Source: Acidobacteria bacterium RIFCSPLOWO2_12_FULL_66_21 (lineage in GTDB: Bacteria; Acidobacteriota; Vicinamibacteria; Vicinamibacterales; 2-12-FULL-66-21). Taken from it: a DNA stretch of 64,000 nucleotides. A program made the translations under genes and the position numbers. This document shows positions 1-64,000 of the stretch, in pieces. The stretch is from the NCBI GenBank assembly GCA_001767455.1, contig MELC01000086.1, positions 233,149 through 297,148 of the forward strand, read 5' to 3'. Within the stretch, counting starts at the first letter, position 1; every line of letters begins with the position of its first letter. The notes under the pieces were generated by a model. The model saw only the letters and a program-made list of their open reading frames with translations. It was not told where the DNA came from and ran no database searches.

Positions 1-813
1 CATCCGCGGAAACGCCCGAGGCCTCCCACATCACCTCGTTGTTCGCGTCGCTTCAATGGGGCCGCGGATGTTCATCCGCGGAAACCCCTGTCATGAACGA
101 AGCCTTTGACCTTTTAGCTGCGCTTCAATGGGGCCGCGGATGTTCATCCGCGGAAACGCGCTCGATCGCGACGGACGCCTCCCCCCACGTGTCGCTTCAA
201 TGGGGCCGCGGATGTTCATCCGCGGAAACGAGGATGTCCTCGATCGCCATGCGCAGCCACGTGCCGCTTCAATGGGGCCGCGGATGTTCATCCGCGGAAA
301 CCTGACGAACATGCAGCGCAACGTGAAGGGCGGGCTCGCGCTTCAATGGGGCCGCGGATGTTCATCCGCGGAAACGTCGGGACACGACGCACGCCAGATA
401 CGACCGCGGTAGCGGCTTCAATGGGGCCGCGGATGTTCATCCGCGGAAACTTGATGATGGAGTTTTCGACGCGGAACCCGAGCTCGCTTCAATGGGGCCG
501 CGGATGTTCATCCGCGGAAACCCGAAGCCAGCGGGGACAAAGGCAGCCACGGCGCCGGCGCTTCAATGGGGCCGCGGATGTTCATCCGCGGAAACAGGAA
601 CAACGTGCCGACCTGTACGCGCTCATTGAGAGCTTCAATGGGGCCGCGGATGTTCATCCGCGGAAACATCGTGACGGCGGGCATCAGGCTTGCCCCCACA
701 TAGGCTTCAATGGGGCCGCGGATGTTCATCCGCGGAAACGACAACATCCAGGCCGCGAGCGTGTTCGTCCAGAACTGGCTTCAATGGGGCCGCGGATGTT
801 CATCCGCGGAAAC
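1..813 (-). CRISPR. CRISPR array, subtype I-G, 12 repeats / 11 spacers
   Basis: Twelve copies of a 36-bp repeat are separated by spacers of 35-39 bp. The copy at the window edge is cut (bases 1-13), so the array continues outside. Complete copies start at 50, 122, 194, 266, 340, 415, 486, 560, 632, 704 and 778 and look identical. Read on the minus strand the repeat starts GTTTCCGCGG and ends CCCCATTGAAGC. It contains a perfect 9-bp inverted repeat (CCGCGGATG / CATCCGCGG, 2-nt centre), the hairpin expected for Cas6-type processing. Minus-strand orientation rests on the ATTGAAGC end, usual for a crRNA 5' handle, on a promoter-like sequence at 827-855, and on the matching orientation of the crRNA-like element at 6777-6875. 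No spacer target can be named without a search. Confidence 0.98.
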
Positions 814-988
814 GGCCGCTCGCGTAAGTATCGAGTTTTCAAAGACCTGCGTCAACGATCGCGAGCACCGGGGCATTCTCTGGCGCATCAGTGTCGGTCC
901 GCGCCGTCCAAACCCTCCGTAAACTCCTGTACCGTCGGGGCCGCGAGCGACGCCGCTCATTCCGTCGCCACCTCACCGCTCGCACAGC
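814..988 (-). promoter_or_regulatory. CRISPR leader with promoter
   Basis: This stretch lies between the first repeat (813) and the cas4-cas1 stop. Read on the minus strand it has TTGACG (850-855), a 17-nt spacer and GATACT (827-832). That would start transcription about 820, a few bases before the first repeat, so it behaves as a leader that transcribes the array away from the cas genes. No coding frame of interest was seen. The -35/-10 assignment is by eye. Confidence 0.6.
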
Positions 989-2818
<1,830 letters not shown>

Positions 2819-2832
2819 GGAGTGCCTCCTCG

Positions 2833-3141
2833 CTACTCCTCCTTCAGGCCGTCTACGACGATGCAGGGGCTGTCGAAGGGGGAGTAGGGCTTGCCCAGCG
2901 CGGTGATGACGCGCTCGCCGCGGCCCTCGACTGGGCCGAGGTCGACGAACAGCACCTGATCGATCGTGTGATCGATGATGTCGTCCAGCCGGTGCCGGCA
3001 GCGCGCCAGGTCGGCGGCGGTGAACTGGCACTCGAAGATCGAGTATTGCAGGTGATCTCCGAAGGCGCGCATCGTCTTGTGGACCTTCGCGAGCCGGTGG
3101 TCGTCGCAGATGTCGTAGCAGACGAGGAACGTGTTGCGCAT
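2833..3141 (-). CDS. cas2: Cas2, CRISPR adaptation protein
   Basis: A 102-residue protein of normal Cas2 length. It starts with the ferredoxin-like strand MRNTFLVCYDICDD, which carries the conserved Asp10, and contains YSIFECQFT, the second strand and dimer region of the family. Cas2 dimers bridge two Cas1 dimers in the spacer-integration complex. It is first in a cas2 - cas4-cas1 unit that reads toward the array. Only 42 bp separate it from the nucleotidyltransferase gene upstream on the same strand, so these may be cotranscribed; no clear promoter was seen in the gap. Confidence 0.97.
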   Translation of the reverse strand: MRNTFLVCYDICDDHRLAKVHKTMRAFGDHLQYSIFECQFTAADLARCRHRLDDIIDHTIDQVLFVDLGPVEGRGERVITALGKPYSPFDSPCIVVDGLKEE

Positions 3142-3183
3142 GGCCTGGGTCGGCCAGCGTATCGGTTGGATCCGTCCGGCGCT

Positions 3184-3768
3184 TCAGCGGCTGGGGCCCG
3201 CGTGTCTCAGCGCGTCTTCGAATGGGCGGAGGAGGTCAGGGTCTTCCTTCAGCTCCGCGAAGAGCGTGCCCCACCGCCGGATGATGCCGATATCGAGGCT
3301 CGTTCCGCGCCGGCGAACGATACCTTCGACGTCAGCGAGATCGCGGGCGCGGGCTGCCACGAGCTTGTAGACGATGAGGTGTTCCGCGGCGCAGGTCCGG
3401 AGAGACACGCCGGGCATGACGTCCCAGTCCGACGCGGCGTCGATCGCTTCGATCTCGAAGGGAAACGCTGCCAGCGCCACGTCGAGGCTGACGCCGTTCG
3501 AGGCTTTCAGGAGCAGGACCCGATGGTCCATCGCGAACTTCCTGGCGTCCGGTTTCCGAGGAGCGAAATGGCGGAGGAGCGTCTCGATGGCGGCTTCCTC
3601 TTCGCCGTAGGGAGCCAGGACCGAGATGTCCACGTCAGTCGTGGCACGCGGCTCGCCCCACCTGGGCACCACCAGACCGCCGATCAGGCAGGCGCGCAGT
3701 CCCGCGCGGTCGAGCACGTCGAGCGCCTCCTTCGCGGCGGCGGGCAGGTCAGGGGTTGTGGGGGTCAA
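3184..3768 (-). CDS. Nucleotidyltransferase, AbiEii/DUF6036-like, likely toxin of a pair
   Basis: A 194-residue protein of the DNA polymerase beta-like nucleotidyltransferase fold. The segment IGGLVVPRWGEPRATTDVDI gives the GG motif followed by the metal-binding DVDI pair; a third acidic residue is probably in SLDVALAAFPFE. Proteins of this type act as toxins or antitoxins that transfer nucleotides to RNA or protein partners; the target here is unknown. Its TTG start (3766-3768) overlaps the TGA stop of the preceding small gene (TTGA), which implies translational coupling and a two-gene module. The tail of the gene lies just before cas2. Family call is moderate; function as a defence or TA enzyme is inference from the fold and the pairing. 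Confidence 0.7.
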   Translation of the reverse strand: MTPTTPDLPAAAKEALDVLDRAGLRACLIGGLVVPRWGEPRATTDVDISVLAPYGEEEAAIETLLRHFAPRKPDARKFAMDHRVLLLKASNGVSLDVALAAFPFEIEAIDAASDWDVMPGVSLRTCAAEHLIVYKLVAARARDLADVEGIVRRRGTSLDIGIIRRWGTLFAELKEDPDLLRPFEDALRHAGPSR

Positions 3769-4019
3769 GTCCGTCTGCCGGCGCGTGCGAACACGCGCTG
3801 GTGGAGCAGCAGGGCCTCACCCTCGTCGGTGGGCCAGTCGGGCTGCCACAGCTCGAAGAGCCGCCGCGCCGCCGCGCGAGCTTCCTCGTCGGTCATCGTA
3901 CGCAGGGCGTCCCACCGGTCGCGCTCGAGGATCGGACCTACCCGCGCCCAGTTGTCGAGCCACTGGCGCATCTGTTCGCGTTCGTGCGCGTCGAGCGGGA
4001 GCGAGTCCGTGTTGCTCAT
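3765..4019 (-). CDS. Small acidic partner of the nucleotidyltransferase
   Basis: An 84-residue charged protein with no signal peptide or membrane segment. It looks all-helical (runs such as DAHEREQMRQWLDNWARV and DEEARAAARRLFELW). I do not recognise the family. Its stop overlaps the start of the nucleotidyltransferase gene by three bases, so the two are probably made together, and by analogy with other nucleotidyltransferase modules it may be the partner or antitoxin. Start: ATG at 4019 is preferred over an upstream GTG at 4028 because a TAAAAT -10 box (4029-4034, minus strand) would place the transcript start about 3 nt before this ATG. No ribosome-binding site is visible. Confidence 0.6.
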   Translation of the reverse strand: MSNTDSLPLDAHEREQMRQWLDNWARVGPILERDRWDALRTMTDEEARAAARRLFELWQPDWPTDEGEALLLHQRVFARAGRRT

Positions 4020-4052
4020 GACTTGCACATTTTAGCTTACGTTGCGACTCGG

Positions 4053-4154
4053 CACAGTGACCTGACCGCAACTTCATGGACGCGGCGAGCTCGCGCGCGT
4101 GCTGCGCGAAGCAGTCGTCAACGTCACAGCGACTTGACCGCGACGTCATCGACG
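4053..4154. repeat. Two 30-bp direct repeats between divergent TA-like operons
   Basis: Copies at 4053-4082 and 4125-4154 begin CACAG(T/C)GAC(C/T)TGACC and match at 25 of 30 positions. They sit between the minus-strand nucleotidyltransferase pair and the plus-strand mntA gene, in the zone where both promoters must lie. This is the usual place for toxin-antitoxin operators, so they may bind a shared repressor; that role is inference. Confidence 0.6.
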
Positions 4155-4173
4155 CTGGAGACCCTCCGGGGTC

Positions 4174-4179
4174 TATAAT
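4174..4179 (+). promoter_or_regulatory. TATAAT -10 box of mntA, leaderless start
   Basis: A perfect TATAAT ends 6 nt before the mntA ATG (4186). A start site 7 nt after the box would be the A of the ATG, so the mRNA would have no leader. No good -35 is seen at 17 nt, and no ribosome-binding site precedes the gene, which agrees with leaderless translation. Confidence 0.6.
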
Positions 4180-4185
4180 CCGCCC

Positions 4186-4581
4186 ATGGACTCCGAGCGG
4201 CTCGGGGCGGTTGCGCGGACGCACAGGATTCGTCTACTCCTCCAGTTCGGCTCGACCGTGACTGGCCGGACCCATCCCGGGAGCGATGTGGATCTGGCCG
4301 TGCTGCTCGATCGCCGGCCGGAGTCGCTGGACGCGCAGCTCGACCTCGTGTCCGACGTGGCGTCGCTCCTGCCTGGCCGCGAGGCGGATGTCTCCATCAT
4401 CAACGGCGCCGATCCGCTGTTCCTCAAACAGGTCACGGAGCGATGCCGGCTGCTCTACGGGTCCGAGCGTGCGCTCCACGAGCTGCAGATCTACGCGTGG
4501 AAGCGCTATCAGGATCACCGGCGGTTCCTGGCGATGGAGCGCGAGTACGTTGTCCGGAAAGTCGATGCGGTGGGGCGGTGA
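4186..4581 (+). CDS. mntA: MntA-type nucleotidyltransferase antitoxin
   Basis: A 131-residue minimal nucleotidyltransferase. QFGSTVTGRTHPGSDVDLAV is the hallmark GS(x)9-10 DxD active site, and EADVSIIN supplies the third acidic residue. In characterised HEPN/MNT modules MntA neutralises the HepT RNase, by complex formation and by adding AMP to it. The next gene starts inside its stop (GTG 4578 over TGA 4579-4581), the standard arrangement of such a module. The toxin gene is truncated here, so this antitoxin may have no full partner. It reads away from the other nucleotidyltransferase pair. Confidence 0.85.
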   Translation: MDSERLGAVARTHRIRLLLQFGSTVTGRTHPGSDVDLAVLLDRRPESLDAQLDLVSDVASLLPGREADVSIINGADPLFLKQVTERCRLLYGSERALHELQIYAWKRYQDHRRFLAMEREYVVRKVDAVGR

Positions 4582-4815
4582 CGATCGATCGCGATCTCGT
4601 GACGCGGAAGCTCGTCCTGATCCTGCGCGACCTGGACACGCTGGCGACCCTCTCGTCCAGGACTGTCGGGGACTTCGTGGCCAGTTCCCTCGACCAGGCG
4701 GTCGCGGAACGTCTGCTCGATCGGATCATCGGGCGCATGATCGACGTCAACTACCACCTGCTGACGGCAGTGGGTCGGTTTGAATCCACCAATTGACGCA
4801 GACCGTGATTCGGTT
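4578..4815 (+). pseudogene. hepT: HepT-like HEPN toxin, truncated remnant
   Basis: The frame opens with GTG at 4578 and stops at 4796 after 72 residues, about half the length usual for HepT (DUF86). The first half matches the family: RMIDVNYHLLTAVG is the helix normally written as (A)IDINYHLI. After it the family has a proline-rich turn and then the catalytic RNxxxH helix. Here the frame stops at FESTN, while the neighbouring frame reads LNPPIDADRDSVVSV, which resembles that turn. A frameshift near 4775 is therefore likely. The DUF3800 gene ends at 4819, so the RNxxxH half is missing altogether. I infer an inactivated toxin whose 3' half was lost when the neighbouring DNA was joined. Confidence 0.7.
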
Positions 4816-4818
4816 GTG

Positions 4819-5613
4819 TCAGTCGACCGGCTGAGCAGGGGGTTGCAACCAATCGCCGTACGAGCCCGGGGCGCGACGACTGGCGCACGCCGGGCATTGG
4901 CATCCGGCCTTCCCCCGGCCAACATGAACGAGACCATGGAAGATGCCCGCCTTGTGGTCAAATTTGTTCATGATCGGCTTGATCATCGACGCGTCTTTAC
5001 GCTCGTGAAGCTGGAACACGGCATGAGAGACATAATCCGCCACTTGGAGCATGCGAGTCTCACGCGTGCTTGCGAAGTACGGGATGTCGCAGACTCGGTT
5101 AAGAACGCCCCACTGGGTGCCCAGTCGCTTGAAGTCGTTTACCCAAACCTTGGCCCGTTGCTGATAATGGCTCTCGGCGAATACCAGTAGCCCGCGTTGG
5201 TTGTCGTCATGCTCGTTTTCCCGCACCTTGAGAAAAATATTGAAGCGGTTGCAGATCTCTTCCATCGCCTTACGGATGGCCACTTCTCCGTGCAGCTCGT
5301 AGTCCTTCTCGACCGTCGTAGCGAAGAGAACGACGCCTGGTTCGTTTGCGTGCTGGATGGCCGTCCCAATGTCGGCTAGAACGCGTTCGCGTTTCTCTTT
5401 CTCAACGTCGCGCCAGAAGCCGCGACCGGATCGAATGGCATTGGCGTGAAACTCGATTGGTGGGGAGCCCGGAAAATGCGTAGACTGAATCCGATCCATT
5501 GCCTCGGACAAATAATGAACGCTGCGCTCGAAAACGGCAGCACCTCCGAGGATGAAATGCCGATCAGCGGGATCGCCAGGATTGCCAGACTCATCGAGAT
5601 ATAGGATGTACAT
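4819..5613 (-). CDS. DUF3800 domain protein
   Basis: A 264-residue cytosolic protein starting MYILYLDESGNPGD; the LDESG motif near the N-terminus is the signature of DUF3800, a family with an RNase H-like or nuclease-like fold often found near mobile elements and defence genes. A second conserved stretch, IPYFASTRETRMLQVADYVS, is the late acidic motif of the family. The C-terminus has a short cysteine cluster (CQCPAC). ATG 5613 is chosen because the DUF3800 motif starts at once; a TTG at 5661 would add 16 residues and cannot be excluded. It faces the truncated hepT gene, with 22 bp between the hepT stop and its own stop. Biochemical function is unknown. Confidence 0.8.
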   Translation of the reverse strand: MYILYLDESGNPGDPADRHFILGGAAVFERSVHYLSEAMDRIQSTHFPGSPPIEFHANAIRSGRGFWRDVEKEKRERVLADIGTAIQHANEPGVVLFATTVEKDYELHGEVAIRKAMEEICNRFNIFLKVRENEHDDNQRGLLVFAESHYQQRAKVWVNDFKRLGTQWGVLNRVCDIPYFASTRETRMLQVADYVSHAVFQLHERKDASMIKPIMNKFDHKAGIFHGLVHVGRGKAGCQCPACASRRAPGSYGDWLQPPAQPVD

Positions 5614-5690
5614 CGGACAAAAAAAAGGCGGCTGACCGGCATCTCTGCCGATGGACTCCAAAAAAGGAAGCCCGCATCAGTCGCAACGCA

Positions 5691-5720
5691 ATCTTAGCGG
5701 AGTTGTTGACAACAAGTCAA
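5691..5720 (-). promoter_or_regulatory. Promoter of the DUF3800 gene with palindromic operator
   Basis: On the minus strand TTGACT (5715-5720), an 18-nt spacer and TAAGAT (5691-5696) form a good sigma-70-like promoter. The spacer contains the inverted repeat TTGTTG-A-CAACAA (5703-5715), which could be an operator. The local sequence is AT-richer than the surrounding genes. Confidence 0.55.
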
Positions 5721-5768
5721 TACTGCTAGGTGCCTCATTCTTAATGACTTTCGCCACGTTTCGCCTGT

Positions 5769-6161
5769 TTTATCCCAGCAATCCTATGATTTCATCCATG
5801 CTAGCGGACGGCCATCTCGAGGAAGAACCTGGCGTGGAAGAACGCTTCCAGAATGGGCCGGGTCGCCCCGGTCCACGCGCCGTTGTCCGCAATGCTGAAG
5901 AGGCGGCCGGTTCCTTCCGAGACGATCTCGCGAAACCACAGGTTGAGCTGGCGATCCGGGGCGAGGCTTTGGAGCACCTCGACGATTCCCAGCGTCACGT
6001 CCTGGAAAGCGTAGACCTTGAAGCTCTTGGTGGTAGAAGCGGTAAATCGGATCCTCGAAGCCCCAATGGTTCGAGCAGTCCGCCAGTCTGGCCGCGAGCT
6101 CGGCGCGGCACTCGTGGAGCCGCCGAATCAGCACAGGTTCCGTCGTCTGCTCGATTTGCAT
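5769..6161 (-). pseudogene. Conserved hypothetical protein, broken by two frameshifts
   Basis: The minus strand reads MQIEQTTEPVLIRRL and on to NHWGFEDPIYRFYHQ in one frame. It then continues as SFKVYAFQDVTLGIVEVLQ... EMAVR in another, and finally as MDEIIGLLG plus a TAA stop at 5769 in a third. The first break is near 6027, where one extra base (CACCAAGAG for an expected CACCAGAG or CACAAGAG) shifts the frame. The second is near 5800. Joined, the pieces give about 130 residues with an uninterrupted, protein-like sequence. I recognise the FEDP-YRFYHQSFK-type segment as a conserved hypothetical but cannot assign a function. Either a decayed gene or, less likely, sequencing errors. Confidence 0.65.
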
Positions 6162-6296
6162 GAGCGATCTCGGCAGATTTCAGCGACTGCCGTCAAGAGC
6201 TCCACCGTGATTCCCCGCCCCTGTCCGACACGGGCCGCCTTGCAGCCGAGATCCTCAAAGGGGACATCGGCCGGTCTCACCAGGGAAGAGGACGCA

Positions 6297-6503
6297 TCAC
6301 ACGGCTACTTCGACCTGCCGGACGCAAATAGTAAGCGGTAATCCGAGCTCCTGCCGGACCTCGATGCACTCGTGTATGGCCGCGCGGATGTTGGCTTCGG
6401 CCTCGCATTCGGTCGCACCTTGACTGATGCAGCCCGGGATCGCCGGGCATTCGACAACGAACGTGCCGTCCTCGTCCCGGACCATCGTGATTGTGAAAGT
6501 CAT
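6297..6503 (-). CDS. Orphan HicB-like antitoxin
   Basis: A 68-residue protein beginning MTFTITMVRDEDGTFVVECP and continuing IPGCISQGATECEAEANI. The strand-turn-strand D-x-DG-(F/Y)-x-v-x-P-x-lpGc-x-s-G-x-T pattern is the HicB antitoxin partial RNase H fold. No C-terminal DNA-binding domain is present, so it is a short HicB. A hicA toxin gene should sit directly upstream on the same strand, and translation of 6504-6660 shows none; downstream is only the pseudogene. It is therefore an orphan, perhaps left from a decayed pair. Start chosen at ATG 6503 rather than GTG 6518, where the HicB strand begins; no ribosome-binding site is clear. Confidence 0.6.
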   Translation of the reverse strand: MTFTITMVRDEDGTFVVECPAIPGCISQGATECEAEANIRAAIHECIEVRQELGLPLTICVRQVEVAV

Positions 6504-6615
6504 TGGGGAACCGGGCACATTCTACTGGGATTACCGGGACCCTGGGGAGTATGTGCGCTTGCCCTGGTTGTTCAGGTTGAACGGATGGGATCCTGTACAC
6601 AGGTTTGCCGCGCTA

Positions 6616-6663
6616 CAAGCACAAGGCACTTAACTTGACGTACTTCCATAGCCTATGTTATTT
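6616..6663 (+). promoter_or_regulatory. Promoter of the tRNA-like toxin RNA with crRNA-like target site
   Basis: TTGACG (6635-6640), a 17-nt spacer and TTATTT (6658-6663) form a strong promoter that would start about 6670, some 10 nt before the tRNA-like gene. Directly upstream, 6616-6631 is the exact reverse complement of 6802-6817, the start of the pseudo-spacer of the neighbouring crRNA-like element. Read on the minus strand, the 15-nt matching protospacer (6630 down to 6616) is preceded by TTA, which fits the TTN PAM reported for subtype I-G. The layout implies that the element guides the effector complex to this promoter. Confidence 0.85.
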
Positions 6664-6679
6664 TCGGCGGTACTGAAAT

Positions 6680-6765
6680 GGGGCGCTGGCGGAACTGGGA
6701 AGACGCAGTGGTCTTTGAAACCACCTGCCCGGCAGGCATTACGGGTTCGAGTCCCGTGCGCCCCA
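6680..6765 (+). tRNA. Leucine-type (class II) tRNA with UUG anticodon; candidate CreT toxin RNA
   Basis: A complete cloverleaf. Acceptor stem GGGGCGC (6680-6686) pairs perfectly with GCGCCCC (6758-6764), with discriminator A6765; CCA is not encoded. D arm GCG/CGC carries the Leu-like sequence TGGCGGAACTGGGAAGACGC. Anticodon stem GTGGT/ACCAC encloses loop CTTTGAA, so the anticodon is TTG (6715-6717). A 16-nt variable region (6725-6740) makes it class II, and the T arm is ACGGG/CCCGT. UUG reads glutamine codon CAA, yet normal glutamine tRNAs are class I; the body is that of tRNA-Leu. If leucylated it would put Leu at Gln codons. Its promoter is targeted by the adjacent crRNA-like element, so a toxin role as CreT is inferred. 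Confidence 0.8.
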
Positions 6766-6776
6766 CAACCATCCTA

Positions 6777-6875
6777 CCGCAAGAGGGCGGCTCCATTGAA
6801 GAAGTGCCTTGTGCTTGGCCAGGACAGCATCCGAGGCAACGCTCCGCGGCTGAGATGCCGCGGCCCCATTGAAAT
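6777..6875 (+). ncRNA. CreA-like mini-CRISPR: psi-repeat, 37-nt pseudo-spacer, psi-repeat
   Basis: Psi-repeat 2 (6840-6875) aligns without gaps to the 36-nt array repeat at 26 positions. Its hairpin is kept as CCGCGGC/GCCGCGG (6844-6850, 6857-6863), including a paired A-T to C-G change relative to the array. Psi-repeat 1 (6777-6802) keeps a 4-bp CCGC/GCGG stem and ends CTCCATTGAAGA, close to the array end CCCCATTGAAGC, so a normal crRNA 5' handle remains. Between them 6803-6839 is 37 nt, within the array's spacer range of 35-39. Its first 15 nt match the promoter site at 6616-6630. This is the architecture of CreA antitoxin RNAs known from other type I systems. No separate promoter is clear; it could be processed from the tRNA-like transcript. 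Confidence 0.88.
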
Positions 6876-7014
6876 GAGCCTCGGGATGTGTCTCTTGGCG
6901 TGACCCACCCTGTCACAGTTCAACGCTAGGCTCATTCTGGGCTCATCGAGGGAGCTGTTTCTGGGAGCGAGTGGATTCGACAGCGAGCACGCGAATCGGA
7001 CTTGGACTGAATCT

Positions 7015-9750
7015 GTGACTTTGTCCTCCAGTGACTCAATCGCGGTCGCGGAACATGTGACAGGTCGACCGTTGTACTCGTGGCAGCGGCGGCTGCTGAC
7101 GCAGCATCTGCTCCGCGGTGATATTCCGGATGCTGTCGATATTCCTACAGGCCTGGGGAAGACGACTGTGATGGCGTTATGGCTCGCCGCGTTTGCTGGC
7201 GGTGCCAGCCTCCCCAGGCGCCTTGTCTACGTTGTCGATCGACGCGCAGTGGTCGACCAGGCGACCGCCGAGGCGGAGGGCCTAGCCGCAGCGTTAGGGA
7301 ACGGCGACAGCGCTGATGCGATCGTGACTACGCTCCGTACCGGCCTGGGGCTGAGCAATGGCCAAACCCTACCCGTATCAACGCTGCGGGGACAGCAGCT
7401 CGACAACAGACTCTGGCTAGCGAATCCTGCGTTACCCGCAATTGTAGTCGGTACTGTCGACATGATCGGGTCACGACTTCTCTTCAGCGGGTACGGCGTG
7501 AGCCGGCGTCTTCGCCCGATGCATGCGGGCCTGTTGGGTGTCGACGCGCTGATCGTCCTGGACGAGGCGCACCTTGTTCCGCCGTTCGAGTCGCTGATGC
7601 GGCAGGTTCAAGCCTTGCGCAGCGCGCGCCGTCACCAGTCCGTTCCGCCGTTTCGGATCACGGCGCTTTCAGCGACCGGCCGCACGACCAGCACGCGGAC
7701 ATTTCAACTGAGCGACGAAGACGTACGGACAGACGCGCGCGTTGCCGCTCGGCTGAACGCCCCGAAGCGCCTGCGACTCCTGCAGGAAGTTTCGCCCAAG
7801 GAACTTCCTCGAGAAATCGCGTTGCGTGCCTGGGACTTGGCGGAGCCGAACTTTTCTGTACTCGTGTTCTGCAACAGTCGCAAAGCTGCGCTCGAAGTCA
7901 GGGACCTGCTGGAAACGCGCCTCAAGGACGTGCACGGCAAGAGGGCTGTCGGAGTCGAGCTCCTCGTCGGTGAGCGTCGAGTCCTCGAACGCCGGCGTCT
8001 GACAGGGAGTCCCGTCTTTCAACGCTTCCTGCCGCGCCCGCTCGCGGCTGACACCGTGCATCAGCCCGGTCTGCCTGCGTTCCTGATTGCCACGTCTGCT
8101 GGAGAGGTTGGCGTCGATCTCGATGCCGACCACATGGTGTCCGACCTGGTTCCATGGGAGCGAATGGTTCAGCGACTCGGTCGAGTGAATCGCCGGCCGG
8201 AGCCGGCGCAAGCCGCCATGATTGAGGTGATTCCGGTGGCGACTGGAGGCAAGGACGAGGCTGAGACCGCGATCGACGCCGATCGGCTCCAGACTCTTCG
8301 CGACCCGTTCGACAACCCTACCTGGCCGAGGGACGCAGAAGGCTATCACGACGCCAGCCCCGCGAAGCTGTACCAACTCACGCATGACCAGCGACTCGAA
8401 GGGGCCATCCACGCGGCGACGACCCCGGAACCTCTCAGCCCTGAGTTGACTGCGCCGCTCATCGACGCATGGTCGATGACGTCGCTTCACGAGCATTCAG
8501 GCCGACCGGAGGTCCAGCCCTGGCTTCGCGGCTGGGTCGATGAAGAAGCCCAAACACGGTTGGCGTGGAGACGTTGGTTCCCACTCCGGGCCGACTCTGA
8601 CGCGAGATGGCGTCGCGACGACAGTCTCGCAAGTCGCGACTTGCAGGACTTCTTCGAGGAGGCCGCGCCACACTCGAGTGAGTTGGTCGAAGTCCCGACT
8701 TACAAGGCCGTGACGTTGCTGAAAAAACGGGCGGCTGCCTGGTCGGAAGCGGAACGACGCGTCGATTCTTCGTGGGCGGCGAGGCCTTTGGTTTACCCGC
8801 CCGTGGTTGTCACGCTCACGTCAGTTGGAGACGTAGACGAACTGTTTGATATCGCTCGCCTGACCAGCGAGAAGAGTGAGCGGCTCTTCAGGGAGCTGGC
8901 GCACCGCACGGCGATCGTCGATGCGAGGCTCGGCGGCCTCGACGATAGCGGCATGCTTGATGCCGCCGAATCCGCAATGCCTTTGACACTCGATTCGGAT
9001 GAGTCGGATTGGCCGGATCTTGCGCGCACTGTTGGATTCCGCATACGGCGGACGTCAATAGCATCGGCCCCCGAGGCCGATTGGCGGATTGCCTACCGGT
9101 GGAGATACGACCTCGACGCAGATGCTCCAGAGGCGATGGAACTGCGGGTGGAGGTATGGCGCGGAGATCTTCCGTTTCGAGGTGATCCCGCAGTGGCTCG
9201 ATTCGAGCAGGAACTCTCGGCCCACTGTGCCGCCGTCGCCTCTGAAGTAGCAGCGACCGCCGATCGGCTGAACCTGGAAGCACGGCTCGGGGCCGTGCTC
9301 CGAACCGCTGCTGACCTCCACGATGCAGGCAAGGGAAGAAACCTCTGGCAGCGCGCCATGGGCGCGCCCATCGATGGCAGAACCTACGCGAAGACTCGGT
9401 CGGCCGCTATGCCGCAGCTTCTGAGGATCGGAGGCGAGACCTACCGTCATGAATTCGGGTCACTGCGCGATGCGATCTGCGCGAAGTCCGTTCAGAACGC
9501 GGACCCGGCGCTCCAGGATCTCGCGCTTCACCTGATTGCCTCTCATCACGGCTCGGCGCGACCAGTGATTACGACCGTCGATCCGGATCAGCCTCCATCT
9601 GCTTGCGCGACGCTGGCTCAGGAAGCGGCGTTGCGCTTCGCGCGTTTGAACCGGAAATGGGGTCCGTGGGAACTGGCGTGGTTGGAGACGCTCCTTCGGG
9701 CGGCCGACTGGAAAGCGTCCGCGATGCCGCCCAAAGGGAGAGTGGAGTGA
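7015..9750 (+). CDS. cas3: Cas3 helicase-nuclease, subtype I-G (helicase-HD order)
   Basis: A 911-residue enzyme that unwinds and degrades DNA marked by the effector complex. Superfamily 2 helicase in the N-terminal half: Walker A GLGKT (46-50), DEAH (183-186), SATG (about 219), a second RecA domain with LVFCNSRKAA, and motif VI MVQRLGRVNRR. The HD nuclease lies at the C-terminus: HDAGK (769-773), HEFGS, and SHHG (843-846). HD after helicase, not before it, is characteristic of I-G Cas3. The GTG at 7015 is the first start in the frame; no clear ribosome-binding site precedes it, and the CreTA-like element lies 140 bp upstream. Its stop overlaps the next gene start (GTGA). Confidence 0.96.
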   Translation: MTLSSSDSIAVAEHVTGRPLYSWQRRLLTQHLLRGDIPDAVDIPTGLGKTTVMALWLAAFAGGASLPRRLVYVVDRRAVVDQATAEAEGLAAALGNGDSADAIVTTLRTGLGLSNGQTLPVSTLRGQQLDNRLWLANPALPAIVVGTVDMIGSRLLFSGYGVSRRLRPMHAGLLGVDALIVLDEAHLVPPFESLMRQVQALRSARRHQSVPPFRITALSATGRTTSTRTFQLSDEDVRTDARVAARLNAPKRLRLLQEVSPKELPREIALRAWDLAEPNFSVLVFCNSRKAALEVRDLLETRLKDVHGKRAVGVELLVGERRVLERRRLTGSPVFQRFLPRPLAADTVHQPGLPAFLIATSAGEVGVDLDADHMVSDLVPWERMVQRLGRVNRRPEPAQAAMIEVIPVATGGKDEAETAIDADRLQTLRDPFDNPTWPRDAEGYHDASPAKLYQLTHDQRLEGAIHAATTPEPLSPELTAPLIDAWSMTSLHEHSGRPEVQPWLRGWVDEEAQTRLAWRRWFPLRADSDARWRRDDSLASRDLQDFFEEAAPHSSELVEVPTYKAVTLLKKRAAAWSEAERRVDSSWAARPLVYPPVVVTLTSVGDVDELFDIARLTSEKSERLFRELAHRTAIVDARLGGLDDSGMLDAAESAMPLTLDSDESDWPDLARTVGFRIRRTSIASAPEADWRIAYRWRYDLDADAPEAMELRVEVWRGDLPFRGDPAVARFEQELSAHCAAVASEVAATADRLNLEARLGAVLRTAADLHDAGKGRNLWQRAMGAPIDGRTYAKTRSAAMPQLLRIGGETYRHEFGSLRDAICAKSVQNADPALQDLALHLIASHHGSARPVITTVDPDQPPSACATLAQEAALRFARLNRKWGPWELAWLETLLRAADWKASAMPPKGRVE

Positions 9751-10616
9751 CGCCGCAGAGCCAGGTTCCCGTTGATCTGTTGAATCCTGGGCAAGTGTTC
9801 GCCTGCCTCGGTCTCATGGAGATGACCGAAGTCCTTTGCGGTCCTTGCGAAGGCGAATTCGCCTGCCACGGTCGGGATCCCATGGCGGAATTTCGGTTTC
9901 GGGCCGACGACGAGCCTCTCGCCGCTGTGCTCGATTTCCTGTGCGAGACAGAGCTGTGCGCGCTCGCTCCACGCGGTTCTCGCCTAGTAGCTAAAGAACC
10001 GGGCATTACCACGCAAGTGCGTGCGGACGCGTTCTTCCCTTCGCCAGCGCCGGATTCACCAAGTGCATTACCGATACGGCTCAATCACGGAGGCGCGAGC
10101 GTATCCGTCGAACATTGGGCCGACGGGTCTACTCGCGACAATGTGAAGTTCTGGGCCGGAGCTGGAGGATACTCGGGAGCGGCCCTTGCGCGAGATGCCC
10201 TCGAAGCGATTCGGGGCTTGAGCGAGGAGCGGTGGGTCGAGGCGCGACGTGCTCCATTCGACATTGGCGTTCCGATGTCGAGCAGTTTTAGATTCGACTG
10301 GCGCCGCGACTACGTGCCATTGGATTTGGGTTTCTCCATCAACGAGCATTCAGGCACTATTCAATCGACCGGGTATCCATTTGTCGAGCTGCTGGCCGCG
10401 ATCGGCCTGGAATTCGCACGTCCCGTTCGTGTATCACCAAGAAGCAAGCTCGCGTACCGATACGGGGTGTGGCACGTGCCGCTCCCCACCCTCCTTGCGC
10501 GCCCCGTTCTCGGTGGCGCGTCCCCAGGAGTTCAGATTCGTCGCTTCCGCCTGCGCCTGGACTGGCCAGGCCAGGAGAACCAGGCGCGATGTATCGTCGA
10601 TGTCCAAGAGGAGTAG
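9747..10616 (+). CDS. csb3: Csb3 (Cas8g-like subunit), GSU0052 family
   Basis: A 289-residue protein starting at a GTG that overlaps the cas3 stop, with a GGGAG ribosome-binding site just upstream. The opening VTPQSQVPVDLLNPGQVFAC followed by LGLMEMTEVL is typical of the GSU0052/Csb3 family, and the position between cas3 and csb1 is as in Geobacter sulfurreducens. It is regarded as the small or divergent large-subunit (Cas8-like) component of the I-G effector complex. No catalytic motif is expected or seen. The direct coupling to cas3 indicates a single effector operon. Confidence 0.88.
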   Translation: MTPQSQVPVDLLNPGQVFACLGLMEMTEVLCGPCEGEFACHGRDPMAEFRFRADDEPLAAVLDFLCETELCALAPRGSRLVAKEPGITTQVRADAFFPSPAPDSPSALPIRLNHGGASVSVEHWADGSTRDNVKFWAGAGGYSGAALARDALEAIRGLSEERWVEARRAPFDIGVPMSSSFRFDWRRDYVPLDLGFSINEHSGTIQSTGYPFVELLAAIGLEFARPVRVSPRSKLAYRYGVWHVPLPTLLARPVLGGASPGVQIRRFRLRLDWPGQENQARCIVDVQEE

Positions 10617-10620
10617 TGAG

Positions 10621-11715
10621 ATGAGCAGTGCCAACACTGTAACCGCCGACAGGATGCGCGACTGGGCGAACAACCTGAAAGGACCGGTGGCGCTGCATCT
10701 GCGCGAGCGGCTCCTACCGGTCGAAGGCCAGGACGCGGTCGTTTTTCCACCTACATACGCGTTTGATGACAAGCACGGCATCCCGTATCAGCTCGACGAG
10801 CTCTCCGATGGGACCAAGGTCGCGCAGCTCGACTCGGTTGGGTCCCAGGCGAATCGCATGGAGCCGCTCTTCAGGGCTGCATCCGCGGGGCGCTCCGAGA
10901 ACCAGCTCGCGGCACTGGTTCCGCAGGTCACGATTGTTCTGGACAAGGAGCGGTCTGTGTCGATTCTGGACGCCGGACACCGGCTCGGCGATGCGATCTG
11001 TCGCGCCTCGGAGCTTCACGAGCGCGTCGAGAATGCCTTTGCCGACTGGAAGGACCGCGGCGACGCGACCGCAATCGCGAAGCTCGCCCCCACTTCACTC
11101 GTGTTTGGGGTGTGGGATTCGCGCGGCGCTCAGGCCAAGGTCCCGCGCATCGTCCAGTCGGTCATCAGAGCCTGGGACGTGGACGCTCTGACCCGCTCGG
11201 CGCAGTACAACCCTCCGGTCGACTACGCGGCGCTCGACGTCTTCTCTGACGAGGAGAAGGCCAAGGAAGAAGGCAATACAAAGAGCCCGCTTGCGCAGCA
11301 AGGTTTCGTGCACGTCCCGGCCGTTGGAACACACGGAGGGATTGTCGTGCGCGGCGGTATCTTCCGCGACGTGACTATCAATCTCGTCGCGCTCCGCCAG
11401 CTCGACGGAGAGAACGGTGACATCCTTCGCGAGTACGTCCTCGGTCTCGCGCTGGTGGCCGCGACGGAGCCGACGGATGGCTATCTGCGGCAGGGCTGTC
11501 TACTCACGCTGGATCCCGACAATCCCTCCGTCTGGAACGAGGTGGACAGGAGCGGGAAGCGCACGCCAGTCGATTTCGGCGGAGATGTGGTTCTTTCCTT
11601 TGCCAAGGGCACTGCCGCACGATTCGGCGTCGGGGAGAGTGGATCGTTCGCATTCAGGAAGGAACGAGCGAAGGGCGATGTCGCAGCGGCAAAGAAGAAA
11701 GCGAAGAGCAAGTAA
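10621..11715 (+). CDS. csb1: Csb1 (Cas7g), crRNA backbone subunit
   Basis: A 364-residue protein of the GSU0053/Csb1 family, the Cas7 subunit that polymerises along the crRNA in the I-G complex. The segment AQLDSVGSQANRMEPLFRAA is the family hallmark, and RIVQSVIRAWDVDALTRSAQ follows as a second conserved block. The C-terminus is lysine-rich (KKKAKSK). The ATG at 10621 is 4 bp after the csb3 stop and follows an AAGAGGAG ribosome-binding site. It lies third in the cas3-csb3-csb1-csb2 operon. Confidence 0.95.
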   Translation: MSSANTVTADRMRDWANNLKGPVALHLRERLLPVEGQDAVVFPPTYAFDDKHGIPYQLDELSDGTKVAQLDSVGSQANRMEPLFRAASAGRSENQLAALVPQVTIVLDKERSVSILDAGHRLGDAICRASELHERVENAFADWKDRGDATAIAKLAPTSLVFGVWDSRGAQAKVPRIVQSVIRAWDVDALTRSAQYNPPVDYAALDVFSDEEKAKEEGNTKSPLAQQGFVHVPAVGTHGGIVVRGGIFRDVTINLVALRQLDGENGDILREYVLGLALVAATEPTDGYLRQGCLLTLDPDNPSVWNEVDRSGKRTPVDFGGDVVLSFAKGTAARFGVGESGSFAFRKERAKGDVAAAKKKAKSK

Positions 11716-11731
11716 TCACCAAAATACGACG

Positions 11732-13912
11732 ATGCCTATGCGCGCTCTGTTGTTCGAGGTTCGGCTTTTCGGTGGGCGGTATCATGGCGTCGGGGACTGG
11801 CCGCCGTCGCCGTTTCGCCTGTTTCAGGCGCTCGTATCCGGTGCGTACGGGGACCGCTGGGTGGCTGAACCTCGCGAAGGGAAGGACGCGGCCTTTCACT
11901 GGCTGGAACGCCTGGATCCGCCCTCAGTGCTGGCGCCACCATGTGTTGAGGGTCGGGCAGTGCGCATGTTCGTTCCGAACAACGATCTCGACGCCAAGGG
12001 CGGCGATCCTCGTCGGGTAGCCGAAGTGCGCGCGGAGAAGCAGACGAAGCCGCTGATATTCTCAGCCGAGATCCCGTTCGTTTATGCGTGGGCGTTCGAG
12101 GAAGCTGAATCCGCACATGCGCGCCTGCTGTGCGAGCTAAGTGAACGGCTGCACACACTCGGGCGTGGCATCGACGCGGCGTTTGCCCGAGGGCGTCTCG
12201 CAGACTGGGACGTTTCTGTAGAACAGCTCAGGAACGCCGGACGCCTTTCGATCCCCGCCGGAGTCGCCGAAGGCAAGCCTGGGCTGAGGTGTCCGGCTCC
12301 AGGCTCACTCGACAGTCTGATGGACCGCTTCGACAAACGAACGCGGCAGCTCGACACGGCGCCAGCGGGCCTGCCCGCATCGACTCTGTTCCGGCAGCCG
12401 CCGAGAGCGCGGTGCACAATAATTCGTTACGGACGGCCTCCGGAGCGATTCGTGTTTGACATCCGTCGCGGGGATGGCTCTAACGCGTTTCGTGCGCTTC
12501 CTCAGACCGGTACTGTTGCCGTGACGACCGCCGTGCGCGACCTCACGATTGGCCGGCTCACAAACGCTCTACCATCAAGGGGTACTGAGATCGAACACGT
12601 GATCGCGGGGCGCGGCGCGTCACCTCCGACCCCGACTCGTCGTGTCAGAATAATCCCGCTGCCCAGCATCGGCTTCGCCCAGACGAACGGATCCATTCGT
12701 AGGATCCTGGTGGAGGTGCCGTGGGAGTGTCCACTCTCTCCTCAAGACGTTGCCTGGGCACTCTCAGGACAGTCCCTTTCACCGTTCAGCGTCGTCGATA
12801 GGGCAAGCGGAGAACTGCTTCTCGACGCTGTCTTGGTTCCCAGCGACGACGATGCCATATTGCGGGACTTCGGCATCGGCACGAGTGCCCGAACGTGGCG
12901 TAGCGTAACGCCCGTTGCCCTGCCTCCTCAGCCTTGTGGCAGGCCACGCACTGGCAATGTCCGCGCAGCCTTCGAGGGACAACTGACCCTCGCCGTAGTC
13001 GAGGCTCTTCGACACGCAGGGCTGCCTTGTCGCGGAGTGCATGTTCGAGTGCAGCGAGAGCCGTTCAGGAGCAAGGGAGCGACGGCCGAGGCGTTCGCCA
13101 GTGGAAGATTCTCCCCTGGCGTCCTTTTTCACGTGGAGGTCGGTTTCCCGAAGGCCATTGCAGGCCCGGTCGTCATCGGTGATGGCCGTTGGCTTGGCCT
13201 CGGCATTATGGCTCCGGTCGGTGACTCGGTACCCGCGGTACATGTGTTTAGGATCTCCGGGAGCACCTGGCCCTTGTCCGAGAGCCCTTCAATTACGCGA
13301 ACGCTCCGGAGGGCCGTGCTGTCTCGAGCGGGTGTGTTCATGGACTTTGGCCGGCGCCTGCCGCCATTCTTCAGTGGCCATGAGGCAACCGGGTCGCCCG
13401 TCCGCGGTGACTATCACGGACACCTGTTCTACCTGGCGGACGACAGCGACGGCGACGGGATGGTGGACCGGTTGTTTGTGGTTGCTCCTCATCTGGCGGA
13501 TAGGACCGCGAACGCCGCAAAGGCAGACCTCCGACACTTAGATCGAGCACTCGAAGGACTTCACCTCGTTCGCGCAGGCCGTCTGGGGGTACTACAACTC
13601 GCGTCAGACAGCCCCGAGGACGACAGGCTCTTTGGTTGCTGTCGCGTCTGGGAGTCCCTGACGGCGTACCGGCCGACAAGACATCCCCACGGAAGGGCCG
13701 ACATCGGGGATGCCCTGATTGGAGACATCAGGCTGGAGTGCTTGCGGCGTGGTCTGCCGCGACCTGCCGTTTCGATTTTGCAGGTCACGAAAGGGGTCAG
13801 GGGCAGTCTAAGGGGTCGTGCCCGCCTGAGCTTTGCGACGGCGGTCAAGGGACCTCTCGCCCTCGGGCGTGGCTCGCACTTCGGGGAAGGCGTGTTTATT
13901 CCGGCGCGCTGA
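11732..13912 (+). CDS. csb2: Csb2 (Cas5-Cas6 fusion), crRNA processing and capping
   Basis: A 726-residue protein of the GSU0054/Csb2 family, a Cas5-like domain fused to a Cas6-like RNase. The N-terminal LLFEVRLFGGRYHGVGDWPP and SPFRLFQALV is the Cas5-type start; the C-terminal ALGRGSHFGEGVFIP is the glycine-rich loop of Cas6-type RAMP folds. It should cut the pre-crRNA, and presumably the creA transcript, within the repeat hairpin and stay bound to the product. The start is ATG 11732; a second ATG at 11738 would remove two residues, and no strong ribosome-binding site decides. It ends the effector operon. Confidence 0.93.
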   Translation: MPMRALLFEVRLFGGRYHGVGDWPPSPFRLFQALVSGAYGDRWVAEPREGKDAAFHWLERLDPPSVLAPPCVEGRAVRMFVPNNDLDAKGGDPRRVAEVRAEKQTKPLIFSAEIPFVYAWAFEEAESAHARLLCELSERLHTLGRGIDAAFARGRLADWDVSVEQLRNAGRLSIPAGVAEGKPGLRCPAPGSLDSLMDRFDKRTRQLDTAPAGLPASTLFRQPPRARCTIIRYGRPPERFVFDIRRGDGSNAFRALPQTGTVAVTTAVRDLTIGRLTNALPSRGTEIEHVIAGRGASPPTPTRRVRIIPLPSIGFAQTNGSIRRILVEVPWECPLSPQDVAWALSGQSLSPFSVVDRASGELLLDAVLVPSDDDAILRDFGIGTSARTWRSVTPVALPPQPCGRPRTGNVRAAFEGQLTLAVVEALRHAGLPCRGVHVRVQREPFRSKGATAEAFASGRFSPGVLFHVEVGFPKAIAGPVVIGDGRWLGLGIMAPVGDSVPAVHVFRISGSTWPLSESPSITRTLRRAVLSRAGVFMDFGRRLPPFFSGHEATGSPVRGDYHGHLFYLADDSDGDGMVDRLFVVAPHLADRTANAAKADLRHLDRALEGLHLVRAGRLGVLQLASDSPEDDRLFGCCRVWESLTAYRPTRHPHGRADIGDALIGDIRLECLRRGLPRPAVSILQVTKGVRGSLRGRARLSFATAVKGPLALGRGSHFGEGVFIPAR

Positions 13913-14093
13913 TTCTCGACGGTTGCCACTCGTACCACACCGAAATCCACGTCTTTGATCTTCTGAAAACAACACGCTCGCCGAGGCTGGGCCTCGAGAA
14001 ACCGCCGCACATTCATAGATCACCCTGATCGTGGAGCGGAGACGTGGTAAGATATCCTTACTTCCTTACTTTCAAGGTCCCAGGGGACCCGCG
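13913..14093. promoter_or_regulatory. Intergenic region with GTAAG-N5-CTTAC operator candidate
   Basis: No gene is recognised between csb2 and the AbrB gene. The inverted repeat GTAAG-ATATC-CTTAC (14047-14061) lies 32 bp before the AbrB start, where AbrB-type antitoxins usually bind their own promoter. Its role as operator is inferred from position and symmetry. Confidence 0.45.
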
Positions 14094-14333
14094 ATGATCG
14101 CCAAGAAGACGTCCAAGAACCAGCTGACGCTGCCGAAGAAGATCGCCGACTGCTTTCCCGGGGTCGAGTACTTCGACGTCCGCGCGGATGAGTCGCGCAT
14201 CACGCTCGTGCCGGTTCGGGCCGGCCAGATCGAGCAGGTCCAGGCCCGGCTGAAAAAGCTCGGCGTCTCGAAGCGCGACGTCAAGGATGCGGTGGCCTGG
14301 GCCCGCAGGTCGGGCAGATCGTCCGCGCGGTGA
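14094..14333 (+). CDS. AbrB/MazE-like antitoxin of a PIN module
   Basis: A 79-residue protein with the swapped-hairpin AbrB start MIAKKTSKNQLTLPKKIAD, the strand-turn pattern that binds operator DNA, followed by a helical tail (EQVQARLKKLGVSKRDVKDA) that should wrap the toxin. GGGGA lies 8 nt before the ATG. The PIN-domain gene starts inside its stop codon (GTGA), the usual antitoxin-first, coupled arrangement. The frame could open upstream, but only this ATG has a ribosome-binding site and begins at the fold. It probably represses its own operon through the palindrome at 14047-14061. Confidence 0.8.
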   Translation: MIAKKTSKNQLTLPKKIADCFPGVEYFDVRADESRITLVPVRAGQIEQVQARLKKLGVSKRDVKDAVAWARRSGRSSAR

Positions 14334-14749
14334 GGGTGGTCCTCGATACGAATATCGTCGTGTCCACGCTCGTCTTCACTCGCGGACGGCTGGCCTGGAT
14401 CCGCGACCTGTGGACGGCTCGACACATCGTGCCGCTCATCGCCCGCGCCACCGCCCAGGAACTGATCGACGCGCTGGCCTATCCGAAGTTCAGGTTGACC
14501 GAAGGCGACATCGAGGTACTCCTGTCGGCCTATCTGCCGTTCGCCGAGACCGTCCATCTGAACAGCCGGTCGATCTCCACGGGGCCGCGGTGTCGCGACG
14601 CTGACGATCAGAAGTTCCTCGATCTCGCAACCGTCGGTCAGGCGCGCGTCGTCGTGACCGGCGACCACGCGCTGCTCGAACTGGCGGCGGTCGCCCCTTT
14701 CGCCATCGAGACTGCCGCCGAATTCAAGACGCGCTTTCCGGCGGTGTAA
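14330..14749 (+). CDS. PIN-domain toxin, VapC-like (COG1569)
   Basis: A 139-residue PIN RNase. The four acidic positions are visible: MRVVLDTNIVVS (Asp near residue 6), the ATAQELIDAL Glu, RDADDQKFLDLA and VVTGD. PIN toxins of this group cut tRNA, rRNA or mRNA; the target here is not predictable. The GTG start overlaps the antitoxin stop. With the AbrB gene it forms a complete type II toxin-antitoxin operon directly downstream of the CRISPR effector genes. Confidence 0.85.
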   Translation: MRVVLDTNIVVSTLVFTRGRLAWIRDLWTARHIVPLIARATAQELIDALAYPKFRLTEGDIEVLLSAYLPFAETVHLNSRSISTGPRCRDADDQKFLDLATVGQARVVVTGDHALLELAAVAPFAIETAAEFKTRFPAV

Positions 14750-15035
14750 GGCTGGAGTCCCATTGTCGCAAGGCCCCTCACCGGTCGGCCCGCCGAGCGC
14801 GCGACAATCGCCCACATGGCTTTCGGTGATCGGGCTTCGCGCCGCGCGATACTCAGCCGAGTCACCGATCGCGCCACCGAACGCCTCCAAATCCCACTCT
14901 GGCGGCGCATGTCCCCCGCCGAAAAGCCGGGCCCCGCGTCGAGGGCGTCGGTCGGCACATTGGATCGCTCGCTGCGGCCGCGAAGATCGACGTGTCCCAC
15001 ATTCTGGACCGCGCGTCCGCGGGAGCGGGACAAAG
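14750..15035. other. Intergenic region, nothing recognised
   Basis: No gene, RNA or clear repeat is recognised between the PIN toxin and the promoter of the AbrB-Doc operon. Open frames exist on both strands, but their translations are arginine-rich and unlike proteins. Base composition resembles the flanking coding DNA, so a decayed gene is possible. Confidence 0.4.
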
Positions 15036-15071
15036 TTGACAGGGCTGTTGTATCAGTATTCAATACTGATA
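15036..15071 (+). promoter_or_regulatory. AbrB-Doc promoter and perfect palindromic operator
   Basis: A consensus TTGACA (15036-15041) is followed by a perfect inverted repeat with 10-bp arms TATCAGTATT and AATACTGATA around one base (15051-15071). The last base of the palindrome is the A of the ATG. The -10 must lie inside it (TTCAAT or TCAATA, 15059-15065). A bound antitoxin would cover both the -10 box and the start, and the transcript would be nearly leaderless. Confidence 0.75.
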
Positions 15072-15316
15072 TGAGGCGCAAGCTGGTCAAGACGGGAAGC
15101 TCCCTGGCCGTGACGCTCCCGGCGGAGATCGTCGCCGCGTTCCGGCTCGAGAAGGGGCAGGAGGTCGATCTCAGCATCCATCCCGCGACGGGGGCAATCA
15201 CGATCCGGCTGGGCGCGCGCGAATTCGACGACGGGAAGCCGAGCCCGAGGTTCAAGCGGCTCGTCGACGGCCTCGTGAAGGAGCGCGCCGCGCTGTATCG
15301 CGCACTGGCGAAGTGA
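15071..15316 (+). CDS. AbrB/MazE-like antitoxin of a Doc module
   Basis: An 81-residue protein with the AbrB-type start MRRKLVKTGSSLAVTLPAEI, then RLEKGQEVDLSIHPATGAIT, and a basic helical tail (RFKRLVDGLVKERAALYRAL) for toxin binding. No ribosome-binding site is present because the ATG lies at the end of the operator palindrome, consistent with leaderless translation. Its stop overlaps the GTG of the Doc gene. AbrB-type antitoxins paired with Doc differ from the classical Phd-Doc pair; the pairing is clear from the overlap. Confidence 0.82.
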   Translation: MRRKLVKTGSSLAVTLPAEIVAAFRLEKGQEVDLSIHPATGAITIRLGAREFDDGKPSPRFKRLVDGLVKERAALYRALAK

Positions 15317-15705
15317 CCGTCTATCTGTCGGTCGCGCAACTCCTCGATCTCTCTCGCGTGCTGATGCGCCAGTTCGGCGGCCGTCTCGGCGTGCGGGATC
15401 GCGCCGGCTTGGAGTCCGCGGCGGCGCGGCCTGCGGCGACCTTCGACGGAGAGGATCTGTATCCGGATGTCGCCGCCAAGGCAGCCGCGCTGGCGCACTC
15501 GCTCGTGCTCAACCACCCGTTGGTGGACGGGAACAAGCGGCTCGGCGCGGCGGCGGCGGAGTTGTTCCTGCGGATCAATGGCGCGGAACTCGACGCGAAC
15601 GACGAGGAATTCGAGTCGATGATGCTGTCCCTGGCGGCTGGCGACGTCGCCGTGGAGGCGCTGGCGGTCTGGTTTCGACAGCGCGTGCGCGGTCCCGCCT
15701 CCTAG
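15313..15705 (+). CDS. doc: Doc-like Fic-family toxin
   Basis: A 130-residue Doc protein with the family motif HPLVDGNKRLG, a form of HxFx(D/E)GNxxR with Leu for Phe. Early residues VYLSVAQLLDLSRVL and LESAAARPAATFDGEDLYPD match Doc toxins, which phosphorylate elongation factor Tu and halt translation. The GTG start (15313) overlaps the antitoxin stop. All active-site positions appear present, so it should be functional when free of antitoxin. Confidence 0.88.
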   Translation: MTVYLSVAQLLDLSRVLMRQFGGRLGVRDRAGLESAAARPAATFDGEDLYPDVAAKAAALAHSLVLNHPLVDGNKRLGAAAAELFLRINGAELDANDEEFESMMLSLAAGDVAVEALAVWFRQRVRGPAS

Positions 15706-15767
15706 CACCCGGCACCTCGCACCCGGCACCTACCTCCTGCCTCCTTTGTAATAAGCTACTGGCGGAC

Positions 15768-16583
15768 ATGCCCGAGTATCTGACCATGCTGCTCCGCCGG
15801 CCGCCCGTCGGCTGGTGGGACATCCTGGACATCGCGATCGTCTCGATCCTGATCTATGAGTTCCTGAAGCTGATCCGGGGCACGCGCGCGGTCCAGATGG
15901 CCGTCGGCTCGCTCTTCATCGTCGGGCTGTTCTATGTCTCGCGCCTCGCGCCGCTCCAGACGGTCAACTGGATGATCCGCAACATGCTCGTGTACGTCGC
16001 ATTTGCGGCGATCGTCATCTTCCAGTCGGACATCCGCCGCGCGCTCGCCCACTTCGGCCAGGCCCCGTTCTTCCGCTACTTCAACCGGCAGGAGGCGGCC
16101 GACGAGACGATTGAGGAGATCGTCGTGGCCGCGACGATGCTGGCCACGCAGCGCGTGGGGGCCATCATTGTCGTGGAGCGCGAGATCGGGCTGCGCAACT
16201 ACATCGAGAGCGGCATTCCGCTCGACGCCCGCCTGACCTACGACCTGATCGTGACGATCTTTCATCCCGGGTCGCCGCTTCACGACGGCGCGGCGATCCT
16301 GCAGGAGAACCGCGTGGCGGCGGCGGCGTGCTTTCTGCCGCTGACGGTCAACCCGAAGGTGAGCCGGGAGCTGGGGACGCGTCACCGGGCGGCCATCGGG
16401 CTGACGGAGGAGAGCGACGCGGCCGCGATTGTCGTGTCCGAGGAGACGGGTCAGATTTCGCTGGCGCTCGACGGCGGCATCGAGCGGGGCCTGACGCCAG
16501 ACGACCTCCGCGATCGGCTGCGGGCGCTCGTCATCCTCCGGCGCTCCGGGCGGTCGGCCGCGGCAGGGGCCTACGACGTCTGA
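15768..16583 (+). CDS. cdaA: CdaA diadenylate cyclase (c-di-AMP synthase)
   Basis: A 271-residue membrane enzyme that makes c-di-AMP from two ATP. Three N-terminal membrane helices (about residues 15-100: DILDIAIVSILIYEFL, MAVGSLFIVGLFYV, MLVYVAFAAIVIF) are followed by the DAC domain with LHDGAAIL and GTRHRAAIG motifs. Length is normal for CdaA. The next two genes are cdaR and glmM, the conserved cluster in which CdaR and GlmM modulate CdaA activity. The stop overlaps the cdaR start by one base. A weak TAATAA -10 box is at 15749-15754. Confidence 0.95.
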   Translation: MPEYLTMLLRRPPVGWWDILDIAIVSILIYEFLKLIRGTRAVQMAVGSLFIVGLFYVSRLAPLQTVNWMIRNMLVYVAFAAIVIFQSDIRRALAHFGQAPFFRYFNRQEAADETIEEIVVAATMLATQRVGAIIVVEREIGLRNYIESGIPLDARLTYDLIVTIFHPGSPLHDGAAILQENRVAAAACFLPLTVNPKVSRELGTRHRAAIGLTEESDAAAIVVSEETGQISLALDGGIERGLTPDDLRDRLRALVILRRSGRSAAAGAYDV

Positions 16584-17494
16584 TGGTCTACCATCCCTTC
16601 CGCCATCCTGGTCTGAAGGTCCTGGCCGTCGCGCTGGCGACGCTGCTCTGGCTGACGGTTGCGGGCGAGCACATCGTCGAGCGAAGCCTGCGCGTGCCGC
16701 TGGAGTTCCGCAACATTCCGCAGGAGCTCGAGATCTCCGGCGAGCCGCCGGCGACGGTGGCCGTCCGGCTGCGCGGATCGTCGGCTCTCCTGAGCCGTAT
16801 CGACCCCGGCGAGATCGTGGCGGTGCTCGATCTGAGCAACGCGCGCGCGGGTTCGCGCCTGCTGAACATCCGCAACGACGAGGTGCGCGTGCCGTACGGC
16901 GTGGAGGTCGCGCAGGTGATGCCGGGCACGTTGTCGGTCGAGCTCGAGAAGTCCGCGAGACGCGTGGTTCGTGTGCTGCCGGCGGTCGAAGGAGACCCGG
17001 CGCCGGGCTACGTCGTCGGACGCACCCACACCGACCCGGGAACCGTCGAGGTCGTCGGCCCCGAGAGCCGGCTGAAGCAGCTGTCGAACGCGACGACCGA
17101 GCCGGTGTCGATTGCGGGGGCGCGCGCCACCGTGCGCGACGCGGTGACGGTCGGGATCGGCGACGCCGCCGTGCGGCTGACCTCGCCGACGACCGCGACC
17201 GTGACGGTCGAGGTCCTCCCCGCGCCCGTCGAGCGGGAGGTGGCGGGCGTGCCCATCCGCTGGCACAATCTTGCGACGGGCCTTCGCGCCGAGATCAAGC
17301 CGGCGCTGACGCGCGTGACGATCCGCGGCCGGCGTGAAGAGCTGTCAGGCCTCCGCACCGACGCGGTTGAGGCGTTCATCGACCTTGCCGGGCTCGGGCC
17401 CGGCCAGTACAATCTGCGCGTTCAAGTCACACCCACGCAGGAATTCGGCGTCAGCGAACTGACCCCGGCCATCGTCGCCGTGGTGATCAGATAA
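16583..17494 (+). CDS. cdaR: CdaR, YbbR-domain regulator of CdaA
   Basis: A 303-residue protein with one N-terminal membrane anchor (LKVLAVALATLLWLTVAG) and three to four YbbR repeats predicted outside the membrane; VERSLRVPLEFRNIPQELEI is the typical first repeat. CdaR binds CdaA and adjusts c-di-AMP synthesis. Start ATG 16583 shares its A with the cdaA stop. The gene lies 9 bp before glmM, and the order cdaA-cdaR-glmM is widely conserved. Confidence 0.92.
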   Translation: MVYHPFRHPGLKVLAVALATLLWLTVAGEHIVERSLRVPLEFRNIPQELEISGEPPATVAVRLRGSSALLSRIDPGEIVAVLDLSNARAGSRLLNIRNDEVRVPYGVEVAQVMPGTLSVELEKSARRVVRVLPAVEGDPAPGYVVGRTHTDPGTVEVVGPESRLKQLSNATTEPVSIAGARATVRDAVTVGIGDAAVRLTSPTTATVTVEVLPAPVEREVAGVPIRWHNLATGLRAEIKPALTRVTIRGRREELSGLRTDAVEAFIDLAGLGPGQYNLRVQVTPTQEFGVSELTPAIVAVVIR

Positions 17495-17503
17495 CTCTTC
17501 ACG

Positions 17504-18856
17504 ATGTCGCATCGGCTCTTCGGAACGGATGGCGTGCGCGGCAAGGCGGGACGGTACCCGCTGGACCACGAAACCGTCGCGCGTCTGGGCGCGGCGCTGG
17601 TGCGCGCCATGCGCCCGGCGGGCGAACCGGAACGGACGCTGCACTTCGCCATGGGGCGCGACACGCGCGAATCCGGGGAATGGATCGAGCGGGAACTGGC
17701 CCGCGGCGTCCACTCCGCGGGAGCCTACATAACGAGCGCCGGCGTCATTCCGACCCCGGCCATCGCGTACGTGACGCGAGCCATGGGGTTCGATGCGGGG
17801 CTCGTGATCTCGGCGTCGCACAACCCGTTCGACGACAACGGCATCAAGGTGTTTTCCGGCAAGGGCGAGAAGTTCACCGAGACGCTGGAACGTGAGGTGG
17901 AGGCCATCATCCACGACACCTCGTGGTCGGTGAACGGCAACGCCAACGCTCCGGTCGATCGCACCGACGTGATCGACGCCTACATCGCGCACGCCCGGCT
18001 GGCGTTCCCAGAGCCCGGGCGGCTGGGCCGCTTCAAGATTGCCGTGGACACGGCCAACGGCGCCACGACCACGGTCGCGCCGCGGCTCTTCGACGAGCTC
18101 GGGTTCGACGTCGTTCTGCTCAGCGCCTCGCCGGACGGACGGAACATCAACCGCGATTGCGGTTCCACGCACCCCGAGCAGTTGTCGGCCGCCGTGCGCG
18201 AGCAGGGATGCCGGATGGGGGTGGCGTTCGACGGCGACGGCGATCGCGCCATTTTCGCCGACGCGAGCGGCCGTATCGTGGACGGGGACGCGGTGCTGCT
18301 GATGTGCGCGCGGCAGATGCAGCGCACCGGCCGGCTGAACGGCAACGCGATCGTCGCGACCGTCATGAGCAACATCGGCCTCGAGATCGCCCTTCGCGAA
18401 AGCGGGATCGATCTCGTCCGCTGTCCTGTCGGCGACAAGTACGTGATGGAGGAAATGCTCCGGCGCGGCCTGTCGATCGGCGGCGAGCAGTCCGGCCACA
18501 TCATCGTGTCCGAGCACCTGTTCACCGGCGACGGCATCGTGACGGCGCTCAGCGTCCTGCGCGTGATGGCCGAGACGGGCCGCGAGCTGGCCGACCTCGC
18601 GTCGGAGCTGGTGACGTACCCCCAGGTGCTGGTGAACGTTCGCGTCAGGGAACGGAGGGATCTCCGATCGATTCCGGCCGTCGCGACGGTGATGGAGCGC
18701 GTCGAGCGACAGCTCGCCGGCCAGGGGCGGCTGCTGGTGCGCTACTCGGGAACCGAGCCGTTGCTGCGCGTGATGCTCGAGGGCAGGGATCAGCAGGAGA
18801 TCCAGGGGTGGGCGGCCGAGATCGCTGCCGCGGTCACACGGGAGCTCGGCGGATGA
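17504..18856 (+). CDS. glmM: Phosphoglucosamine mutase GlmM
   Basis: A 450-residue enzyme that converts glucosamine-6-phosphate to glucosamine-1-phosphate for peptidoglycan and LPS precursors. The four-domain phosphohexomutase motifs are complete: SASHNPFDDNG with the phosphoserine, metal-binding DGDGDR, the sugar-binding GEQSGH loop, and phosphate-binding RYSGTEPLLRV. The length equals that of bacterial GlmM. It is coupled with cdaA-cdaR, which ties cell-wall precursor supply to c-di-AMP. The stop is followed by a short hairpin-prone gap before pdxJ. Confidence 0.97.
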   Translation: MSHRLFGTDGVRGKAGRYPLDHETVARLGAALVRAMRPAGEPERTLHFAMGRDTRESGEWIERELARGVHSAGAYITSAGVIPTPAIAYVTRAMGFDAGLVISASHNPFDDNGIKVFSGKGEKFTETLEREVEAIIHDTSWSVNGNANAPVDRTDVIDAYIAHARLAFPEPGRLGRFKIAVDTANGATTTVAPRLFDELGFDVVLLSASPDGRNINRDCGSTHPEQLSAAVREQGCRMGVAFDGDGDRAIFADASGRIVDGDAVLLMCARQMQRTGRLNGNAIVATVMSNIGLEIALRESGIDLVRCPVGDKYVMEEMLRRGLSIGGEQSGHIIVSEHLFTGDGIVTALSVLRVMAETGRELADLASELVTYPQVLVNVRVRERRDLRSIPAVATVMERVERQLAGQGRLLVRYSGTEPLLRVMLEGRDQQEIQGWAAEIAAAVTRELGG

Positions 18857-18917
18857 AACGTAGAACGGAGAAGGTAGAATGTACCTTCCACCTTCCACGT
18901 CTCGAGGATTCACGCCG
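18857..18917. repeat. Hairpin-prone intergenic words before pdxJ
   Basis: The gap holds AACGTAGAACGGAGAAGGTAG followed by partly complementary TACCTTCCACCTTCC, giving an imperfect stem. Its vocabulary resembles the 20-bp hairpin at 46090-46133. It may act as a weak terminator or processing site between glmM and pdxJ. Confidence 0.4.
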
Positions 18918-19628
18918 ATGCGCCTTGCTGTCAACATCGATCACATCGCAACGCTGAGGGAAGCGCGCAAGGCGCGTGAGCCTGAGCCGGTCGCGGCGGC
19001 GCTGGTGGCCGAGATGGCCGGCGCGCAGGGCATCACCGTGCACCTGCGCAGCGATCGGCGTCACATCAAGGAGCGCGACCTCGAGCTGTTACGGCACGCC
19101 ATCGCGACGAAGCTGAACGTCGAAATGGCGGTCACATCGGACATGGCGCGCGTCGCCCAGCAGGTTCGCCCCGATCAGGTGACGCTCGTGCCCGAGCGGC
19201 CGCAGGAGCTGACAACGGAGGGCGGACTCGACGTCGTCCTCCAGGCCGCGGCGGTGAAGGACTTCATCCGGCAGATGCACGAGGCGGGCATTCGTGTGAG
19301 CATCTTCCTCGATGCCGACGCCGACCAGGTGCGCAAGGCGAAAACGGTCGGGGCTGACGCCCTGGAAATCAACACGGGACGGTACGCCGAGGCCTCCGAA
19401 TCCGCGCGCGCCGCCGAGCTGGCGCGCATCGCCGATGCGGCGCGCCTGGCCGCCCGCCACGAGCTTGAGGTCCTGGCCGGGCACGGCTTGAACTACACGA
19501 ACGTGATCCCCATCGCCGGCATCGCCGAGATCGCGGAGCTCAACATCGGCCACGCCGTTATCGCGCGTGCGGCGATCGCCGGGCTCGATCGGGCGGTGCG
19601 CGACATGGTCGCGCTGCTCGGCCGCTAG
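18918..19628 (+). CDS. pdxJ: Pyridoxine 5'-phosphate synthase PdxJ
   Basis: A 236-residue TIM-barrel enzyme of vitamin B6 synthesis that joins 3-amino-2-oxopropyl phosphate and deoxyxylulose phosphate. Recognised by MRLAVNIDHIATLREAR, GITVHLRSDRRHI, LNVEMAVT, VTLVPERPQELTTEGGLD and the end HGLNYTNV. Family length is about 240. ATG 18918 is chosen because the barrel begins there, although the frame is open upstream through a hairpin-like intergenic sequence. It lies between glmM and a hydrolase gene 6 bp downstream, so the three may share a transcript. Confidence 0.95.
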   Translation: MRLAVNIDHIATLREARKAREPEPVAAALVAEMAGAQGITVHLRSDRRHIKERDLELLRHAIATKLNVEMAVTSDMARVAQQVRPDQVTLVPERPQELTTEGGLDVVLQAAAVKDFIRQMHEAGIRVSIFLDADADQVRKAKTVGADALEINTGRYAEASESARAAELARIADAARLAARHELEVLAGHGLNYTNVIPIAGIAEIAELNIGHAVIARAAIAGLDRAVRDMVALLGR

Positions 19629-19634
19629 GATCTC

Positions 19635-20336
19635 GTGAGGCTCAGGGCCCTCCTCCTGCTGCTCCTCGTGCTCCCGGCGGGAGCGGCCTCCCAGCGCGTC
19701 AGCATCCGCACGGACGATGGCGTGACGATCGCGGCGACCTGGTACGAGCCGTCCGCCCGGATGGCGCCGGCGGTGATCCTCGTGCACATGCTGCACCGGT
19801 CCCGGCGGGACTGGGAACCGGTCGCGTCGCTTCTGGCCTCGGAGGGCATCGGCGCGCTCGCCATCGATCTGCGGGGCCACGGCGAGTCGAGCGGGACGAC
19901 GGGCGAGGGCGCACAGCCGGACTACTCCGCGATGGTGCGCGACGTCGCGGCCGCGCGACGGTACCTTGCGGCGCGATCCGACGTCCAGCAGGCACACGTC
20001 GGCATCGCGGGGGCATCGCTCGGCGCCAACCTCGCCGTCCTGGAAGCGGCGGGCGATCCCTCGATCGCGAGTCTCGCGCTGCTTTCCCCGTCCCTCGACT
20101 ACCGCGGGCTCCGGATTGAGCCGGCCGCCCGCAAGTACGGCAACCGGCCGGCGCTTCTGGTCTCCAGCGATGACGACCCGTACGCCACCCGATCCGTGAA
20201 GGACCTGAAGGAGGCGGGCGGCGGGCCGCGCGAGACGCTGCTCGTCAGCCGCGCGGGTCATGGGACGACGATGCTTGGACGCGCCCCGGATCTGAGCCGG
20301 GCGCTGGTGGACTGGTTTCGCCGGACGCTGTTATGA
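19635..20336 (+). CDS. Secreted alpha/beta hydrolase
   Basis: A 233-residue protein with a signal peptide (MRLRALLLLLLVLPAGAAS) and an alpha/beta hydrolase fold: oxyanion region VILVHMLHRSRRDW, nucleophile elbow GASLG, and a late Asp and His (SSDDDPYATRSV and GHGTTML). The acting substrate is unknown; the family includes dienelactone hydrolase-like and carboxylesterase enzymes. GTG 19635 follows pdxJ by 6 bp. The AIDLRGHGES stretch is typical of this group. Confidence 0.8.
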   Translation: MRLRALLLLLLVLPAGAASQRVSIRTDDGVTIAATWYEPSARMAPAVILVHMLHRSRRDWEPVASLLASEGIGALAIDLRGHGESSGTTGEGAQPDYSAMVRDVAAARRYLAARSDVQQAHVGIAGASLGANLAVLEAAGDPSIASLALLSPSLDYRGLRIEPAARKYGNRPALLVSSDDDPYATRSVKDLKEAGGGPRETLLVSRAGHGTTMLGRAPDLSRALVDWFRRTLL

Positions 20337-20364
20337 TCGGCATCTCTCCCACTTCCAGGGACGA

Positions 20365-20988
20365 ATGCACAAAGAATCCGTCTTCTTCGGCCTGGCCGGC
20401 GTCTTTTTCGGCCTGCTGACCGGTTGGATCATCGGCAGCCAGCAGGCGGCCGCGCCGCGCGTGGCCGCCCCGGCGTCAGCGTCCTCGGCGCAGGCCGGTT
20501 CCGCGCCCGCGCCGCCCCCGCTCGACGAGTCCCGTGCGGCGGCCCTCGAGGCGGCGGCGAATCGGAATCCCGCCGACGCGCAGACACGCATCCAGCTTGG
20601 CAACCTGTACTTCGATGCCGCGCGGTACAACGAAGCCGTGCAGTGGTACGAAGCCGCGCTGAAGGTCGATCCCAGGGACGTGAGCGCCAGCACCGACCTG
20701 GGCATCGCCTACTACTACATGAACCAGCCCGATCGCGCGCTCGCGCAGTTCGATCGATCGCTGGCCATCGATCCGAAACACTCGAAGACCCTGCTGAACG
20801 TCGGGATCGTGCGCGCCTTCGGGAAGGAAGATCTCGCGGGCGCCGCCAAGGCGTGGGAGAGGCTCATCGAGGTCGCGCCGAACAGCCCCGAGGCGGAGGT
20901 CGCCAGGAAAGGGCTCGAAGGGATGCGGTCGGGACACTCGTCGATGCCGGGCGGCGCCCCGGCGAAGACTCCCGGCTCGTCCGACTGA
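20365..20988 (+). CDS. Membrane-anchored TPR protein
   Basis: A 207-residue protein with one N-terminal membrane segment (VFFGLAGVFFGLLTGWIIGS), an Ala/Pro-rich linker and about three tetratricopeptide repeats (NPADAQTRIQLGNLYFDAAR, DPRDVSASTDLGIAYYYMNQ, DPKHSKTLLNVGIVRAFGKE). TPRs mediate protein contacts; the partner is unknown. A TATGAT box (20332-20337) lies 28 bp before the ATG. It is followed after 3 bp by a small YHS-domain gene. Confidence 0.8.
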   Translation: MHKESVFFGLAGVFFGLLTGWIIGSQQAAAPRVAAPASASSAQAGSAPAPPPLDESRAAALEAAANRNPADAQTRIQLGNLYFDAARYNEAVQWYEAALKVDPRDVSASTDLGIAYYYMNQPDRALAQFDRSLAIDPKHSKTLLNVGIVRAFGKEDLAGAAKAWERLIEVAPNSPEAEVARKGLEGMRSGHSSMPGGAPAKTPGSSD

Positions 20989-20991
20989 CCG

Positions 20992-21243
20992 ATGACCCGC
21001 GTCATCCTCTGGGCGATTCTCGTGATTGTCCTGCTCCGCGCGGTGTCACGGCTGATGCGCGGCATTCTCGAAGGGATGGGCCACCAGCCCCGGGCCGGCG
21101 GCCGCCGGGCCGGCGTTCCGCTCGCCCGCGATCCGGTGTGCGGCGTGTTCGTCGTGCCGGGCCAGGCGCTCACGGCCCAGCGCGGCGGCACCACGCAGTA
21201 CTTCTGCTCGGAACAATGCCGGCAGGCGTGGGACGGGCGATGA
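20992..21243 (+). CDS. Small membrane protein with YHS-like metal-binding domain
   Basis: An 83-residue protein: N-terminal hydrophobic helix (VILWAILVIVLLRAV), basic linker, then ARDPVCGVFV and TTQYFCSEQCRQAW, the YHS/TRASH-type Cys pattern that binds a metal ion. Function is unknown; similar proteins occur near heavy-metal and respiratory genes. It overlaps the aldolase start by 4 bases (ATGA). Confidence 0.7.
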   Translation: MTRVILWAILVIVLLRAVSRLMRGILEGMGHQPRAGGRRAGVPLARDPVCGVFVVPGQALTAQRGGTTQYFCSEQCRQAWDGR

Positions 21244-22088
21244 CCGAGCTCCAGCTTCGCTGCGACATCGTCGAGGTCGGCCGCCGGTTGTACGCGCGCG
21301 GCTACACGGCGTCGAACGACGGCAACATCAGCGCGCGGCTCGATCCGGCGCGGCTGCTGATGACGCCGAAGGGTGTCTGCAAGGGATTCATGACCCCCGA
21401 GATGATGTGCATCACGGATCTCGAGGGGCGGAAGCTGGCCGGCGACCGCGATCCGTCGTCCGAGATGCAGATGCACCTGGAAGTGTATCGCCAGCGCGCG
21501 GACGTCAACGCCGTCGTCCACGCGCATCCGCCGGTCGCCACCGCGTTTGCCGTCGCGGGCATTCCGCTCGACCGGGCTGTCCTCGCGGAGGTGGTCACGA
21601 CGCTCGGCAGCGTGCCGATCGCGGAGTACGCGACACCGTCGACGAAGGAGCTGCCGGAGGCGGTGCGGAAGTACGTCAAGGCGCACGACGGCATGCTGCT
21701 CGCCAACCATGGCGCGCTGACGCTCGGGGCGGACCTGTTTTCCGCGTACTACAAGATGGAGACGATCGAGCACTTCGCGAACATCAGCTTCATCGCGCGG
21801 ATGCTCGGCGGCGAGCGCCTCCTGTCGCGCGAGGAAGTGGTGCGGCTGCAAGGGTTGCGCGGCATGTATGGCATTCAGTCCCCCGCGCCGATCTGCCCCG
21901 ATCCGGCCGGCGCGGGCGGCCAGGCGGACTGCCAGGTGGTGCGCGCGCCCCATTCCACCGAGCGGCTGGTGCCGGCGCGCGCCGTCCGCCTGCCGGACGG
22001 TGGAACGGTAGGTGCGGACGACGAAATTCGGCTAACATACGGCGAACTGACTGCACTCATAGAGGACGCCGTCCGGCAATTGAAATAG
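21240..22088 (+). CDS. Class II aldolase, microcompartment-linked
   Basis: A 282-residue protein whose first 215 residues are a class II aldolase/adducin domain: YTASNDGNISARLD, the zinc ligands in VHAHPP, and LLANHGALTLGADLF. Such enzymes cleave fuculose-, rhamnulose- or related sugar phosphates to dihydroxyacetone phosphate and lactaldehyde. The C-terminal 65 residues (DCQVVRAPHSTERL...) are an extra extension. Because shell genes start 58 bp downstream, it is probably the microcompartment's signature enzyme, with an aldehyde as the confined intermediate. The exact substrate cannot be read from the sequence. Confidence 0.85.
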   Translation: MTELQLRCDIVEVGRRLYARGYTASNDGNISARLDPARLLMTPKGVCKGFMTPEMMCITDLEGRKLAGDRDPSSEMQMHLEVYRQRADVNAVVHAHPPVATAFAVAGIPLDRAVLAEVVTTLGSVPIAEYATPSTKELPEAVRKYVKAHDGMLLANHGALTLGADLFSAYYKMETIEHFANISFIARMLGGERLLSREEVVRLQGLRGMYGIQSPAPICPDPAGAGGQADCQVVRAPHSTERLVPARAVRLPDGGTVGADDEIRLTYGELTALIEDAVRQLK

Positions 22089-22145
22089 CGCAGCCCCGGC
22101 CGCGCGCGCAGCGCTTCGGCGGGCTGCCTGATGAGGAGACAAGAC

Positions 22146-22439
22146 ATGGGTGAGGCTCTCGGCATGGTCGAGACCAAAGGGCTCGTCGCGATGATCGAGG
22201 CGGCCGACGCGATGGTGAAGGCGGCCAAGGTCACGCTGGTCGGCTGGGAGAAGATCGGCGCCGGCTACGTGACCGCGATCGTGCGCGGCGACGTCGCGGC
22301 CGTGAAGGCGGCGACGGACGCGGGAGCGGCGGCGGCCCGCCGCGTCGGCGAGCTGGTGGCGGTACACGTCATTCCGCGGCCGCACGCGAACCTCGAGGAC
22401 GCGCTCCCGATCGGCAAGGCGACCGCCACCGCGAAATGA
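22146..22439 (+). CDS. BMC-H hexameric shell protein
   Basis: A 97-residue single BMC-domain protein ([56 protein letters not shown]). Six copies form the flat hexagonal tiles of a bacterial microcompartment facet. GAGGAGA lies about 9 nt upstream of ATG 22146, which selects this start. The stop overlaps the first pentamer gene (ATGA). It is the only BMC-H gene in the window and there is no BMC-T gene. Confidence 0.95.
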
Positions 22440-22714
22440 TTGTCGCGAAGATCGTGGGGACCGTCGTCGCCACGCGCAAGGACGAGCGGCTGGTCAGCAA
22501 CAAGCTGCTCATCGCGCGGCCGGTGGATCCCTACGGCAAGGCGGAGGGCTCGTACCTCGTCGCGGTCGACACCGTGGACGCCGGCATGGGGGAGACGGTG
22601 CTGATCGTGAGCGGCAGCTCGGCCAGGATGGCGTCCGGCATGAAGGACTGCCCGGTCGACGCCGCCGTCGTCGGCATCATCGATACGATCCAGGTCCGCG
22701 ACCGGGAGGCCTGA
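22436..22714 (+). CDS. BMC-P (EutN/CcmL) pentameric shell protein 1
   Basis: A 92-residue EutN/CcmL-fold protein: [51 protein letters not shown] and [10 protein letters not shown]. Pentamers close the vertices of the microcompartment shell. It begins inside the stop of the BMC-H gene and ends 1 bp before the next BMC-P. Three different BMC-P genes follow one another here, as in many Planctomycete, Verrucomicrobia and Acidobacteria shell loci. Confidence 0.94.
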
Positions 22715-22715
22715 C

Positions 22716-22982
22716 GTGCAGATGGCCCGCGTGATCGGCGAGGTCGTCTCGACCGTGAAGGACGCGAAACTGACCGGCATCACACTGCTGGTCGTCCAGC
22801 CCATCACGCCCGCGGGGGCCGACACCGGCCGGACGCTCGTGGCGCTCGATTCGGTCGGCGCGGGCGTCGGCGAGCACGTCTTCTTCGTGCGCGGCAAGGA
22901 AGCGTCCTTCCCGTTCTACCCGGCCGAGCCGCCGGCCGACGCCGCCATCATCGGCATCGTCGACCACTGGGACCTGGCGTAA
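22716..22982 (+). CDS. BMC-P (EutN/CcmL) pentameric shell protein 2
   Basis: An 88-residue vertex protein. The GTG at 22716 is preferred over ATG 22722 because VQMARVIGEVVST aligns residue for residue with MQICRVVGTVVST of the third copy. Family motifs: LLVVQPITPAG, VALDSVGAGVGEHVFFVRG, AAIIGIVDHW. It is followed by 158 bp without a gene before the third BMC-P. Confidence 0.93.
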   Translation: MQMARVIGEVVSTVKDAKLTGITLLVVQPITPAGADTGRTLVALDSVGAGVGEHVFFVRGKEASFPFYPAEPPADAAIIGIVDHWDLA

Positions 22983-23140
22983 CCACATTGCGAATTGCGA
23001 ATTGCGGATTGCTGACTTTACTTCTGATTGTTGAGTGTTGATTGGGATGCTGTCTGCACCGCGAACGCGACGCGATCGGCAATCCTCAATGAGCAATACG
23101 TTCCGCAATTGTCGATTCGCCCTCCGCAATACTTAGCCTG
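22983..23140. repeat. AT-rich word-like repeats inside the microcompartment operon
   Basis: The left part repeats CGAATTG/CGGATTG words (22986-23010), and similar words recur in inverse form near 23100-23135 (CCGCAATTG, TCCGCAATAC). Much lower GC than the flanking genes. No gene or clear promoter is seen; it may fold into a loose stem-loop. Confidence 0.5.
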
Positions 23141-23449
23141 ATGCAGATCTGCAGAGTGGTCGGGACCGTCGTCTCGACCCAGAAGAACAAGAAGCTCGAA
23201 GGCGCGACGCTGCTGCTGGTGCAGCCGCTGACTCTCGAGGGAGAGCCGCGCGGGGTCGCGCTCATCGCGATCGATTCGGTCGGGGCGGGCATCGGCGAGA
23301 AGGTGCTGGTCGTGCAGGAAGGCCGGGCGGCCGGCGAAGCGCTGAGGAAGAAAGCGGCGGCGGTCGACGCCGCGGTCATCGGGATCGTGGATTCCGTAGA
23401 CTACGACGACTCGTCCGCCGTAGCCCGGAGGGCGAAGGCGGAGCCATGA
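23141..23449 (+). CDS. BMC-P (EutN/CcmL) pentameric shell protein 3
   Basis: A 102-residue vertex protein: MQICRVVGTVVSTQKNKKLE, LLLVQPLTLEG, IAIDSVGAGIGEKVLVVQEG, AAVIGIVDSVDY, with a charged tail (ARRAKAEP). It is the closest in sequence to BMC-P 2. Its stop overlaps the next small gene (ATGA at 23446-23449), so that gene is part of the shell operon. Confidence 0.93.
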   Translation: MQICRVVGTVVSTQKNKKLEGATLLLVQPLTLEGEPRGVALIAIDSVGAGIGEKVLVVQEGRAAGEALRKKAAAVDAAVIGIVDSVDYDDSSAVARRAKAEP

Positions 23450-23661
23450 ACGAAGAGATGCTGCGCGAGATGATCCGGGAGTCGGTGGCGAGGCACATGG
23501 GGCTGGCGTCGGCGCCGGAGCGCCACGCGCCGCAGCCGCTGCCCTTCCAGGCCCACGCGAGCCACTTCCGCTACAGGCTGCCCGAGTCCGGCGGTCCGTG
23601 CCTCATCGAACCGGTCGTCTCCTGCACGCACTGTGGGTACTGCCAATCACACGGGCACTGA
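23446..23661 (+). CDS. Small Cys/His-rich microcompartment-linked protein
   Basis: A 71-residue protein not recognised as a known family. The N-terminal MNEEMLREMIRESVARHMG is an amphipathic helix, like the encapsulation peptides that tie cargo to shells. A Pro-rich middle leads to SCTHCGYCQSHGH at the very C-terminus, a C-x2-C-x2-C-x2-H-x-H cluster that could hold a metal or an iron-sulphur centre. Translational overlap with the third BMC-P gene argues that it belongs to the microcompartment. Its role as adaptor or redox mini-protein is inference. Confidence 0.7.
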   Translation: MNEEMLREMIRESVARHMGLASAPERHAPQPLPFQAHASHFRYRLPESGGPCLIEPVVSCTHCGYCQSHGH

Positions 23662-23672
23662 AGAGGCTTGTC

Positions 23673-23722
23673 GTTCTACAGGTTCTACAAGGTTCTACAG
23701 GTTCTAGAGGTTCTAGAGGTTC
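23673..23722. repeat. GTTCTACAGG tandem words
   Basis: Five copies of a 10-11-bp word, GTTCTACAGG drifting to GTTCTAGAGG, run right up to the GTG of the dehydrogenase gene. They leave no room for a normal ribosome-binding site except the AGAGG inside the last copy. Confidence 0.7.
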
Positions 23723-24718
23723 GTGAAGCCCGCCGTTCTGCTCACCCATCGCATTCCATCCGTCGTGATGTCGCGCCTCGAGGCATCCTGTGAGGTCGAT
23801 CTGTACGACGGTCCGGATGCGATTCCGGCGGAGGAGTTGACACGGCGGATTGCCGGGAAGCAGGCGCTCATCGCGATGCTGACCGACCGGGTGGGCGCCG
23901 ACGTGATGGATGGCGCGCCCGGCCTGAAGATCGTCGCGAACGTTGCCGTCGGCTACGAGAACGTCGACATCCCCGCGGCGCGCTCGCGAGGCATCGTCGT
24001 CACGAACACGCCGGACGTGCTGACGGGGGCGATCGCCGAGTTCACGTGGGGTTTGATCCTGGCGATCGCGCGGCGAATCGCCGAAGGGGACCGCGTCATC
24101 CGCCGGGGCGGCTGGAAGGGCTGGGCGCTCGACTTCATGCTCGGCATGGAGCTCCAGGGCAAGCAGCTCGGCCTCGTCGGCCGCGGCCGGATCGGACAGG
24201 CGGTGGCCGCGAAGGCGCCGGCGTTCGGCATGAGCGCGGTGTTCGCGAACGACGACATGTCGCTCGACGAGCTGCTGGTCACCTCCGACGTCATCTCCGT
24301 GCACGTCCCGCTGACGGCGGAGACGCGCCACATGTTCGATCGCCGCGCGTTTGCGCGAATGAAGCGGTCGGCGCTCTTCGTCAACACGGCCCGCGGGGCG
24401 GTCGTCGACGAAGCGGCGCTCGAATGGGCGCTGAGGGAGCGGCTGATCGCCGGAGCGGCGCTCGACGTGTTCGAGCACGAGCCACACGTCGGCGAGGCGC
24501 TGCGCTCGATGGAGCACGTGCTCCTCGTGCCGCATCTCGGAAGCGCCACTCGTGAAACCCGGACCGCGATGGCCAGCCTCGCCGTGCGGAACGTGCTCGC
24601 CGTGCTTGCGGGCGAGCCGCCGGTCACGCCGGTAACCAAGCGAGGAGCGGAGCGGGGCGATGGGGTCCCCGCGAGCGACGAGCCTGGCGGGGTGCAGGGG
24701 GCCCCGCCAACCAAGTGA
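23723..24718 (+). CDS. D-2-hydroxyacid dehydrogenase (glyoxylate/hydroxypyruvate reductase-like)
   Basis: A 331-residue NAD(P)-dependent enzyme. Motifs: VANVAVGYENVDIPAARSRG, Rossmann GRGRIGQAVAAKA (a GxGxxG variant), the catalytic Arg in VNTARGAVVDEAAL, and Glu/His (DVFEHEP, PHLGSAT). It reduces a 2-oxo acid to a D-2-hydroxy acid or the reverse, and next to a microcompartment may handle lactate or glycerate. The last 25 residues are encoded by GC-rich low-complexity DNA and look like an added tail. GTG 23723 is the start; the stop overlaps nth (GTGA). Confidence 0.88.
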   Translation: MKPAVLLTHRIPSVVMSRLEASCEVDLYDGPDAIPAEELTRRIAGKQALIAMLTDRVGADVMDGAPGLKIVANVAVGYENVDIPAARSRGIVVTNTPDVLTGAIAEFTWGLILAIARRIAEGDRVIRRGGWKGWALDFMLGMELQGKQLGLVGRGRIGQAVAAKAPAFGMSAVFANDDMSLDELLVTSDVISVHVPLTAETRHMFDRRAFARMKRSALFVNTARGAVVDEAALEWALRERLIAGAALDVFEHEPHVGEALRSMEHVLLVPHLGSATRETRTAMASLAVRNVLAVLAGEPPVTPVTKRGAERGDGVPASDEPGGVQGAPPTK

Positions 24719-25446
24719 GGAAGCCCCCGCCTGCCGTGCCGCGCGGCCGCATTCCCGCCGTGATGCGGCGCCTCGCGCGCGAGATCGACGGCCTCGAGGA
24801 GCCCGCCGTCGAGAAGATCGCGCAGGATCAGAAGGAAGACCCCTTTCAGGTCCTGATCGCGACGCTGCTCTCGGCGCAGACAAAGGACGCTGTCACCCAC
24901 GCCGCTTCAACGCGCCTGTTTCGGGTTGCGCGCACGCCGAAGAGCATGGCAAAGCTGCGGGTCAGGGACATCGAACGGCTGATCTATCCGGTGAGCTTCT
25001 ACCGGACGAAGGCGGTCCACGCAAAGCAGACCTGCGAACAGATCCTGGCGCGGTACCGCGGTGTGGTGCCCTCGACGATGGAGGAGCTGCTGACGCTGCC
25101 GGGCGTGGGCCGGAAGACCGCCAACCTGGTGCTGATCCTCGCGCACCGGAGCGCCGACAATATCTGCGTCGACACGCACGTCCACCGCATTTCGAACCGG
25201 CTGGGATGGGTGCGCACGCGGACGCCGGAGGAAACCGAGCACGCGCTCTATGCCGCGGCGAACCGCAAGTGGTGGCCGATCATCAACCTGTACCTGGTGA
25301 CGTGGGGTCAGAACGTCTGCCGCCCGGTCCATCCCCTGTGCGGTGGTTGCGCGATTGCCGACCTTTGCCCGAAACTCGGGGTCGTCAAGGTCGGCCGTGT
25401 CTCCCGCAGGCCCGACCTGCAGGCCCGACCTTCTGGTCGGACGTGA
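24715..25446 (+). CDS. nth: Endonuclease III, base-excision repair glycosylase
   Basis: A 243-residue HhH-GPD glycosylase/AP lyase that removes oxidised pyrimidines. LPGVGRKTANLVL carries the helix-hairpin-helix and catalytic Lys, VDTHVHRISNRLGW the catalytic Asp, and CRPVHPLCGGCAIADLC the four cysteines of the 4Fe-4S cluster in normal spacing. The GTG start overlaps the dehydrogenase stop. The last 25 residues after the cluster come from an inverted-repeat-like sequence (AGGCCCGACCTGCAGG). Confidence 0.95.
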   Translation: MRKPPPAVPRGRIPAVMRRLAREIDGLEEPAVEKIAQDQKEDPFQVLIATLLSAQTKDAVTHAASTRLFRVARTPKSMAKLRVRDIERLIYPVSFYRTKAVHAKQTCEQILARYRGVVPSTMEELLTLPGVGRKTANLVLILAHRSADNICVDTHVHRISNRLGWVRTRTPEETEHALYAAANRKWWPIINLYLVTWGQNVCRPVHPLCGGCAIADLCPKLGVVKVGRVSRRPDLQARPSGRT

Positions 25447-25453
25447 GGCCGTC

Positions 25454-25996
25454 ATGTTCATCAAACTGGCTGTACCCCTTGCCCTGGTTTGGCTCTGCGC
25501 GGCGGGCGGCCCGCTCTCTCAGACATCGCCGGGCGCCGGGCCCGTCATCGTGCTCGAGACCGCGAAGGGCACCATCGAATTCGAGACCTATCCCGACGAA
25601 GCGCCAAAGACCGTCGCACAGATCGTGTCGCTCGTGCAGAAGGCGTTCTACGACGGCCAGCGATTTCACCGCGCGGAGCCGAACTTCCTCATCCAGGTCG
25701 GCGATCCCACGACGCGCAACATGACGATGATGGAGTCGTGGGGCCGCAACGGGAGCGGGAAGCGGATCGGCGTCTCGGAGATTACGAAGAAGCGCCGGAA
25801 CGTGCGCGGCGCCGTCGCCATCGCGTACGGCGGCACCGATCCGCGCACGGCGGACAGCCAGTTCTACATCCTCCTCGAGGCCCATCCCGATCTGGACACG
25901 AGGTACACGGTGTTCGGCCGCGTGATCACGGGGATGGAGGTGGCTGACAAGATCCAGCGCACCGATGTGCTCAGGAAAGCTTACGTGAAGGAGTGA
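25454..25996 (+). CDS. Exported cyclophilin-type peptidyl-prolyl isomerase
   Basis: A 180-residue cyclophilin with a signal peptide (MFIKLAVPLALVWLCAAGG). The fold is shown by GTIEFETYPDEAPKTVAQIV, FYDGQRFHRAEPNFLIQVGD with the active Arg and Phe, and ADSQFYILLEAHPDLDTRYT followed by VFGRVITGMEV. It should help fold periplasmic proteins. Its 3' end overlaps the convergent DUF72 gene by 26 bp. Confidence 0.92.
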   Translation: MFIKLAVPLALVWLCAAGGPLSQTSPGAGPVIVLETAKGTIEFETYPDEAPKTVAQIVSLVQKAFYDGQRFHRAEPNFLIQVGDPTTRNMTMMESWGRNGSGKRIGVSEITKKRRNVRGAVAIAYGGTDPRTADSQFYILLEAHPDLDTRYTVFGRVITGMEVADKIQRTDVLRKAYVKE

Positions 25997-26924
25997 CGGG
26001 AAGCTCCCGGACGATGCCTTTGAGATCGGGGTAGCGCTCGACGAATTCCGGCGGGTAGCCGCCGGGCAGCTCCTGCTCGAGTTTGTGCTTGAGGATCGCG
26101 GCGCTGGCCACAGACTTCGCCGAGAAGTGGTTGTTCGCGTAGAGGTATGCTTTCTTCACCTGGCGCGCGGCCGTTTCGGCGGCCTCCGCGAACCTCTCCA
26201 GCTCCTCGGCCGAGTAGTAGTAGTTGTAGCGATCCTCCGACCGATCGTGACGCCACCACTCGGCGGCGTTGCGCCCGTGCAGCCTCAGGTAATAGAACGT
26301 CCGCACGTTCGGCAGCAGGCTCTGCCTGATTGAAAAGCGGAACTTGGGCTCGTCGATCTGCGTCCACGCGGCGCCGTGCGCGTCGAGCATCTGCAGCGTC
26401 TCCACCGGCTGGTCGCTCCAGCTCTTGTGCCGCAGCTCCACCGCGACCGGGTAGCCGCGGAACCGCTCCAGCAGCCATTCGAGATAGGCGCGCGTGTCCG
26501 GTTCGTTCTTGAAGCTCGCGGGGAACTGGGCGAGCAGCGCCCCCAGCTTGCCCGCCGACGCGATCGGATCCAGCGCGGACCTGAACTCGTCCACGTCCTT
26601 CTGGCCGAGATCCCAGGGATTCTGCCCCGTGGCCTCGTGATACATCTGCGGGTGCGTGAACTTCTGAAAGAGCTTCAGGGAGAACTCGAACCCGGGGGGC
26701 GTGCGTTCGGTCCAGCCGCGCGCGACCGCGGGCGTGGGGATGCGGTAGAAGGTGGAGTTGACCTCGACCGTGTCGAAGTGCTCGGCATAGAAGCGCAGCT
26801 CGTCGAACTTCGCGCTTCGAGTCTTGTGTCCCGGCGGAACGGGATAGAAGATCCCGTTCCATGTGCCCTCGCCCGCGGGGTAACTCCACCCGGACGTGCC
26901 GACCCGGATCTGGGAGTCAGACAT
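25971..26924 (-). CDS. DUF72 TIM-barrel protein (YecE-like)
   Basis: A 317-residue protein of the DUF72 family: VGTSGWSYPAGEGTWNG at the start, then HFDTVEVNSTFYRIP, LLAQFPASF, VAVELRHKSW, and YYLRLHGR. The family has a TIM-barrel fold; its reaction is unknown. It ends inside the 3' end of the convergent cyclophilin gene. Upstream lies a 200-bp repeat region and no clear promoter. Confidence 0.92.
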   Translation of the reverse strand: MSDSQIRVGTSGWSYPAGEGTWNGIFYPVPPGHKTRSAKFDELRFYAEHFDTVEVNSTFYRIPTPAVARGWTERTPPGFEFSLKLFQKFTHPQMYHEATGQNPWDLGQKDVDEFRSALDPIASAGKLGALLAQFPASFKNEPDTRAYLEWLLERFRGYPVAVELRHKSWSDQPVETLQMLDAHGAAWTQIDEPKFRFSIRQSLLPNVRTFYYLRLHGRNAAEWWRHDRSEDRYNYYYSAEELERFAEAAETAARQVKKAYLYANNHFSAKSVASAAILKHKLEQELPGGYPPEFVERYPDLKGIVRELPVTPSRKLS

Positions 26925-26931
26925 AGGAGTC

Positions 26932-27135
26932 AGCGGAGAAGGAGGAGAGCGCGGAGCGCGTCTTCACACGGAGGCACGGAGCACACGGAGACGCACGGAG
27001 GCTCCGAAGCTGCGAGTCGGCGACACGGATAGTGCACCTCACCGCGCGAAGCGCGGCCAGACGGCCCCCCCGTGCGTCACCGTGAACTCCGTGTCTCCGT
27101 GTGATCGTTCCGTGTCCTCCGTCACCTCCGCACGG
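26932..27135. repeat. Inverted field of CACGGAG words
   Basis: The left half repeats ACGGAGGCACGGAGCACACG-type words (26975-27002); the right half (27075-27130) carries the complements (CTCCGTGTCTCCGTGTG, CCGTGTCCTCCGTC). Together they can form a long imperfect stem between the DUF72 start and the end of the ArsC-like gene. No gene is seen here. Confidence 0.65.
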
Positions 27136-27138
27136 CAA

Positions 27139-27519
27139 TCACAGTTTCCCGTACTTTTCCTTGTCGAAGCCGAAGATGACCTTCCCGCCGCGGACCAGGA
27201 TGGGGCGCCTGATCAGGTTCGGCTGCGCCATCATCAGGTCGATCGCCTCCTTCTTCGTGCGCGGCAGCGGCCGCTGCTTGAAGACGGGGCTCCGCGTGCT
27301 CACGAAGTCGAGGAAATGGCCCGCGTCCACGTGCCGCTCGAGAAACGCGCGGTGGGGCGGGTCGCGGTTGATGTCGTACTCCTCGACTTCCACGTGGCGT
27401 TCATCCAGAAAACTTCTGGCGTTGCGGCACGTGGTTCAGGTCGGCTTCCAGTAGAAGATCGCGCCCCGTCCGCCCGTATCGGTAGGCCCGGCCTTCAGGT
27501 CGGGCTTCGCCTTCGCCAT
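27139..27519 (-). CDS. ArsC-like thioredoxin-fold protein, probable selenoprotein (TGA = Sec)
   Basis: From ATG 27519 the frame runs 126 codons with a single in-frame TGA at codon 28 (27436-27438). Upstream it reads IFYWKPT, downstream TTCRNARSFLDERHVEVEEY, so TGA sits where ArsC/Spx-family proteins have the first Cys of CxxC (KNCSTC-like). The rest is a full ArsC-type domain, with KQRPLPRTKKEAIDLMMAQP and RPILVRGGKVIFGFDKEKYG. A hairpin directly after the TGA supports selenocysteine insertion. A TACAAT box 6 nt before the ATG suggests a leaderless mRNA and supports this start. A nonsense-mutated pseudogene is the alternative. Substrate (arsenate or a thiol/peroxide) is unknown. Confidence 0.75.
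27390..27438 (-). promoter_or_regulatory. SECIS-like hairpin downstream of the in-frame TGA
   Basis: One base after the TGA, CCACGTG (27428-27434) pairs perfectly with CACGTGG (27390-27396). Inside, CCAGAA (27414-27419) pairs with TTCTGG (27405-27410), leaving a GTT apical loop. The apical G is 23 nt after the TGA, within the 16-37 nt usual for bacterial SECIS elements bound by SelB. The two stems are separated by 8-nt internal strands on each side. Confidence 0.7.
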
Positions 27520-27525
27520 GGCAGC

Positions 27526-27543
27526 ATTGTAGCGCGATACAAT
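27526..27543. promoter_or_regulatory. Divergent -10 boxes for the ArsC-like gene and queE
   Basis: Minus-strand TACAAT (27526-27531) ends 6 nt before the ArsC-like ATG, and plus-strand TACAAT (27538-27543) ends 18 nt before the queE ATG. No -35 boxes are convincing. Confidence 0.45.
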
Positions 27544-27561
27544 GACCCTTTTGGCCCGTCA

Positions 27562-28203
27562 ATGCTGACCGTCAACGAGATCTTTCACTCGATCCAGGGG
27601 GAGTCGACCCACGCCGGGCGGCCGTGCGTGTTCGTGCGGCTGACCGCGTGCGACTTGCGATGCACGTGGTGCGACACCGCGTACGCGTTCAGCGATGGAC
27701 GCAAAATGCCGGTCGGCGAGGTCGTCGCCGAGGTCGGGTCGTACGGATGCCCGCTGGTGGAGGTCACGGGGGGCGAACCGCTCCTCCAGAAGGAGGTCTA
27801 TCCGCTGATGGAGCACCTGATCGCGCGCGGGCACACCGTCATGCTCGAGACCGGGGGACACCTCCCGATCGACCAGGTGCCGCCCGCGGTCATCCGGATC
27901 GTGGACCTGAAGTGCCCCGGCAGCGGCGAATCCGCGAAGAACCACTGGCCGAATCTCGACGTGCTGCGCGCGCACGACGAGGTCAAGTTCGTGATTCGCG
28001 ATCGCATCGACTACGAATTCGCGGTCGAAGTGATGAACCGGCACGGCCTCGCCGCCCGGACTGCCGCCGTGTTGTTCTCCCCCGTCCATGGCGTGCTCGA
28101 TCCGAAGGTGCTCGCCGGCTGGATTCTCCACGACCGGCTGCCCGCGCGGCTGCAGCTCCAGGTGCACAAGTACATCTGGGGCGCCGACGTGAGGGGCGTG
28201 TGA
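27562..28203 (+). CDS. queE: 7-carboxy-7-deazaguanine synthase QueE
   Basis: A 213-residue radical SAM enzyme of queuosine/7-deazaguanine synthesis, converting 6-carboxy-tetrahydropterin to 7-carboxy-7-deazaguanine. The start [16 protein letters not shown] and the cluster motif [14 protein letters not shown] (CxxxCxxC) are diagnostic, with [11 protein letters not shown] as the SAM-binding GGE motif. Length is normal. Its stop overlaps the queC GTG, and the pair is followed by an AlaX-type gene in the same coupled operon. Confidence 0.96.
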
Positions 28204-28886
28204 GCGGCACGGCCGTCGTCCTCCTGAGCGGCGGGCTCGACTCGTACACCGCCGCAGCCATCGCGCGCCGCGACGGCCACGCCCTTTACGCGCTCACCGT
28301 CCGCTACGGCCAGGTGCACGAACGTGAAGTAGAGGCGGCGCGCGAGGTCGCCCGCGACCTCGGCGTGCTCCGGCACGTCGAGCTCGGCGTGAACCTCGCC
28401 GCCTTTGGCGGGTCGGCCCTGGTCGGCGATGGCGACATTCCGAAGGATCGGCCGCTCGACGAGCGGGGGATTCCCTCCACTTACGTCCCCGCGCGCAACA
28501 CGATCTTCCTGTCGCTGGCGCTGGGCTGGGCGGAAGTGAGCGGGGCCGAGGCGATTGTCATCGGCGTCAACGCGCTCGACTTCTCGGGCTATCCGGACTG
28601 CCGTCCGGAGTATCTCGAGGCCTTCGAGCGCCTGGCCTCGCTGGCCACGCGCGCCGGCGTCGAGGGGCGGCCGCCCCGCATCTTCGCTCCGCTCGTGCAC
28701 CTCTCCAAGTCGGAAATCATCCGGCAGGGAACAGCGCTCGGACTGAACTACGCGCTCACGCACAGCTGCTACGACCCGGCGGCGTCGGGCCGGCCGTGCG
28801 GGCGCTGCGACAGTTGCCGGCTGCGGGCCCGAGGCTTCCGCGAAGCCGGCCTCGAGGATCCCGCGCTCGGAGGAACGCGCCAATGA
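28200..28886 (+). CDS. queC: 7-cyano-7-deazaguanine synthase QueC
   Basis: A 228-residue ATP-dependent enzyme that turns QueE's product into preQ0. The PP-loop [11 protein letters not shown], the stretch [33 protein letters not shown] and the zinc site SCYDP...[14 protein letters not shown] identify it. GTG 28200 overlaps the queE stop; its own stop overlaps the next start (ATGA). Together they feed tRNA queuosine modification. Confidence 0.96.
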
Positions 28887-30061
28887 CCGAGCGTCTGTAT
28901 TACACGGAACCGAATGCTTCTGAATTCGACGCGCAGGTCCTGGGTGTCGATCTGCACGAGGGCAGGCGTGTCGCGGTGCTCGATCGCACCGCGTTCTACC
29001 CGGCCTCCGGCGGCCAGCCGTACGACACCGGCCGCCTTGGCGACGCCGCGGTGCTCGACGTCATCGACACCGAGGACGGCACCATCCTGCACGTCGTCGA
29101 TCGCGACCTGCCCATCGGTCCGGTGCACGGCCGCATCGACTGGGAGCGCCGCTTCGATCACATGCAGCAGCACACGGGCCAGCACGTGCTGTCGGCGGCG
29201 TTCGACCGCCTGCTGGGCGCGCGGACGGAGAGCTTCCACCTCGGCGTCGAGACGTCGACGATCGATCTCGGCCGCGAAGTGACGCCTCCCGAAATCGAGC
29301 GCGCGGAGAACGAGGCGAACCGAATCGTCTGGGAAGATCGTCCGGTGGCCATCCGGTTCGTCGACGCCGCGGAAGCGGCGAGACTGCCCCTGCGCAAGGA
29401 GCCCGCGCGCGGAGGGACCCTCCGGCTCATCGACGTCCAGGACTTCGATATCTCGGCGTGCGGCGGCACGCATGTCGCGCGCACCGGCTCGATTGGACTG
29501 ATCGCCGTCCACTCCTGGGAGCGATTCCGTGGCGGCACCCGAATCGAGTTCCTGTGCGGCAGGCGGGCGCTCGCCGGCTATCGCGGGCTTCGCGACGCCG
29601 TCGCCGCCAGCGTGCGGCTCGTGTCCGTGCTGCCGTCCGAGCTTCCGGCCGGCATCGAACGCATGCAGGCCGAGGCCAAGGAGAGCAAGCGCCGCATCAA
29701 GGATCTGCAGGCGCGCCTTGCGCTCTTCGAGGCGGCGGCGCTCGCGGATCGGGCGACGGCTCGCGGCGGCGCGCGGCTGGCGACCGGCGTGCTGGAAGGC
29801 TGGGATCCCAACGGCCTGAAGATCGTCGCAGCAGCCATCGTCGAGCGGTCCGATCACGTTGCCGTGCTCCTCGGGACCCCCGCACCGTACGCGATCGTAG
29901 TCGCGCGTTCGGCCGGCCTCGCGGTAGACTGTGCCGTAATCCTGAAACGTCTGACGGCTGCGTTTGGCGGGAAAGGCGGCGGGCGCCCCGAGCTTGCCCA
30001 GGGCGGTGGGCTCCAGGGCGACCCCGAAGCGATTTTCGCGGCGGCAGTGTCCGGTTTGTAA
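28883..30061 (+). CDS. AlaX-type alanyl-tRNA editing protein with DHHA1 domain
   Basis: A 392-residue free-standing relative of the AlaRS editing domain that removes wrongly attached Ser or Gly from tRNA-Ala. Zinc ligands are in [15 protein letters not shown] and [10 protein letters not shown]. After a coiled helix ([20 protein letters not shown]) the C-terminal part resembles DHHA1, ending with the glycine-rich [20 protein letters not shown]. This is the long AlaX form. It is translationally coupled to queC. Confidence 0.9.
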
Positions 30062-30067
30062 GCCTCT

Positions 30068-30448
30068 ATGCCTCCTGTTCTTCTGGTCGTCGACGACGAC
30101 CCGTCGGTGCTGCTGCTGGTGGACGTGCTCGCCGAGAAGCTCGGGTTTCGCGTGAAAGCGGTGACTTCCGGCCTTCACGCCCTCGAGCACCTGAGGGACG
30201 GGTTCCGCCCGGACGTGATCCTGCTCGACATCATGATGGAGCGGATCGACGGCCTCACGTTCCTGTCGCACCTGCGCGAAATGGACATCGCGTCGGTCCC
30301 CGTCATCGCCATGAGCACGGCAACGGTGCTTGAGCGCTACGGCGGACAGCTCGACGTTGCCGGCACGCTGATCAAGCCGATCACGCAGCAGACGCTCGCC
30401 TCGGCGCTTGCTCCGTACTGTGCGCCCGCTGAGGACGAGCACCCCTGA
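30068..30448 (+). CDS. Single-domain response regulator (receiver)
   Basis: A 126-residue CheY-like receiver: acidic pocket VVDDDPS, phosphoacceptor Asp in PDVILLDIMM, switch Thr/Ser in VIAMSTATV and Lys in LIKPI. No output domain and no kinase next to it, so it probably relays phosphate or binds a partner. It ends in a tandem repeat that starts inside the last codons. Confidence 0.88.
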   Translation: MPPVLLVVDDDPSVLLLVDVLAEKLGFRVKAVTSGLHALEHLRDGFRPDVILLDIMMERIDGLTFLSHLREMDIASVPVIAMSTATVLERYGGQLDVAGTLIKPITQQTLASALAPYCAPAEDEHP

Positions 30449-30523
30449 GCACCCTTTAGCACCCCTGAGCACCCTTCAGCACCCCTGAGCACCCTTCAGC
30501 ACCCCTGAGCACCCTTCAGCACC
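30437..30523. repeat. 20-bp tandem repeat AGCACCCCTGAGCACCCTTC
   Basis: About four copies of a 20-bp unit, itself two 10-bp halves, start inside the last codons of the receiver gene and end at the convergent HEAT-repeat gene. A related array is at 32916-32998. Confidence 0.85.
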
Positions 30524-31324
30524 CTATTTCCCGAGCTTCACGAGCGTCACACCCGCTTCGCGGGCGACCTCAGGATCAGGATCACCCGTGGCCTTGCGCA
30601 ATGCGGGCAGCGCGGGCTTCGCGGCATCGCCGAACGATCCCAGCGCTTCGGCCGAGACGCGCCGCACGTCCGGCTCCGGATCCTTCAACGCCTTCATCAA
30701 CGCAGGTACGGCGAGCTCATCCCCTTCGTGGATGATGCCGAGGTAGGTCGCGGCGACCGATCGCACGCCTGGATCGGGATCGTCGATGCCCTGGACGAGC
30801 AGCGGCAGCACCGCGCTCGTCTCGAGGCCCGCGCGCTCCTTCAACTTGCCGATGGAGCGCAGCGACTCGCGGCGCACGAGCGGATCCTCGCTGCCGAACG
30901 CTTCCTGGAGCGGCGGGAACGCGGGCGTCCCCATGAAGCTGAGCGCGACGGCGGCTTCAGCGGTGAGTTCGGGCTCCGAGAGCGCGGCGGCCACTTCCGA
31001 AACCGCGGGCGCCGCGGCCGTTCCGAGGAGACCGCATGCCTTCAGCGCGCCCTTCTGCCGCTCGCGCGTCGCGTTCGGGTCCTGCAGCACCTTGCGGATC
31101 GCCGGCACGGCGCCGTCACCAAGCTCCCGCACGGTTCCTGCTGCCTCGGCCGCCTCGGCAGGGTTCTGACTGTAGAGGCGATCGAGCCAGGTGTCGTCGG
31201 GCGGCGGCGAGGTGATGGCCGCGAGTGGCTGAGCGGTCCGGCCCGGATGAAAGAGCCACGCGCCCAGGGCGACGCCGACGGCGAGCGCCGCGACGAAGAG
31301 CAGGAAACGGCCCACGCCGTACAT
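30524..31324 (-). CDS. HEAT-repeat protein with N-terminal membrane anchor
   Basis: A 266-residue protein: one hydrophobic segment (FLLFVAALAVGVALGAWLF) followed by five to six HEAT/PBS-lyase-like helical repeats (for example GIDDPDPGVRSVAATYLGII, ALKDPEPDVRRVSAEALGSF). It probably serves as a periplasmic or membrane-bound binding scaffold. Partner unknown. The gene abuts the tandem repeat at 30437-30523. Confidence 0.85.
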   Translation of the reverse strand: MYGVGRFLLFVAALAVGVALGAWLFHPGRTAQPLAAITSPPPDDTWLDRLYSQNPAEAAEAAGTVRELGDGAVPAIRKVLQDPNATRERQKGALKACGLLGTAAAPAVSEVAAALSEPELTAEAAVALSFMGTPAFPPLQEAFGSEDPLVRRESLRSIGKLKERAGLETSAVLPLLVQGIDDPDPGVRSVAATYLGIIHEGDELAVPALMKALKDPEPDVRRVSAEALGSFGDAAKPALPALRKATGDPDPEVAREAGVTLVKLGK

Positions 31325-31341
31325 TGTATGGGGAGCGTGCG

Positions 31342-31407
31342 GTAGGGCAGCCCTGCCTGGCTACCCCCGCGAGAGGTGTTGCGCAGGGCTTTAGCCCTGC
31401 CCGGCTA
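31342..31407. repeat. REP-like palindromic element
   Basis: GCAGGGCTTTAGCCCTGC (31383-31400) is a perfect palindromic stem, preceded by a related imperfect copy (GGTAGGGCAGCCCTGCCTGG, 31341-31360). The flank (CGGCTACCC) supplies the TAG stop of dacB. A sister palindrome is at 44654-44671. It may act as a terminator between the two minus-strand genes. Confidence 0.7.
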
Positions 31408-32919
31408 CCCCCGGGTGAAATTGGACAGGATCTCGACCCCGAGATCGGCGATGTAGTTCACCGTCGGTACCGGGATGACGAAGTCGTTCGTCAGGATCGA
31501 GAACACGAGCATCTCGCCGTCGCGCGTACGGAGGAAGCCGGACAGCGCGCGCACGTTTGCGATGGAGCCCGTCTTGGCGAGCGCGTTGCCTTCCGCGCGC
31601 GTGCGCTTGAGACGCGACGCGATCGTTCCGTCTTTTCCGGCGATCGGCAGCGTCGCAAGGAACGCATCGCGGTGCCGCGGGTCCTTGTACATGCGCTCGA
31701 GCACGGTCGTGATTGTGCCGGCTGTCAAGTAGTTGTAGCGTGAGAGTCCCGACCCGTCGACCATCACGAGCGCGTCCTGAGGCACGCCCCACGCCGAGAG
31801 CGACGCCCGCGCGGCCGCGATGCCGCCGCGGGTCGTGCCAAGCCCTCCCTTCGACGCGCCAAGCGTCTTCAGCAGGGTCTCCGCGTACAGGTTCTGGCTC
31901 ACCTTCATCAGCACGGTCGCGATGTCCTTCAGCGGCGGCGACTGCGTGCTGGCGAGCACGCGCCGTTCGACCGGGACGGCACCGGCGAGCTCGACCGCGA
32001 TGTCGTCGAAATCGACCGCACTCCCGCTGACGGCGACGCCGCGCGCGACGAGGCCGTCCCTCAACGACTGCGCGAAGAACACGGTGGGGTTGATCACCGC
32101 AATCGAGCGCGTGACAGGAGAGGAGCCGGCCGGGATCGAGCCGGCGATCTCGAGGATCGCGGCGTCCGGCCGTCGCCGGACGTCGATGGTCTGCCCGGTC
32201 CCCGCTTCCGCGGTGACGGCATGATTGACGATCGTGTACCCGGCACCCGGCGTCACCGTGACGAGCGCCGCCGCTCCAGCGGCCGCGCCCGCGGCGATCG
32301 TCAGCGACGCGGTGTCCTCGTTGAACTCGAGCGCGCCGCCAGGCGCGGCGTAGCCCGCCTCCAGATAGTCCCACGCCCATCCCGCGCCAATGCCCTCGTC
32401 ATCGAACGCCTGGTCGTCGCCGACGACGCGTCCGTCGATCGCGGCGATGCCCGCGGCCTTCAGCGCCGCCGCCCATTCGTCGAGGACGGCCGCGGCGCGT
32501 CCCTGGCGCGCGTTGATGCTCGGGTCGCCGTTGCCACGGACGAGCAGATCGCCGTGCAGGATCCCGTCGCTGACCTCCGCGCCCGTCTCCAGTGTCGTCG
32601 TGTACCGGTAATCCCAGCCGAGCGCCTCGGCGGTCGAGGCGAGCGTCACGATCTTCATGTTGGACGCCGGCATCATCAGCTTGCCCGCGTTCAACTGGTA
32701 GAGCGTCTCGCCCGTATCGAGCGACCGCACGTCGACGCCCCAGACGCCGCGCGCCATGATGGGCGCGCCGAAAACCGCGTCGAGGTCGCTGCGCAGATGT
32801 CGGACCGCCGGCGAACGCGCCGGGCCTGAGAGGCCCGGCCTACTCGCAACGGGGCGGTGTTCTGCGGTACAGGCGGCGCTGGCAAGCATCGCCGCCGCGA
32901 CGACGTACCGCTTCAGCAC
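31405..32919 (-). CDS. dacB: D-alanyl-D-alanine carboxypeptidase/endopeptidase (PBP4 family)
   Basis: A 504-residue exported low-molecular-weight penicillin-binding protein that trims peptidoglycan cross-links. Active-site motifs: SxxK in MPASNMKIVTLAS, SxN in KVSQNLYAETLL, and KTG in LAKTGSIANVRAL. The large insertion between SxxK and SxN is typical of PBP4. The N-terminus is a signal peptide ending near ASAAC, possibly a lipoprotein. Repeats flank it on both sides; its stop lies in a REP-like element. Confidence 0.93.
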   Translation of the reverse strand: MLKRYVVAAAMLASAACTAEHRPVASRPGLSGPARSPAVRHLRSDLDAVFGAPIMARGVWGVDVRSLDTGETLYQLNAGKLMMPASNMKIVTLASTAEALGWDYRYTTTLETGAEVSDGILHGDLLVRGNGDPSINARQGRAAAVLDEWAAALKAAGIAAIDGRVVGDDQAFDDEGIGAGWAWDYLEAGYAAPGGALEFNEDTASLTIAAGAAAGAAALVTVTPGAGYTIVNHAVTAEAGTGQTIDVRRRPDAAILEIAGSIPAGSSPVTRSIAVINPTVFFAQSLRDGLVARGVAVSGSAVDFDDIAVELAGAVPVERRVLASTQSPPLKDIATVLMKVSQNLYAETLLKTLGASKGGLGTTRGGIAAARASLSAWGVPQDALVMVDGSGLSRYNYLTAGTITTVLERMYKDPRHRDAFLATLPIAGKDGTIASRLKRTRAEGNALAKTGSIANVRALSGFLRTRDGEMLVFSILTNDFVIPVPTVNYIADLGVEILSNFTRG

Positions 32920-32998
32920 CCGTCAGCACCTTTCAGCACCCGTCAGCACCCTTCAGCACCTTTCGGCACCCTTCAGCACCTCTCAGCACCTCTCACCA
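32916..32998. repeat. 10-bp tandem words AGCACCCGTC / AGCACCTTTC
   Basis: Eight copies of a degenerate 10-bp word fill the gap between dacB and the DUF4340 gene. They share the AGCACC core with the array at 30437-30523, 2.4 kb away. Confidence 0.8.
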
Positions 32999-34327
32999 CT
33001 ATTTGATGTCCTCGAGCGCCGTGACGATGGCGTCGATCGTCGTCGAGTCGACGGTGGCCGCTCCCGGCGAGCCGGCGCGCGCCGCGTAGGAATCGGCGCC
33101 GCTCTGCGCGAACGACACGCGCTCGGTCTTGCCGGGGTCGGTGGTAATCGCGACCGTCAGCCTGGGCTTGTCCAGGCCGGTCTTGTCGGTGCTCGCGACG
33201 AATCCGAGCGCGCGCGCGCTCGTGGCCGCGCTGACGAGCGCGTCCACCTTCGCGTTGTCCACGTCGCGCGGCGTGGGCAGCACCTGCTTCCACGTGTCGA
33301 CGTTGCCGTCGGGACCCTTCGTCTGCGTCTTCTCGAACGCGACGGTCTTTCCATCGCGCGTGACCTCGACGCGCGTCGCGTTGAACGTCCGTGCGTCGAA
33401 CAGATCCTTCTGCCGGTAGTCCCCCGCGTCCTTCTTCAGGTCGTCGACGAGCGAGGCATCGATCGTGAACACGGCGGGCCGCGCCGCGTCCTTCGCGTAC
33501 ACGGCGCCTTCCCCGGCGTTGGTGCCGAACAGCAGCAGCGCCTGCGACGAGCCCGTGCCGATGCGCGCGCTGGCGGCGGGCTTCTCGAGTCCGTACTCCT
33601 TCACGCTCGCCGGTTCGGCGGCGGTCAGCGCCTTCATCTGCGCGGTCGCGATGCGGCCGACGAGCGCGTCGACCATCCCGTAGTCCGCCCTGCCCTCGGC
33701 TGGCTGCGCGATCTGCCATTCGCCGCCCGTCTTCACGAACCGCGTCGTCGCGCCGCCGGTCGTGATCTCGAGCGAGTCGATCTTGTCCTGCTCCACCTTG
33801 AGCACGCTCTTGTCGCGCAGATCGAACGTGCTCTTGTTGAAGGTCGATTCGAGGTACGACGGAACGAGGAACACCTTCTTCTGATCCGCCAGCTTCGCAT
33901 AGAGATCCGAGCCAGGCGGCGTCTTCTGTCCAATCAGCAGCCGGTGCTCCTGTCCTCCGCTCTTGAACGACACCTCGATGCGCGGTTCGGCGAGGCCGTA
34001 CTCCTTCAGGTCCGCGGGCGCCTCGTCGATCACCCGCTGGATCTCCATGGAGGCGAGGTTCGACGTGATCCCGGATGCCTCCGCCGCGTCGGAGCGCGCG
34101 GCCACAGGCCCGACGATTTCCCACTCCGAACCCGTCTTCCGCAGGGTGGTCTTATCGCCGTTCTCCGACTTCACGGTCACTTCGTCGATCGTGTCGGCTT
34201 CGACGGTGAAGACCTTGTCGTGCTTCGGCGCGTCGGTCACGGGGGCGCGCGTGGAGTCGCGATACGCCCACCAGCCGACCCCGGCGGCGACAACCAGCAG
34301 CGCGAGAAACGGCCGGACGCCACGCAT
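32999..34327 (-). CDS. DUF4340 protein, Gld-type ABC exporter accessory
   Basis: A 442-residue protein with one N-terminal membrane helix (FLALLVVAAGVGWWAYRD) and two repeats of a beta-rich domain (KTGSEWEIVGPVAARSDAAE and KTGGEWQIAQPAEGRADYGM), the DUF4340 pattern. It lies in the periplasm by prediction. The ATG follows the stop of the gldG-like gene directly. DUF4340 genes regularly follow gldG-like genes; the transported substrate is unknown. Confidence 0.88.
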   Translation of the reverse strand: MRGVRPFLALLVVAAGVGWWAYRDSTRAPVTDAPKHDKVFTVEADTIDEVTVKSENGDKTTLRKTGSEWEIVGPVAARSDAAEASGITSNLASMEIQRVIDEAPADLKEYGLAEPRIEVSFKSGGQEHRLLIGQKTPPGSDLYAKLADQKKVFLVPSYLESTFNKSTFDLRDKSVLKVEQDKIDSLEITTGGATTRFVKTGGEWQIAQPAEGRADYGMVDALVGRIATAQMKALTAAEPASVKEYGLEKPAASARIGTGSSQALLLFGTNAGEGAVYAKDAARPAVFTIDASLVDDLKKDAGDYRQKDLFDARTFNATRVEVTRDGKTVAFEKTQTKGPDGNVDTWKQVLPTPRDVDNAKVDALVSAATSARALGFVASTDKTGLDKPRLTVAITTDPGKTERVSFAQSGADSYAARAGSPGAATVDSTTIDAIVTALEDIK

Positions 34328-35911
34328 CTATCGCCTCCGCCACCAGGTCTGGATCCCCGCAACGAGGATCAGGCCCGGGATGATGAAGACCGTCAGCCAG
34401 AAAATCCGCCGCTCCTGGTCGGCCGTCAGCACGATGCGGCGATCCTCCGGATCGCGCGGCCGGATGGAGATGAGGTTCTCCTGCTGTGCGAGCCAGTTGA
34501 CCGAGTTCAGGAACAGGTCGCGGTTCCCCGGAACGCCCAGATACCCGTTGGACGCGAAGTCCGAGTCGCCGAACACCACGATCCGCGACTCTGGCTTCGG
34601 CTGGTCGTCCTTCTTTGCCGGATCGGCCAGCGGCGCGCTCGTCACCGGCGCCGACACGGCCGCCGCGAGACTGATCGGTCCGGCCTTGTCGCCCTTGTCC
34701 AGCTGGCGCTCGACCTGCCCCGTCGTCAGCAGGCCCTTGATGTCGGACTCCGACCAGCTGCTCGCGCTCGTGTCCACGAGGTTTTGCGCGAATCGTCCGT
34801 TCACCCCGGCGGTGATGGCCGACACGGACCGTGCGAGCGGGTACGCGGTGATCAGGTTGAAGCGTTCGGTGATCGGATGTCCTTCGTACTTGGCCGCGAC
34901 CGGCACCGACGCGTCGGTGCCGAGCAGGCGTCCCATTCCGCTCACGTCGACGACGACGTCGCGGCCGATCTCGATGCCCCACTCCTTCAAGAAGGCGGCG
35001 ACGCCCGTCAGCTCCGCCGCATCGGCCTTCTCCGGCGGATCGAGAAGGAAGAGGATTTTGCCCCCTCTCGCAAGATAGGCCTTCAGCATGTCGATCTCGC
35101 CGGGGAAGAAATCGGTCCGCGGCCCGGCGACGATGAGGACCGTCGCGTCGGCGGGAACCTCATTCTGCTGCGCGAGGACGAGCGAAGCCTGCGCGAAGTT
35201 GTCCGACCCGAGTGCCGAGGCAATCGTGCTGTATCCCCGGCGCTCGGAATCCTCGGGCCCGCGCTCGCCGTGTCCCTGGACGAAATACGCTTTCTGCTGC
35301 CTGCCCTGGATGACCTTGATGAGGCCGTTGGTCAGCTCCTGCTCGCCGTCGGACGTGACCCGCTCCGTGCGACCGTCGTACTCGAAGACGACCGTGCCGA
35401 TCTGTTGCACGCCGAACTGTCCCGCGAGCCCCGGCTTGCGTTCGACGTCGATGTACTCGACCGATACCTGCTTCGACTGGTACCGGTATTCATCCAGCCG
35501 CTCGCGGAAACGGTCGAAGTCCTCCGACCGCGCGAACACGCGAACCTGCACCGGCTTCTGCAGTCCCTGCAGCACCTTCTTGGTCTGATCGGACAGGCTG
35601 AACTGCTTCGCGGCCGTGAGATCCCAGCGCTTGTTGTGCCGCGACCCGAGATAGTTGATCGACACGAGGATCGCCAGCACGACGGCCGCGGTGCCGATCG
35701 CCAGGCTGCCGAAGCGCGCCTGACGCCCGGAAAACGACCGCCCGATCTCGCGCCACTGGCTGAGGATGTAGAGCAGCGTGCAGGCCAGCCCGGCGAGCGC
35801 CAGGCCGTTGTAGTACTGCTGCCATTCAGGTTTCAGGAAGCGGATGGCGACGGCGGCGAACACCAGCACCACGCCGAGCCAGCCAAGCAAGCCAAGGAGT
35901 CGTTTCAACAT
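34328..35911 (-). CDS. GldG-like ABC transporter auxiliary protein
   Basis: A 527-residue protein with two membrane helices near the N-terminus (LGLLGWLGVVLVFAAVAIRF and LAIGTAAVVLAILVSINYLG), a long extracytoplasmic GldG/IFT52-like domain (NGLIKVIQGRQQKAYFVQGH; IVAGPRTDFFPGEIDMLKAY), and a C-terminal helix (IFWLTVFIIPGLILVAGIQT). ATG 35911 is preferred because the first helix starts there; an upstream start would read word-repeat DNA. It works with the permease and ATPase upstream. Confidence 0.9.
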   Translation of the reverse strand: MLKRLLGLLGWLGVVLVFAAVAIRFLKPEWQQYYNGLALAGLACTLLYILSQWREIGRSFSGRQARFGSLAIGTAAVVLAILVSINYLGSRHNKRWDLTAAKQFSLSDQTKKVLQGLQKPVQVRVFARSEDFDRFRERLDEYRYQSKQVSVEYIDVERKPGLAGQFGVQQIGTVVFEYDGRTERVTSDGEQELTNGLIKVIQGRQQKAYFVQGHGERGPEDSERRGYSTIASALGSDNFAQASLVLAQQNEVPADATVLIVAGPRTDFFPGEIDMLKAYLARGGKILFLLDPPEKADAAELTGVAAFLKEWGIEIGRDVVVDVSGMGRLLGTDASVPVAAKYEGHPITERFNLITAYPLARSVSAITAGVNGRFAQNLVDTSASSWSESDIKGLLTTGQVERQLDKGDKAGPISLAAAVSAPVTSAPLADPAKKDDQPKPESRIVVFGDSDFASNGYLGVPGNRDLFLNSVNWLAQQENLISIRPRDPEDRRIVLTADQERRIFWLTVFIIPGLILVAGIQTWWRRR

Positions 35912-35924
35912 GGTCAACGTGTCA

Positions 35925-36040
35925 CATGCGAATTGTGAGTTGTGGGTTGTGAATTCCCGGCGGCGGTCGCACAAATCGTCCCGCCGGACGACTTCGGCGT
36001 GTTGCCGTCAACTCGCAATTCGGAATTCACAACTCGATGT
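35925..36040. repeat. Inverted GAATTGTGAGTTGTG words
   Basis: The left part reads GAATTGTGAGTTGTGGGTTG and the right part (36007-36034) the rough complement (AACTCGCAATTCGG, AATTCACAACTCG). AT-rich island between permease and gldG-like genes of one operon. No gene is seen. Confidence 0.6.
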
Positions 36041-36044
36041 CCAT

Positions 36045-36812
36045 TCACCCGCGCCACCGCTCCGAATCAACCGACTTCGCGGTGAGGAAGAGGCCGAACG
36101 TGATGAAGCTGAGGTAATAGATGACGTGCTTCGTGTCCACGATGCCGCGCGCGAAGTCCTCGAAGTGCTCCGTGATTGACAGGTACGACACGACCTCGCG
36201 CGTGATCGGGCCGGAGGATTCGCCGATCCAGCTGATCACCCACAGCATCAGGAACACGGCAAAGGTGATCGTGCCGGCGACGATCTGGTTCTTCGTCAGG
36301 CTGGAGATGAAGAGGCCCGCCGAGATGAAGCAGCCGCCCATCAGGAGCAGCCCCAGATAGCCGGCGGCAATCGGCCGCCACTCGGGATGCCCGTAGACGA
36401 ACAGGATCGCCATGTACAGCGCCGTCACGAACAGCATCGCGACGTAGAGCCCGATCGCGCCGAAGAACTTGCCGAGGATGATCTGCCAGTCGGTGACGGG
36501 TGAGGTCAGCAGCAGCTCGATTGTTCCGGAGCGCTTCTCCTCCGAATAGGTGCGCATCGTGATCATCGGCATCACGAACAGGATCACGACCGCCGCGTTC
36601 TGCAGGACCCCCCGGATCATGCTCTGGTTGACGTTGGCGGCGGCGCCGCCGCCCATCGCCATCATCTGCTCGCTCTGGCGGACGAACACCATCAGGTACA
36701 TGTAGAAGAACCAGCCGAACAGCAGCGAGAACAGGCCGATGACGATGTACGCCATCGGCGACGCGAAATACGACCGCAGCTCCTTGTCCGCGATCGCCAG
36801 CATGTTACGCAC
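36045..36812 (-). CDS. ABC-2 type permease (GldF-like)
   Basis: A 255-residue protein with six predicted membrane helices, including MAYIVIGLFSLLFGWFFYMY, AAVVILFVMPMITMRTYSEE and TFAVFLMLWVISWI. The segment RTYSEEKRSGTIELLLTSPV is typical of ABC-2 exporters. It is the membrane subunit paired with the ATPase upstream (8-bp overlap) and the GldG-like protein downstream. Confidence 0.93.
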   Translation of the reverse strand: MRNMLAIADKELRSYFASPMAYIVIGLFSLLFGWFFYMYLMVFVRQSEQMMAMGGGAAANVNQSMIRGVLQNAAVVILFVMPMITMRTYSEEKRSGTIELLLTSPVTDWQIILGKFFGAIGLYVAMLFVTALYMAILFVYGHPEWRPIAAGYLGLLLMGGCFISAGLFISSLTKNQIVAGTITFAVFLMLWVISWIGESSGPITREVVSYLSITEHFEDFARGIVDTKHVIYYLSFITFGLFLTAKSVDSERWRG

Positions 36813-37761
36813 GGGTCGCCTCCTCGGGCTTCTCTTCGGTCGTCACCTGCAGGAACACCTCTTCGAGGCTCATGCGCATCGGCCGCAGCTCGAGCAGCCC
36901 CCATCCGCGCGTCACGACCGCGCGCGCCAGCTCGCGCCGGACGTCCACGCCGCGATCGCTCTCCACCTCGTACCCGCCGGCCACGCCGGGCTGTTCCGAC
37001 ACGGTCACCCGGGTGACGCCCGGGACTCTCTCCAGCGCGACGGCGGCATCCTCGCTGCCCGCGTCCACCTGCACGAACATCGTCTCGGCCCCCTTGAGCC
37101 GCGCGATGAGGTTCTGCGGCGTGTCGACCGCGACGACGCGCCCCTTGTTGATGATGACGACGCGCTGGCAGGTCTGCGAGACCTCGGGGAGGATGTGCGT
37201 GCTGAGCACGATCGTGTGATCCCCGGCGAGGCTCCGAATCAGCTCGCGCGTTTCGATGATCTGCTTCGGATCGAGGCCCGCCGTCGGCTCGTCGAGGATG
37301 AGCACATCCGGGTTGTGGATGAGCGCCTGAGCGATCCCCACGCGCTGCCGGTACCCCTTCGACAGCTTGGCGCAGTGGCGAGCGGCCATGTCGGTGATGT
37401 GGACGCGCTGCATCACTTCCGCGACCCGGTCCTTGCGCTGCTTCGGGGGCACCCCCTTGATGCGGCCCACGAAGTCGAGGTACTCGCGAACCGTCATGTC
37501 CGGATAGAGCGGGGGAGTCTCGGGCAGATAGCCCGTGCGCCGCTTGGCTTCAATGGGCTGGTCGAAGGTGTCGAATCCGGCGATGGCCGCGCGTCCTTCC
37601 GACGGCGGCATGTACCCCGTCAGTATCCGCATCGTCGTCGTCTTACCCGCGCCGTTGGGGCCGAGGAAGCCGAGGATCTCGCCCCGCTCGACGCGGAAGC
37701 TGACGTCGTCGACGGCCGTGACGCGGCCGTACCGCTTCGTGATGTGTTGAACGTCAATCAC
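36805..37761 (-). CDS. ABC transporter ATPase (GldA-like)
   Basis: A 318-residue nucleotide-binding protein: Walker A GPNGAGKTTTM, signature KLSKGYRQRVGIAQAL (an LSKG variant), Walker B DVLILDEPTAGLDP, and the switch His in TIVLSTHI. The C-terminal 90 residues are the extra domain common in this exporter group. First gene of the four-gene exporter operon; its substrate cannot be told from the sequence. Confidence 0.95.
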   Translation of the reverse strand: MIDVQHITKRYGRVTAVDDVSFRVERGEILGFLGPNGAGKTTTMRILTGYMPPSEGRAAIAGFDTFDQPIEAKRRTGYLPETPPLYPDMTVREYLDFVGRIKGVPPKQRKDRVAEVMQRVHITDMAARHCAKLSKGYRQRVGIAQALIHNPDVLILDEPTAGLDPKQIIETRELIRSLAGDHTIVLSTHILPEVSQTCQRVVIINKGRVVAVDTPQNLIARLKGAETMFVQVDAGSEDAAVALERVPGVTRVTVSEQPGVAGGYEVESDRGVDVRRELARAVVTRGWGLLELRPMRMSLEEVFLQVTTEEKPEEATRA

Positions 37762-37928
37762 GCAGATGCTCCTCGCGCACTTCGGGAAGCTTACCGCTTG
37801 CCGGCGCTGGGTAACGTATAGAGAGAGGGCCGATTAAGACCGAATCCGCATACTAGCGGCTGGACGAAAAAAGTGTCAAGGCGCCCCGGTGTGGCGGGTG
37901 TGCTTCTCTGGGGTTCGGGAGTGCGTTA

Positions 37929-37952
37929 ATATATGAGAGACTGCTCATATAT
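37929..37952 (+). promoter_or_regulatory. Operator of the CadC/ArsR regulator
   Basis: An inverted repeat ATATATGAG - 6 nt - CTCATATAT (37929-37937, 37944-37952) lies across the start of the regulator gene. ATATGA-N-TCATAT is the typical ArsR/SmtB box. A TTAATA -10 (37926-37931) overlaps the left arm, so bound repressor would block transcription. Confidence 0.75.
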
Positions 37953-38256
37953 GCAGATGACTCCGTTGCAGCCGCGGACGGTTGAAGCGCTCGCCGACAC
38001 GTTCCGCGTGCTGGGCGATCCCACGCGCGTGCGGATCCTGGACGCGCTGGCGCCTGGCGAGTTGTGCGTGTGCGACATCGCATCGCTCGTGGGCATCAGC
38101 GAATCCGCCGTCTCCCACCAGCTCCGGCTGCTTCGCGGCATGCGGCTCGTGCGGCCGCGCCGCTCCGGCCGCCACGTGTACTACGCCGTCGACGATCATC
38201 ACATCCTCGAGCTCTTGAGGCAGGCGCTGACGCACGTGGAGGAGCCGCGATCCTAG
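37951..38256 (+). CDS. ArsR/SmtB-family metal-sensing repressor (CadC-like)
   Basis: A 101-residue winged-helix repressor. ELCVCDIASLVGISESAVSH combines a CVC metal site in helix 3, as in ArsR and CadC, with the DNA-recognition helix. The HVYYAVDDHHILELLRQALT tail carries His/Asp residues for the SmtB-type alpha-5 site. Likely metals are Cd, Pb or Zn, given the P-type ATPase directly downstream. ATG 37951 is chosen because the operator and -10 lie immediately before it; an in-frame ATG at 37933 lies within the operator. Confidence 0.88.
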   Translation: MQMTPLQPRTVEALADTFRVLGDPTRVRILDALAPGELCVCDIASLVGISESAVSHQLRLLRGMRLVRPRRSGRHVYYAVDDHHILELLRQALTHVEEPRS

Positions 38257-38258
38257 CC

Positions 38259-40385
38259 ATGGCCACGTGCACCGTCTGCGAGCTGCACGCCGAATCGATC
38301 TTCAAGATCGAAGGCATGGACTGTCATGAAGAGGTCGCAATCCTCGAGCGCCGCCTGAAGCGGCTCCAGGGGCTGGAGGCGCTCGACGCGGACGTGATGG
38401 GCCAGCGACTGCGCATCAAATACGACGCCGCGCGTCTCACGACCTCGTCGATTGCGGAGGCGGTCGCGCAAACGGGGATGCGCGCGTGGCTCGAGCACGA
38501 GGAGCCGGCGCCGATTGCCGCGTCGGCCGCGACGAGGCAGCGGCTCGTGCTGGGGTCGGGCATCGCGCTCGCGGCCGGCCTCCTCCTGCAGCACGCCGCC
38601 GGCATTCCCGGCTGGATCGCGTGGCTGCCGTACGTCGTTTCGGTGGCGCTCGGCGGCGTCTACGCGGTCCGACGCGCCATCGTATCGGCGCGCGCCGGCC
38701 TGCTCGACATCAACGTCCTGATGGTCGTCGCCGTTGCCGGCGCGATGGCCATCCGCCAGTGGTCCGAGGCGGCCTCGGTTTTGTTTCTCTTTGCCCTGGC
38801 GCAGCTTCTCGAAGCGCGCGCCATGGATCGCGCCCGCGGCGCCATCCGCGCGCTGATGGACCTCACGCCTGTCGAGGCCGTCGTCCGGCGCGACGGTCTC
38901 GAGCTGCGGCTGCCGGTCGACGACGTGCGAGTGGGGGACACGATCCTGGTCAGGCCAGGAGAGAAGATCCCGCTCGACGGCGCCGTGGCCGCCGGCGACA
39001 GCTTCGTCAACCAGGCGCCGGTCACCGGCGAATCGCTGCCGGTCGAGAAAGGGCCCGGCGATGAGGTCTTCGCGGGCACCATCAACGGGCGCGGCGCGCT
39101 CGACGTCGCAGTCACGCGGCTGCGGCGCGACTCCACGCTCGCGCGGATCATTCACCTGGTGGAGCGCGCCCAGGCGCAGCGCGCGCCAAGCCAGGCGTTC
39201 GTGGATCGGTTCGCGCGGGTCTACACGCCGGTGATGCTGGCGGGGGCCGTGCTGGTCGCGCTCGTGCCGCCGCTGGCCGGCGGCGGATCGTGGAGCACCT
39301 GGTTCTATCGATCGCTGGTGCTGCTCGTCATTTCCTGTCCCTGCGCGCTCGTCATCTCGACGCCCGTATCGATTGTGTCCGCGCTGGCCGCGGCCGCCCG
39401 CAAAGGCGTCCTCATCAAGGGCGGCGCGCGCCTCGAGACGATGGCCGCGACCCGCGTCGTGGCATTCGACAAGACGGGCACGTTGACGAAGGGCCGCCTG
39501 CGGGTGCACGACGTCGTCCCGATCGACGGGGCGGACCCGAGGGAGATCGTGCGGATTGCGGCGTCCCTGGAGTCCCGCTCGGAACATCCGATCGGCCGCG
39601 CCGTCATGCAGCGCGCCGCGCACGACGGCATCGCGCTGGCGCCGGTCATGGCGTTTCACGCGCTGCCGGGCCGCGGGGCCGAGGCGTCGCTCGACGGCCA
39701 GCAGATACTCGTCGGCAGTCATCGCCTGTTCGAGGAGCGCGGGCTGTGCTCACCCGCGCTCGAGGCGGTCCTCGACGAGCTGGCGGGCCACGGGTGCAGT
39801 ACGGTGCTCGTCGGGGCGGACAGTCGGGCGCTCGGCGCCATCGGCGTGCACGACGAAACGCGCGAGCTCGCCCGCGAAACGGTGGACCTCCTCCGCGAGC
39901 GGGGGATCGCGCACCTGGTGCTGCTGACCGGCGACCGCGAGCCGGCGGCGAAGGCGTTGGCTCGGTCGCTCGGGCTCGACGAGTACCGGGCCGACCTGCT
40001 CCCCGAAGACAAGGTCGCGGCCGTCGAAGACCTGCGCGTGCGCTACGGCGTGCTCACCATGGTCGGTGACGGCGTGAACGACGCGCCGGCGCTCGCGGCG
40101 GCGGACGTCGGCGTGGCCATGGGCGCGGCCGGCACCGACGCGGCGCTCGAGACGGCGGACGTGGCGCTGATGGCCGACGAGCTGCTGAAGATCCCCTACG
40201 CGCTCGCCCTGAGCCGCGCCACCACGCGCAACATCCGCGTGAATATCGCGTTCTCGATTGTGCTGAAAGCGGCGTTCCTGCTGCTGGCGATCACGGGACA
40301 GGCCACGCTGTGGATGGCCGTCACCGCCGACATGGGCGCGTCGCTCGTCGTCATCGCGAACGCGCTGCGGCTCCTGCGGGAGTAG
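38259..40385 (+). CDS. Heavy-metal P1B-type ATPase (Cd/Zn/Pb exporter)
   Basis: A 708-residue exporter. N-terminal ferredoxin-like metal domain (FKIEGMDCHEEVAILERRLK) plus an extra CTVCELH pair at residues 4-10. Membrane metal site SCPCALVIS (CPC), phosphorylation motif DKTGTLTKG, actuator TGES, nucleotide-domain HP (SEHPIGRA) and hinge GDGVNDAPALAAADVGVAMG. CPC with this N-terminus fits ZntA/CadA-type Zn, Cd or Pb export. It starts 2 bp after the regulator stop and is surely controlled by it. Confidence 0.95.
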   Translation: MATCTVCELHAESIFKIEGMDCHEEVAILERRLKRLQGLEALDADVMGQRLRIKYDAARLTTSSIAEAVAQTGMRAWLEHEEPAPIAASAATRQRLVLGSGIALAAGLLLQHAAGIPGWIAWLPYVVSVALGGVYAVRRAIVSARAGLLDINVLMVVAVAGAMAIRQWSEAASVLFLFALAQLLEARAMDRARGAIRALMDLTPVEAVVRRDGLELRLPVDDVRVGDTILVRPGEKIPLDGAVAAGDSFVNQAPVTGESLPVEKGPGDEVFAGTINGRGALDVAVTRLRRDSTLARIIHLVERAQAQRAPSQAFVDRFARVYTPVMLAGAVLVALVPPLAGGGSWSTWFYRSLVLLVISCPCALVISTPVSIVSALAAAARKGVLIKGGARLETMAATRVVAFDKTGTLTKGRLRVHDVVPIDGADPREIVRIAASLESRSEHPIGRAVMQRAAHDGIALAPVMAFHALPGRGAEASLDGQQILVGSHRLFEERGLCSPALEAVLDELAGHGCSTVLVGADSRALGAIGVHDETRELARETVDLLRERGIAHLVLLTGDREPAAKALARSLGLDEYRADLLPEDKVAAVEDLRVRYGVLTMVGDGVNDAPALAAADVGVAMGAAGTDAALETADVALMADELLKIPYALALSRATTRNIRVNIAFSIVLKAAFLLLAITGQATLWMAVTADMGASLVVIANALRLLRE

Positions 40386-40412
40386 AACAGAGCGACATTC
40401 CACGTTTCAGTC

Positions 40413-41138
40413 TCAGACCTTGCGGTTGGTGAAGAAGTGCTGATCGACGAACTCGTCGATCGCGGCCTGGTCGACCGGATCCACCTTCTCGAACTGCAGC
40501 CCCATGCCGACGCGGCGGTCGCTCCAGGCGATGCGCGAGTCCGCCTCGATATCCCGCTTCGATCCCGGCAGCCGGAACCGCGCGCGCAGCTTGGCCCCCT
40601 GCGGCAGCGGGCTCATCGTGCGGATGGCGAGCCCCCCCTTGCTCAGGTTCAGCGTCAGCGCGGCGGCAATCGTGTTGCCGAAGCGGTACGCCACGGGGAT
40701 GCCGAGAACGACGCGCGGGCTGCCGCGGCGGTTGAAGTTGTCCGGGAACAGGTGGGGCGCAAGCGAGGGCAGGATATGCTGCACCGCGCTGTACTCGTTC
40801 ACGTATCCCGCCACTCCGAGCGAGGCGAGCTCGCGCACTTCTTCCGCCGTCGCGATCGTCCCGCTGAAGACCAGCACCGGCAGCCGCCCGCCATCGATCT
40901 TGCGAAGCGACCGCACCAGCTCGACTCCGCCGGCGTGGGGCAGCCGCAGGTCGAGGACGATGAGGTCGATGCGATCGAGATCCGCGCGGACGCGCGCGAG
41001 CAGTTCGGCCGCGCTCTTGACCGTCAACGCCGCATGGCCCGCGCTGAGGAGCGCGGTCGCAAAGCGCTCGCGCACGAACGCCGTATCATCAGCGATGATG
41101 ACAGTCTTGGCTGTCGTAGTCACAGTAATTGCCGTCAC
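40413..41138 (-). CDS. Receiver-PilZ protein (c-di-GMP responsive)
   Basis: A 241-residue protein: a receiver domain (VIIADDTAFV, phosphoacceptor in DLIVLDLRLPH) followed by a PilZ domain from about residue 135 (RRGSPRVVLGIPVAYRF, LNLSKGGLAIRT). RxxxR and (D/N)xSxxG are the c-di-GMP-binding motifs; here RRGSPR and NLSKGG, so ligand binding is plausible. Possible role in polarity, motility or exopolysaccharide control. GTG 41138 is the first start; another GTG five codons in is possible. Confidence 0.88.
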   Translation of the reverse strand: MTAITVTTTAKTVIIADDTAFVRERFATALLSAGHAALTVKSAAELLARVRADLDRIDLIVLDLRLPHAGGVELVRSLRKIDGGRLPVLVFSGTIATAEEVRELASLGVAGYVNEYSAVQHILPSLAPHLFPDNFNRRGSPRVVLGIPVAYRFGNTIAAALTLNLSKGGLAIRTMSPLPQGAKLRARFRLPGSKRDIEADSRIAWSDRRVGMGLQFEKVDPVDQAAIDEFVDQHFFTNRKV

Positions 41139-41182
41139 CCCCGACTCGGCGCGCGACCGGTGCCCCGGACGCGCAGGGCTCG

Positions 41183-41212
41183 TTGCAGAATTTATCAGGT
41201 TCTCGCTATAAT
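41183..41212 (+). promoter_or_regulatory. Promoter of the LysW-like/larE operon
   Basis: TTGCAG (41183-41188), 18-nt spacer, TATAAT (41207-41212). Transcription would begin about 41219, giving a leader of roughly 90 nt before the ATG at 41308. Confidence 0.65.
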
Positions 41213-41307
41213 CCGAACATTATCGCGATTTCGAGCGGCAACGTGAATTCCTGTCGCCGTCATCGCCCTGATCGTTGCGGATTTCCACCCGCCGCCGAGG
41301 AGCGTGT

Positions 41308-41565
41308 ATGGCCACCTGTCCGGAATGTGATGCCGAGATCGAGGTCGACGAATTCGACGTCGATAAAGGGGACCTTGTCAGCTGCCCCGACTGCGGCTCC
41401 AACCTCGAGGTGACGAGCATCGCGCCCGTCGAACTCGAAACGGTCGACGACGTGGACGAGGACGAGGACGATCTCGAGGACGACGGCGTGGACGAGGACG
41501 AGGACGAGGACGACGAGGACGAGGACGAAGAGGTGGACGAGACGAGCGGGGACTGGGACGAGTGA
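41308..41565 (+). CDS. LysW-like zinc-ribbon carrier with long acidic tail
   Basis: An 85-residue protein. MATCPECDAEIEVDEFDVDK and DLVSCPDCGSNLEVTSIAPV match the LysW/ArgW carrier zinc ribbon. A run of about 30 Asp/Glu-rich residues follows, and the chain ends GDWDE, close to the EDWGE end by which LysW is joined through its last Glu to substrate amines. Known LysW carriers serve lysine or arginine synthesis, but no LysX/ArgX-type ligase is present here. GAGGAG 6 nt upstream supports the start. Its stop overlaps the larE start (GTGA), so it probably acts with LarE or in another carrier role. Confidence 0.8.
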   Translation: MATCPECDAEIEVDEFDVDKGDLVSCPDCGSNLEVTSIAPVELETVDDVDEDEDDLEDDGVDEDEDEDDEDEDEEVDETSGDWDE

Positions 41566-42425
41566 TCGAGGCCGTCCACGCCGGGCCTGACGGCGCCGCC
41601 GAGGCCGGCGACCTCGTGCTCAAGGAGGCGGCGCTCACCCGTACGCTGCGCGCCTTCTCGTCGGTGATCGTCGCCTACAGCGGCGGCGTCGACAGCGCGT
41701 ATCTCGCCTACGCCGCCACGCGGGTGCTCGGCCCGCGCACGCTCGCCGTCACCGCCGACAGCCCCAGCTATCCCGAGCGCCATCGCGCGCTCGCGCTCCG
41801 CCTGGCCGCCGACTTCGGCTTCACCCACGAGATCATCCACACCGACGAAATGGCGCGGCCGGAGTACCGCGCCAACCTGGCCGATCGCTGCTATTACTGC
41901 AAGCACGAGCTGTACACGCATCTCACCGCGATGGCTCGCGAGCGTGGCATCGCCGTCGTCGCCGACGGCGCGAACGCGGACGATCGCGGCGATTATCGGC
42001 CCGGCCGGAAGGCGGCGCGCGAGTTCGGCGTGCGCAGCCCGCTCGACGAGGCCGGGCTGACCAAGGCGGAGATCCGGGAGCTGTCGCGGCGCGCGCGGCT
42101 GCCGACCTGGGACGAGCCGGCTTCCGCGTGCCTCTCGTCGCGCATCCCGTACTTCAGCGAGGTCACCGACGAGAAGCTGCGGATGATCGAGCGCGCCGAG
42201 ACCGTGCTGCGCGAGCTCGGCTTCCGCGTCTGCCGGGTGCGCCATCACGACGGCCGCGCGCGCATCGAGCTCGGCCGCGACGAGATGGCGCGCGCATTCG
42301 AGCCGGAGATGGCCGCCACGATCGATCGCGAGCTGCGGGCCCTGGGGTACGAGCACGTCACCGTCGATCTTGCGGGCTACCGCCTCGGCAGCCTCAACGA
42401 GGCGCTCCGCCTGCGTCCCGTCTGA
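41562..42425 (+). CDS. larE: LarE-type ATP-dependent sulfur transferase
   Basis: A 287-residue PP-loop enzyme: VAYSGGVDSAYLAYAA, RCYYCKHELY, ADGANADDRGDYRPG, and WDEPASACLSSRIPY with the cysteine that LarE gives up to thiolate the nickel-pincer cofactor precursor. The genes larB and larC for that cofactor are not in the window, so the substrate here is open. GTG 41562 overlaps the stop of the LysW-like gene, an unusual pairing. Confidence 0.93.
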   Translation: MIEAVHAGPDGAAEAGDLVLKEAALTRTLRAFSSVIVAYSGGVDSAYLAYAATRVLGPRTLAVTADSPSYPERHRALALRLAADFGFTHEIIHTDEMARPEYRANLADRCYYCKHELYTHLTAMARERGIAVVADGANADDRGDYRPGRKAAREFGVRSPLDEAGLTKAEIRELSRRARLPTWDEPASACLSSRIPYFSEVTDEKLRMIERAETVLRELGFRVCRVRHHDGRARIELGRDEMARAFEPEMAATIDRELRALGYEHVTVDLAGYRLGSLNEALRLRPV

Positions 42426-42426
42426 C

Positions 42427-44640
42427 GTGCGAAGGGGCATCGTCGCGCTCGCGGTCCTGTTCCTCGCGGCGCACCTGCCGTTCCTCCCACCCACGCTCGA
42501 AGACATCGACTCGGTCAATTTCGCGCTCGGCGTGCGGCAGTTCGACGTTGCCCGCCACCAGCCGCATCCGCCCGGGTACCCCGTGTTCATCGCGCTGGCC
42601 AAAGGCTCGACCGCCGTCCTGCGCGCCGCCGGCGCCAGCGCGCCAGCGGTACGGGGACTCTCCATGTGGAGCGCGTGCGCGGGCGCGGCACTCGTGCTCC
42701 TGCTCTTCGCCCTCGTTGCCGCCCTGGATGAGAGCGATCGGCGCGCGTTCTGGACGACGGCGATCGTCGCGCTGTCGCCGCTGTACTGGTTCACGGCGCT
42801 TCGCCCGCTGTCCGACATGACGGGCTTGGCGCTGGCCGCCGGCGGCCAGGCGCTCATCGTGTCGGCGATCCGCGGACGGGGCTCGCCGAACCGCCTCATC
42901 ACCGGCGCCTTCATCGCGGGAGTCGCCATCGGCGCCAGGTCGCAGACATTTCTACTGACGCTCCCGCTCCTCGCGCTAGCGCTTGCATGGCCGAACGCCT
43001 CGTTGCGCGCGCGCGCGCGCCTGGCTGGAGCGGCGGCGCTGGGCATCGGGGTCCTCGCGTGGGCGGTCCCGTTGATCGCCGCCAGCGGGGGCCCGTCGGC
43101 CTATGCCGCGGCGCTCGGCAGCCAGGCGAGCGAGGATTTCTCCGGGGTGGTCATGTTGTGGACGACGAGGCGTCCGCGAGTGGCGCTCGACGCGCTGAAG
43201 TACTCGTTCCTGTGGCCCTGGGGCAGCGTTGTCACGGGGGGCGTCGTCGCCGCCATCGCGGCGGTCGGCGGGGCACGTCTCGCGTGGCGCAGGCCGCGCG
43301 TGCTCCTCCTGTTGATCGTCGGCTTCCTGCCTTACGCGGTGTTTCACCTGCTCTTCCAGGAAACCGTGACGACCAGGTATGCGTTGCCGCTTCTGCTCCC
43401 GATCGGCTATCTGGCCGTGTTCGCGCTCGACGGTCTGCCGCAGCCGGTCCTTCCGCTCGGCGCGGCGGCGCTCGCCGTGATCTCGACGCTGGCCACGGCG
43501 CCGGCCGTTCTCGTCTACGCCCGCACCGGCAGTCCGGCGTTTCGCGCGCTGGAAGATGCCGCTCACGATCCGGAGACGCATGTCGTCGGCCTGCACGCGG
43601 TCGCGCGCCGCGCGGTCGACTGGCTCGCGGCCGATCTCCCGGTCCGCGTGCTGCGCGCGCCGCACGGCCGTGAGTGGCTGGCGCTCGTCGAGCAGTGGAA
43701 GGCGGATCCGGACACCCGCGTGTCCTTCGTGGCGGATCCGCGCCGCACGGACCTCGCGTTGATCGATCCGCGCGCGCGCAGCGCGCCCGTGCCGTATCGC
43801 TGGGGGTTTGTCGAGCCGCCGTTTGTCGGCGGCGCGCGTCCCGGCGACTCGGACGTCTATGTGATGGAGCCGCCCGGGTGGATGCTCGATCGCGGGTGGG
43901 CGCTGACCGCCGAAGTCGCGGGCGTCACCGCGCGTGACGGGTGGGGCCCGTCCATCAGACCGAGTGCGGGCTGGATCCGGACGCGGCCCGGCGCGGCGCT
44001 GATGATCGTCGGCGGGCGTCATCTCGGCGCCGCAACGGATCCGCGCGTGAGCGTCACGCTCACGCTCGCCGGCCGTCCGCTCGACGCGTTCGAGGCCGCG
44101 CCCGGGTTCTTCTTCCGCCTTGTGCCGCTGCCCGCCTCGTCGCTTGCGGGCGCGCCGGGATACGTGCCCCTCGAGGTCCGCTCGCAGCGGGCCGATGGCG
44201 GCGGTGGCGCGATCGCCGTCAGCCTGGAACAGTTCGATCTGCAGCCCGAGGGCGTGCCGATGGTCGGTGTCGCGGAGGGCTGGCAGGAGCCCGAATACAA
44301 CCCGTTGACGGCACGCGCGTGGCGCTGGACGAGCGAGCGCGCGACGCTCTGGGTGCGGCCGATTGGCCGCGATGTGACGCTGCGTCTCGTGGGTGAGTCG
44401 CCGCTGCGGTATTACGATCGCGCGCCAAAGGTTATCGTGTCGGCGGGCGGTCGGGAGATCGCGCGGTTCAGTCCCGCGTCCGACTTCACGCAGGAGGTCG
44501 TCCTGCCCGCCGGCGCGCTTGCGTCAGCCGACGGCCGCGTCGTGATTTCCAGCGACGAGTGGTTCGTGCCGAGCGATCGCGGCGGCCCTCCCGACCAGCG
44601 TCACCTCGCGCTGCGGATCTATTCCTTCGACGTTCGATGA
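42427..44640 (+). CDS. Polytopic membrane glycosyltransferase-like protein (GT39/DUF2723 type)
   Basis: A 737-residue membrane protein. The start LEDIDSVNFALGVRQFDVAR and HQPHPPGYPVFIALAKG is the acidic first-loop signature of GT39/PMT-like and DUF2723 proteins, followed by 9-10 membrane helices to about residue 400. The last 330 residues are a soluble beta-rich domain (YDRAPKVIVSAGGREI, VISSDEWFVPSDRGGPPDQR). It probably transfers a lipid-linked sugar to protein or polymer outside the membrane; acceptor unknown. GTG 42427 lies 1 bp after the larE stop. Confidence 0.8.
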   Translation: MRRGIVALAVLFLAAHLPFLPPTLEDIDSVNFALGVRQFDVARHQPHPPGYPVFIALAKGSTAVLRAAGASAPAVRGLSMWSACAGAALVLLLFALVAALDESDRRAFWTTAIVALSPLYWFTALRPLSDMTGLALAAGGQALIVSAIRGRGSPNRLITGAFIAGVAIGARSQTFLLTLPLLALALAWPNASLRARARLAGAAALGIGVLAWAVPLIAASGGPSAYAAALGSQASEDFSGVVMLWTTRRPRVALDALKYSFLWPWGSVVTGGVVAAIAAVGGARLAWRRPRVLLLLIVGFLPYAVFHLLFQETVTTRYALPLLLPIGYLAVFALDGLPQPVLPLGAAALAVISTLATAPAVLVYARTGSPAFRALEDAAHDPETHVVGLHAVARRAVDWLAADLPVRVLRAPHGREWLALVEQWKADPDTRVSFVADPRRTDLALIDPRARSAPVPYRWGFVEPPFVGGARPGDSDVYVMEPPGWMLDRGWALTAEVAGVTARDGWGPSIRPSAGWIRTRPGAALMIVGGRHLGAATDPRVSVTLTLAGRPLDAFEAAPGFFFRLVPLPASSLAGAPGYVPLEVRSQRADGGGGAIAVSLEQFDLQPEGVPMVGVAEGWQEPEYNPLTARAWRWTSERATLWVRPIGRDVTLRLVGESPLRYYDRAPKVIVSAGGREIARFSPASDFTQEVVLPAGALASADGRVVISSDEWFVPSDRGGPPDQRHLALRIYSFDVR

Positions 44641-44653
44641 CAGTCGTTGTGTG

Positions 44654-44671
44654 GCAGGGCTAAAGCCCTGC
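44654..44671. repeat. REP-like palindrome between convergent genes
   Basis: GCAGGGCTAAAGCCCTGC is a perfect palindrome, nearly identical to 31383-31400. It lies between two convergent genes, contains the TAG stop of the methyltransferase in its centre, and can act as a bidirectional terminator. Confidence 0.75.
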
Positions 44672-45418
44672 GCTACCGTGCGGGTTTCCCTTGTGCGCCA
44701 GCGCGACGAGTGAACTCCCGAACGGCATGTTCGCGACGCGCAGCGCCGCGGCTTCGACCGCGAGCAGGGCGGAGAGGATGGCGTTGACGGGCGCGGGCGG
44801 GATGGTGATCTCCTGTTGCGATTCCTCATGGCCGGAGAGCCGCTGCAACAGTCGAACCGCCGCGACAACCGGGAGAATGGTCGCGTTGGTGTACGTGATG
44901 CGGTCGATCGCGAAGCCGATCTCCTGAAGGCGCTGTCGGAGCATCGGCCGGCTGTAGCGTCGGACTTCCTCCGCCAGCACCGAGTGGTTGCCCTTCAACA
45001 GGTCCATCGCCGCGACATTCACGACCAGATGCCCACCTGGACGAAGGACGCGGAACATCTCGCCAAGCGCGGCTGCCTCATCGCGATCGCTCAGCGCGTA
45101 GATGACGTCGAACGACGTGACCACGTCGAACGTCGCGTCGGCGAACGGAAGCACGCATGCCGACGCCTGGGCGACCCGGCGGTCGCCGCCCTCGTGCGCG
45201 AACACCAGACCGGACCACGTCAAATCGATCCCGACGGCGCGGCCGTAGCGCCGCAGCATCGTCAGGTTGTGGCCGGTTCCGCAGCCGCAGTCGAGCATGA
45301 ACGCGGCGGGCCGGCGCGAGGCCGCTTCGGCCACGAGCGGTTCCACGAATCGGCGGAAGCCGCGGAACCAGAAATGGTCCTGTTCCGCGCGCGCGGTGGC
45401 CTCGAGAAGTCGTTCCAT
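44660..45418 (-). CDS. Class I SAM-dependent methyltransferase
   Basis: A 252-residue Rossmann methyltransferase. SAM-binding motif I is MLDCGCGTGHNLTMLRRYGR, then VGIDLTWSGL and FDVVTSFDVIYALSDRDEAA with a post-motif III RPGGHLVVNVAAMDLL. The N-terminal QDHFWFRGFRRFVEPL is typical of methyltransferases acting on lipid-linked or quinone-like substrates. A C-terminal hydrophobic region may bind membrane. Substrate unknown. Its stop lies in a REP-like palindrome. Confidence 0.85.
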   Translation of the reverse strand: MERLLEATARAEQDHFWFRGFRRFVEPLVAEAASRRPAAFMLDCGCGTGHNLTMLRRYGRAVGIDLTWSGLVFAHEGGDRRVAQASACVLPFADATFDVVTSFDVIYALSDRDEAAALGEMFRVLRPGGHLVVNVAAMDLLKGNHSVLAEEVRRYSRPMLRQRLQEIGFAIDRITYTNATILPVVAAVRLLQRLSGHEESQQEITIPPAPVNAILSALLAVEAAALRVANMPFGSSLVALAHKGNPHGSAGL

Positions 45419-45507
45419 GAAAAAGCGGCCGAATTGACAGGGTTCGCAACCGGACTGTAAGCTCCAATTCTACGACGACCATCTCGCCGTCCGAGAAGAG
45501 GAGTCAG

Positions 45508-46077
45508 ATGATTCGCAGCTTTCGTCTGTGTACGATCGTGCTTGCCGCCGTGCTGATTGCCGGCGCCTGCGCCAAGAAGCAACCGGAAATGCCGCCGCCG
45601 GCGGCGCCGCCTCCGCCGACCGTCCAGGCCACGCCCCAGGCCCCGCCGCCGCCACCCCCGCCGCCGCCCGCGCCAGCGCCGAAGCCGCCGACCGAGGACG
45701 AGGTGTTCGCCAGCAAGTCGCTCGACGTGTTGAACGCGGAGAAGCCGCTTGCCGACGTGTTCTTCGCCTACGATTCCACGGAATTGACCGAGGAAGGGCG
45801 CGCCAGCCTTCAGAAGAACACCGACTGGATGAAGCGCTGGGGGAGCACGAAGGTCATGGTGGAGGGGCACGCGGATTCGCGCGGCACCAACGAGTACAAT
45901 CTGGCGCTCGGCGAGCGCCGGGCGGATGCCGTCCGCGACTATCTCGTCAGCCTCGGCCTGCCGATCGACCGCGTCACGATCGTCAGCAAGGGTGAAGAGC
46001 AGCCGTTCTGCTCGGACGAGAACGAGGCCTGCTGGCAGCAGAACCGCCGCGGACACTTCATCATTACCGCCAAGTAG
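45508..46077 (+). CDS. pal: Peptidoglycan-associated lipoprotein Pal (OmpA family)
   Basis: A 189-residue outer-membrane lipoprotein. Signal peptide and lipobox LIAGAC, a long Pro/Ala linker (APPPPPPPPPAPAPKPP), then an OmpA C-terminal domain (VFFAYDSTELTEEGRASLQK, VEGHADSRGTNEYNLALGER) that binds diaminopimelate of the wall. Pal links outer membrane to peptidoglycan and works with Tol proteins, which are not in the window. GAGGAG lies 6 nt before the ATG. Confidence 0.93.
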   Translation: MIRSFRLCTIVLAAVLIAGACAKKQPEMPPPAAPPPPTVQATPQAPPPPPPPPPAPAPKPPTEDEVFASKSLDVLNAEKPLADVFFAYDSTELTEEGRASLQKNTDWMKRWGSTKVMVEGHADSRGTNEYNLALGERRADAVRDYLVSLGLPIDRVTIVSKGEEQPFCSDENEACWQQNRRGHFIITAK

Positions 46078-46081
46078 GCGT

Positions 46082-46141
46082 GAGGCGGATGAAAGGTCGA
46101 ACGTAGAAGCTACCTTCTACGTTCGACCTTTCACCGCTTCG
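46082..46141. terminator. 20-bp perfect hairpin between convergent pal and pyrF
   Basis: Arms 46090-46109 (TGAAAGGTCGAACGTAGAAG) and 46114-46133 are perfect complements around a CTAC loop, with GCGG/CCGC continuing the stem after a one-base bulge. No U-run follows, so it would end transcription by stem strength or protect 3' ends. One arm also encodes the last residues and the stop of pyrF. Confidence 0.7.
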
Positions 46142-46839
46142 CGGCCGATGTCCTCCGCGGCGGCTCGAGGATCGGCCGCCGCGATGATGGGCCGTCCCAC
46201 GACGAGATATGTGGCGCCGGCCGCGAGCGCCTCGGCGGCGGTCATCGTGCGCTCCTGGTCGTCGTTCTGCCCTGCGGCCGCTCCGCCGCCGCGTATCCCT
46301 GGCGTGACGATCGCGAATGACGGACCGCACGTCCGCCGGATCGGCGCCGTCTCCTGCGGCGACGCCACCACTCCATCCAGCCCGGCCGCCTGCGTCAGCT
46401 CCGCGAGCCGCAGCACCTGATCCAGCATTGGCCGTTCGACGCCCGTCTCGGCAAGCGATGCCGCGTTCATGCTCGTGAGCACCGTCACCGCGATCACGAG
46501 CGGCGGCGGCTGGCCCCTGCGAGCCGCGGTGTCGTGGGCCGCGTCGCGCGCGGCCTGCATCATCCGGGCGCCCCCCGACGCATGCACGTTCACCATCCAC
46601 ACGCCAAGCGTCGTCGCCGCCGCCACCGCCGTGGCGACGGTATGGGGAATGTCGTGGAACTTGAGATCGAGGAAGACGCGGGCCCGCCGCTCGACAAGGG
46701 TGCGTACGATGTCGGGCCCTTCCGCGGTGAAGAGGCGGCTGCCGATCTTGAAGCCGCCGGCGACGCCGTCCAGAGTGTCGGCAAGCGCGACGGCCCTGGC
46801 GGCCGTCTCGACGTCGAGGGCAATCAGGAGCTGATCCAC
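46117..46839 (-). CDS. pyrF: Orotidine 5'-phosphate decarboxylase PyrF
   Basis: A 240-residue enzyme that makes UMP from [23 protein letters not shown], the catalytic array [14 protein letters not shown] (D-x-K-x-x-D), [16 protein letters not shown] and YLVVGRPI are all present. GTG 46839 is the start; it overlaps the pyrD 3' end by 16 bp, so the genes are coupled. The last residues (VKGRT) come from one arm of the intergenic hairpin. Confidence 0.94.
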
Positions 46840-47762
46840 GCCTGCTCCCTCTTCGACGTGTCGATGGTGCCCGTGACATCGGCGAGGCGGTCGATGCCAT
46901 GACGGGCCATGTACGTCCGCAGGCCGTCGAGGAGCTTCGTCCAGATGAACGGATCCACGAAGCTTGCGGTGCCGACCTGCACCGCGGTCGCGCCGGCGAT
47001 CATGAATTCGAGCACGTCTTCCGCTGACGCGATCCCGCCGATACCGATGATCGGCAGGCGGACCACCTGCCGGCACTCGTAGACCATCCGCACAGCGATG
47101 GGACGGATCGCCGGGCCGCTCAGTCCGCCGACGATATTCGAGAGCCGTGGTCTCCGCGTGTGCACGTCGATCGCCATCGCCAGAAACGTGTTCACGAGCG
47201 ACACCGCGTCGGCTCCCGCCTCCTCCGCCGCGCGGGCGAACGAGGCGACGTCGGTCACGTTCGGCGTGAGTTTCGGGATCACCGGGAGGCGCGTCACTTT
47301 GCGCACGGCGCTCACGACGGCATGCGTCCCTGTGAGACTGCACCCGAACGTGATGCCCCCTTCCTTGATATTGGGGCACGAGATGTTCAGCTCGATCGCG
47401 GCCACGCCTTCGTGGTCCGACAGCACGCGGGCGATCTCGCCGTATTCGTCGATGGTGGATCCGCAGATGTTGACGAACACGACCGCGCGCCGCTCGCGCA
47501 GTTCCGGCAGCTTCTCGGCGACGAACCGGCGCACGCCGATCCCCTGCAGCCCGATGGCGTTGAGCATCCCCGATGGGGTCTCGACAATGCGCGGCGGCGG
47601 GTGTCCCTCTCGCTCGGCGAGGAAGAGCCCCTTGACGGCCACGGCGCCGAGCGACGAGAGGTCCACGATGTCGGCGTACTCGACGCCGTAGCCGAAACAT
47701 CCGCTTGCGGCGATCAGCGGATTGGCGAGGCGGAGCGATCCGATGGAAACGGAGAGATCCAT
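46824..47762 (-). CDS. pyrD: Dihydroorotate dehydrogenase, class 1B catalytic subunit PyrD
   Basis: A 312-residue FMN enzyme oxidising dihydroorotate to orotate. [29 protein letters not shown] with the active-site Cys of class 1, and [16 protein letters not shown] with the FMN-phosphate loop are visible. ATG 47762 is chosen because [15 protein letters not shown] is the true family start; it lies 1 bp after the pyrK stop. Class 1B needs PyrK, which is the gene directly upstream. Confidence 0.95.
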
Positions 47763-47763
47763 G

Positions 47764-48585
47764 TCAGTGCGCGAGTGCCTCCCACGCGATGCGCGATGCG
47801 TCGAAGACGGGCCCGTCGATGCACGACCGCTCGAAGTGCGGTTTGGCATCGTCCCAGACCGGAACGACGCAACTGTAGCAGCCACCCAGGCCGCAGCCCA
47901 TCACCTGCTCGAGCGACACGTCGCAGGGGCGGCCGTATGACGCCGCCACCGCGGCCGCCGCGCGCATCATCGGCGTCGGACCGCAGGCGTACAGGTGGAC
48001 GGGTTCGCCCGACGGCGTGAGGTCGAGCTGGCCCTGAACCGCCGCGGTGACGAAGCCCTTGCCGCCGCGGCCGCCGTCTTCGGTCGTGAGGAATACGCGG
48101 ATCCCCGCGCGCTCGAAGCGATCCACGCAGTACAGCTCGGAGGCGGTGCGCGCGCCGTAGAACAGCGTGGTGTCGGTACCGCGCGCCGACAGCGCTTCGC
48201 CGAGCGTCAGGAACGGGGCGAGACCGACACCTCCCGCGATCATCCACGCGCGTGCCGGAGGATCGACGGGCTCGAAGGGGCGCCCGAGCGGTCCCAGGCA
48301 CGCCACGCGCGCTCCCGCTTCCAGGTCGTACAGCAGCCGCGTGCCGGTGCCGACGCGTTTGTTCAGCAGGGAGATGCCGGCCGGCGCGCCAGCCTTGTCG
48401 CGCAGCACCTCGAAGATCGAAAACGGCCGCCGCAGCAGGGGATCGGTGCCGCGCGCCGGCTTCACCATCACGAACTGTCCGGGTCGCGCGAGCGCGGCAA
48501 TGGCCGGCGCCGACAGGGCGACGACGCAGTAGTCCTCCGACAGCCGCGTGTTCGAAATGACCGCGGCGTCGACGTCGACGGGCAT
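47764..48585 (-). CDS. pyrK: Dihydroorotate dehydrogenase electron-transfer subunit PyrK
   Basis: A 273-residue flavin and 2Fe-2S protein that passes electrons from PyrD to NAD. FAD-binding RRPFSIFEV, NAD-binding AGGVGLAPFLTLGEAL, CGPTPMM, and the cluster motif MGCGLGGCYSCVVP with a later Cys (RSCIDGP) match the family. First in a pyrK-pyrD-pyrF unit. A TATACT box on its strand (48593-48598) ends 7 nt before the ATG, suggesting a leaderless message. Confidence 0.94.
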   Translation of the reverse strand: MPVDVDAAVISNTRLSEDYCVVALSAPAIAALARPGQFVMVKPARGTDPLLRRPFSIFEVLRDKAGAPAGISLLNKRVGTGTRLLYDLEAGARVACLGPLGRPFEPVDPPARAWMIAGGVGLAPFLTLGEALSARGTDTTLFYGARTASELYCVDRFERAGIRVFLTTEDGGRGGKGFVTAAVQGQLDLTPSGEPVHLYACGPTPMMRAAAAVAASYGRPCDVSLEQVMGCGLGGCYSCVVPVWDDAKPHFERSCIDGPVFDASRIAWEALAH

Positions 48586-48592
48586 ACGCGGA

Positions 48593-48600
48593 AGTATACA
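48593..48600. promoter_or_regulatory. Shared palindromic -10 element for two divergent genes
   Basis: AGTATACA gives TATACA on the plus strand (48595-48600) and TATACT on the minus strand (48593-48598). Only 23 bp separate the pyrK ATG and the plus-strand GTG at 48609, so both -10 boxes overlap and both transcripts would begin at or next to their start codons. -35 boxes would lie in the opposite genes and are weak. Confidence 0.5.
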
Positions 48601-48608
48601 CTTGCACC

Positions 48609-52128
<3,520 letters not shown>

Positions 52129-52149
<21 letters not shown>

Positions 52150-52180
52150 AGGGTGAAGGCCGAAGGGTGAAGGACAGGCA
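52129..52180. repeat. GAAGGGTGAAGG words at the pyrB end
   Basis: Degenerate copies of GGGGCGAAGGGTAAAGGGTG and GAAGGGTGAAGG overlap the pyrB stop and continue 30 bp into the gap before pyrC. Confidence 0.55.
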
Positions 52181-52225
52181 GCCGGCCACGGTCGGCGGCT
52201 CGGACGGTTCGAGGCATTGCGATTC

Positions 52226-53515
52226 ATGAAGCTCCTATTGAAAGGCGGACGCGTGGTCGATCCGGCGAACGCGCGCGACGGCGCGTTCGACGTCCTCATC
52301 GAGGACGGACGGATCGCGCGCGTCGGAAAGGACCTGCCGGCCGACGGCGCGGAGGTGTTCGAGATCCGGCCCGGCTGGATCGTCGCGCCGGGACTCATCG
52401 ACATCCACGTGCACCTGCGCGAGCCAGGACAGGAGCACAAGGAGACGGTCCTCACCGGAACCGAGGCCGCGGTCGCCGGCGGCTTCGCGGCGGTGGCCTG
52501 CATGCCCAACACGGAGCCGGTGAACGACCACGCCGGCATCACGCAGTTCATCCTGAAAAAGGCGGCCGAGGCCGCGCGCGCGCGCGTGTATCCGATCGGC
52601 GCGGTCTCGATCGGGTCGAAAGGGGAGCAGCTCGCGGAGCTCGGCGAACAGAAGACCGCCGGCTGCGTGGCGTTCACCGACGACGGGAAGCCGGTGGCGA
52701 CGGCGCTGCTGATGCGCCGGGCGCTCGAGTACGCGGGGATGCTCGGCGTCCCCGTCATCGATCACTGCGAGGACCCGTCGCTCAAGGGGGACGGCGTCGC
52801 CCACGAAGGGTACTACTCGTCCTACCTCGGGCTGCGCGGCATACCGGGCGCTGCCGAATCGATCATGGTGGAGCGCGACGTGTCGCTGGCCGAACTGGCC
52901 GGCGCCCACGTGCACATCGCGCATATGAGCGCGCGCGAGTCGCTGCGCGCCGTCCGCGCGGGCAAGGCGCGCGGCGTCCGCGTCACCTGCGAGGTCGCGC
53001 CCCATCACTTCACGCTCACCGACGAAGCGCTCGACGGCGCGGTGAAGTACGACACGAACCTCAAGATGAACCCGCCGCTGCGGTCCGCGGCGGACCGCGA
53101 CGCGATGATCGAGGGCATCGCGGACGGCACGGTCGACGCGATCGCCACCGATCACGCGCCGCACCATCCCGACGAGAAGATGCTCGAGTTCGACCGCGCC
53201 CCCTTCGGCATCGTCGGCCTCGAGACCGCGGTGCCGCTCGTGTTCGATCGGCTCGTCCACACCGGCCGCATCACGATCGGCCGCATGATCGAGCTGCTCT
53301 CGGTCAACCCCGCCAGGGTCATCAACGTGCCCGGCGGGACGCTGGCGGAAGGGTCGCCGGCGGACGTGACGGTGCTCGCGCCGGATCGGGAGATGATCGT
53401 GAGCGCCGAATCCCTGAAATCCAGATCCCGCAACATGCCGTTCGACGGATGGCGGCTTCGCGGCGGCGTCGCCGCGACCATCGTCGGCGGCCGCATGGTG
53501 TACAAGAATGCATAG
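52226..53515 (+). CDS. pyrC: Dihydroorotase PyrC
   Basis: A 429-residue zinc amidohydrolase closing carbamoyl aspartate to dihydroorotate. Zinc ligands DIHVHLREPG, later His residues in VIDHCEDPSL and HVHIAHMSA, and the catalytic Asp in AIATDHAPHHPDEK are all present, so it is active (not the inactive pyrB-associated form). ATG 52226 is chosen by the family start MKLLLKGGRVVDPANA; an ATG at 52217 is possible. Confidence 0.95.
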   Translation: MKLLLKGGRVVDPANARDGAFDVLIEDGRIARVGKDLPADGAEVFEIRPGWIVAPGLIDIHVHLREPGQEHKETVLTGTEAAVAGGFAAVACMPNTEPVNDHAGITQFILKKAAEAARARVYPIGAVSIGSKGEQLAELGEQKTAGCVAFTDDGKPVATALLMRRALEYAGMLGVPVIDHCEDPSLKGDGVAHEGYYSSYLGLRGIPGAAESIMVERDVSLAELAGAHVHIAHMSARESLRAVRAGKARGVRVTCEVAPHHFTLTDEALDGAVKYDTNLKMNPPLRSAADRDAMIEGIADGTVDAIATDHAPHHPDEKMLEFDRAPFGIVGLETAVPLVFDRLVHTGRITIGRMIELLSVNPARVINVPGGTLAEGSPADVTVLAPDREMIVSAESLKSRSRNMPFDGWRLRGGVAATIVGGRMVYKNA

Positions 53516-53717
53516 CCCGCGAACGAACGCAGGGAGTGAGCCGCGCGAGCGGAGCGGGGAGCCAGGGGCCCCCGCGAGCGAGCGCGTAGGGGGGTCTGGC
53601 CCGCCTCCGCCGCGAAGCGGCTTCGGCGAGGTCTCGCCGGAGCGCGCCGACAGCACGCGCGCGAAGGCGGGCGGGGCGAAGCCCCCCAGCCTGCACATTG
53701 AAAGAAGGACTCATTAC
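53516..53717. other. GC-rich low-complexity gap
   Basis: No gene. The strand is dominated by GAGCGGAGCGGGGAGCC-like words and a GCGAAGCGGCTTCGGCGAGG-type hairpin. Similar words are found at the dehydrogenase tail (24640-24715). The PRTase frame is open through it, but the sequence looks non-coding. Confidence 0.45.
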
Positions 53718-54335
53718 GTGAATCGCCAGGACGAATTGCGCCGGCAGGCGCTGAAGAAGCTGCAGGAATTCGAAGTGCTGATGCGCAGCGGGCACTTCGA
53801 CTACGACAACGGGTTCCACGGCCGCGTGTACTTGAACCCGCACCAGTTGTTCCGGTATCCGTCGACGATCTGGCGTCTCGCGCAGGATCTCCTCGACATG
53901 CTGCCCGCCGATCTCCTTGCCAAGACAGAGGTGGTGGCCGGGCCTGCGACCGGCGGCGCGCTGCTCGCGCACACGCTCGCGGGGCTGCTCGACGGCCGCC
54001 GCGCGCTGACGCACCCGCCCTGCAGCTTCGCCCCGTTCACGCAGTCCGGCACGGGGTTCATCCTCCGCGACTTCTACGCGCAGCAGATGGACGGGCGCCG
54101 CGTGCTGATTGCCGACGATGTGCGGAACACGGGGAAGACGTTCGAGGTCTGTGCCGATCTGGTGAGGAGGGCCGGCGGGACCGTGCTCGCGACAGCCGAG
54201 ATCTGCGACCGCATGGAAGCCATCGCCGAGTCCGGCGCGCCGAACTACGCGCTGGTCGAGTACCGCGCGCCGGAGAACTACCCGGCCGCCGAATGCCCGA
54301 TGTGCGCGGCCGGCGAGCCGATTACGAGCTTCTAG
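53718..54335 (+). CDS. Type I phosphoribosyltransferase, orotate-PRTase-like paralogue
   Basis: A 205-residue protein. PRPP-binding loop RRVLIADDVRNTGKTFEVC, a flexible-loop-like segment FILRDFYAQQMDG and VVAGPATGGALLAHTLAG place it in the orotate/type I PRTase family. It ends with a cysteine pair (ECPMCAAGEPI), as does the pyrE at 62228. Which base it uses is not certain: orotate or another purine/pyrimidine. GTG 53718 is chosen because the family fold starts there; upstream the frame reads low-complexity DNA. It follows pyrC, so a pyrimidine salvage role is likely. Confidence 0.8.
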   Translation: MNRQDELRRQALKKLQEFEVLMRSGHFDYDNGFHGRVYLNPHQLFRYPSTIWRLAQDLLDMLPADLLAKTEVVAGPATGGALLAHTLAGLLDGRRALTHPPCSFAPFTQSGTGFILRDFYAQQMDGRRVLIADDVRNTGKTFEVCADLVRRAGGTVLATAEICDRMEAIAESGAPNYALVEYRAPENYPAAECPMCAAGEPITSF

Positions 54336-54337
54336 AA

Positions 54338-54395
54338 TTTCACGAGCCACGAGCCACGAGCCACGAGCGACGAGCCACGAGCCACGAGCCACGAG
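54338..54395. repeat. 7-bp tandem repeat CACGAGC
   Basis: Eight tandem copies of CACGAGC, one reading GACGAGC, run between the phosphoribosyltransferase stop and the next gene. Similar words occur near 57930. Confidence 0.85.
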
Positions 54396-54410
54396 TACCG
54401 ACAGCTACCA

Positions 54411-55313
54411 GTGAACAGTCCTCTCGCGGACGCGCTCGACGCGCTCTACCACGACTACAACCGCGACGATTCGGCGAGCGATCCGGTGCATCGGGTCAGG
54501 CCGTTCCGCGATCCCGCCGATCGGGAGATCGCGGGCTTCTGCGCCGCCGCGCTGGCGTTCGGCCGCGTCGCCAGCGTGCTCAATTCGATCGACACGCTGT
54601 TGGCGATCATGGGACCGTCGCCCGCGGCATTCGTCCGCGGCTTCGACCCCGATGGCGCGCACCCGGAGCTTCGCGCGATGGTGCACCGGTGGACGCGCGG
54701 CGTGGATATCGCCGCGCTGCTGTGGATCCTCCGGCAGATGCTCGAGCGCTCCGGGTCGATCGAGGCGTTCTTTCTCGAGGGCTACGATGATGCGCACGTG
54801 GACATCGGGCCGGCGCTCGAGAGCTTCACGACACGCGCGCTCGACCTGGACATCCGCCGCGTGTACCGGCGCGTGCCCCGGCGCGCCGGGGTCTGCTATT
54901 TCTTTCCGCGTCCATCGGGCGGCGGGGCGTGCAAGCGCCTGAACCTCTTCCTCCGCTGGATGGTCAGGAGCGACGAAGTCGATCTCGGCGTGTGGACGCG
55001 GGTGCCGCGCGCGAAACTCATCGTCCCGCTCGACACGCACGTCATCCGGCTGGGCCGCTGCCTGAAACTGACGCGGTACGCGAGTCCCGGCTGGCGGATG
55101 GCGGCCGACATCACGGCGTCGCTTCGCGCCCTCGACCCCGACGACCCCGTCAGGTTCGACTTCTCGCTGTGCCACGTCGGCATGATGAACGCGTGCGGCT
55201 TCGGGAGGACACAAGGAGATGCGCAATGCCCGCTGAAAGGCCTCTGTCATCCGCGGCTGCGCGGCCGGCGGCGCGCCGGGGCCGCCTCCGCGGCGCCCGC
55301 TCGCCCGCGCTGA
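54411..55313 (+). CDS. TIGR02757 family protein (DUF2400)
   Basis: A 300-residue protein with SDPVHRVRPFRDPADREIAG, AAALAFGRVASVLNSIDTLL, RLNLFLRWMVRSDEVDLGVW and PLDTHVIRLGRCLKLTRY, motifs of the TIGR02757 family. The domain is distantly similar to HhH-GPD glycosylase folds (late DTHVIRL motif); its function is unknown. The C-terminus ends with a Cys pair and basic tail. GTG 54411 start. The 3' end overlaps the next gene by 88 bp. Confidence 0.88.
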   Translation: MNSPLADALDALYHDYNRDDSASDPVHRVRPFRDPADREIAGFCAAALAFGRVASVLNSIDTLLAIMGPSPAAFVRGFDPDGAHPELRAMVHRWTRGVDIAALLWILRQMLERSGSIEAFFLEGYDDAHVDIGPALESFTTRALDLDIRRVYRRVPRRAGVCYFFPRPSGGGACKRLNLFLRWMVRSDEVDLGVWTRVPRAKLIVPLDTHVIRLGRCLKLTRYASPGWRMAADITASLRALDPDDPVRFDFSLCHVGMMNACGFGRTQGDAQCPLKGLCHPRLRGRRRAGAASAAPARPR

Positions 55314-55789
55314 GTGCCCTGGCGATGGCCGGCGTGGCCGTCGCGGCGGCGACCGCGGGGTATTTCGCCGGACTGCGCGCCGGGGCGGCCGACGACGTGC
55401 TATCGGCGGTCCCCGCGAACGCGCGGCGCGTGGCCTTCGCCCGCGACACGCCGTGCCGGACCGGCACGTGCCAGACGCTGTGGATGGGAACGACCCGCGA
55501 GGACGCCACCCAGGTGCTGGCGCTCGCCACGGGGGAGCGCTGCGAGGAGATCGCCTGGGCCGCCGACGGCTATCGCCTCGGCTTCGTGATCAACGGCTAT
55601 CAGCTTCGCGTGTTCGACGCCGAGACGCGCGCCCAGGTGCGGCAGGTGAACCTGATCGACCCCGACGGCACGCCGTCTTCGCGTATCGCCCGCGGCGTGA
55701 CCTTCTCGACCAACGGCGCCGCGGTGACGTTCGACGACTGCCCGCGCACGCACTCGGGCTGCCGCTCCGCCCTCGCCGCCGTCCGCTGA
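55226..55789 (+). CDS. Hypothetical membrane-anchored protein, TolB/WD40-like fragment
   Basis: A 187-residue protein. An Arg/Ala-rich start leads to one membrane helix (ALSALAMAGVAVAAATAGYF), then RRVAFARDTPCRTGTCQTLW, EEIAWAADGYRLGFVINGYQ and GVTFSTNGAAVTFDDCP, which look like two to three blades of a beta-propeller. AAGGAG 8 nt before ATG 55226 fixes the start although it lies inside the preceding gene (88-bp overlap). Function unknown; four cysteines may form disulphides outside the membrane. Confidence 0.7.
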   Translation: MPAERPLSSAAARPAARRGRLRGARSPALSALAMAGVAVAAATAGYFAGLRAGAADDVLSAVPANARRVAFARDTPCRTGTCQTLWMGTTREDATQVLALATGERCEEIAWAADGYRLGFVINGYQLRVFDAETRAQVRQVNLIDPDGTPSSRIARGVTFSTNGAAVTFDDCPRTHSGCRSALAAVR

Positions 55790-55793
55790 CCGG

Positions 55794-56759
55794 ATGCCCG
55801 AGGTGCGTTACACTCCACGCGTGAAGCTGACCGTCACGGTCATCACCCTCAACGAAGCGGAGAACATCGGCCCGGCCCTCGAATCGGTGTCCTGGGCCGA
55901 CGAAATCATCGTCGTCGACTCGCACAGCACGGACGACACGGCGGCCGTCGCGCGGCGGTACGCGTCGCGCGTGGAGGTGCGCGACTGGCCGGGGTACAGC
56001 GCGCAGAAGAACTACGCGGCGGAGATGGCCTCCAATGACTGGATTCTGTCGATCGACGCCGACGAGCGCGTCACCCCGGAACTCGCCGCCGAAATTCGTG
56101 CGCTCGCCGCGGGCACCCCGCAAGCGCGCGGTTACCGGATTCCGCGGGTCACATGGTACCTGGGCCGCTGGATCCGCGGCACGGATTGGTACCCCGATTA
56201 CCAGCTCCGGCTGTACGACCGGCGGGCAGGCCGATGGAACGGCCGCGCCGTGCATGAGTCGGTCAGCCTCGATGGCGCGCCGGGAGTGTTGCGGCACGAC
56301 CTGCAGCACCATGCGTACCGCGACATCTCCGAGCACCTGGCGACCATCGATCGCTACACGACACTTGCGGCCGGCCAGTGGCTCGCGGAAGGACGGCGGA
56401 CGAGCGCCGCCGGCGCCGTCGCGCACGCGGGCTTCGCGTTCCTGCGCAACTACGTCCTGCGGCGCGGGTTCATGGATGGATCGGCGGGATTGATCGTCTC
56501 CGCGCTCAACGCGTACTACGTGTTCCTGAAGCTGGCCAAGCTCTGGGAGCTCCAGCATCAGCGATCCGAGCCCCCGCCTTCGCCCCCTGGTCAGGAAGGG
56601 GCTTCGGCGCGGCAAGCTCCGCCTTCGCCCTCTGGTCAGGAAGGGGCTTCGGCGCGGCAAGCTCCGCCTTCGCCCCCTGGTCAGGAAGGGGCTTCGGCGC
56701 GGCAAGCTCCGCCTTCGCCCCCTGGTCGGGAAGGGGCTTCGACGCGGCGGGCGAGATAA
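55794..56759 (+). CDS. Family 2 glycosyltransferase with 15-residue repeats at the C-terminus
   Basis: A 321-residue GT-A enzyme like KdtX/WaaE of LPS core synthesis: VTVITLNEAENIGPALESVS, EIIVVDSHSTDDT, DWILSIDADERVT (DxD), and HDLQHHAYRDISEHL. The last 55 residues are four tandem copies of PPSPPGQEGASARQA encoded by a 45-bp minisatellite and look disordered. Its stop overlaps the next glycosyltransferase start (TAATG). Donor is probably a nucleotide sugar; acceptor LPS or lipid. Confidence 0.88.
   Translation: MPEVRYTPRVKLTVTVITLNEAENIGPALESVSWADEIIVVDSHSTDDTAAVARRYASRVEVRDWPGYSAQKNYAAEMASNDWILSIDADERVTPELAAEIRALAAGTPQARGYRIPRVTWYLGRWIRGTDWYPDYQLRLYDRRAGRWNGRAVHESVSLDGAPGVLRHDLQHHAYRDISEHLATIDRYTTLAAGQWLAEGRRTSAAGAVAHAGFAFLRNYVLRRGFMDGSAGLIVSALNAYYVFLKLAKLWELQHQRSEPPPSPPGQEGASARQAPPSPSGQEGASARQAPPSPPGQEGASARQAPPSPPGREGASTRRAR
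56570..56750 (+). repeat. 45-bp minisatellite inside the GT2 gene
   Basis: Four near-identical 45-bp units, each holding CCCCCTGGTCAGGAAGGGGC and TTCGGCGCGGCAAGCTCCGC, lie at the 3' end of the gene. The unit is a multiple of three, so copy-number change keeps the frame. Only a few substitutions separate the copies, so the expansion is recent. Confidence 0.9.
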
Positions 56760-57865
56760 TGTTCTCGCTCCATATCGACACTGCGCGGACCTGGCGGGGC
56801 GGCCAGAACCAGGTGCTCGTGACGCTCATGGGCCTTCGCGCCGCAGGTCATCGCACGCTCCTGGTTGCGCACTCGGCGGGAGAACTGCGGCAGCGCGCGC
56901 AGGAGGGGCTCGATCTCGTCCCGCTCGCGCCGAAGACGGAGATGGATCTCGCGGCGGCCTGGAGGCTGTCCCGCGTCATCAAGCAGGTGAAGCCTGACGT
57001 CGTCCACGCGCACGACCCGCATGGCGTCGCGATGGCCGCGCTGGCGCTGTCGATGAGCACCGAGCTGGCCAAGCCGCCGCTCGTTGCTGCGCGGCGGGTG
57101 GACTTTCACCTGAAAGGCACCTCCCTCTCGCGCTGGAAATACCGGCAGGTGGACTGCTTCATCTGCGCGTCGGAAGCCATCCGGAGGATGCTCGTCGCCG
57201 ACGGCGTGACGGAGGCGCGCGCCGTCACGGTCCATGAGGGTATCGACGTCGGCCGCGTGCAATCGGCCGCGCCGGCAAGGCTGCACGAGGATCTGTGGCT
57301 GCCGCACCAGGCGCCCGTTGTCGGCAACGTCGCGGCGCTCGTGCCGCACAAAGGACAGCGTCACCTCATCGAGGCCGCCGCGCTCGTCGTGCGGCAGATC
57401 CCGGATGCGCGTTTCGTCATTGCCGGGGAAGGTGAGCTCCGCGCGTCGTTGGAGCGGCAGATCAGGGAACACCACCTCGAAAAGCACGTCCTGCTGGCGG
57501 GCTTCCGTCCGGACGTCCTGTCGCTTCACAAGGCGTTCGACATCTTCGTGATGAGCTCGGTCACCGAAGGGCTCGGCACTTCGGTGCTCGACGCGATGGC
57601 CGCCGCGAAACCGGTCGTGGGCACGACCGCCGGGGGGATCCCGGAGATGGTGGTCGACGGCGAGACCGGGTTCCTCGTCGCTCCGCGCGATCGCGAGGCG
57701 ATGGCCTCCGCGATTGTGCGGCTGTTGAAGGACGAACCGCTGCGCCGCCGGATGGGAGAGGCGGGCCTCGCGCGCGTCCGCGCCCGGTTCAGCGCGGAGC
57801 GGATGGTGCAGGACACCGTCCGCGTCTACCAGCGCGTGGCGCTGCACCCCCACCAGACAGAGTAG
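56759..57865 (+). CDS. Family 4 glycosyltransferase
   Basis: A 368-residue GT-B enzyme. LHIDTARTWRGGQNQVLVTL at the start, VHAHDPHGVAMAALAL, VGNVAALVPHKGQRHLIEAA, FVIAGEGELRASLERQI and the nucleotide-sugar motif EGLGTSVLDAMAAAKPVVGT (E-x7-E type, with Glu and Asp) are seen. Found next to the WaaE-like enzyme, so both probably build LPS or a surface glycan. It starts in the stop of the preceding gene. Confidence 0.92.
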   Translation: MFSLHIDTARTWRGGQNQVLVTLMGLRAAGHRTLLVAHSAGELRQRAQEGLDLVPLAPKTEMDLAAAWRLSRVIKQVKPDVVHAHDPHGVAMAALALSMSTELAKPPLVAARRVDFHLKGTSLSRWKYRQVDCFICASEAIRRMLVADGVTEARAVTVHEGIDVGRVQSAAPARLHEDLWLPHQAPVVGNVAALVPHKGQRHLIEAAALVVRQIPDARFVIAGEGELRASLERQIREHHLEKHVLLAGFRPDVLSLHKAFDIFVMSSVTEGLGTSVLDAMAAAKPVVGTTAGGIPEMVVDGETGFLVAPRDREAMASAIVRLLKDEPLRRRMGEAGLARVRARFSAERMVQDTVRVYQRVALHPHQTE

Positions 57866-57950
57866 CGGGGCTCGGCGCTGCACCGAGCCGCCGCCTTCGC
57901 GCTTTGCGCTTCGGCGGGCCAGGCCGAGCCACGAGCGACGAGCTCGTTTT
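57866..57950. repeat. Hairpin-rich gap between convergent genes
   Basis: GCCTTCGCGCTTTGCGCTTCGGC and ACGAGCGACGAGCTCG-type words can fold into stems. It lies between the convergent glycosyltransferase and tolC-like genes and may serve as terminator. No gene. Confidence 0.4.
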
Positions 57951-59570
57951 CTATCTTCCTCCCACCGGCACGAGCTGCACGGCCTCGAAGTTCACGAGGG
58001 CGCGGCTGTAGGCGATGATGGCGTTCAGCTCCGCGAGCTTCTGCGACGCCAGATCGCGCTGCGCCTGGAACAACTGGAACGTCGTCGAGAGGCCGACGGT
58101 CATCCGCTTTTCTTCGGCCTCGTAGCGCTTCTGGGCGAACTCGAGCGCCTTGCGCGTGGCCTCGACGCGCTTCAGACTCGTGTCCACCTGGCGCGCCGCT
58201 TCGCGCACCGACCCGGTGACCTGCAGTTCCAGCGCGCGCAGATTCGTCACCTGCTGCTCGCGCTGCAGCCGCGACTGGGCGAGCGCGGCGTCCGCCGGAC
58301 TCCTGCCGATCGGGTAGCTGACGCTGAACGTCAGGCTCCACGTCTTGAAGTTGTTCCCGAACACGTCCCGCAACGCATCTGAGAAGCTCCGCTGGGTCTG
58401 TTTCAGGATCGGGTACGGGATCACCCCGGCTTCATAGTCGAACTCTGACTGCGTGCCGCCGAGTCCCACGACGTTGTAGCTCGTGATCATGTCGACCGAG
58501 GGGAGCTTCTGGTTCCTGATGAACTTCATCGTGATGTCGGTCTGCTCCATCTGGCGGCGCGCCTGCGCGAGATCGGTGCGGTTCGCCAGCGCGCTCTGAA
58601 TCGCCGCGTCCAGATCGATCGGCCGCTCGGTCACCACCGGCGGCTCCGACGGCACGATCCGCGTGGTCCAGAAATCCGGCTGCGACGGGTTCATGATGAG
58701 CGTCCGCAGGTTGTCCTCGACGCTGCGGATTTGGGCCTCGTAGAGGATGACCGCTTCCTCCTGCCGCGAGACCTCCGCCTGCGCTTCGACGATGTCGATC
58801 TGCGCCAGCGTGCCGACCTCGACGCGCCGCTCGTTGTTCTTCAGCGACTGGTTCGCCAGGTCGAGCGACTTCTTCGCGACGTCGAGCTGGCCGATGGCGC
58901 CGACCAGGTCGTAGTAGGCGCTGCGGACCGCGCGCGCGGTCTGCGTCACCTGCTGCTTGAGCTGCAGGTCCACGATCTCCTGTTCCTTCTGTCCCACGAG
59001 GATCTGCTGCCGCGTGCTGTCGATCGTGAAGTTGCGGAGCAGCGGCTGGGTGTAGTTGAAGTTCAGGTTCGACGACAGCTTCGGGTTGTAGACGCTCGAC
59101 TTGTTGCTCGTCGTATTGCGGGCGCCGTCGAGCGTCAGCTGGTACCGGCCGCCGCCCCACTTCAGGTACTGCTGCACGCCGCCGTTGGTTCTCAGCCCGC
59201 CGGTGGTGAGCACGTTCGCGCTGCCCGTCAGGAAGTCTTCGGGGGGCGTGGTGCTGCTGCCCTTCGAGAAACCGGAAATCAGGTTGGGGACGTAGGACGC
59301 GCGCGTCTGGCTCAGGGCGAGCGCCTGGAGCTGCGGGCTGAGACGCTCGGCGCGGATCCCGAGGTTGTTCTCGAGGGCCATCCGCACCGCCTCTTCCGAG
59401 CTGATCTGCACTTCGGTGCCGGCCGGAGCCGCGGCCCGCGGCGGCTGCAGAACGGCCGTGGGGTTCTGTTCGGAAGCGGACAACGGGCGCCCGGAAGCGA
59501 ACAGGCAGAGGCCCACCACACCAGACACGACAACCCGTAAACCAGCCGATATTTGCTGCTCGAAACGCAT
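57951..59570 (-). CDS. TolC-family outer-membrane efflux protein
   Basis: A 539-residue exported protein. Signal peptide region GLRVVVSGVVGLCLFASGRP, then two OEP repeats with long helices (AVRMALENNLGIRAERLSPQ and AIQSALANRTDLAQARRQME; coiled runs such as VTQTARAVRSAYYDLVGAIG). Trimers form the outer-membrane channel of efflux or type I secretion systems. No inner-membrane partner is next to it. ATG 59570 is chosen as the start of the signal peptide. Confidence 0.9.
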   Translation of the reverse strand: MRFEQQISAGLRVVVSGVVGLCLFASGRPLSASEQNPTAVLQPPRAAAPAGTEVQISSEEAVRMALENNLGIRAERLSPQLQALALSQTRASYVPNLISGFSKGSSTTPPEDFLTGSANVLTTGGLRTNGGVQQYLKWGGGRYQLTLDGARNTTSNKSSVYNPKLSSNLNFNYTQPLLRNFTIDSTRQQILVGQKEQEIVDLQLKQQVTQTARAVRSAYYDLVGAIGQLDVAKKSLDLANQSLKNNERRVEVGTLAQIDIVEAQAEVSRQEEAVILYEAQIRSVEDNLRTLIMNPSQPDFWTTRIVPSEPPVVTERPIDLDAAIQSALANRTDLAQARRQMEQTDITMKFIRNQKLPSVDMITSYNVVGLGGTQSEFDYEAGVIPYPILKQTQRSFSDALRDVFGNNFKTWSLTFSVSYPIGRSPADAALAQSRLQREQQVTNLRALELQVTGSVREAARQVDTSLKRVEATRKALEFAQKRYEAEEKRMTVGLSTTFQLFQAQRDLASQKLAELNAIIAYSRALVNFEAVQLVPVGGR

Positions 59571-59748
59571 TGCACGATCTCCAGAGTGAAAGAACCGGAC
59601 TGCCCGGCGGTTGGACGAGAGCAAGAACCGCCGCGGGTGACGTGGGTAAGGACGGATTGGCGGAAACGGGTGTTTCAGAATTGTATACTACTGGCCGCCG
59701 GCCGACCGCCCTCGGCCTGTTCCAAGCCGTTCCGAGGAATCGATTCCC
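59571..59748. promoter_or_regulatory. Divergent promoter gap between tolC-like and S9 peptidase genes
   Basis: ATTGTATACT (59680-59689) contains TATACT on the plus strand and TACAAT on the minus strand, so it could serve as -10 in both directions. No convincing -35 at the right spacing, and no other feature. Confidence 0.4.
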
Positions 59749-62223
59749 ATGCGCAATTCGACCGTGTCCACGCGTCTCTACCGAGGGTCGCGCCGCTTCT
59801 CCGTGATTCTCGCCGCCGCCCTGATGTGCTCGGTGGCGCCGGTGCCGGCGCAGCACGCCGGCGGCGCTCCGCAGGCCGCGGCATCACATCCCTTCGCGCT
59901 GACCGTCGACAGCATCATGCGTGGCCCGGATCTGGTCGGCTGGGCGCCCGACGCCGTCAGATGGTCGGCCGATTCGAGCAAGGTCTACTTCGACTGGCGC
60001 AAGCCCGGGGAGGACGAAGCCTCCACCTACGTCGTCGCGCGCGCCGGCGGCGAGCCGCGCAAGCTCACCGACGAAGAGGTGAAGCACGTGCCGCCGCCAA
60101 ACGGACGATGGGACCGCGAGCACAGGAGAATCCTGGCGTCGGTTGGCGGGGACATCGTGATCGTCGAGCCTGACGGCACGCGCCGCCAGATCACCCGCAC
60201 CAGCGGCGCGGAATCGAGCCCGCGGTGGGCGCGCCGCGACACGCACGTCACCTACGTACGCGACGGGAACCTCTTCATCGTCCCTGTGACCGGCGAGACC
60301 ACCGCGCTCGTCACGCAGCTCACGGACGTCACGCCGAAGAAGGTTGAACCTCGCCTGACCGACAGCCAGAAGTTCCTGCGCGACGAGGAGGAGGCGCTGA
60401 TCAAGCACGTCCGCGAGGAGAAGGCGCAGAAGAAGAAGCAGGAGGACAAGGCGAAGAAGGACAAGCTGCCGGCCTTCGAACTGGCCGACAGGCAGGCGGC
60501 GTCCGACCTGATGCTCTCGCCGGATGGGAAGCACGTGTTCATCATCGTGTCCGAGCGTCCGGCAAGCGCGAAGAACACGATCGTCCCGAATTTCGTGACC
60601 GAGACCGGCTACACGGCGGACATCCAGGGGCGCACGAACGTCGGCGACTCGCAGGACCGCCGCCTGCTCGCGATGCTCAATCTCGAGACCGGCAAGTCGG
60701 TCTGGGCGGATGGCAGCTTTGCCCCGCCGGCTCCGCAGGCGGAGAAGGCCGCGGCGGCCGGCTCGACCACAGGCGCGGAAAACCAGCCGGGACGCAAGGC
60801 GGAACGTGAGATCCGCTGGAGCATGCCGGCCGTGTCGGGCGACGGCCAACATGTGGTGGCGGGCGCGCGGTCGACGGACAACAAGGATCGATGGTTCGTG
60901 GCGCTCGACCCCGAGACCGGCAAGACGAATGTCATCGACACGCTCCATGACGACGCGTGGATTCGCGAGGCGGGGTTCGGCGGAGGCGCGATCGAGTTCC
61001 TGCGCGACAGCCCGCGCGCATGGTTCCTGTCCGAGCGCGACGGCTGGATGCACCTGTACGCGATCGATGTCTCGGCACCGGACGGCGCGGCGAAGCCGCT
61101 GACGTCGGGCAAGTGGGAAATCACGTCAGCCGAGGTCTCCGCGGACGGCACGAAGTTCTACATCACCAGCACCGAAGCGCATCCGGGTGAGCGTCACCTG
61201 TACAGCCTGCCGATCGACGGCGGCGTGCGTACGAAGATCACCGCGATGACCGGATCGAACCAGGCGACCGTGTCGCCCGATGATTCGACGCTGGCACTCG
61301 TGCACTCGTACAGCAACAAACCGCCGGAGCTGTACCTGTCGCCGAACGCCCCCGGTGCGGCCGCGCGGCAGGTCACCACGACGCCGACGGCGGAGTGGCG
61401 GTCGTTCACCTGGATCGATCCGAAGGTGATCACCTTCAAGGCGCGCGACGGCGTGGAGGTCTACGCGCGGCTCTACACGCCGGAGATGATTGGCGCGCGC
61501 CGCGACGCGAGCCACCCCGGCGTGGTGTTCGTCCACGGCGCGGGCTACGCGCAGAACGCGCACAAGTACTGGGCGAGCTACTTCCGCGAGTACATGTTCC
61601 ACAACCTGCTCGCCTCGCGGGGGTACGTCGTGCTCGACGTGGACTACCGCGCGAGCTCCGGCTACGGCCGTGACTGGCGCACCGCCATCTACCGTCACAT
61701 GGGCGGCAAGGACCTGGAGGACATCGTCGACGGCGCGAAGGTCCTCGCGGCAAAGGAGCAGGTCAACCCGAAGCGGATTGGTGTCTACGGCGGCAGCTAC
61801 GGCGGGTTCATCACGCTGATGGCGATGTTCACCACGCCGGACGTGTTTGCCGCCGGCGCCGCGCTGCGGCCGGTGACCGACTGGGCGCACTACAACCATG
61901 GCTACACGTCGGCGATCCTCAACGTGCCGCAGAAGGACATGGAAGCGTACCGCCGCAGCTCGCCGATTTATTTCGCGGAAGGGCTGAAAGGCGCGCTCCT
62001 CATCTGCCACGGGATGGTGGACACGAACGTGCACTTCCAGGACTCGGTGCGCCTGGCGCAGCGGCTGATCGAGCTCCGCAAGGAGAACTGGTCGATTGCG
62101 CCGTACCCGGTGGAGAACCACGGCTTCACGGAGGAGACGAGCTGGGCCGACGAGTACAAGCGGATCCTGAAGCTGTTCGAGGACAACCTGCGGACGACGA
62201 AGGCCGGAAAGGCGACCAACTGA
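59749..62223 (+). CDS. Secreted S9-family prolyl oligopeptidase (DPP IV-like)
   Basis: An 824-residue protein: signal peptide (RRFSVILAAALMCSVAPVPA), an eight-bladed propeller (blades such as VRWSADSSKVYFDWRKPGED and LMLSPDGKHVFIIVSERPAS), and a C-terminal alpha/beta hydrolase. Nucleophile Ser in IGVYGGSYGGFITL, Asp in CHGMVDTNVHFQDS and His in YPVENHGFTEE complete the triad. It cleaves peptides in the periplasm; such enzymes are numerous in Acidobacteriota. ATG 59749. Confidence 0.95.
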   Translation: MRNSTVSTRLYRGSRRFSVILAAALMCSVAPVPAQHAGGAPQAAASHPFALTVDSIMRGPDLVGWAPDAVRWSADSSKVYFDWRKPGEDEASTYVVARAGGEPRKLTDEEVKHVPPPNGRWDREHRRILASVGGDIVIVEPDGTRRQITRTSGAESSPRWARRDTHVTYVRDGNLFIVPVTGETTALVTQLTDVTPKKVEPRLTDSQKFLRDEEEALIKHVREEKAQKKKQEDKAKKDKLPAFELADRQAASDLMLSPDGKHVFIIVSERPASAKNTIVPNFVTETGYTADIQGRTNVGDSQDRRLLAMLNLETGKSVWADGSFAPPAPQAEKAAAAGSTTGAENQPGRKAEREIRWSMPAVSGDGQHVVAGARSTDNKDRWFVALDPETGKTNVIDTLHDDAWIREAGFGGGAIEFLRDSPRAWFLSERDGWMHLYAIDVSAPDGAAKPLTSGKWEITSAEVSADGTKFYITSTEAHPGERHLYSLPIDGGVRTKITAMTGSNQATVSPDDSTLALVHSYSNKPPELYLSPNAPGAAARQVTTTPTAEWRSFTWIDPKVITFKARDGVEVYARLYTPEMIGARRDASHPGVVFVHGAGYAQNAHKYWASYFREYMFHNLLASRGYVVLDVDYRASSGYGRDWRTAIYRHMGGKDLEDIVDGAKVLAAKEQVNPKRIGVYGGSYGGFITLMAMFTTPDVFAAGAALRPVTDWAHYNHGYTSAILNVPQKDMEAYRRSSPIYFAEGLKGALLICHGMVDTNVHFQDSVRLAQRLIELRKENWSIAPYPVENHGFTEETSWADEYKRILKLFEDNLRTTKAGKATN

Positions 62224-62227
62224 CGTG

Positions 62228-62797
62228 ATGGACTCGGAAGCGGTGCTCGATCTGTTCCGCGACTCCGGCGCACTGCTCGAGGGGCACTTCCGGCTCTCGT
62301 CGGGGCTGCACAGCGAGCGGTACCTGCAGAGCGCGCTGGTGCTGCAGTTCCCTGAGCTGGCGGCGCGGCTCGGCGACGCGCTTGGCGCGCGCACCCGGCA
62401 CCTGCAGCCGACCGTCGTGCTCTCGCCGGCACTCGGCGGTATCGTCATCGGCCAGGAGGTCGGCCGCGCGCTCGGCATCCGCGCCATTTTCGCGGAACGG
62501 CAGGAGGGAGCGCTGACGCTGCGCCGGGGCTTCACGCTCGATCGCGCCGATCGCGTGCTGGTGGTCGAGGATGTGATCACGACCGGCGGCTCCACCCGCG
62601 AAACCATCGACGTCGCGAAGGCCGCCGGCGCGCACGTGCTGGGAGCCGCCGCCATCATCGATCGCGGCAACGACGCGACGCGGGTGAACCTCCCGCTGTT
62701 CTCCCTGGCGCAGCTCGTCGTCCCCGCGTATCGCCCGGAGGCGTGCCCGCTTTGCGCGAAAGACGTGCCGGTCGTGAAGCCGGGCTCGCGGGCGTAA
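62228..62797 (+). CDS. pyrE: Orotate phosphoribosyltransferase PyrE
   Basis: A 189-residue enzyme joining orotate and PRPP to give OMP. LLEGHFRLSSGLHSERYLQS, ALGGIVIGQEVGRALGIRAI, and the PRPP motif RVLVVEDVITTGGSTRETID match the PyrE group known from thermophiles and many other bacteria. A Cys pair near the end (ACPLCAKDVPV) is also typical. ATG 62228 is taken, with GTG 62225 possible. It is separated from the other pyr genes, and the product feeds pyrF at 46 kb. Confidence 0.93.
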   Translation: MDSEAVLDLFRDSGALLEGHFRLSSGLHSERYLQSALVLQFPELAARLGDALGARTRHLQPTVVLSPALGGIVIGQEVGRALGIRAIFAERQEGALTLRRGFTLDRADRVLVVEDVITTGGSTRETIDVAKAAGAHVLGAAAIIDRGNDATRVNLPLFSLAQLVVPAYRPEACPLCAKDVPVVKPGSRA

Positions 62798-62803
62798 TCT
62801 GTA

Positions 62804-62925
62804 GTTGGTGAATTGGTGAATTAGTGAATTAGTGTGTTGGTGAGTTGGTGAATTGTGCCCCAGCTGCTTCGGACCACCCGGTACACAATTCACGAACTCA
62901 CGAATTCACCAACTCACGAATTGCC
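62804..62925. repeat. Inverted field of TTGGTGAA / TTCACCAA words
   Basis: Left half: tandem TTGGTGAATTGGTGAATTAG-like 8-bp words. Right half: their complement (CACAATTCACGAACTCACG, AATTCACCAACTCACG). The two can form a long imperfect stem between pyrE and truA. No gene. Confidence 0.8.
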
Positions 62926-62928
62926 CTG

Positions 62929-63708
62929 ATGCGCACGCTGAAATTCACCATCCAGTACGACGGTACGGCCTACGTGGGGTGGCAGCGGCAGGCGAGCGGC
63001 ACGTCAATCCAGGGCCTGCTCGAGACGGCGCTGGGCCGGATCGAAGGGGCCCCGGTCTCGGTCCAGGGCGCGGGGCGGACGGATGCGGGCGTCCATGCGC
63101 TCGCGCAGGTCGCCAGCGCTCGGGTCGTCACCGCCCTCGATACCGCAACGCTCGCGCGCGCGCTCAACGCGACGCTGCCGCCTGATGTCCGGGTGGTCTC
63201 TGTCGAAGAGGCCGCTCCGGGTTTTCACGCGCGGTTCGGCGCAGCGGGGAAGGCGTACGACTACCGCATCTGCAACGGCCCGATCGTGTCGCCGTTCCTT
63301 TACCGGTACGCGTGGCACATCCCCCAGGCGCTCGACATCGCCGCGATGCGCGAGGCGTCGGAGGCGCTCGTAGGGGCGCACGACTTCGCGGCCTTCCAGG
63401 GCTCCGGCTCCGCCGTCAAGTCAACCGAGCGGGAGATCACGGCGATCGAGTGGCGGGATGAGGCGGGGCTGCTCGTGATGCGGATCGAAGGGAGCGGTTT
63501 CCTTCGGCACATGGTCCGGAACATCGCCGGCACGCTCGTCGAGGTCGGCCTGGGGCGGTCGAGCCGGGCGACGGTCCGCGAGATTCTCGCCTCGCGCGAC
63601 CGGACGCACGCGGGGCCGACGGCCCCGCCTCAGGGCTTGTTCCTCGTCGGCGTCCGCTACGGCCCCTTTGACACACCCCCACTAAGAGCCGGTATTATCG
63701 ACGTTTAG
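62929..63708 (+). CDS. truA: tRNA pseudouridine synthase A
   Basis: A 259-residue enzyme that makes pseudouridine at tRNA positions 38-40. The catalytic Asp is in GRTDAGVHALAQVAS, with FTIQYDGTAYVGWQRQ at the start, FLRHMVRNIAGTLVEVG at the end, and AYDYRICNGPIVSPF in the middle. ATG 62929 is chosen because the family starts there; the frame upstream reads the word repeat. A TTGACA/TATTAT promoter lies inside its 3' end for the next gene. Confidence 0.96.
   Translation: MRTLKFTIQYDGTAYVGWQRQASGTSIQGLLETALGRIEGAPVSVQGAGRTDAGVHALAQVASARVVTALDTATLARALNATLPPDVRVVSVEEAAPGFHARFGAAGKAYDYRICNGPIVSPFLYRYAWHIPQALDIAAMREASEALVGAHDFAAFQGSGSAVKSTEREITAIEWRDEAGLLVMRIEGSGFLRHMVRNIAGTLVEVGLGRSSRATVREILASRDRTHAGPTAPPQGLFLVGVRYGPFDTPPLRAGIIDV
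63668..63698 (+). promoter_or_regulatory. Candidate uppS promoter inside the truA end
   Basis: TTGACA (63668-63673), 19-nt spacer, TATTAT (63693-63698), about 25 bp before the uppS ATG. Good boxes with slightly long spacing. Confidence 0.5.
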
Positions 63709-63723
63709 ATTGCTCCAACCGCC

Positions 63724-64000
63724 ATGAGCCTTCAGGAAATCCTCGCCGTCGTCGCGCCGGGCTCGCCCGAAGAGGGACTGGCGCGGCAGGTCGACTTCGA
63801 CAGGCTGCCCCAGCACGTCGCGGTGATCATGGACGGCAACGGCCGGTGGGCGGCGCAGCGCCACCTGCCGCGCGTCGAGGGGCACCGCGCCGGCATCGAA
63901 TCGGTTCGCGACGTGGTCGAGGGATCCGCCCGGCTCGGCATCAAGGTGCTGACGCTTTATGCGTTTTCCGTCGAGAACTGGAAGCGCCCGCCGAGCGAGG
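63724..64000 (+). CDS. uppS: Undecaprenyl diphosphate synthase, 5' part (cut by window edge)
   Basis: The first 92 residues of UppS, which makes the C55 lipid carrier for wall and LPS synthesis. [20 protein letters not shown] is the diagnostic first motif with the catalytic Asp, followed by [20 protein letters not shown] and [15 protein letters not shown] 25-residue N-terminal extension precedes the domain. The gene runs off the window. Confidence 0.95.

Follow-up and report, generated by a model that had tools for sequence, protein, structure and literature searches.

Does the interrupted reading frame on the minus strand at positions 27139 to 27519 of the 64,000-nucleotide stretch of DNA analysed here (the window) mark a gene broken by a stop codon, or does it encode a small redox protein in which UGA is read as selenocysteine? 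We addressed this question by comparing the gene, its downstream RNA hairpin and its genomic setting with those of its relatives, and by asking which of the known families the protein resembles.

A UGA codon conserved at the active site

Read on the minus strand from an ATG at 27519, the frame comprises 126 codons and translates as MAKAKPDLKAGPTDTGGRGAIFYWKPT-U-TTC..., with a TGA at codon 28 (27438-27436) and a normal TGA stop at 27141-27139. The ATG is presumably the start codon; orthologues start about 13 residues nearer to the motif. As an earlier note on this DNA had claimed, the in-frame UGA takes the first position of a CxxC motif (U-T-T-C), where homologues have a redox cysteine, and the second, resolving position is an invariant Cys codon (27427 to 27429). 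The claim that the domain is otherwise intact and of the ArsC/Spx type also holds: the 126-residue read-through product scores 53.2 bits on Pfam ArsC (PF03960), for which the gathering score is 24. The mechanical list of open reading frames contains only 27139 to 27393, an 84-residue frame with a GTG start that begins 3' of the UGA, so the active site would be missed, much as the note had foreseen for gene finders.

An interrupted frame whose mechanical call is an 84-residue remnant is also what a pseudogene or a sequencing error would leave, the TGA then being no more than a nonsense mutation within a gene of ArsC type. We regard this as extremely improbable, and as a general explanation it is refuted by the orthologues. 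Among 193 genomes of the class (Vicinamibacteria-type Acidobacteriota), 44 have an orthologue with TGA at the active-site codon; homologues thus carry UGA at exactly this codon, and not stop codons at random places, which the note had named as the mark of a pseudogene. Purifying selection acts on both sides of the UGA (pN/pS of 0.21 upstream and 0.38 downstream), and the hairpin described below is conserved. Almost without exception, the named records that carry the gene are metagenome-assembled genomes of Acidobacteria.

At the nucleotide level we read 42 of the 44 UGA copies, on which the hairpin counts rest, because the active site of the copies in G084 (L068/L163) and G081 (L077/L164) was unreadable by pattern in the loci fetched. 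Two copies stand out individually. L064 (VFZL01000046.1) lies on a contig labelled Acidimicrobiia and encodes exactly the same protein as G067, a genome that belongs to the window's order; probably the record label is wrong or the contig was mis-binned. L075 (G153) has an additional TAG soon 3' of the hairpin, whose stem is weakened at its base; this copy may be decaying or mis-sequenced.

A hairpin under selection downstream of the UGA

Beginning 17 nt after the UGA, the minus strand can form a SECIS-like apical hairpin, CCAGAA-GUU-UUCUGG (27405 to 27419), whose inner 6-bp stem (CCAGAA/UUCUGG) pairs 27419-27414 with 27410-27405 across a GUU loop. The apical G (27413) lies 23 nt after the UGA, as previously noted, and is invariant in the relatives, so that the gene has the feature expected of bacterial selenoproteins, that is, a hairpin that follows closely on the UGA and conserves its apical G. 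In the window this hairpin is enclosed by an outer 7-bp stem (CCACGUG/CACGUGG, 27434-27428 with 27397-27391), which closes the region 27391 to 27434 on the minus strand. The minimum-energy fold holds both stems, with z scores of -3.0 and -2.4 that are only moderately unusual on energy alone, and in some relatives the sequence taken singly shows no notable folding energy.

Both nested stems of the earlier note therefore exist, but they differ in conservation. The inner stem is paired at 96.3% across 40 distinct sequences compared to 92.8% in shuffles, none of 500 reaching the observed value, and its covariation exceeds that of all 500 shuffles. The outer stem is paired at only 46.8% among the relatives, no better than in shuffles, which marks it as a feature local to this genome; we rejected a role for it in the signal. 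What a bacterial SECIS element chiefly requires is the apical hairpin. A search of the window against Rfam at gathering scores gave no matches.

An indication of selection on the RNA comes from pair 24-30 of the hairpin, which is A-U in 28 sequences and G-C in 12, and is never mismatched. Its two sides are both third codon positions, and the exchanges are synonymous on either side, leaving Arg (AGA/AGG) and Phe (TTT/TTC) or Tyr (TAT/TAC) unchanged, so that protein selection cannot explain the match. Codon choice in the hairpin follows the same direction: (i) the Arg codon is AGA or AGG in all 42 genes, compared to 45 of the 410 Arg codons that these genes have outside it (Fisher P = 4e-35, a value that, like any codon P value here, overstates independence because the sequences are related, the bias being nonetheless absolute); (ii) the Ser codon is AGT in 33 of 33 cases, compared to 10 of 169 elsewhere; and (iii) the Ala codon is GCC in 42 of 42, compared to 75 of 227 elsewhere. 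The hairpin codons show a synonymous difference of 0.25, at most half the values for the codons that flank them (0.51 and 0.66). On these comparisons, the hairpin is under selection beyond that of the protein code.

Decoding machinery and the exchange of selenocysteine for cysteine

The source genome (6.48 Mb in 91 contigs) encodes matches to SelA (534 bits), SelB (348 bits) and SelD (360 bits), together with a tRNA with anticodon TCA that scores above the tRNA-Sec cut-off. All four of selA, selB, selC and selD, the set for which the earlier note had proposed to search the genome, are thus present, as in bacteria that make selenoproteins. The selD gene (L018; G000:C42:51949-52878) has an in-frame TGA among the codons of its own active site, GUASK. 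SelD thus looks like a selenoprotein too, and the source genome has a second gene with UGA at a known selenocysteine position. Across the class, 43 of the 44 genomes with the UGA orthologue have a SelA match. The exception, G035, has SelB at 335 bits, and its absent SelA may therefore be an assembly gap. Since 159 of the 193 genomes have a SelA match in any case, the co-occurrence of SelA with the gene is a matter of consistency and not of proof.

UGA read-through does occur in bacteria, and the frame stays open past the TGA, as it would if the codon, through reassignment or read-through, stood for an ordinary amino acid (e.g., Trp or Cys) without selenium. We give this reading hardly any weight. 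The window gene itself, most orthologues and the neighbouring QueE-like gene terminate in TGA, so UGA is not reassigned genome-wide, and we rejected that version outright; read-through to an ordinary residue is at odds with the complete selenocysteine machinery, with the SelB-type hairpin and with the nature of the natural replacement, which is Cys.

This replacement is found in G068, the sole orthologue with Cys (TGC) at the UGA codon, which is placed inside the selenocysteine clade. Its hairpin is lost, with GCCCGGGCGTTTCTCG where the selenocysteine genes have GCCAGAAGTTTTCTGG, and the neighbours of the gene are kept. This pattern is the trace expected of a change from selenocysteine to cysteine, here with loss of the hairpin although both SelA and SelB remain in the genome.

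A phylum-wide profile search returned further ArsC/Spx-like genes with in-frame TGA outside the class. All 18 of those that we read have UxxC, and many have a hairpin of their own, for example GCAAAA-GGTC-TTTTGC, which also occurs in the compensated form GCAAGA-GGTC-TCTTGC. Loci L113-L115, L119, L132-L139, L144-L146, L148, L149 and L151 fall into several separate UxxC ArsC/Spx subfamilies across Acidobacteriota. In a tree of 96 sequences, which rests on few columns and whose deep forks are uncertain, the clade of the window protein is well supported (100/99), and the selenocysteine/cysteine label changes about 10 times, with at least 6 changes forced by well-supported branches. Of five genomes with the Cys form that we checked, SelB scores above the cut-off in G068, G501 and G324 and not in G242 and G451. 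A distant Cys homologue in G501 (L140, TGT) retains a hairpin-like remnant, AAGAA-GTT-TTCTT, at the SECIS site of its selenocysteine homologues, and its host still has SelB; L140 is possibly a recent change from selenocysteine to cysteine.

Taken together, the machinery, the orthologous UGA and the selection on the hairpin support the claim of the earlier note that this is a selenoprotein with a SECIS-like hairpin. Judged by sequence comparison, the window gene almost certainly encodes a selenoprotein, and we infer that selenocysteine is inserted in the living cell.

Fold, neighbourhood and likely function

The predicted structure (AlphaFold, mean pLDDT 95.0) is a confident ArsC fold. Among solved structures, YffB comes closest in fold (1rw1; TM-score 0.87 by query length), followed by Spx and ArsC-family proteins; the TM-score to 1z3e, of the Spx/YffB set, is 0.81 by query length. 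The best NCBIfam model for the protein is TIGR01617 (Spx/MgsR family), which it matches just under the cut-off (73.9 compared to 75.05 bits) and which is matched by all 37 members (best E value, 2.1e-26).

The Pfam ArsC match, and the conservation of the nucleophile position and Arg94 in the alignment with plasmid ArsC, would suit a selenoprotein acting as a glutaredoxin-type arsenate reductase. Yet Trp, Ser and Phe stand where ArsC has His8, Arg60 and Arg107, so that Arg94 is the only one of the arsenate-binding residues Arg60, Arg94 and Arg107 (TIGR00014) present in the alignment, the TIGR00014 score is 35 bits compared to a cut-off of 106, and none of the immediate neighbours of the window gene is an arsenic-resistance gene. 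We therefore rejected "arsenate reductase" as a name, the key residues being missing, and consider this activity quite improbable. The "ArsC-like" of the earlier note stands in the sense of ArsC/Spx-related and not as ArsC proper.

An Spx-like redox switch, that is, a putative binder of RNA polymerase, is a less remote but still unlikely role. The best profile matches among solved sequences are Spx chains, TIGR01617 is the best model, and the CxxC of Spx lies at the same place. On the other hand, TIGR01617 covers a broad set of proteins, the window protein as aligned has no Spx C-terminal tail, and the Spx-specific models score far below their cut-offs (45 compared to 123 bits and 26 compared to 159 bits). 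Given the missing arsenate residues, the lack of an Spx tail and the low Spx-model scores, a thiol/selenol oxidoreductase is our best guess, and by analogy we moderately favour such a function over that of a regulator or a true arsenate reductase.

Divergent upstream of the gene lie a QueE-like radical SAM gene (27562 to 28203, plus strand) and, after it, queC (28200-28886), and co-directional downstream lies a DUF72 gene (25971 to 26924, minus strand). In 43 loci (the 42 UGA copies and the Cys copy, several shortened by contig ends), the QueE-like and QueC genes are each found in 37 and the DUF72 gene in 34. Most distances from the stop of the selenoprotein gene to the start of the DUF72 gene fall between -15 and +37 bp, suggestive of a single transcript, and the two genes are probably co-transcribed in most relatives. 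In the window, a dispersed palindromic repeat sits between both genes and widens the gap to 214 bp. This imperfect palindrome (26964-27104; 43-nt arms, 84% complementary; DNA fold z of -6.1, tested on 26930-27135) has 113 partial matches in the genome, and pieces of it also lie a short way upstream of the tRNA-Sec gene, at C36:220671-220844. The QueE, QueC and DUF72 neighbours were not found at the more distant ArsC-like genes that we looked at, whether selenocysteine or cysteine forms, and the context may thus reflect shared regional ancestry as much as function.

As a whole, the evidence is best explained by a genuine ArsC/Spx-related selenoprotein of the thioredoxin fold, which is very probably decoded by SelB and likely an oxidoreductase. 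SelB carrying Sec-tRNA(UCA) would recognise the hairpin that begins 17 nt past the UGA, and residue 28 would become selenocysteine, so that the first helix would begin with a U-T-T-C active site. By family resemblance, the selenocysteine would attack an oxidised substrate and the second Cys would resolve the intermediate. The protein would probably be expressed together with the DUF72 protein; DUF72 is a family of unknown function, for which adjacency to a selenoprotein gene is a lead. More speculatively, and with low probability, the protein could be a selenium redox switch, either a minimal Spx-like regulator or a dedicated reductase. Its Sec-Cys pair would then detect or repair oxidation, with the DUF72 protein as a partner, in a lineage of repeated selenocysteine/cysteine swaps. 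Such repeated switching in one scaffold, including G068, makes the benefit of selenocysteine over cysteine testable with close natural pairs.

Comparison with known systems

The window protein shares the fold of Spx and YffB, and the CxxC of Spx lies at the same place. Spx and YffB use Cys where the window protein has selenocysteine, the C-terminal tail of Spx is missing from the window protein, and the YffB-type protein in the alignment has no second Cys, unlike the window protein. Among selenoproteins, the Sargasso Sea selenoprotein arsenate reductase (PMC1088965) belongs to the same superfamily and also has selenocysteine at the nucleophile, but its motif is UxxS and not UxxC. The Global Ocean Sampling survey described a selenoprotein named "Arsenate reductase 2" or "ArsC 2" (cd03032) with UxxC (PMC2398784). 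Like the window protein, it has an ArsC/Spx-type domain with selenocysteine first in UxxC; it is known from marine metagenome reads, and we liken it to the clade of the window protein by its published description. We take cd03032 to be the Spx subfamily.

A 2026 review (PMC13188914) lists NF041106 (ArsC_rel_Se_1, ArsC family (seleno)protein), likewise a small ArsC-related selenoprotein with UxxC. Members of NF041106, all of them with TGA, are found in further families of the class and form a separate long-branch clade apart from that of the window protein, which scores 27 bits compared to a cut-off of 85; we rejected membership on both grounds. The kind of protein and its mechanism, a UxxC ArsC-like selenoprotein, are thus already known. 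We found no literature on the window's clade in open-licence papers, where the clade and its distribution appear to be undescribed; a published description may exist elsewhere. Compared with the curated NF041106 model, the present analysis adds an ArsC/Spx-type selenoprotein clade that is widespread in Acidobacteriota and whose active site would be cut off by an ordinary ORF call.
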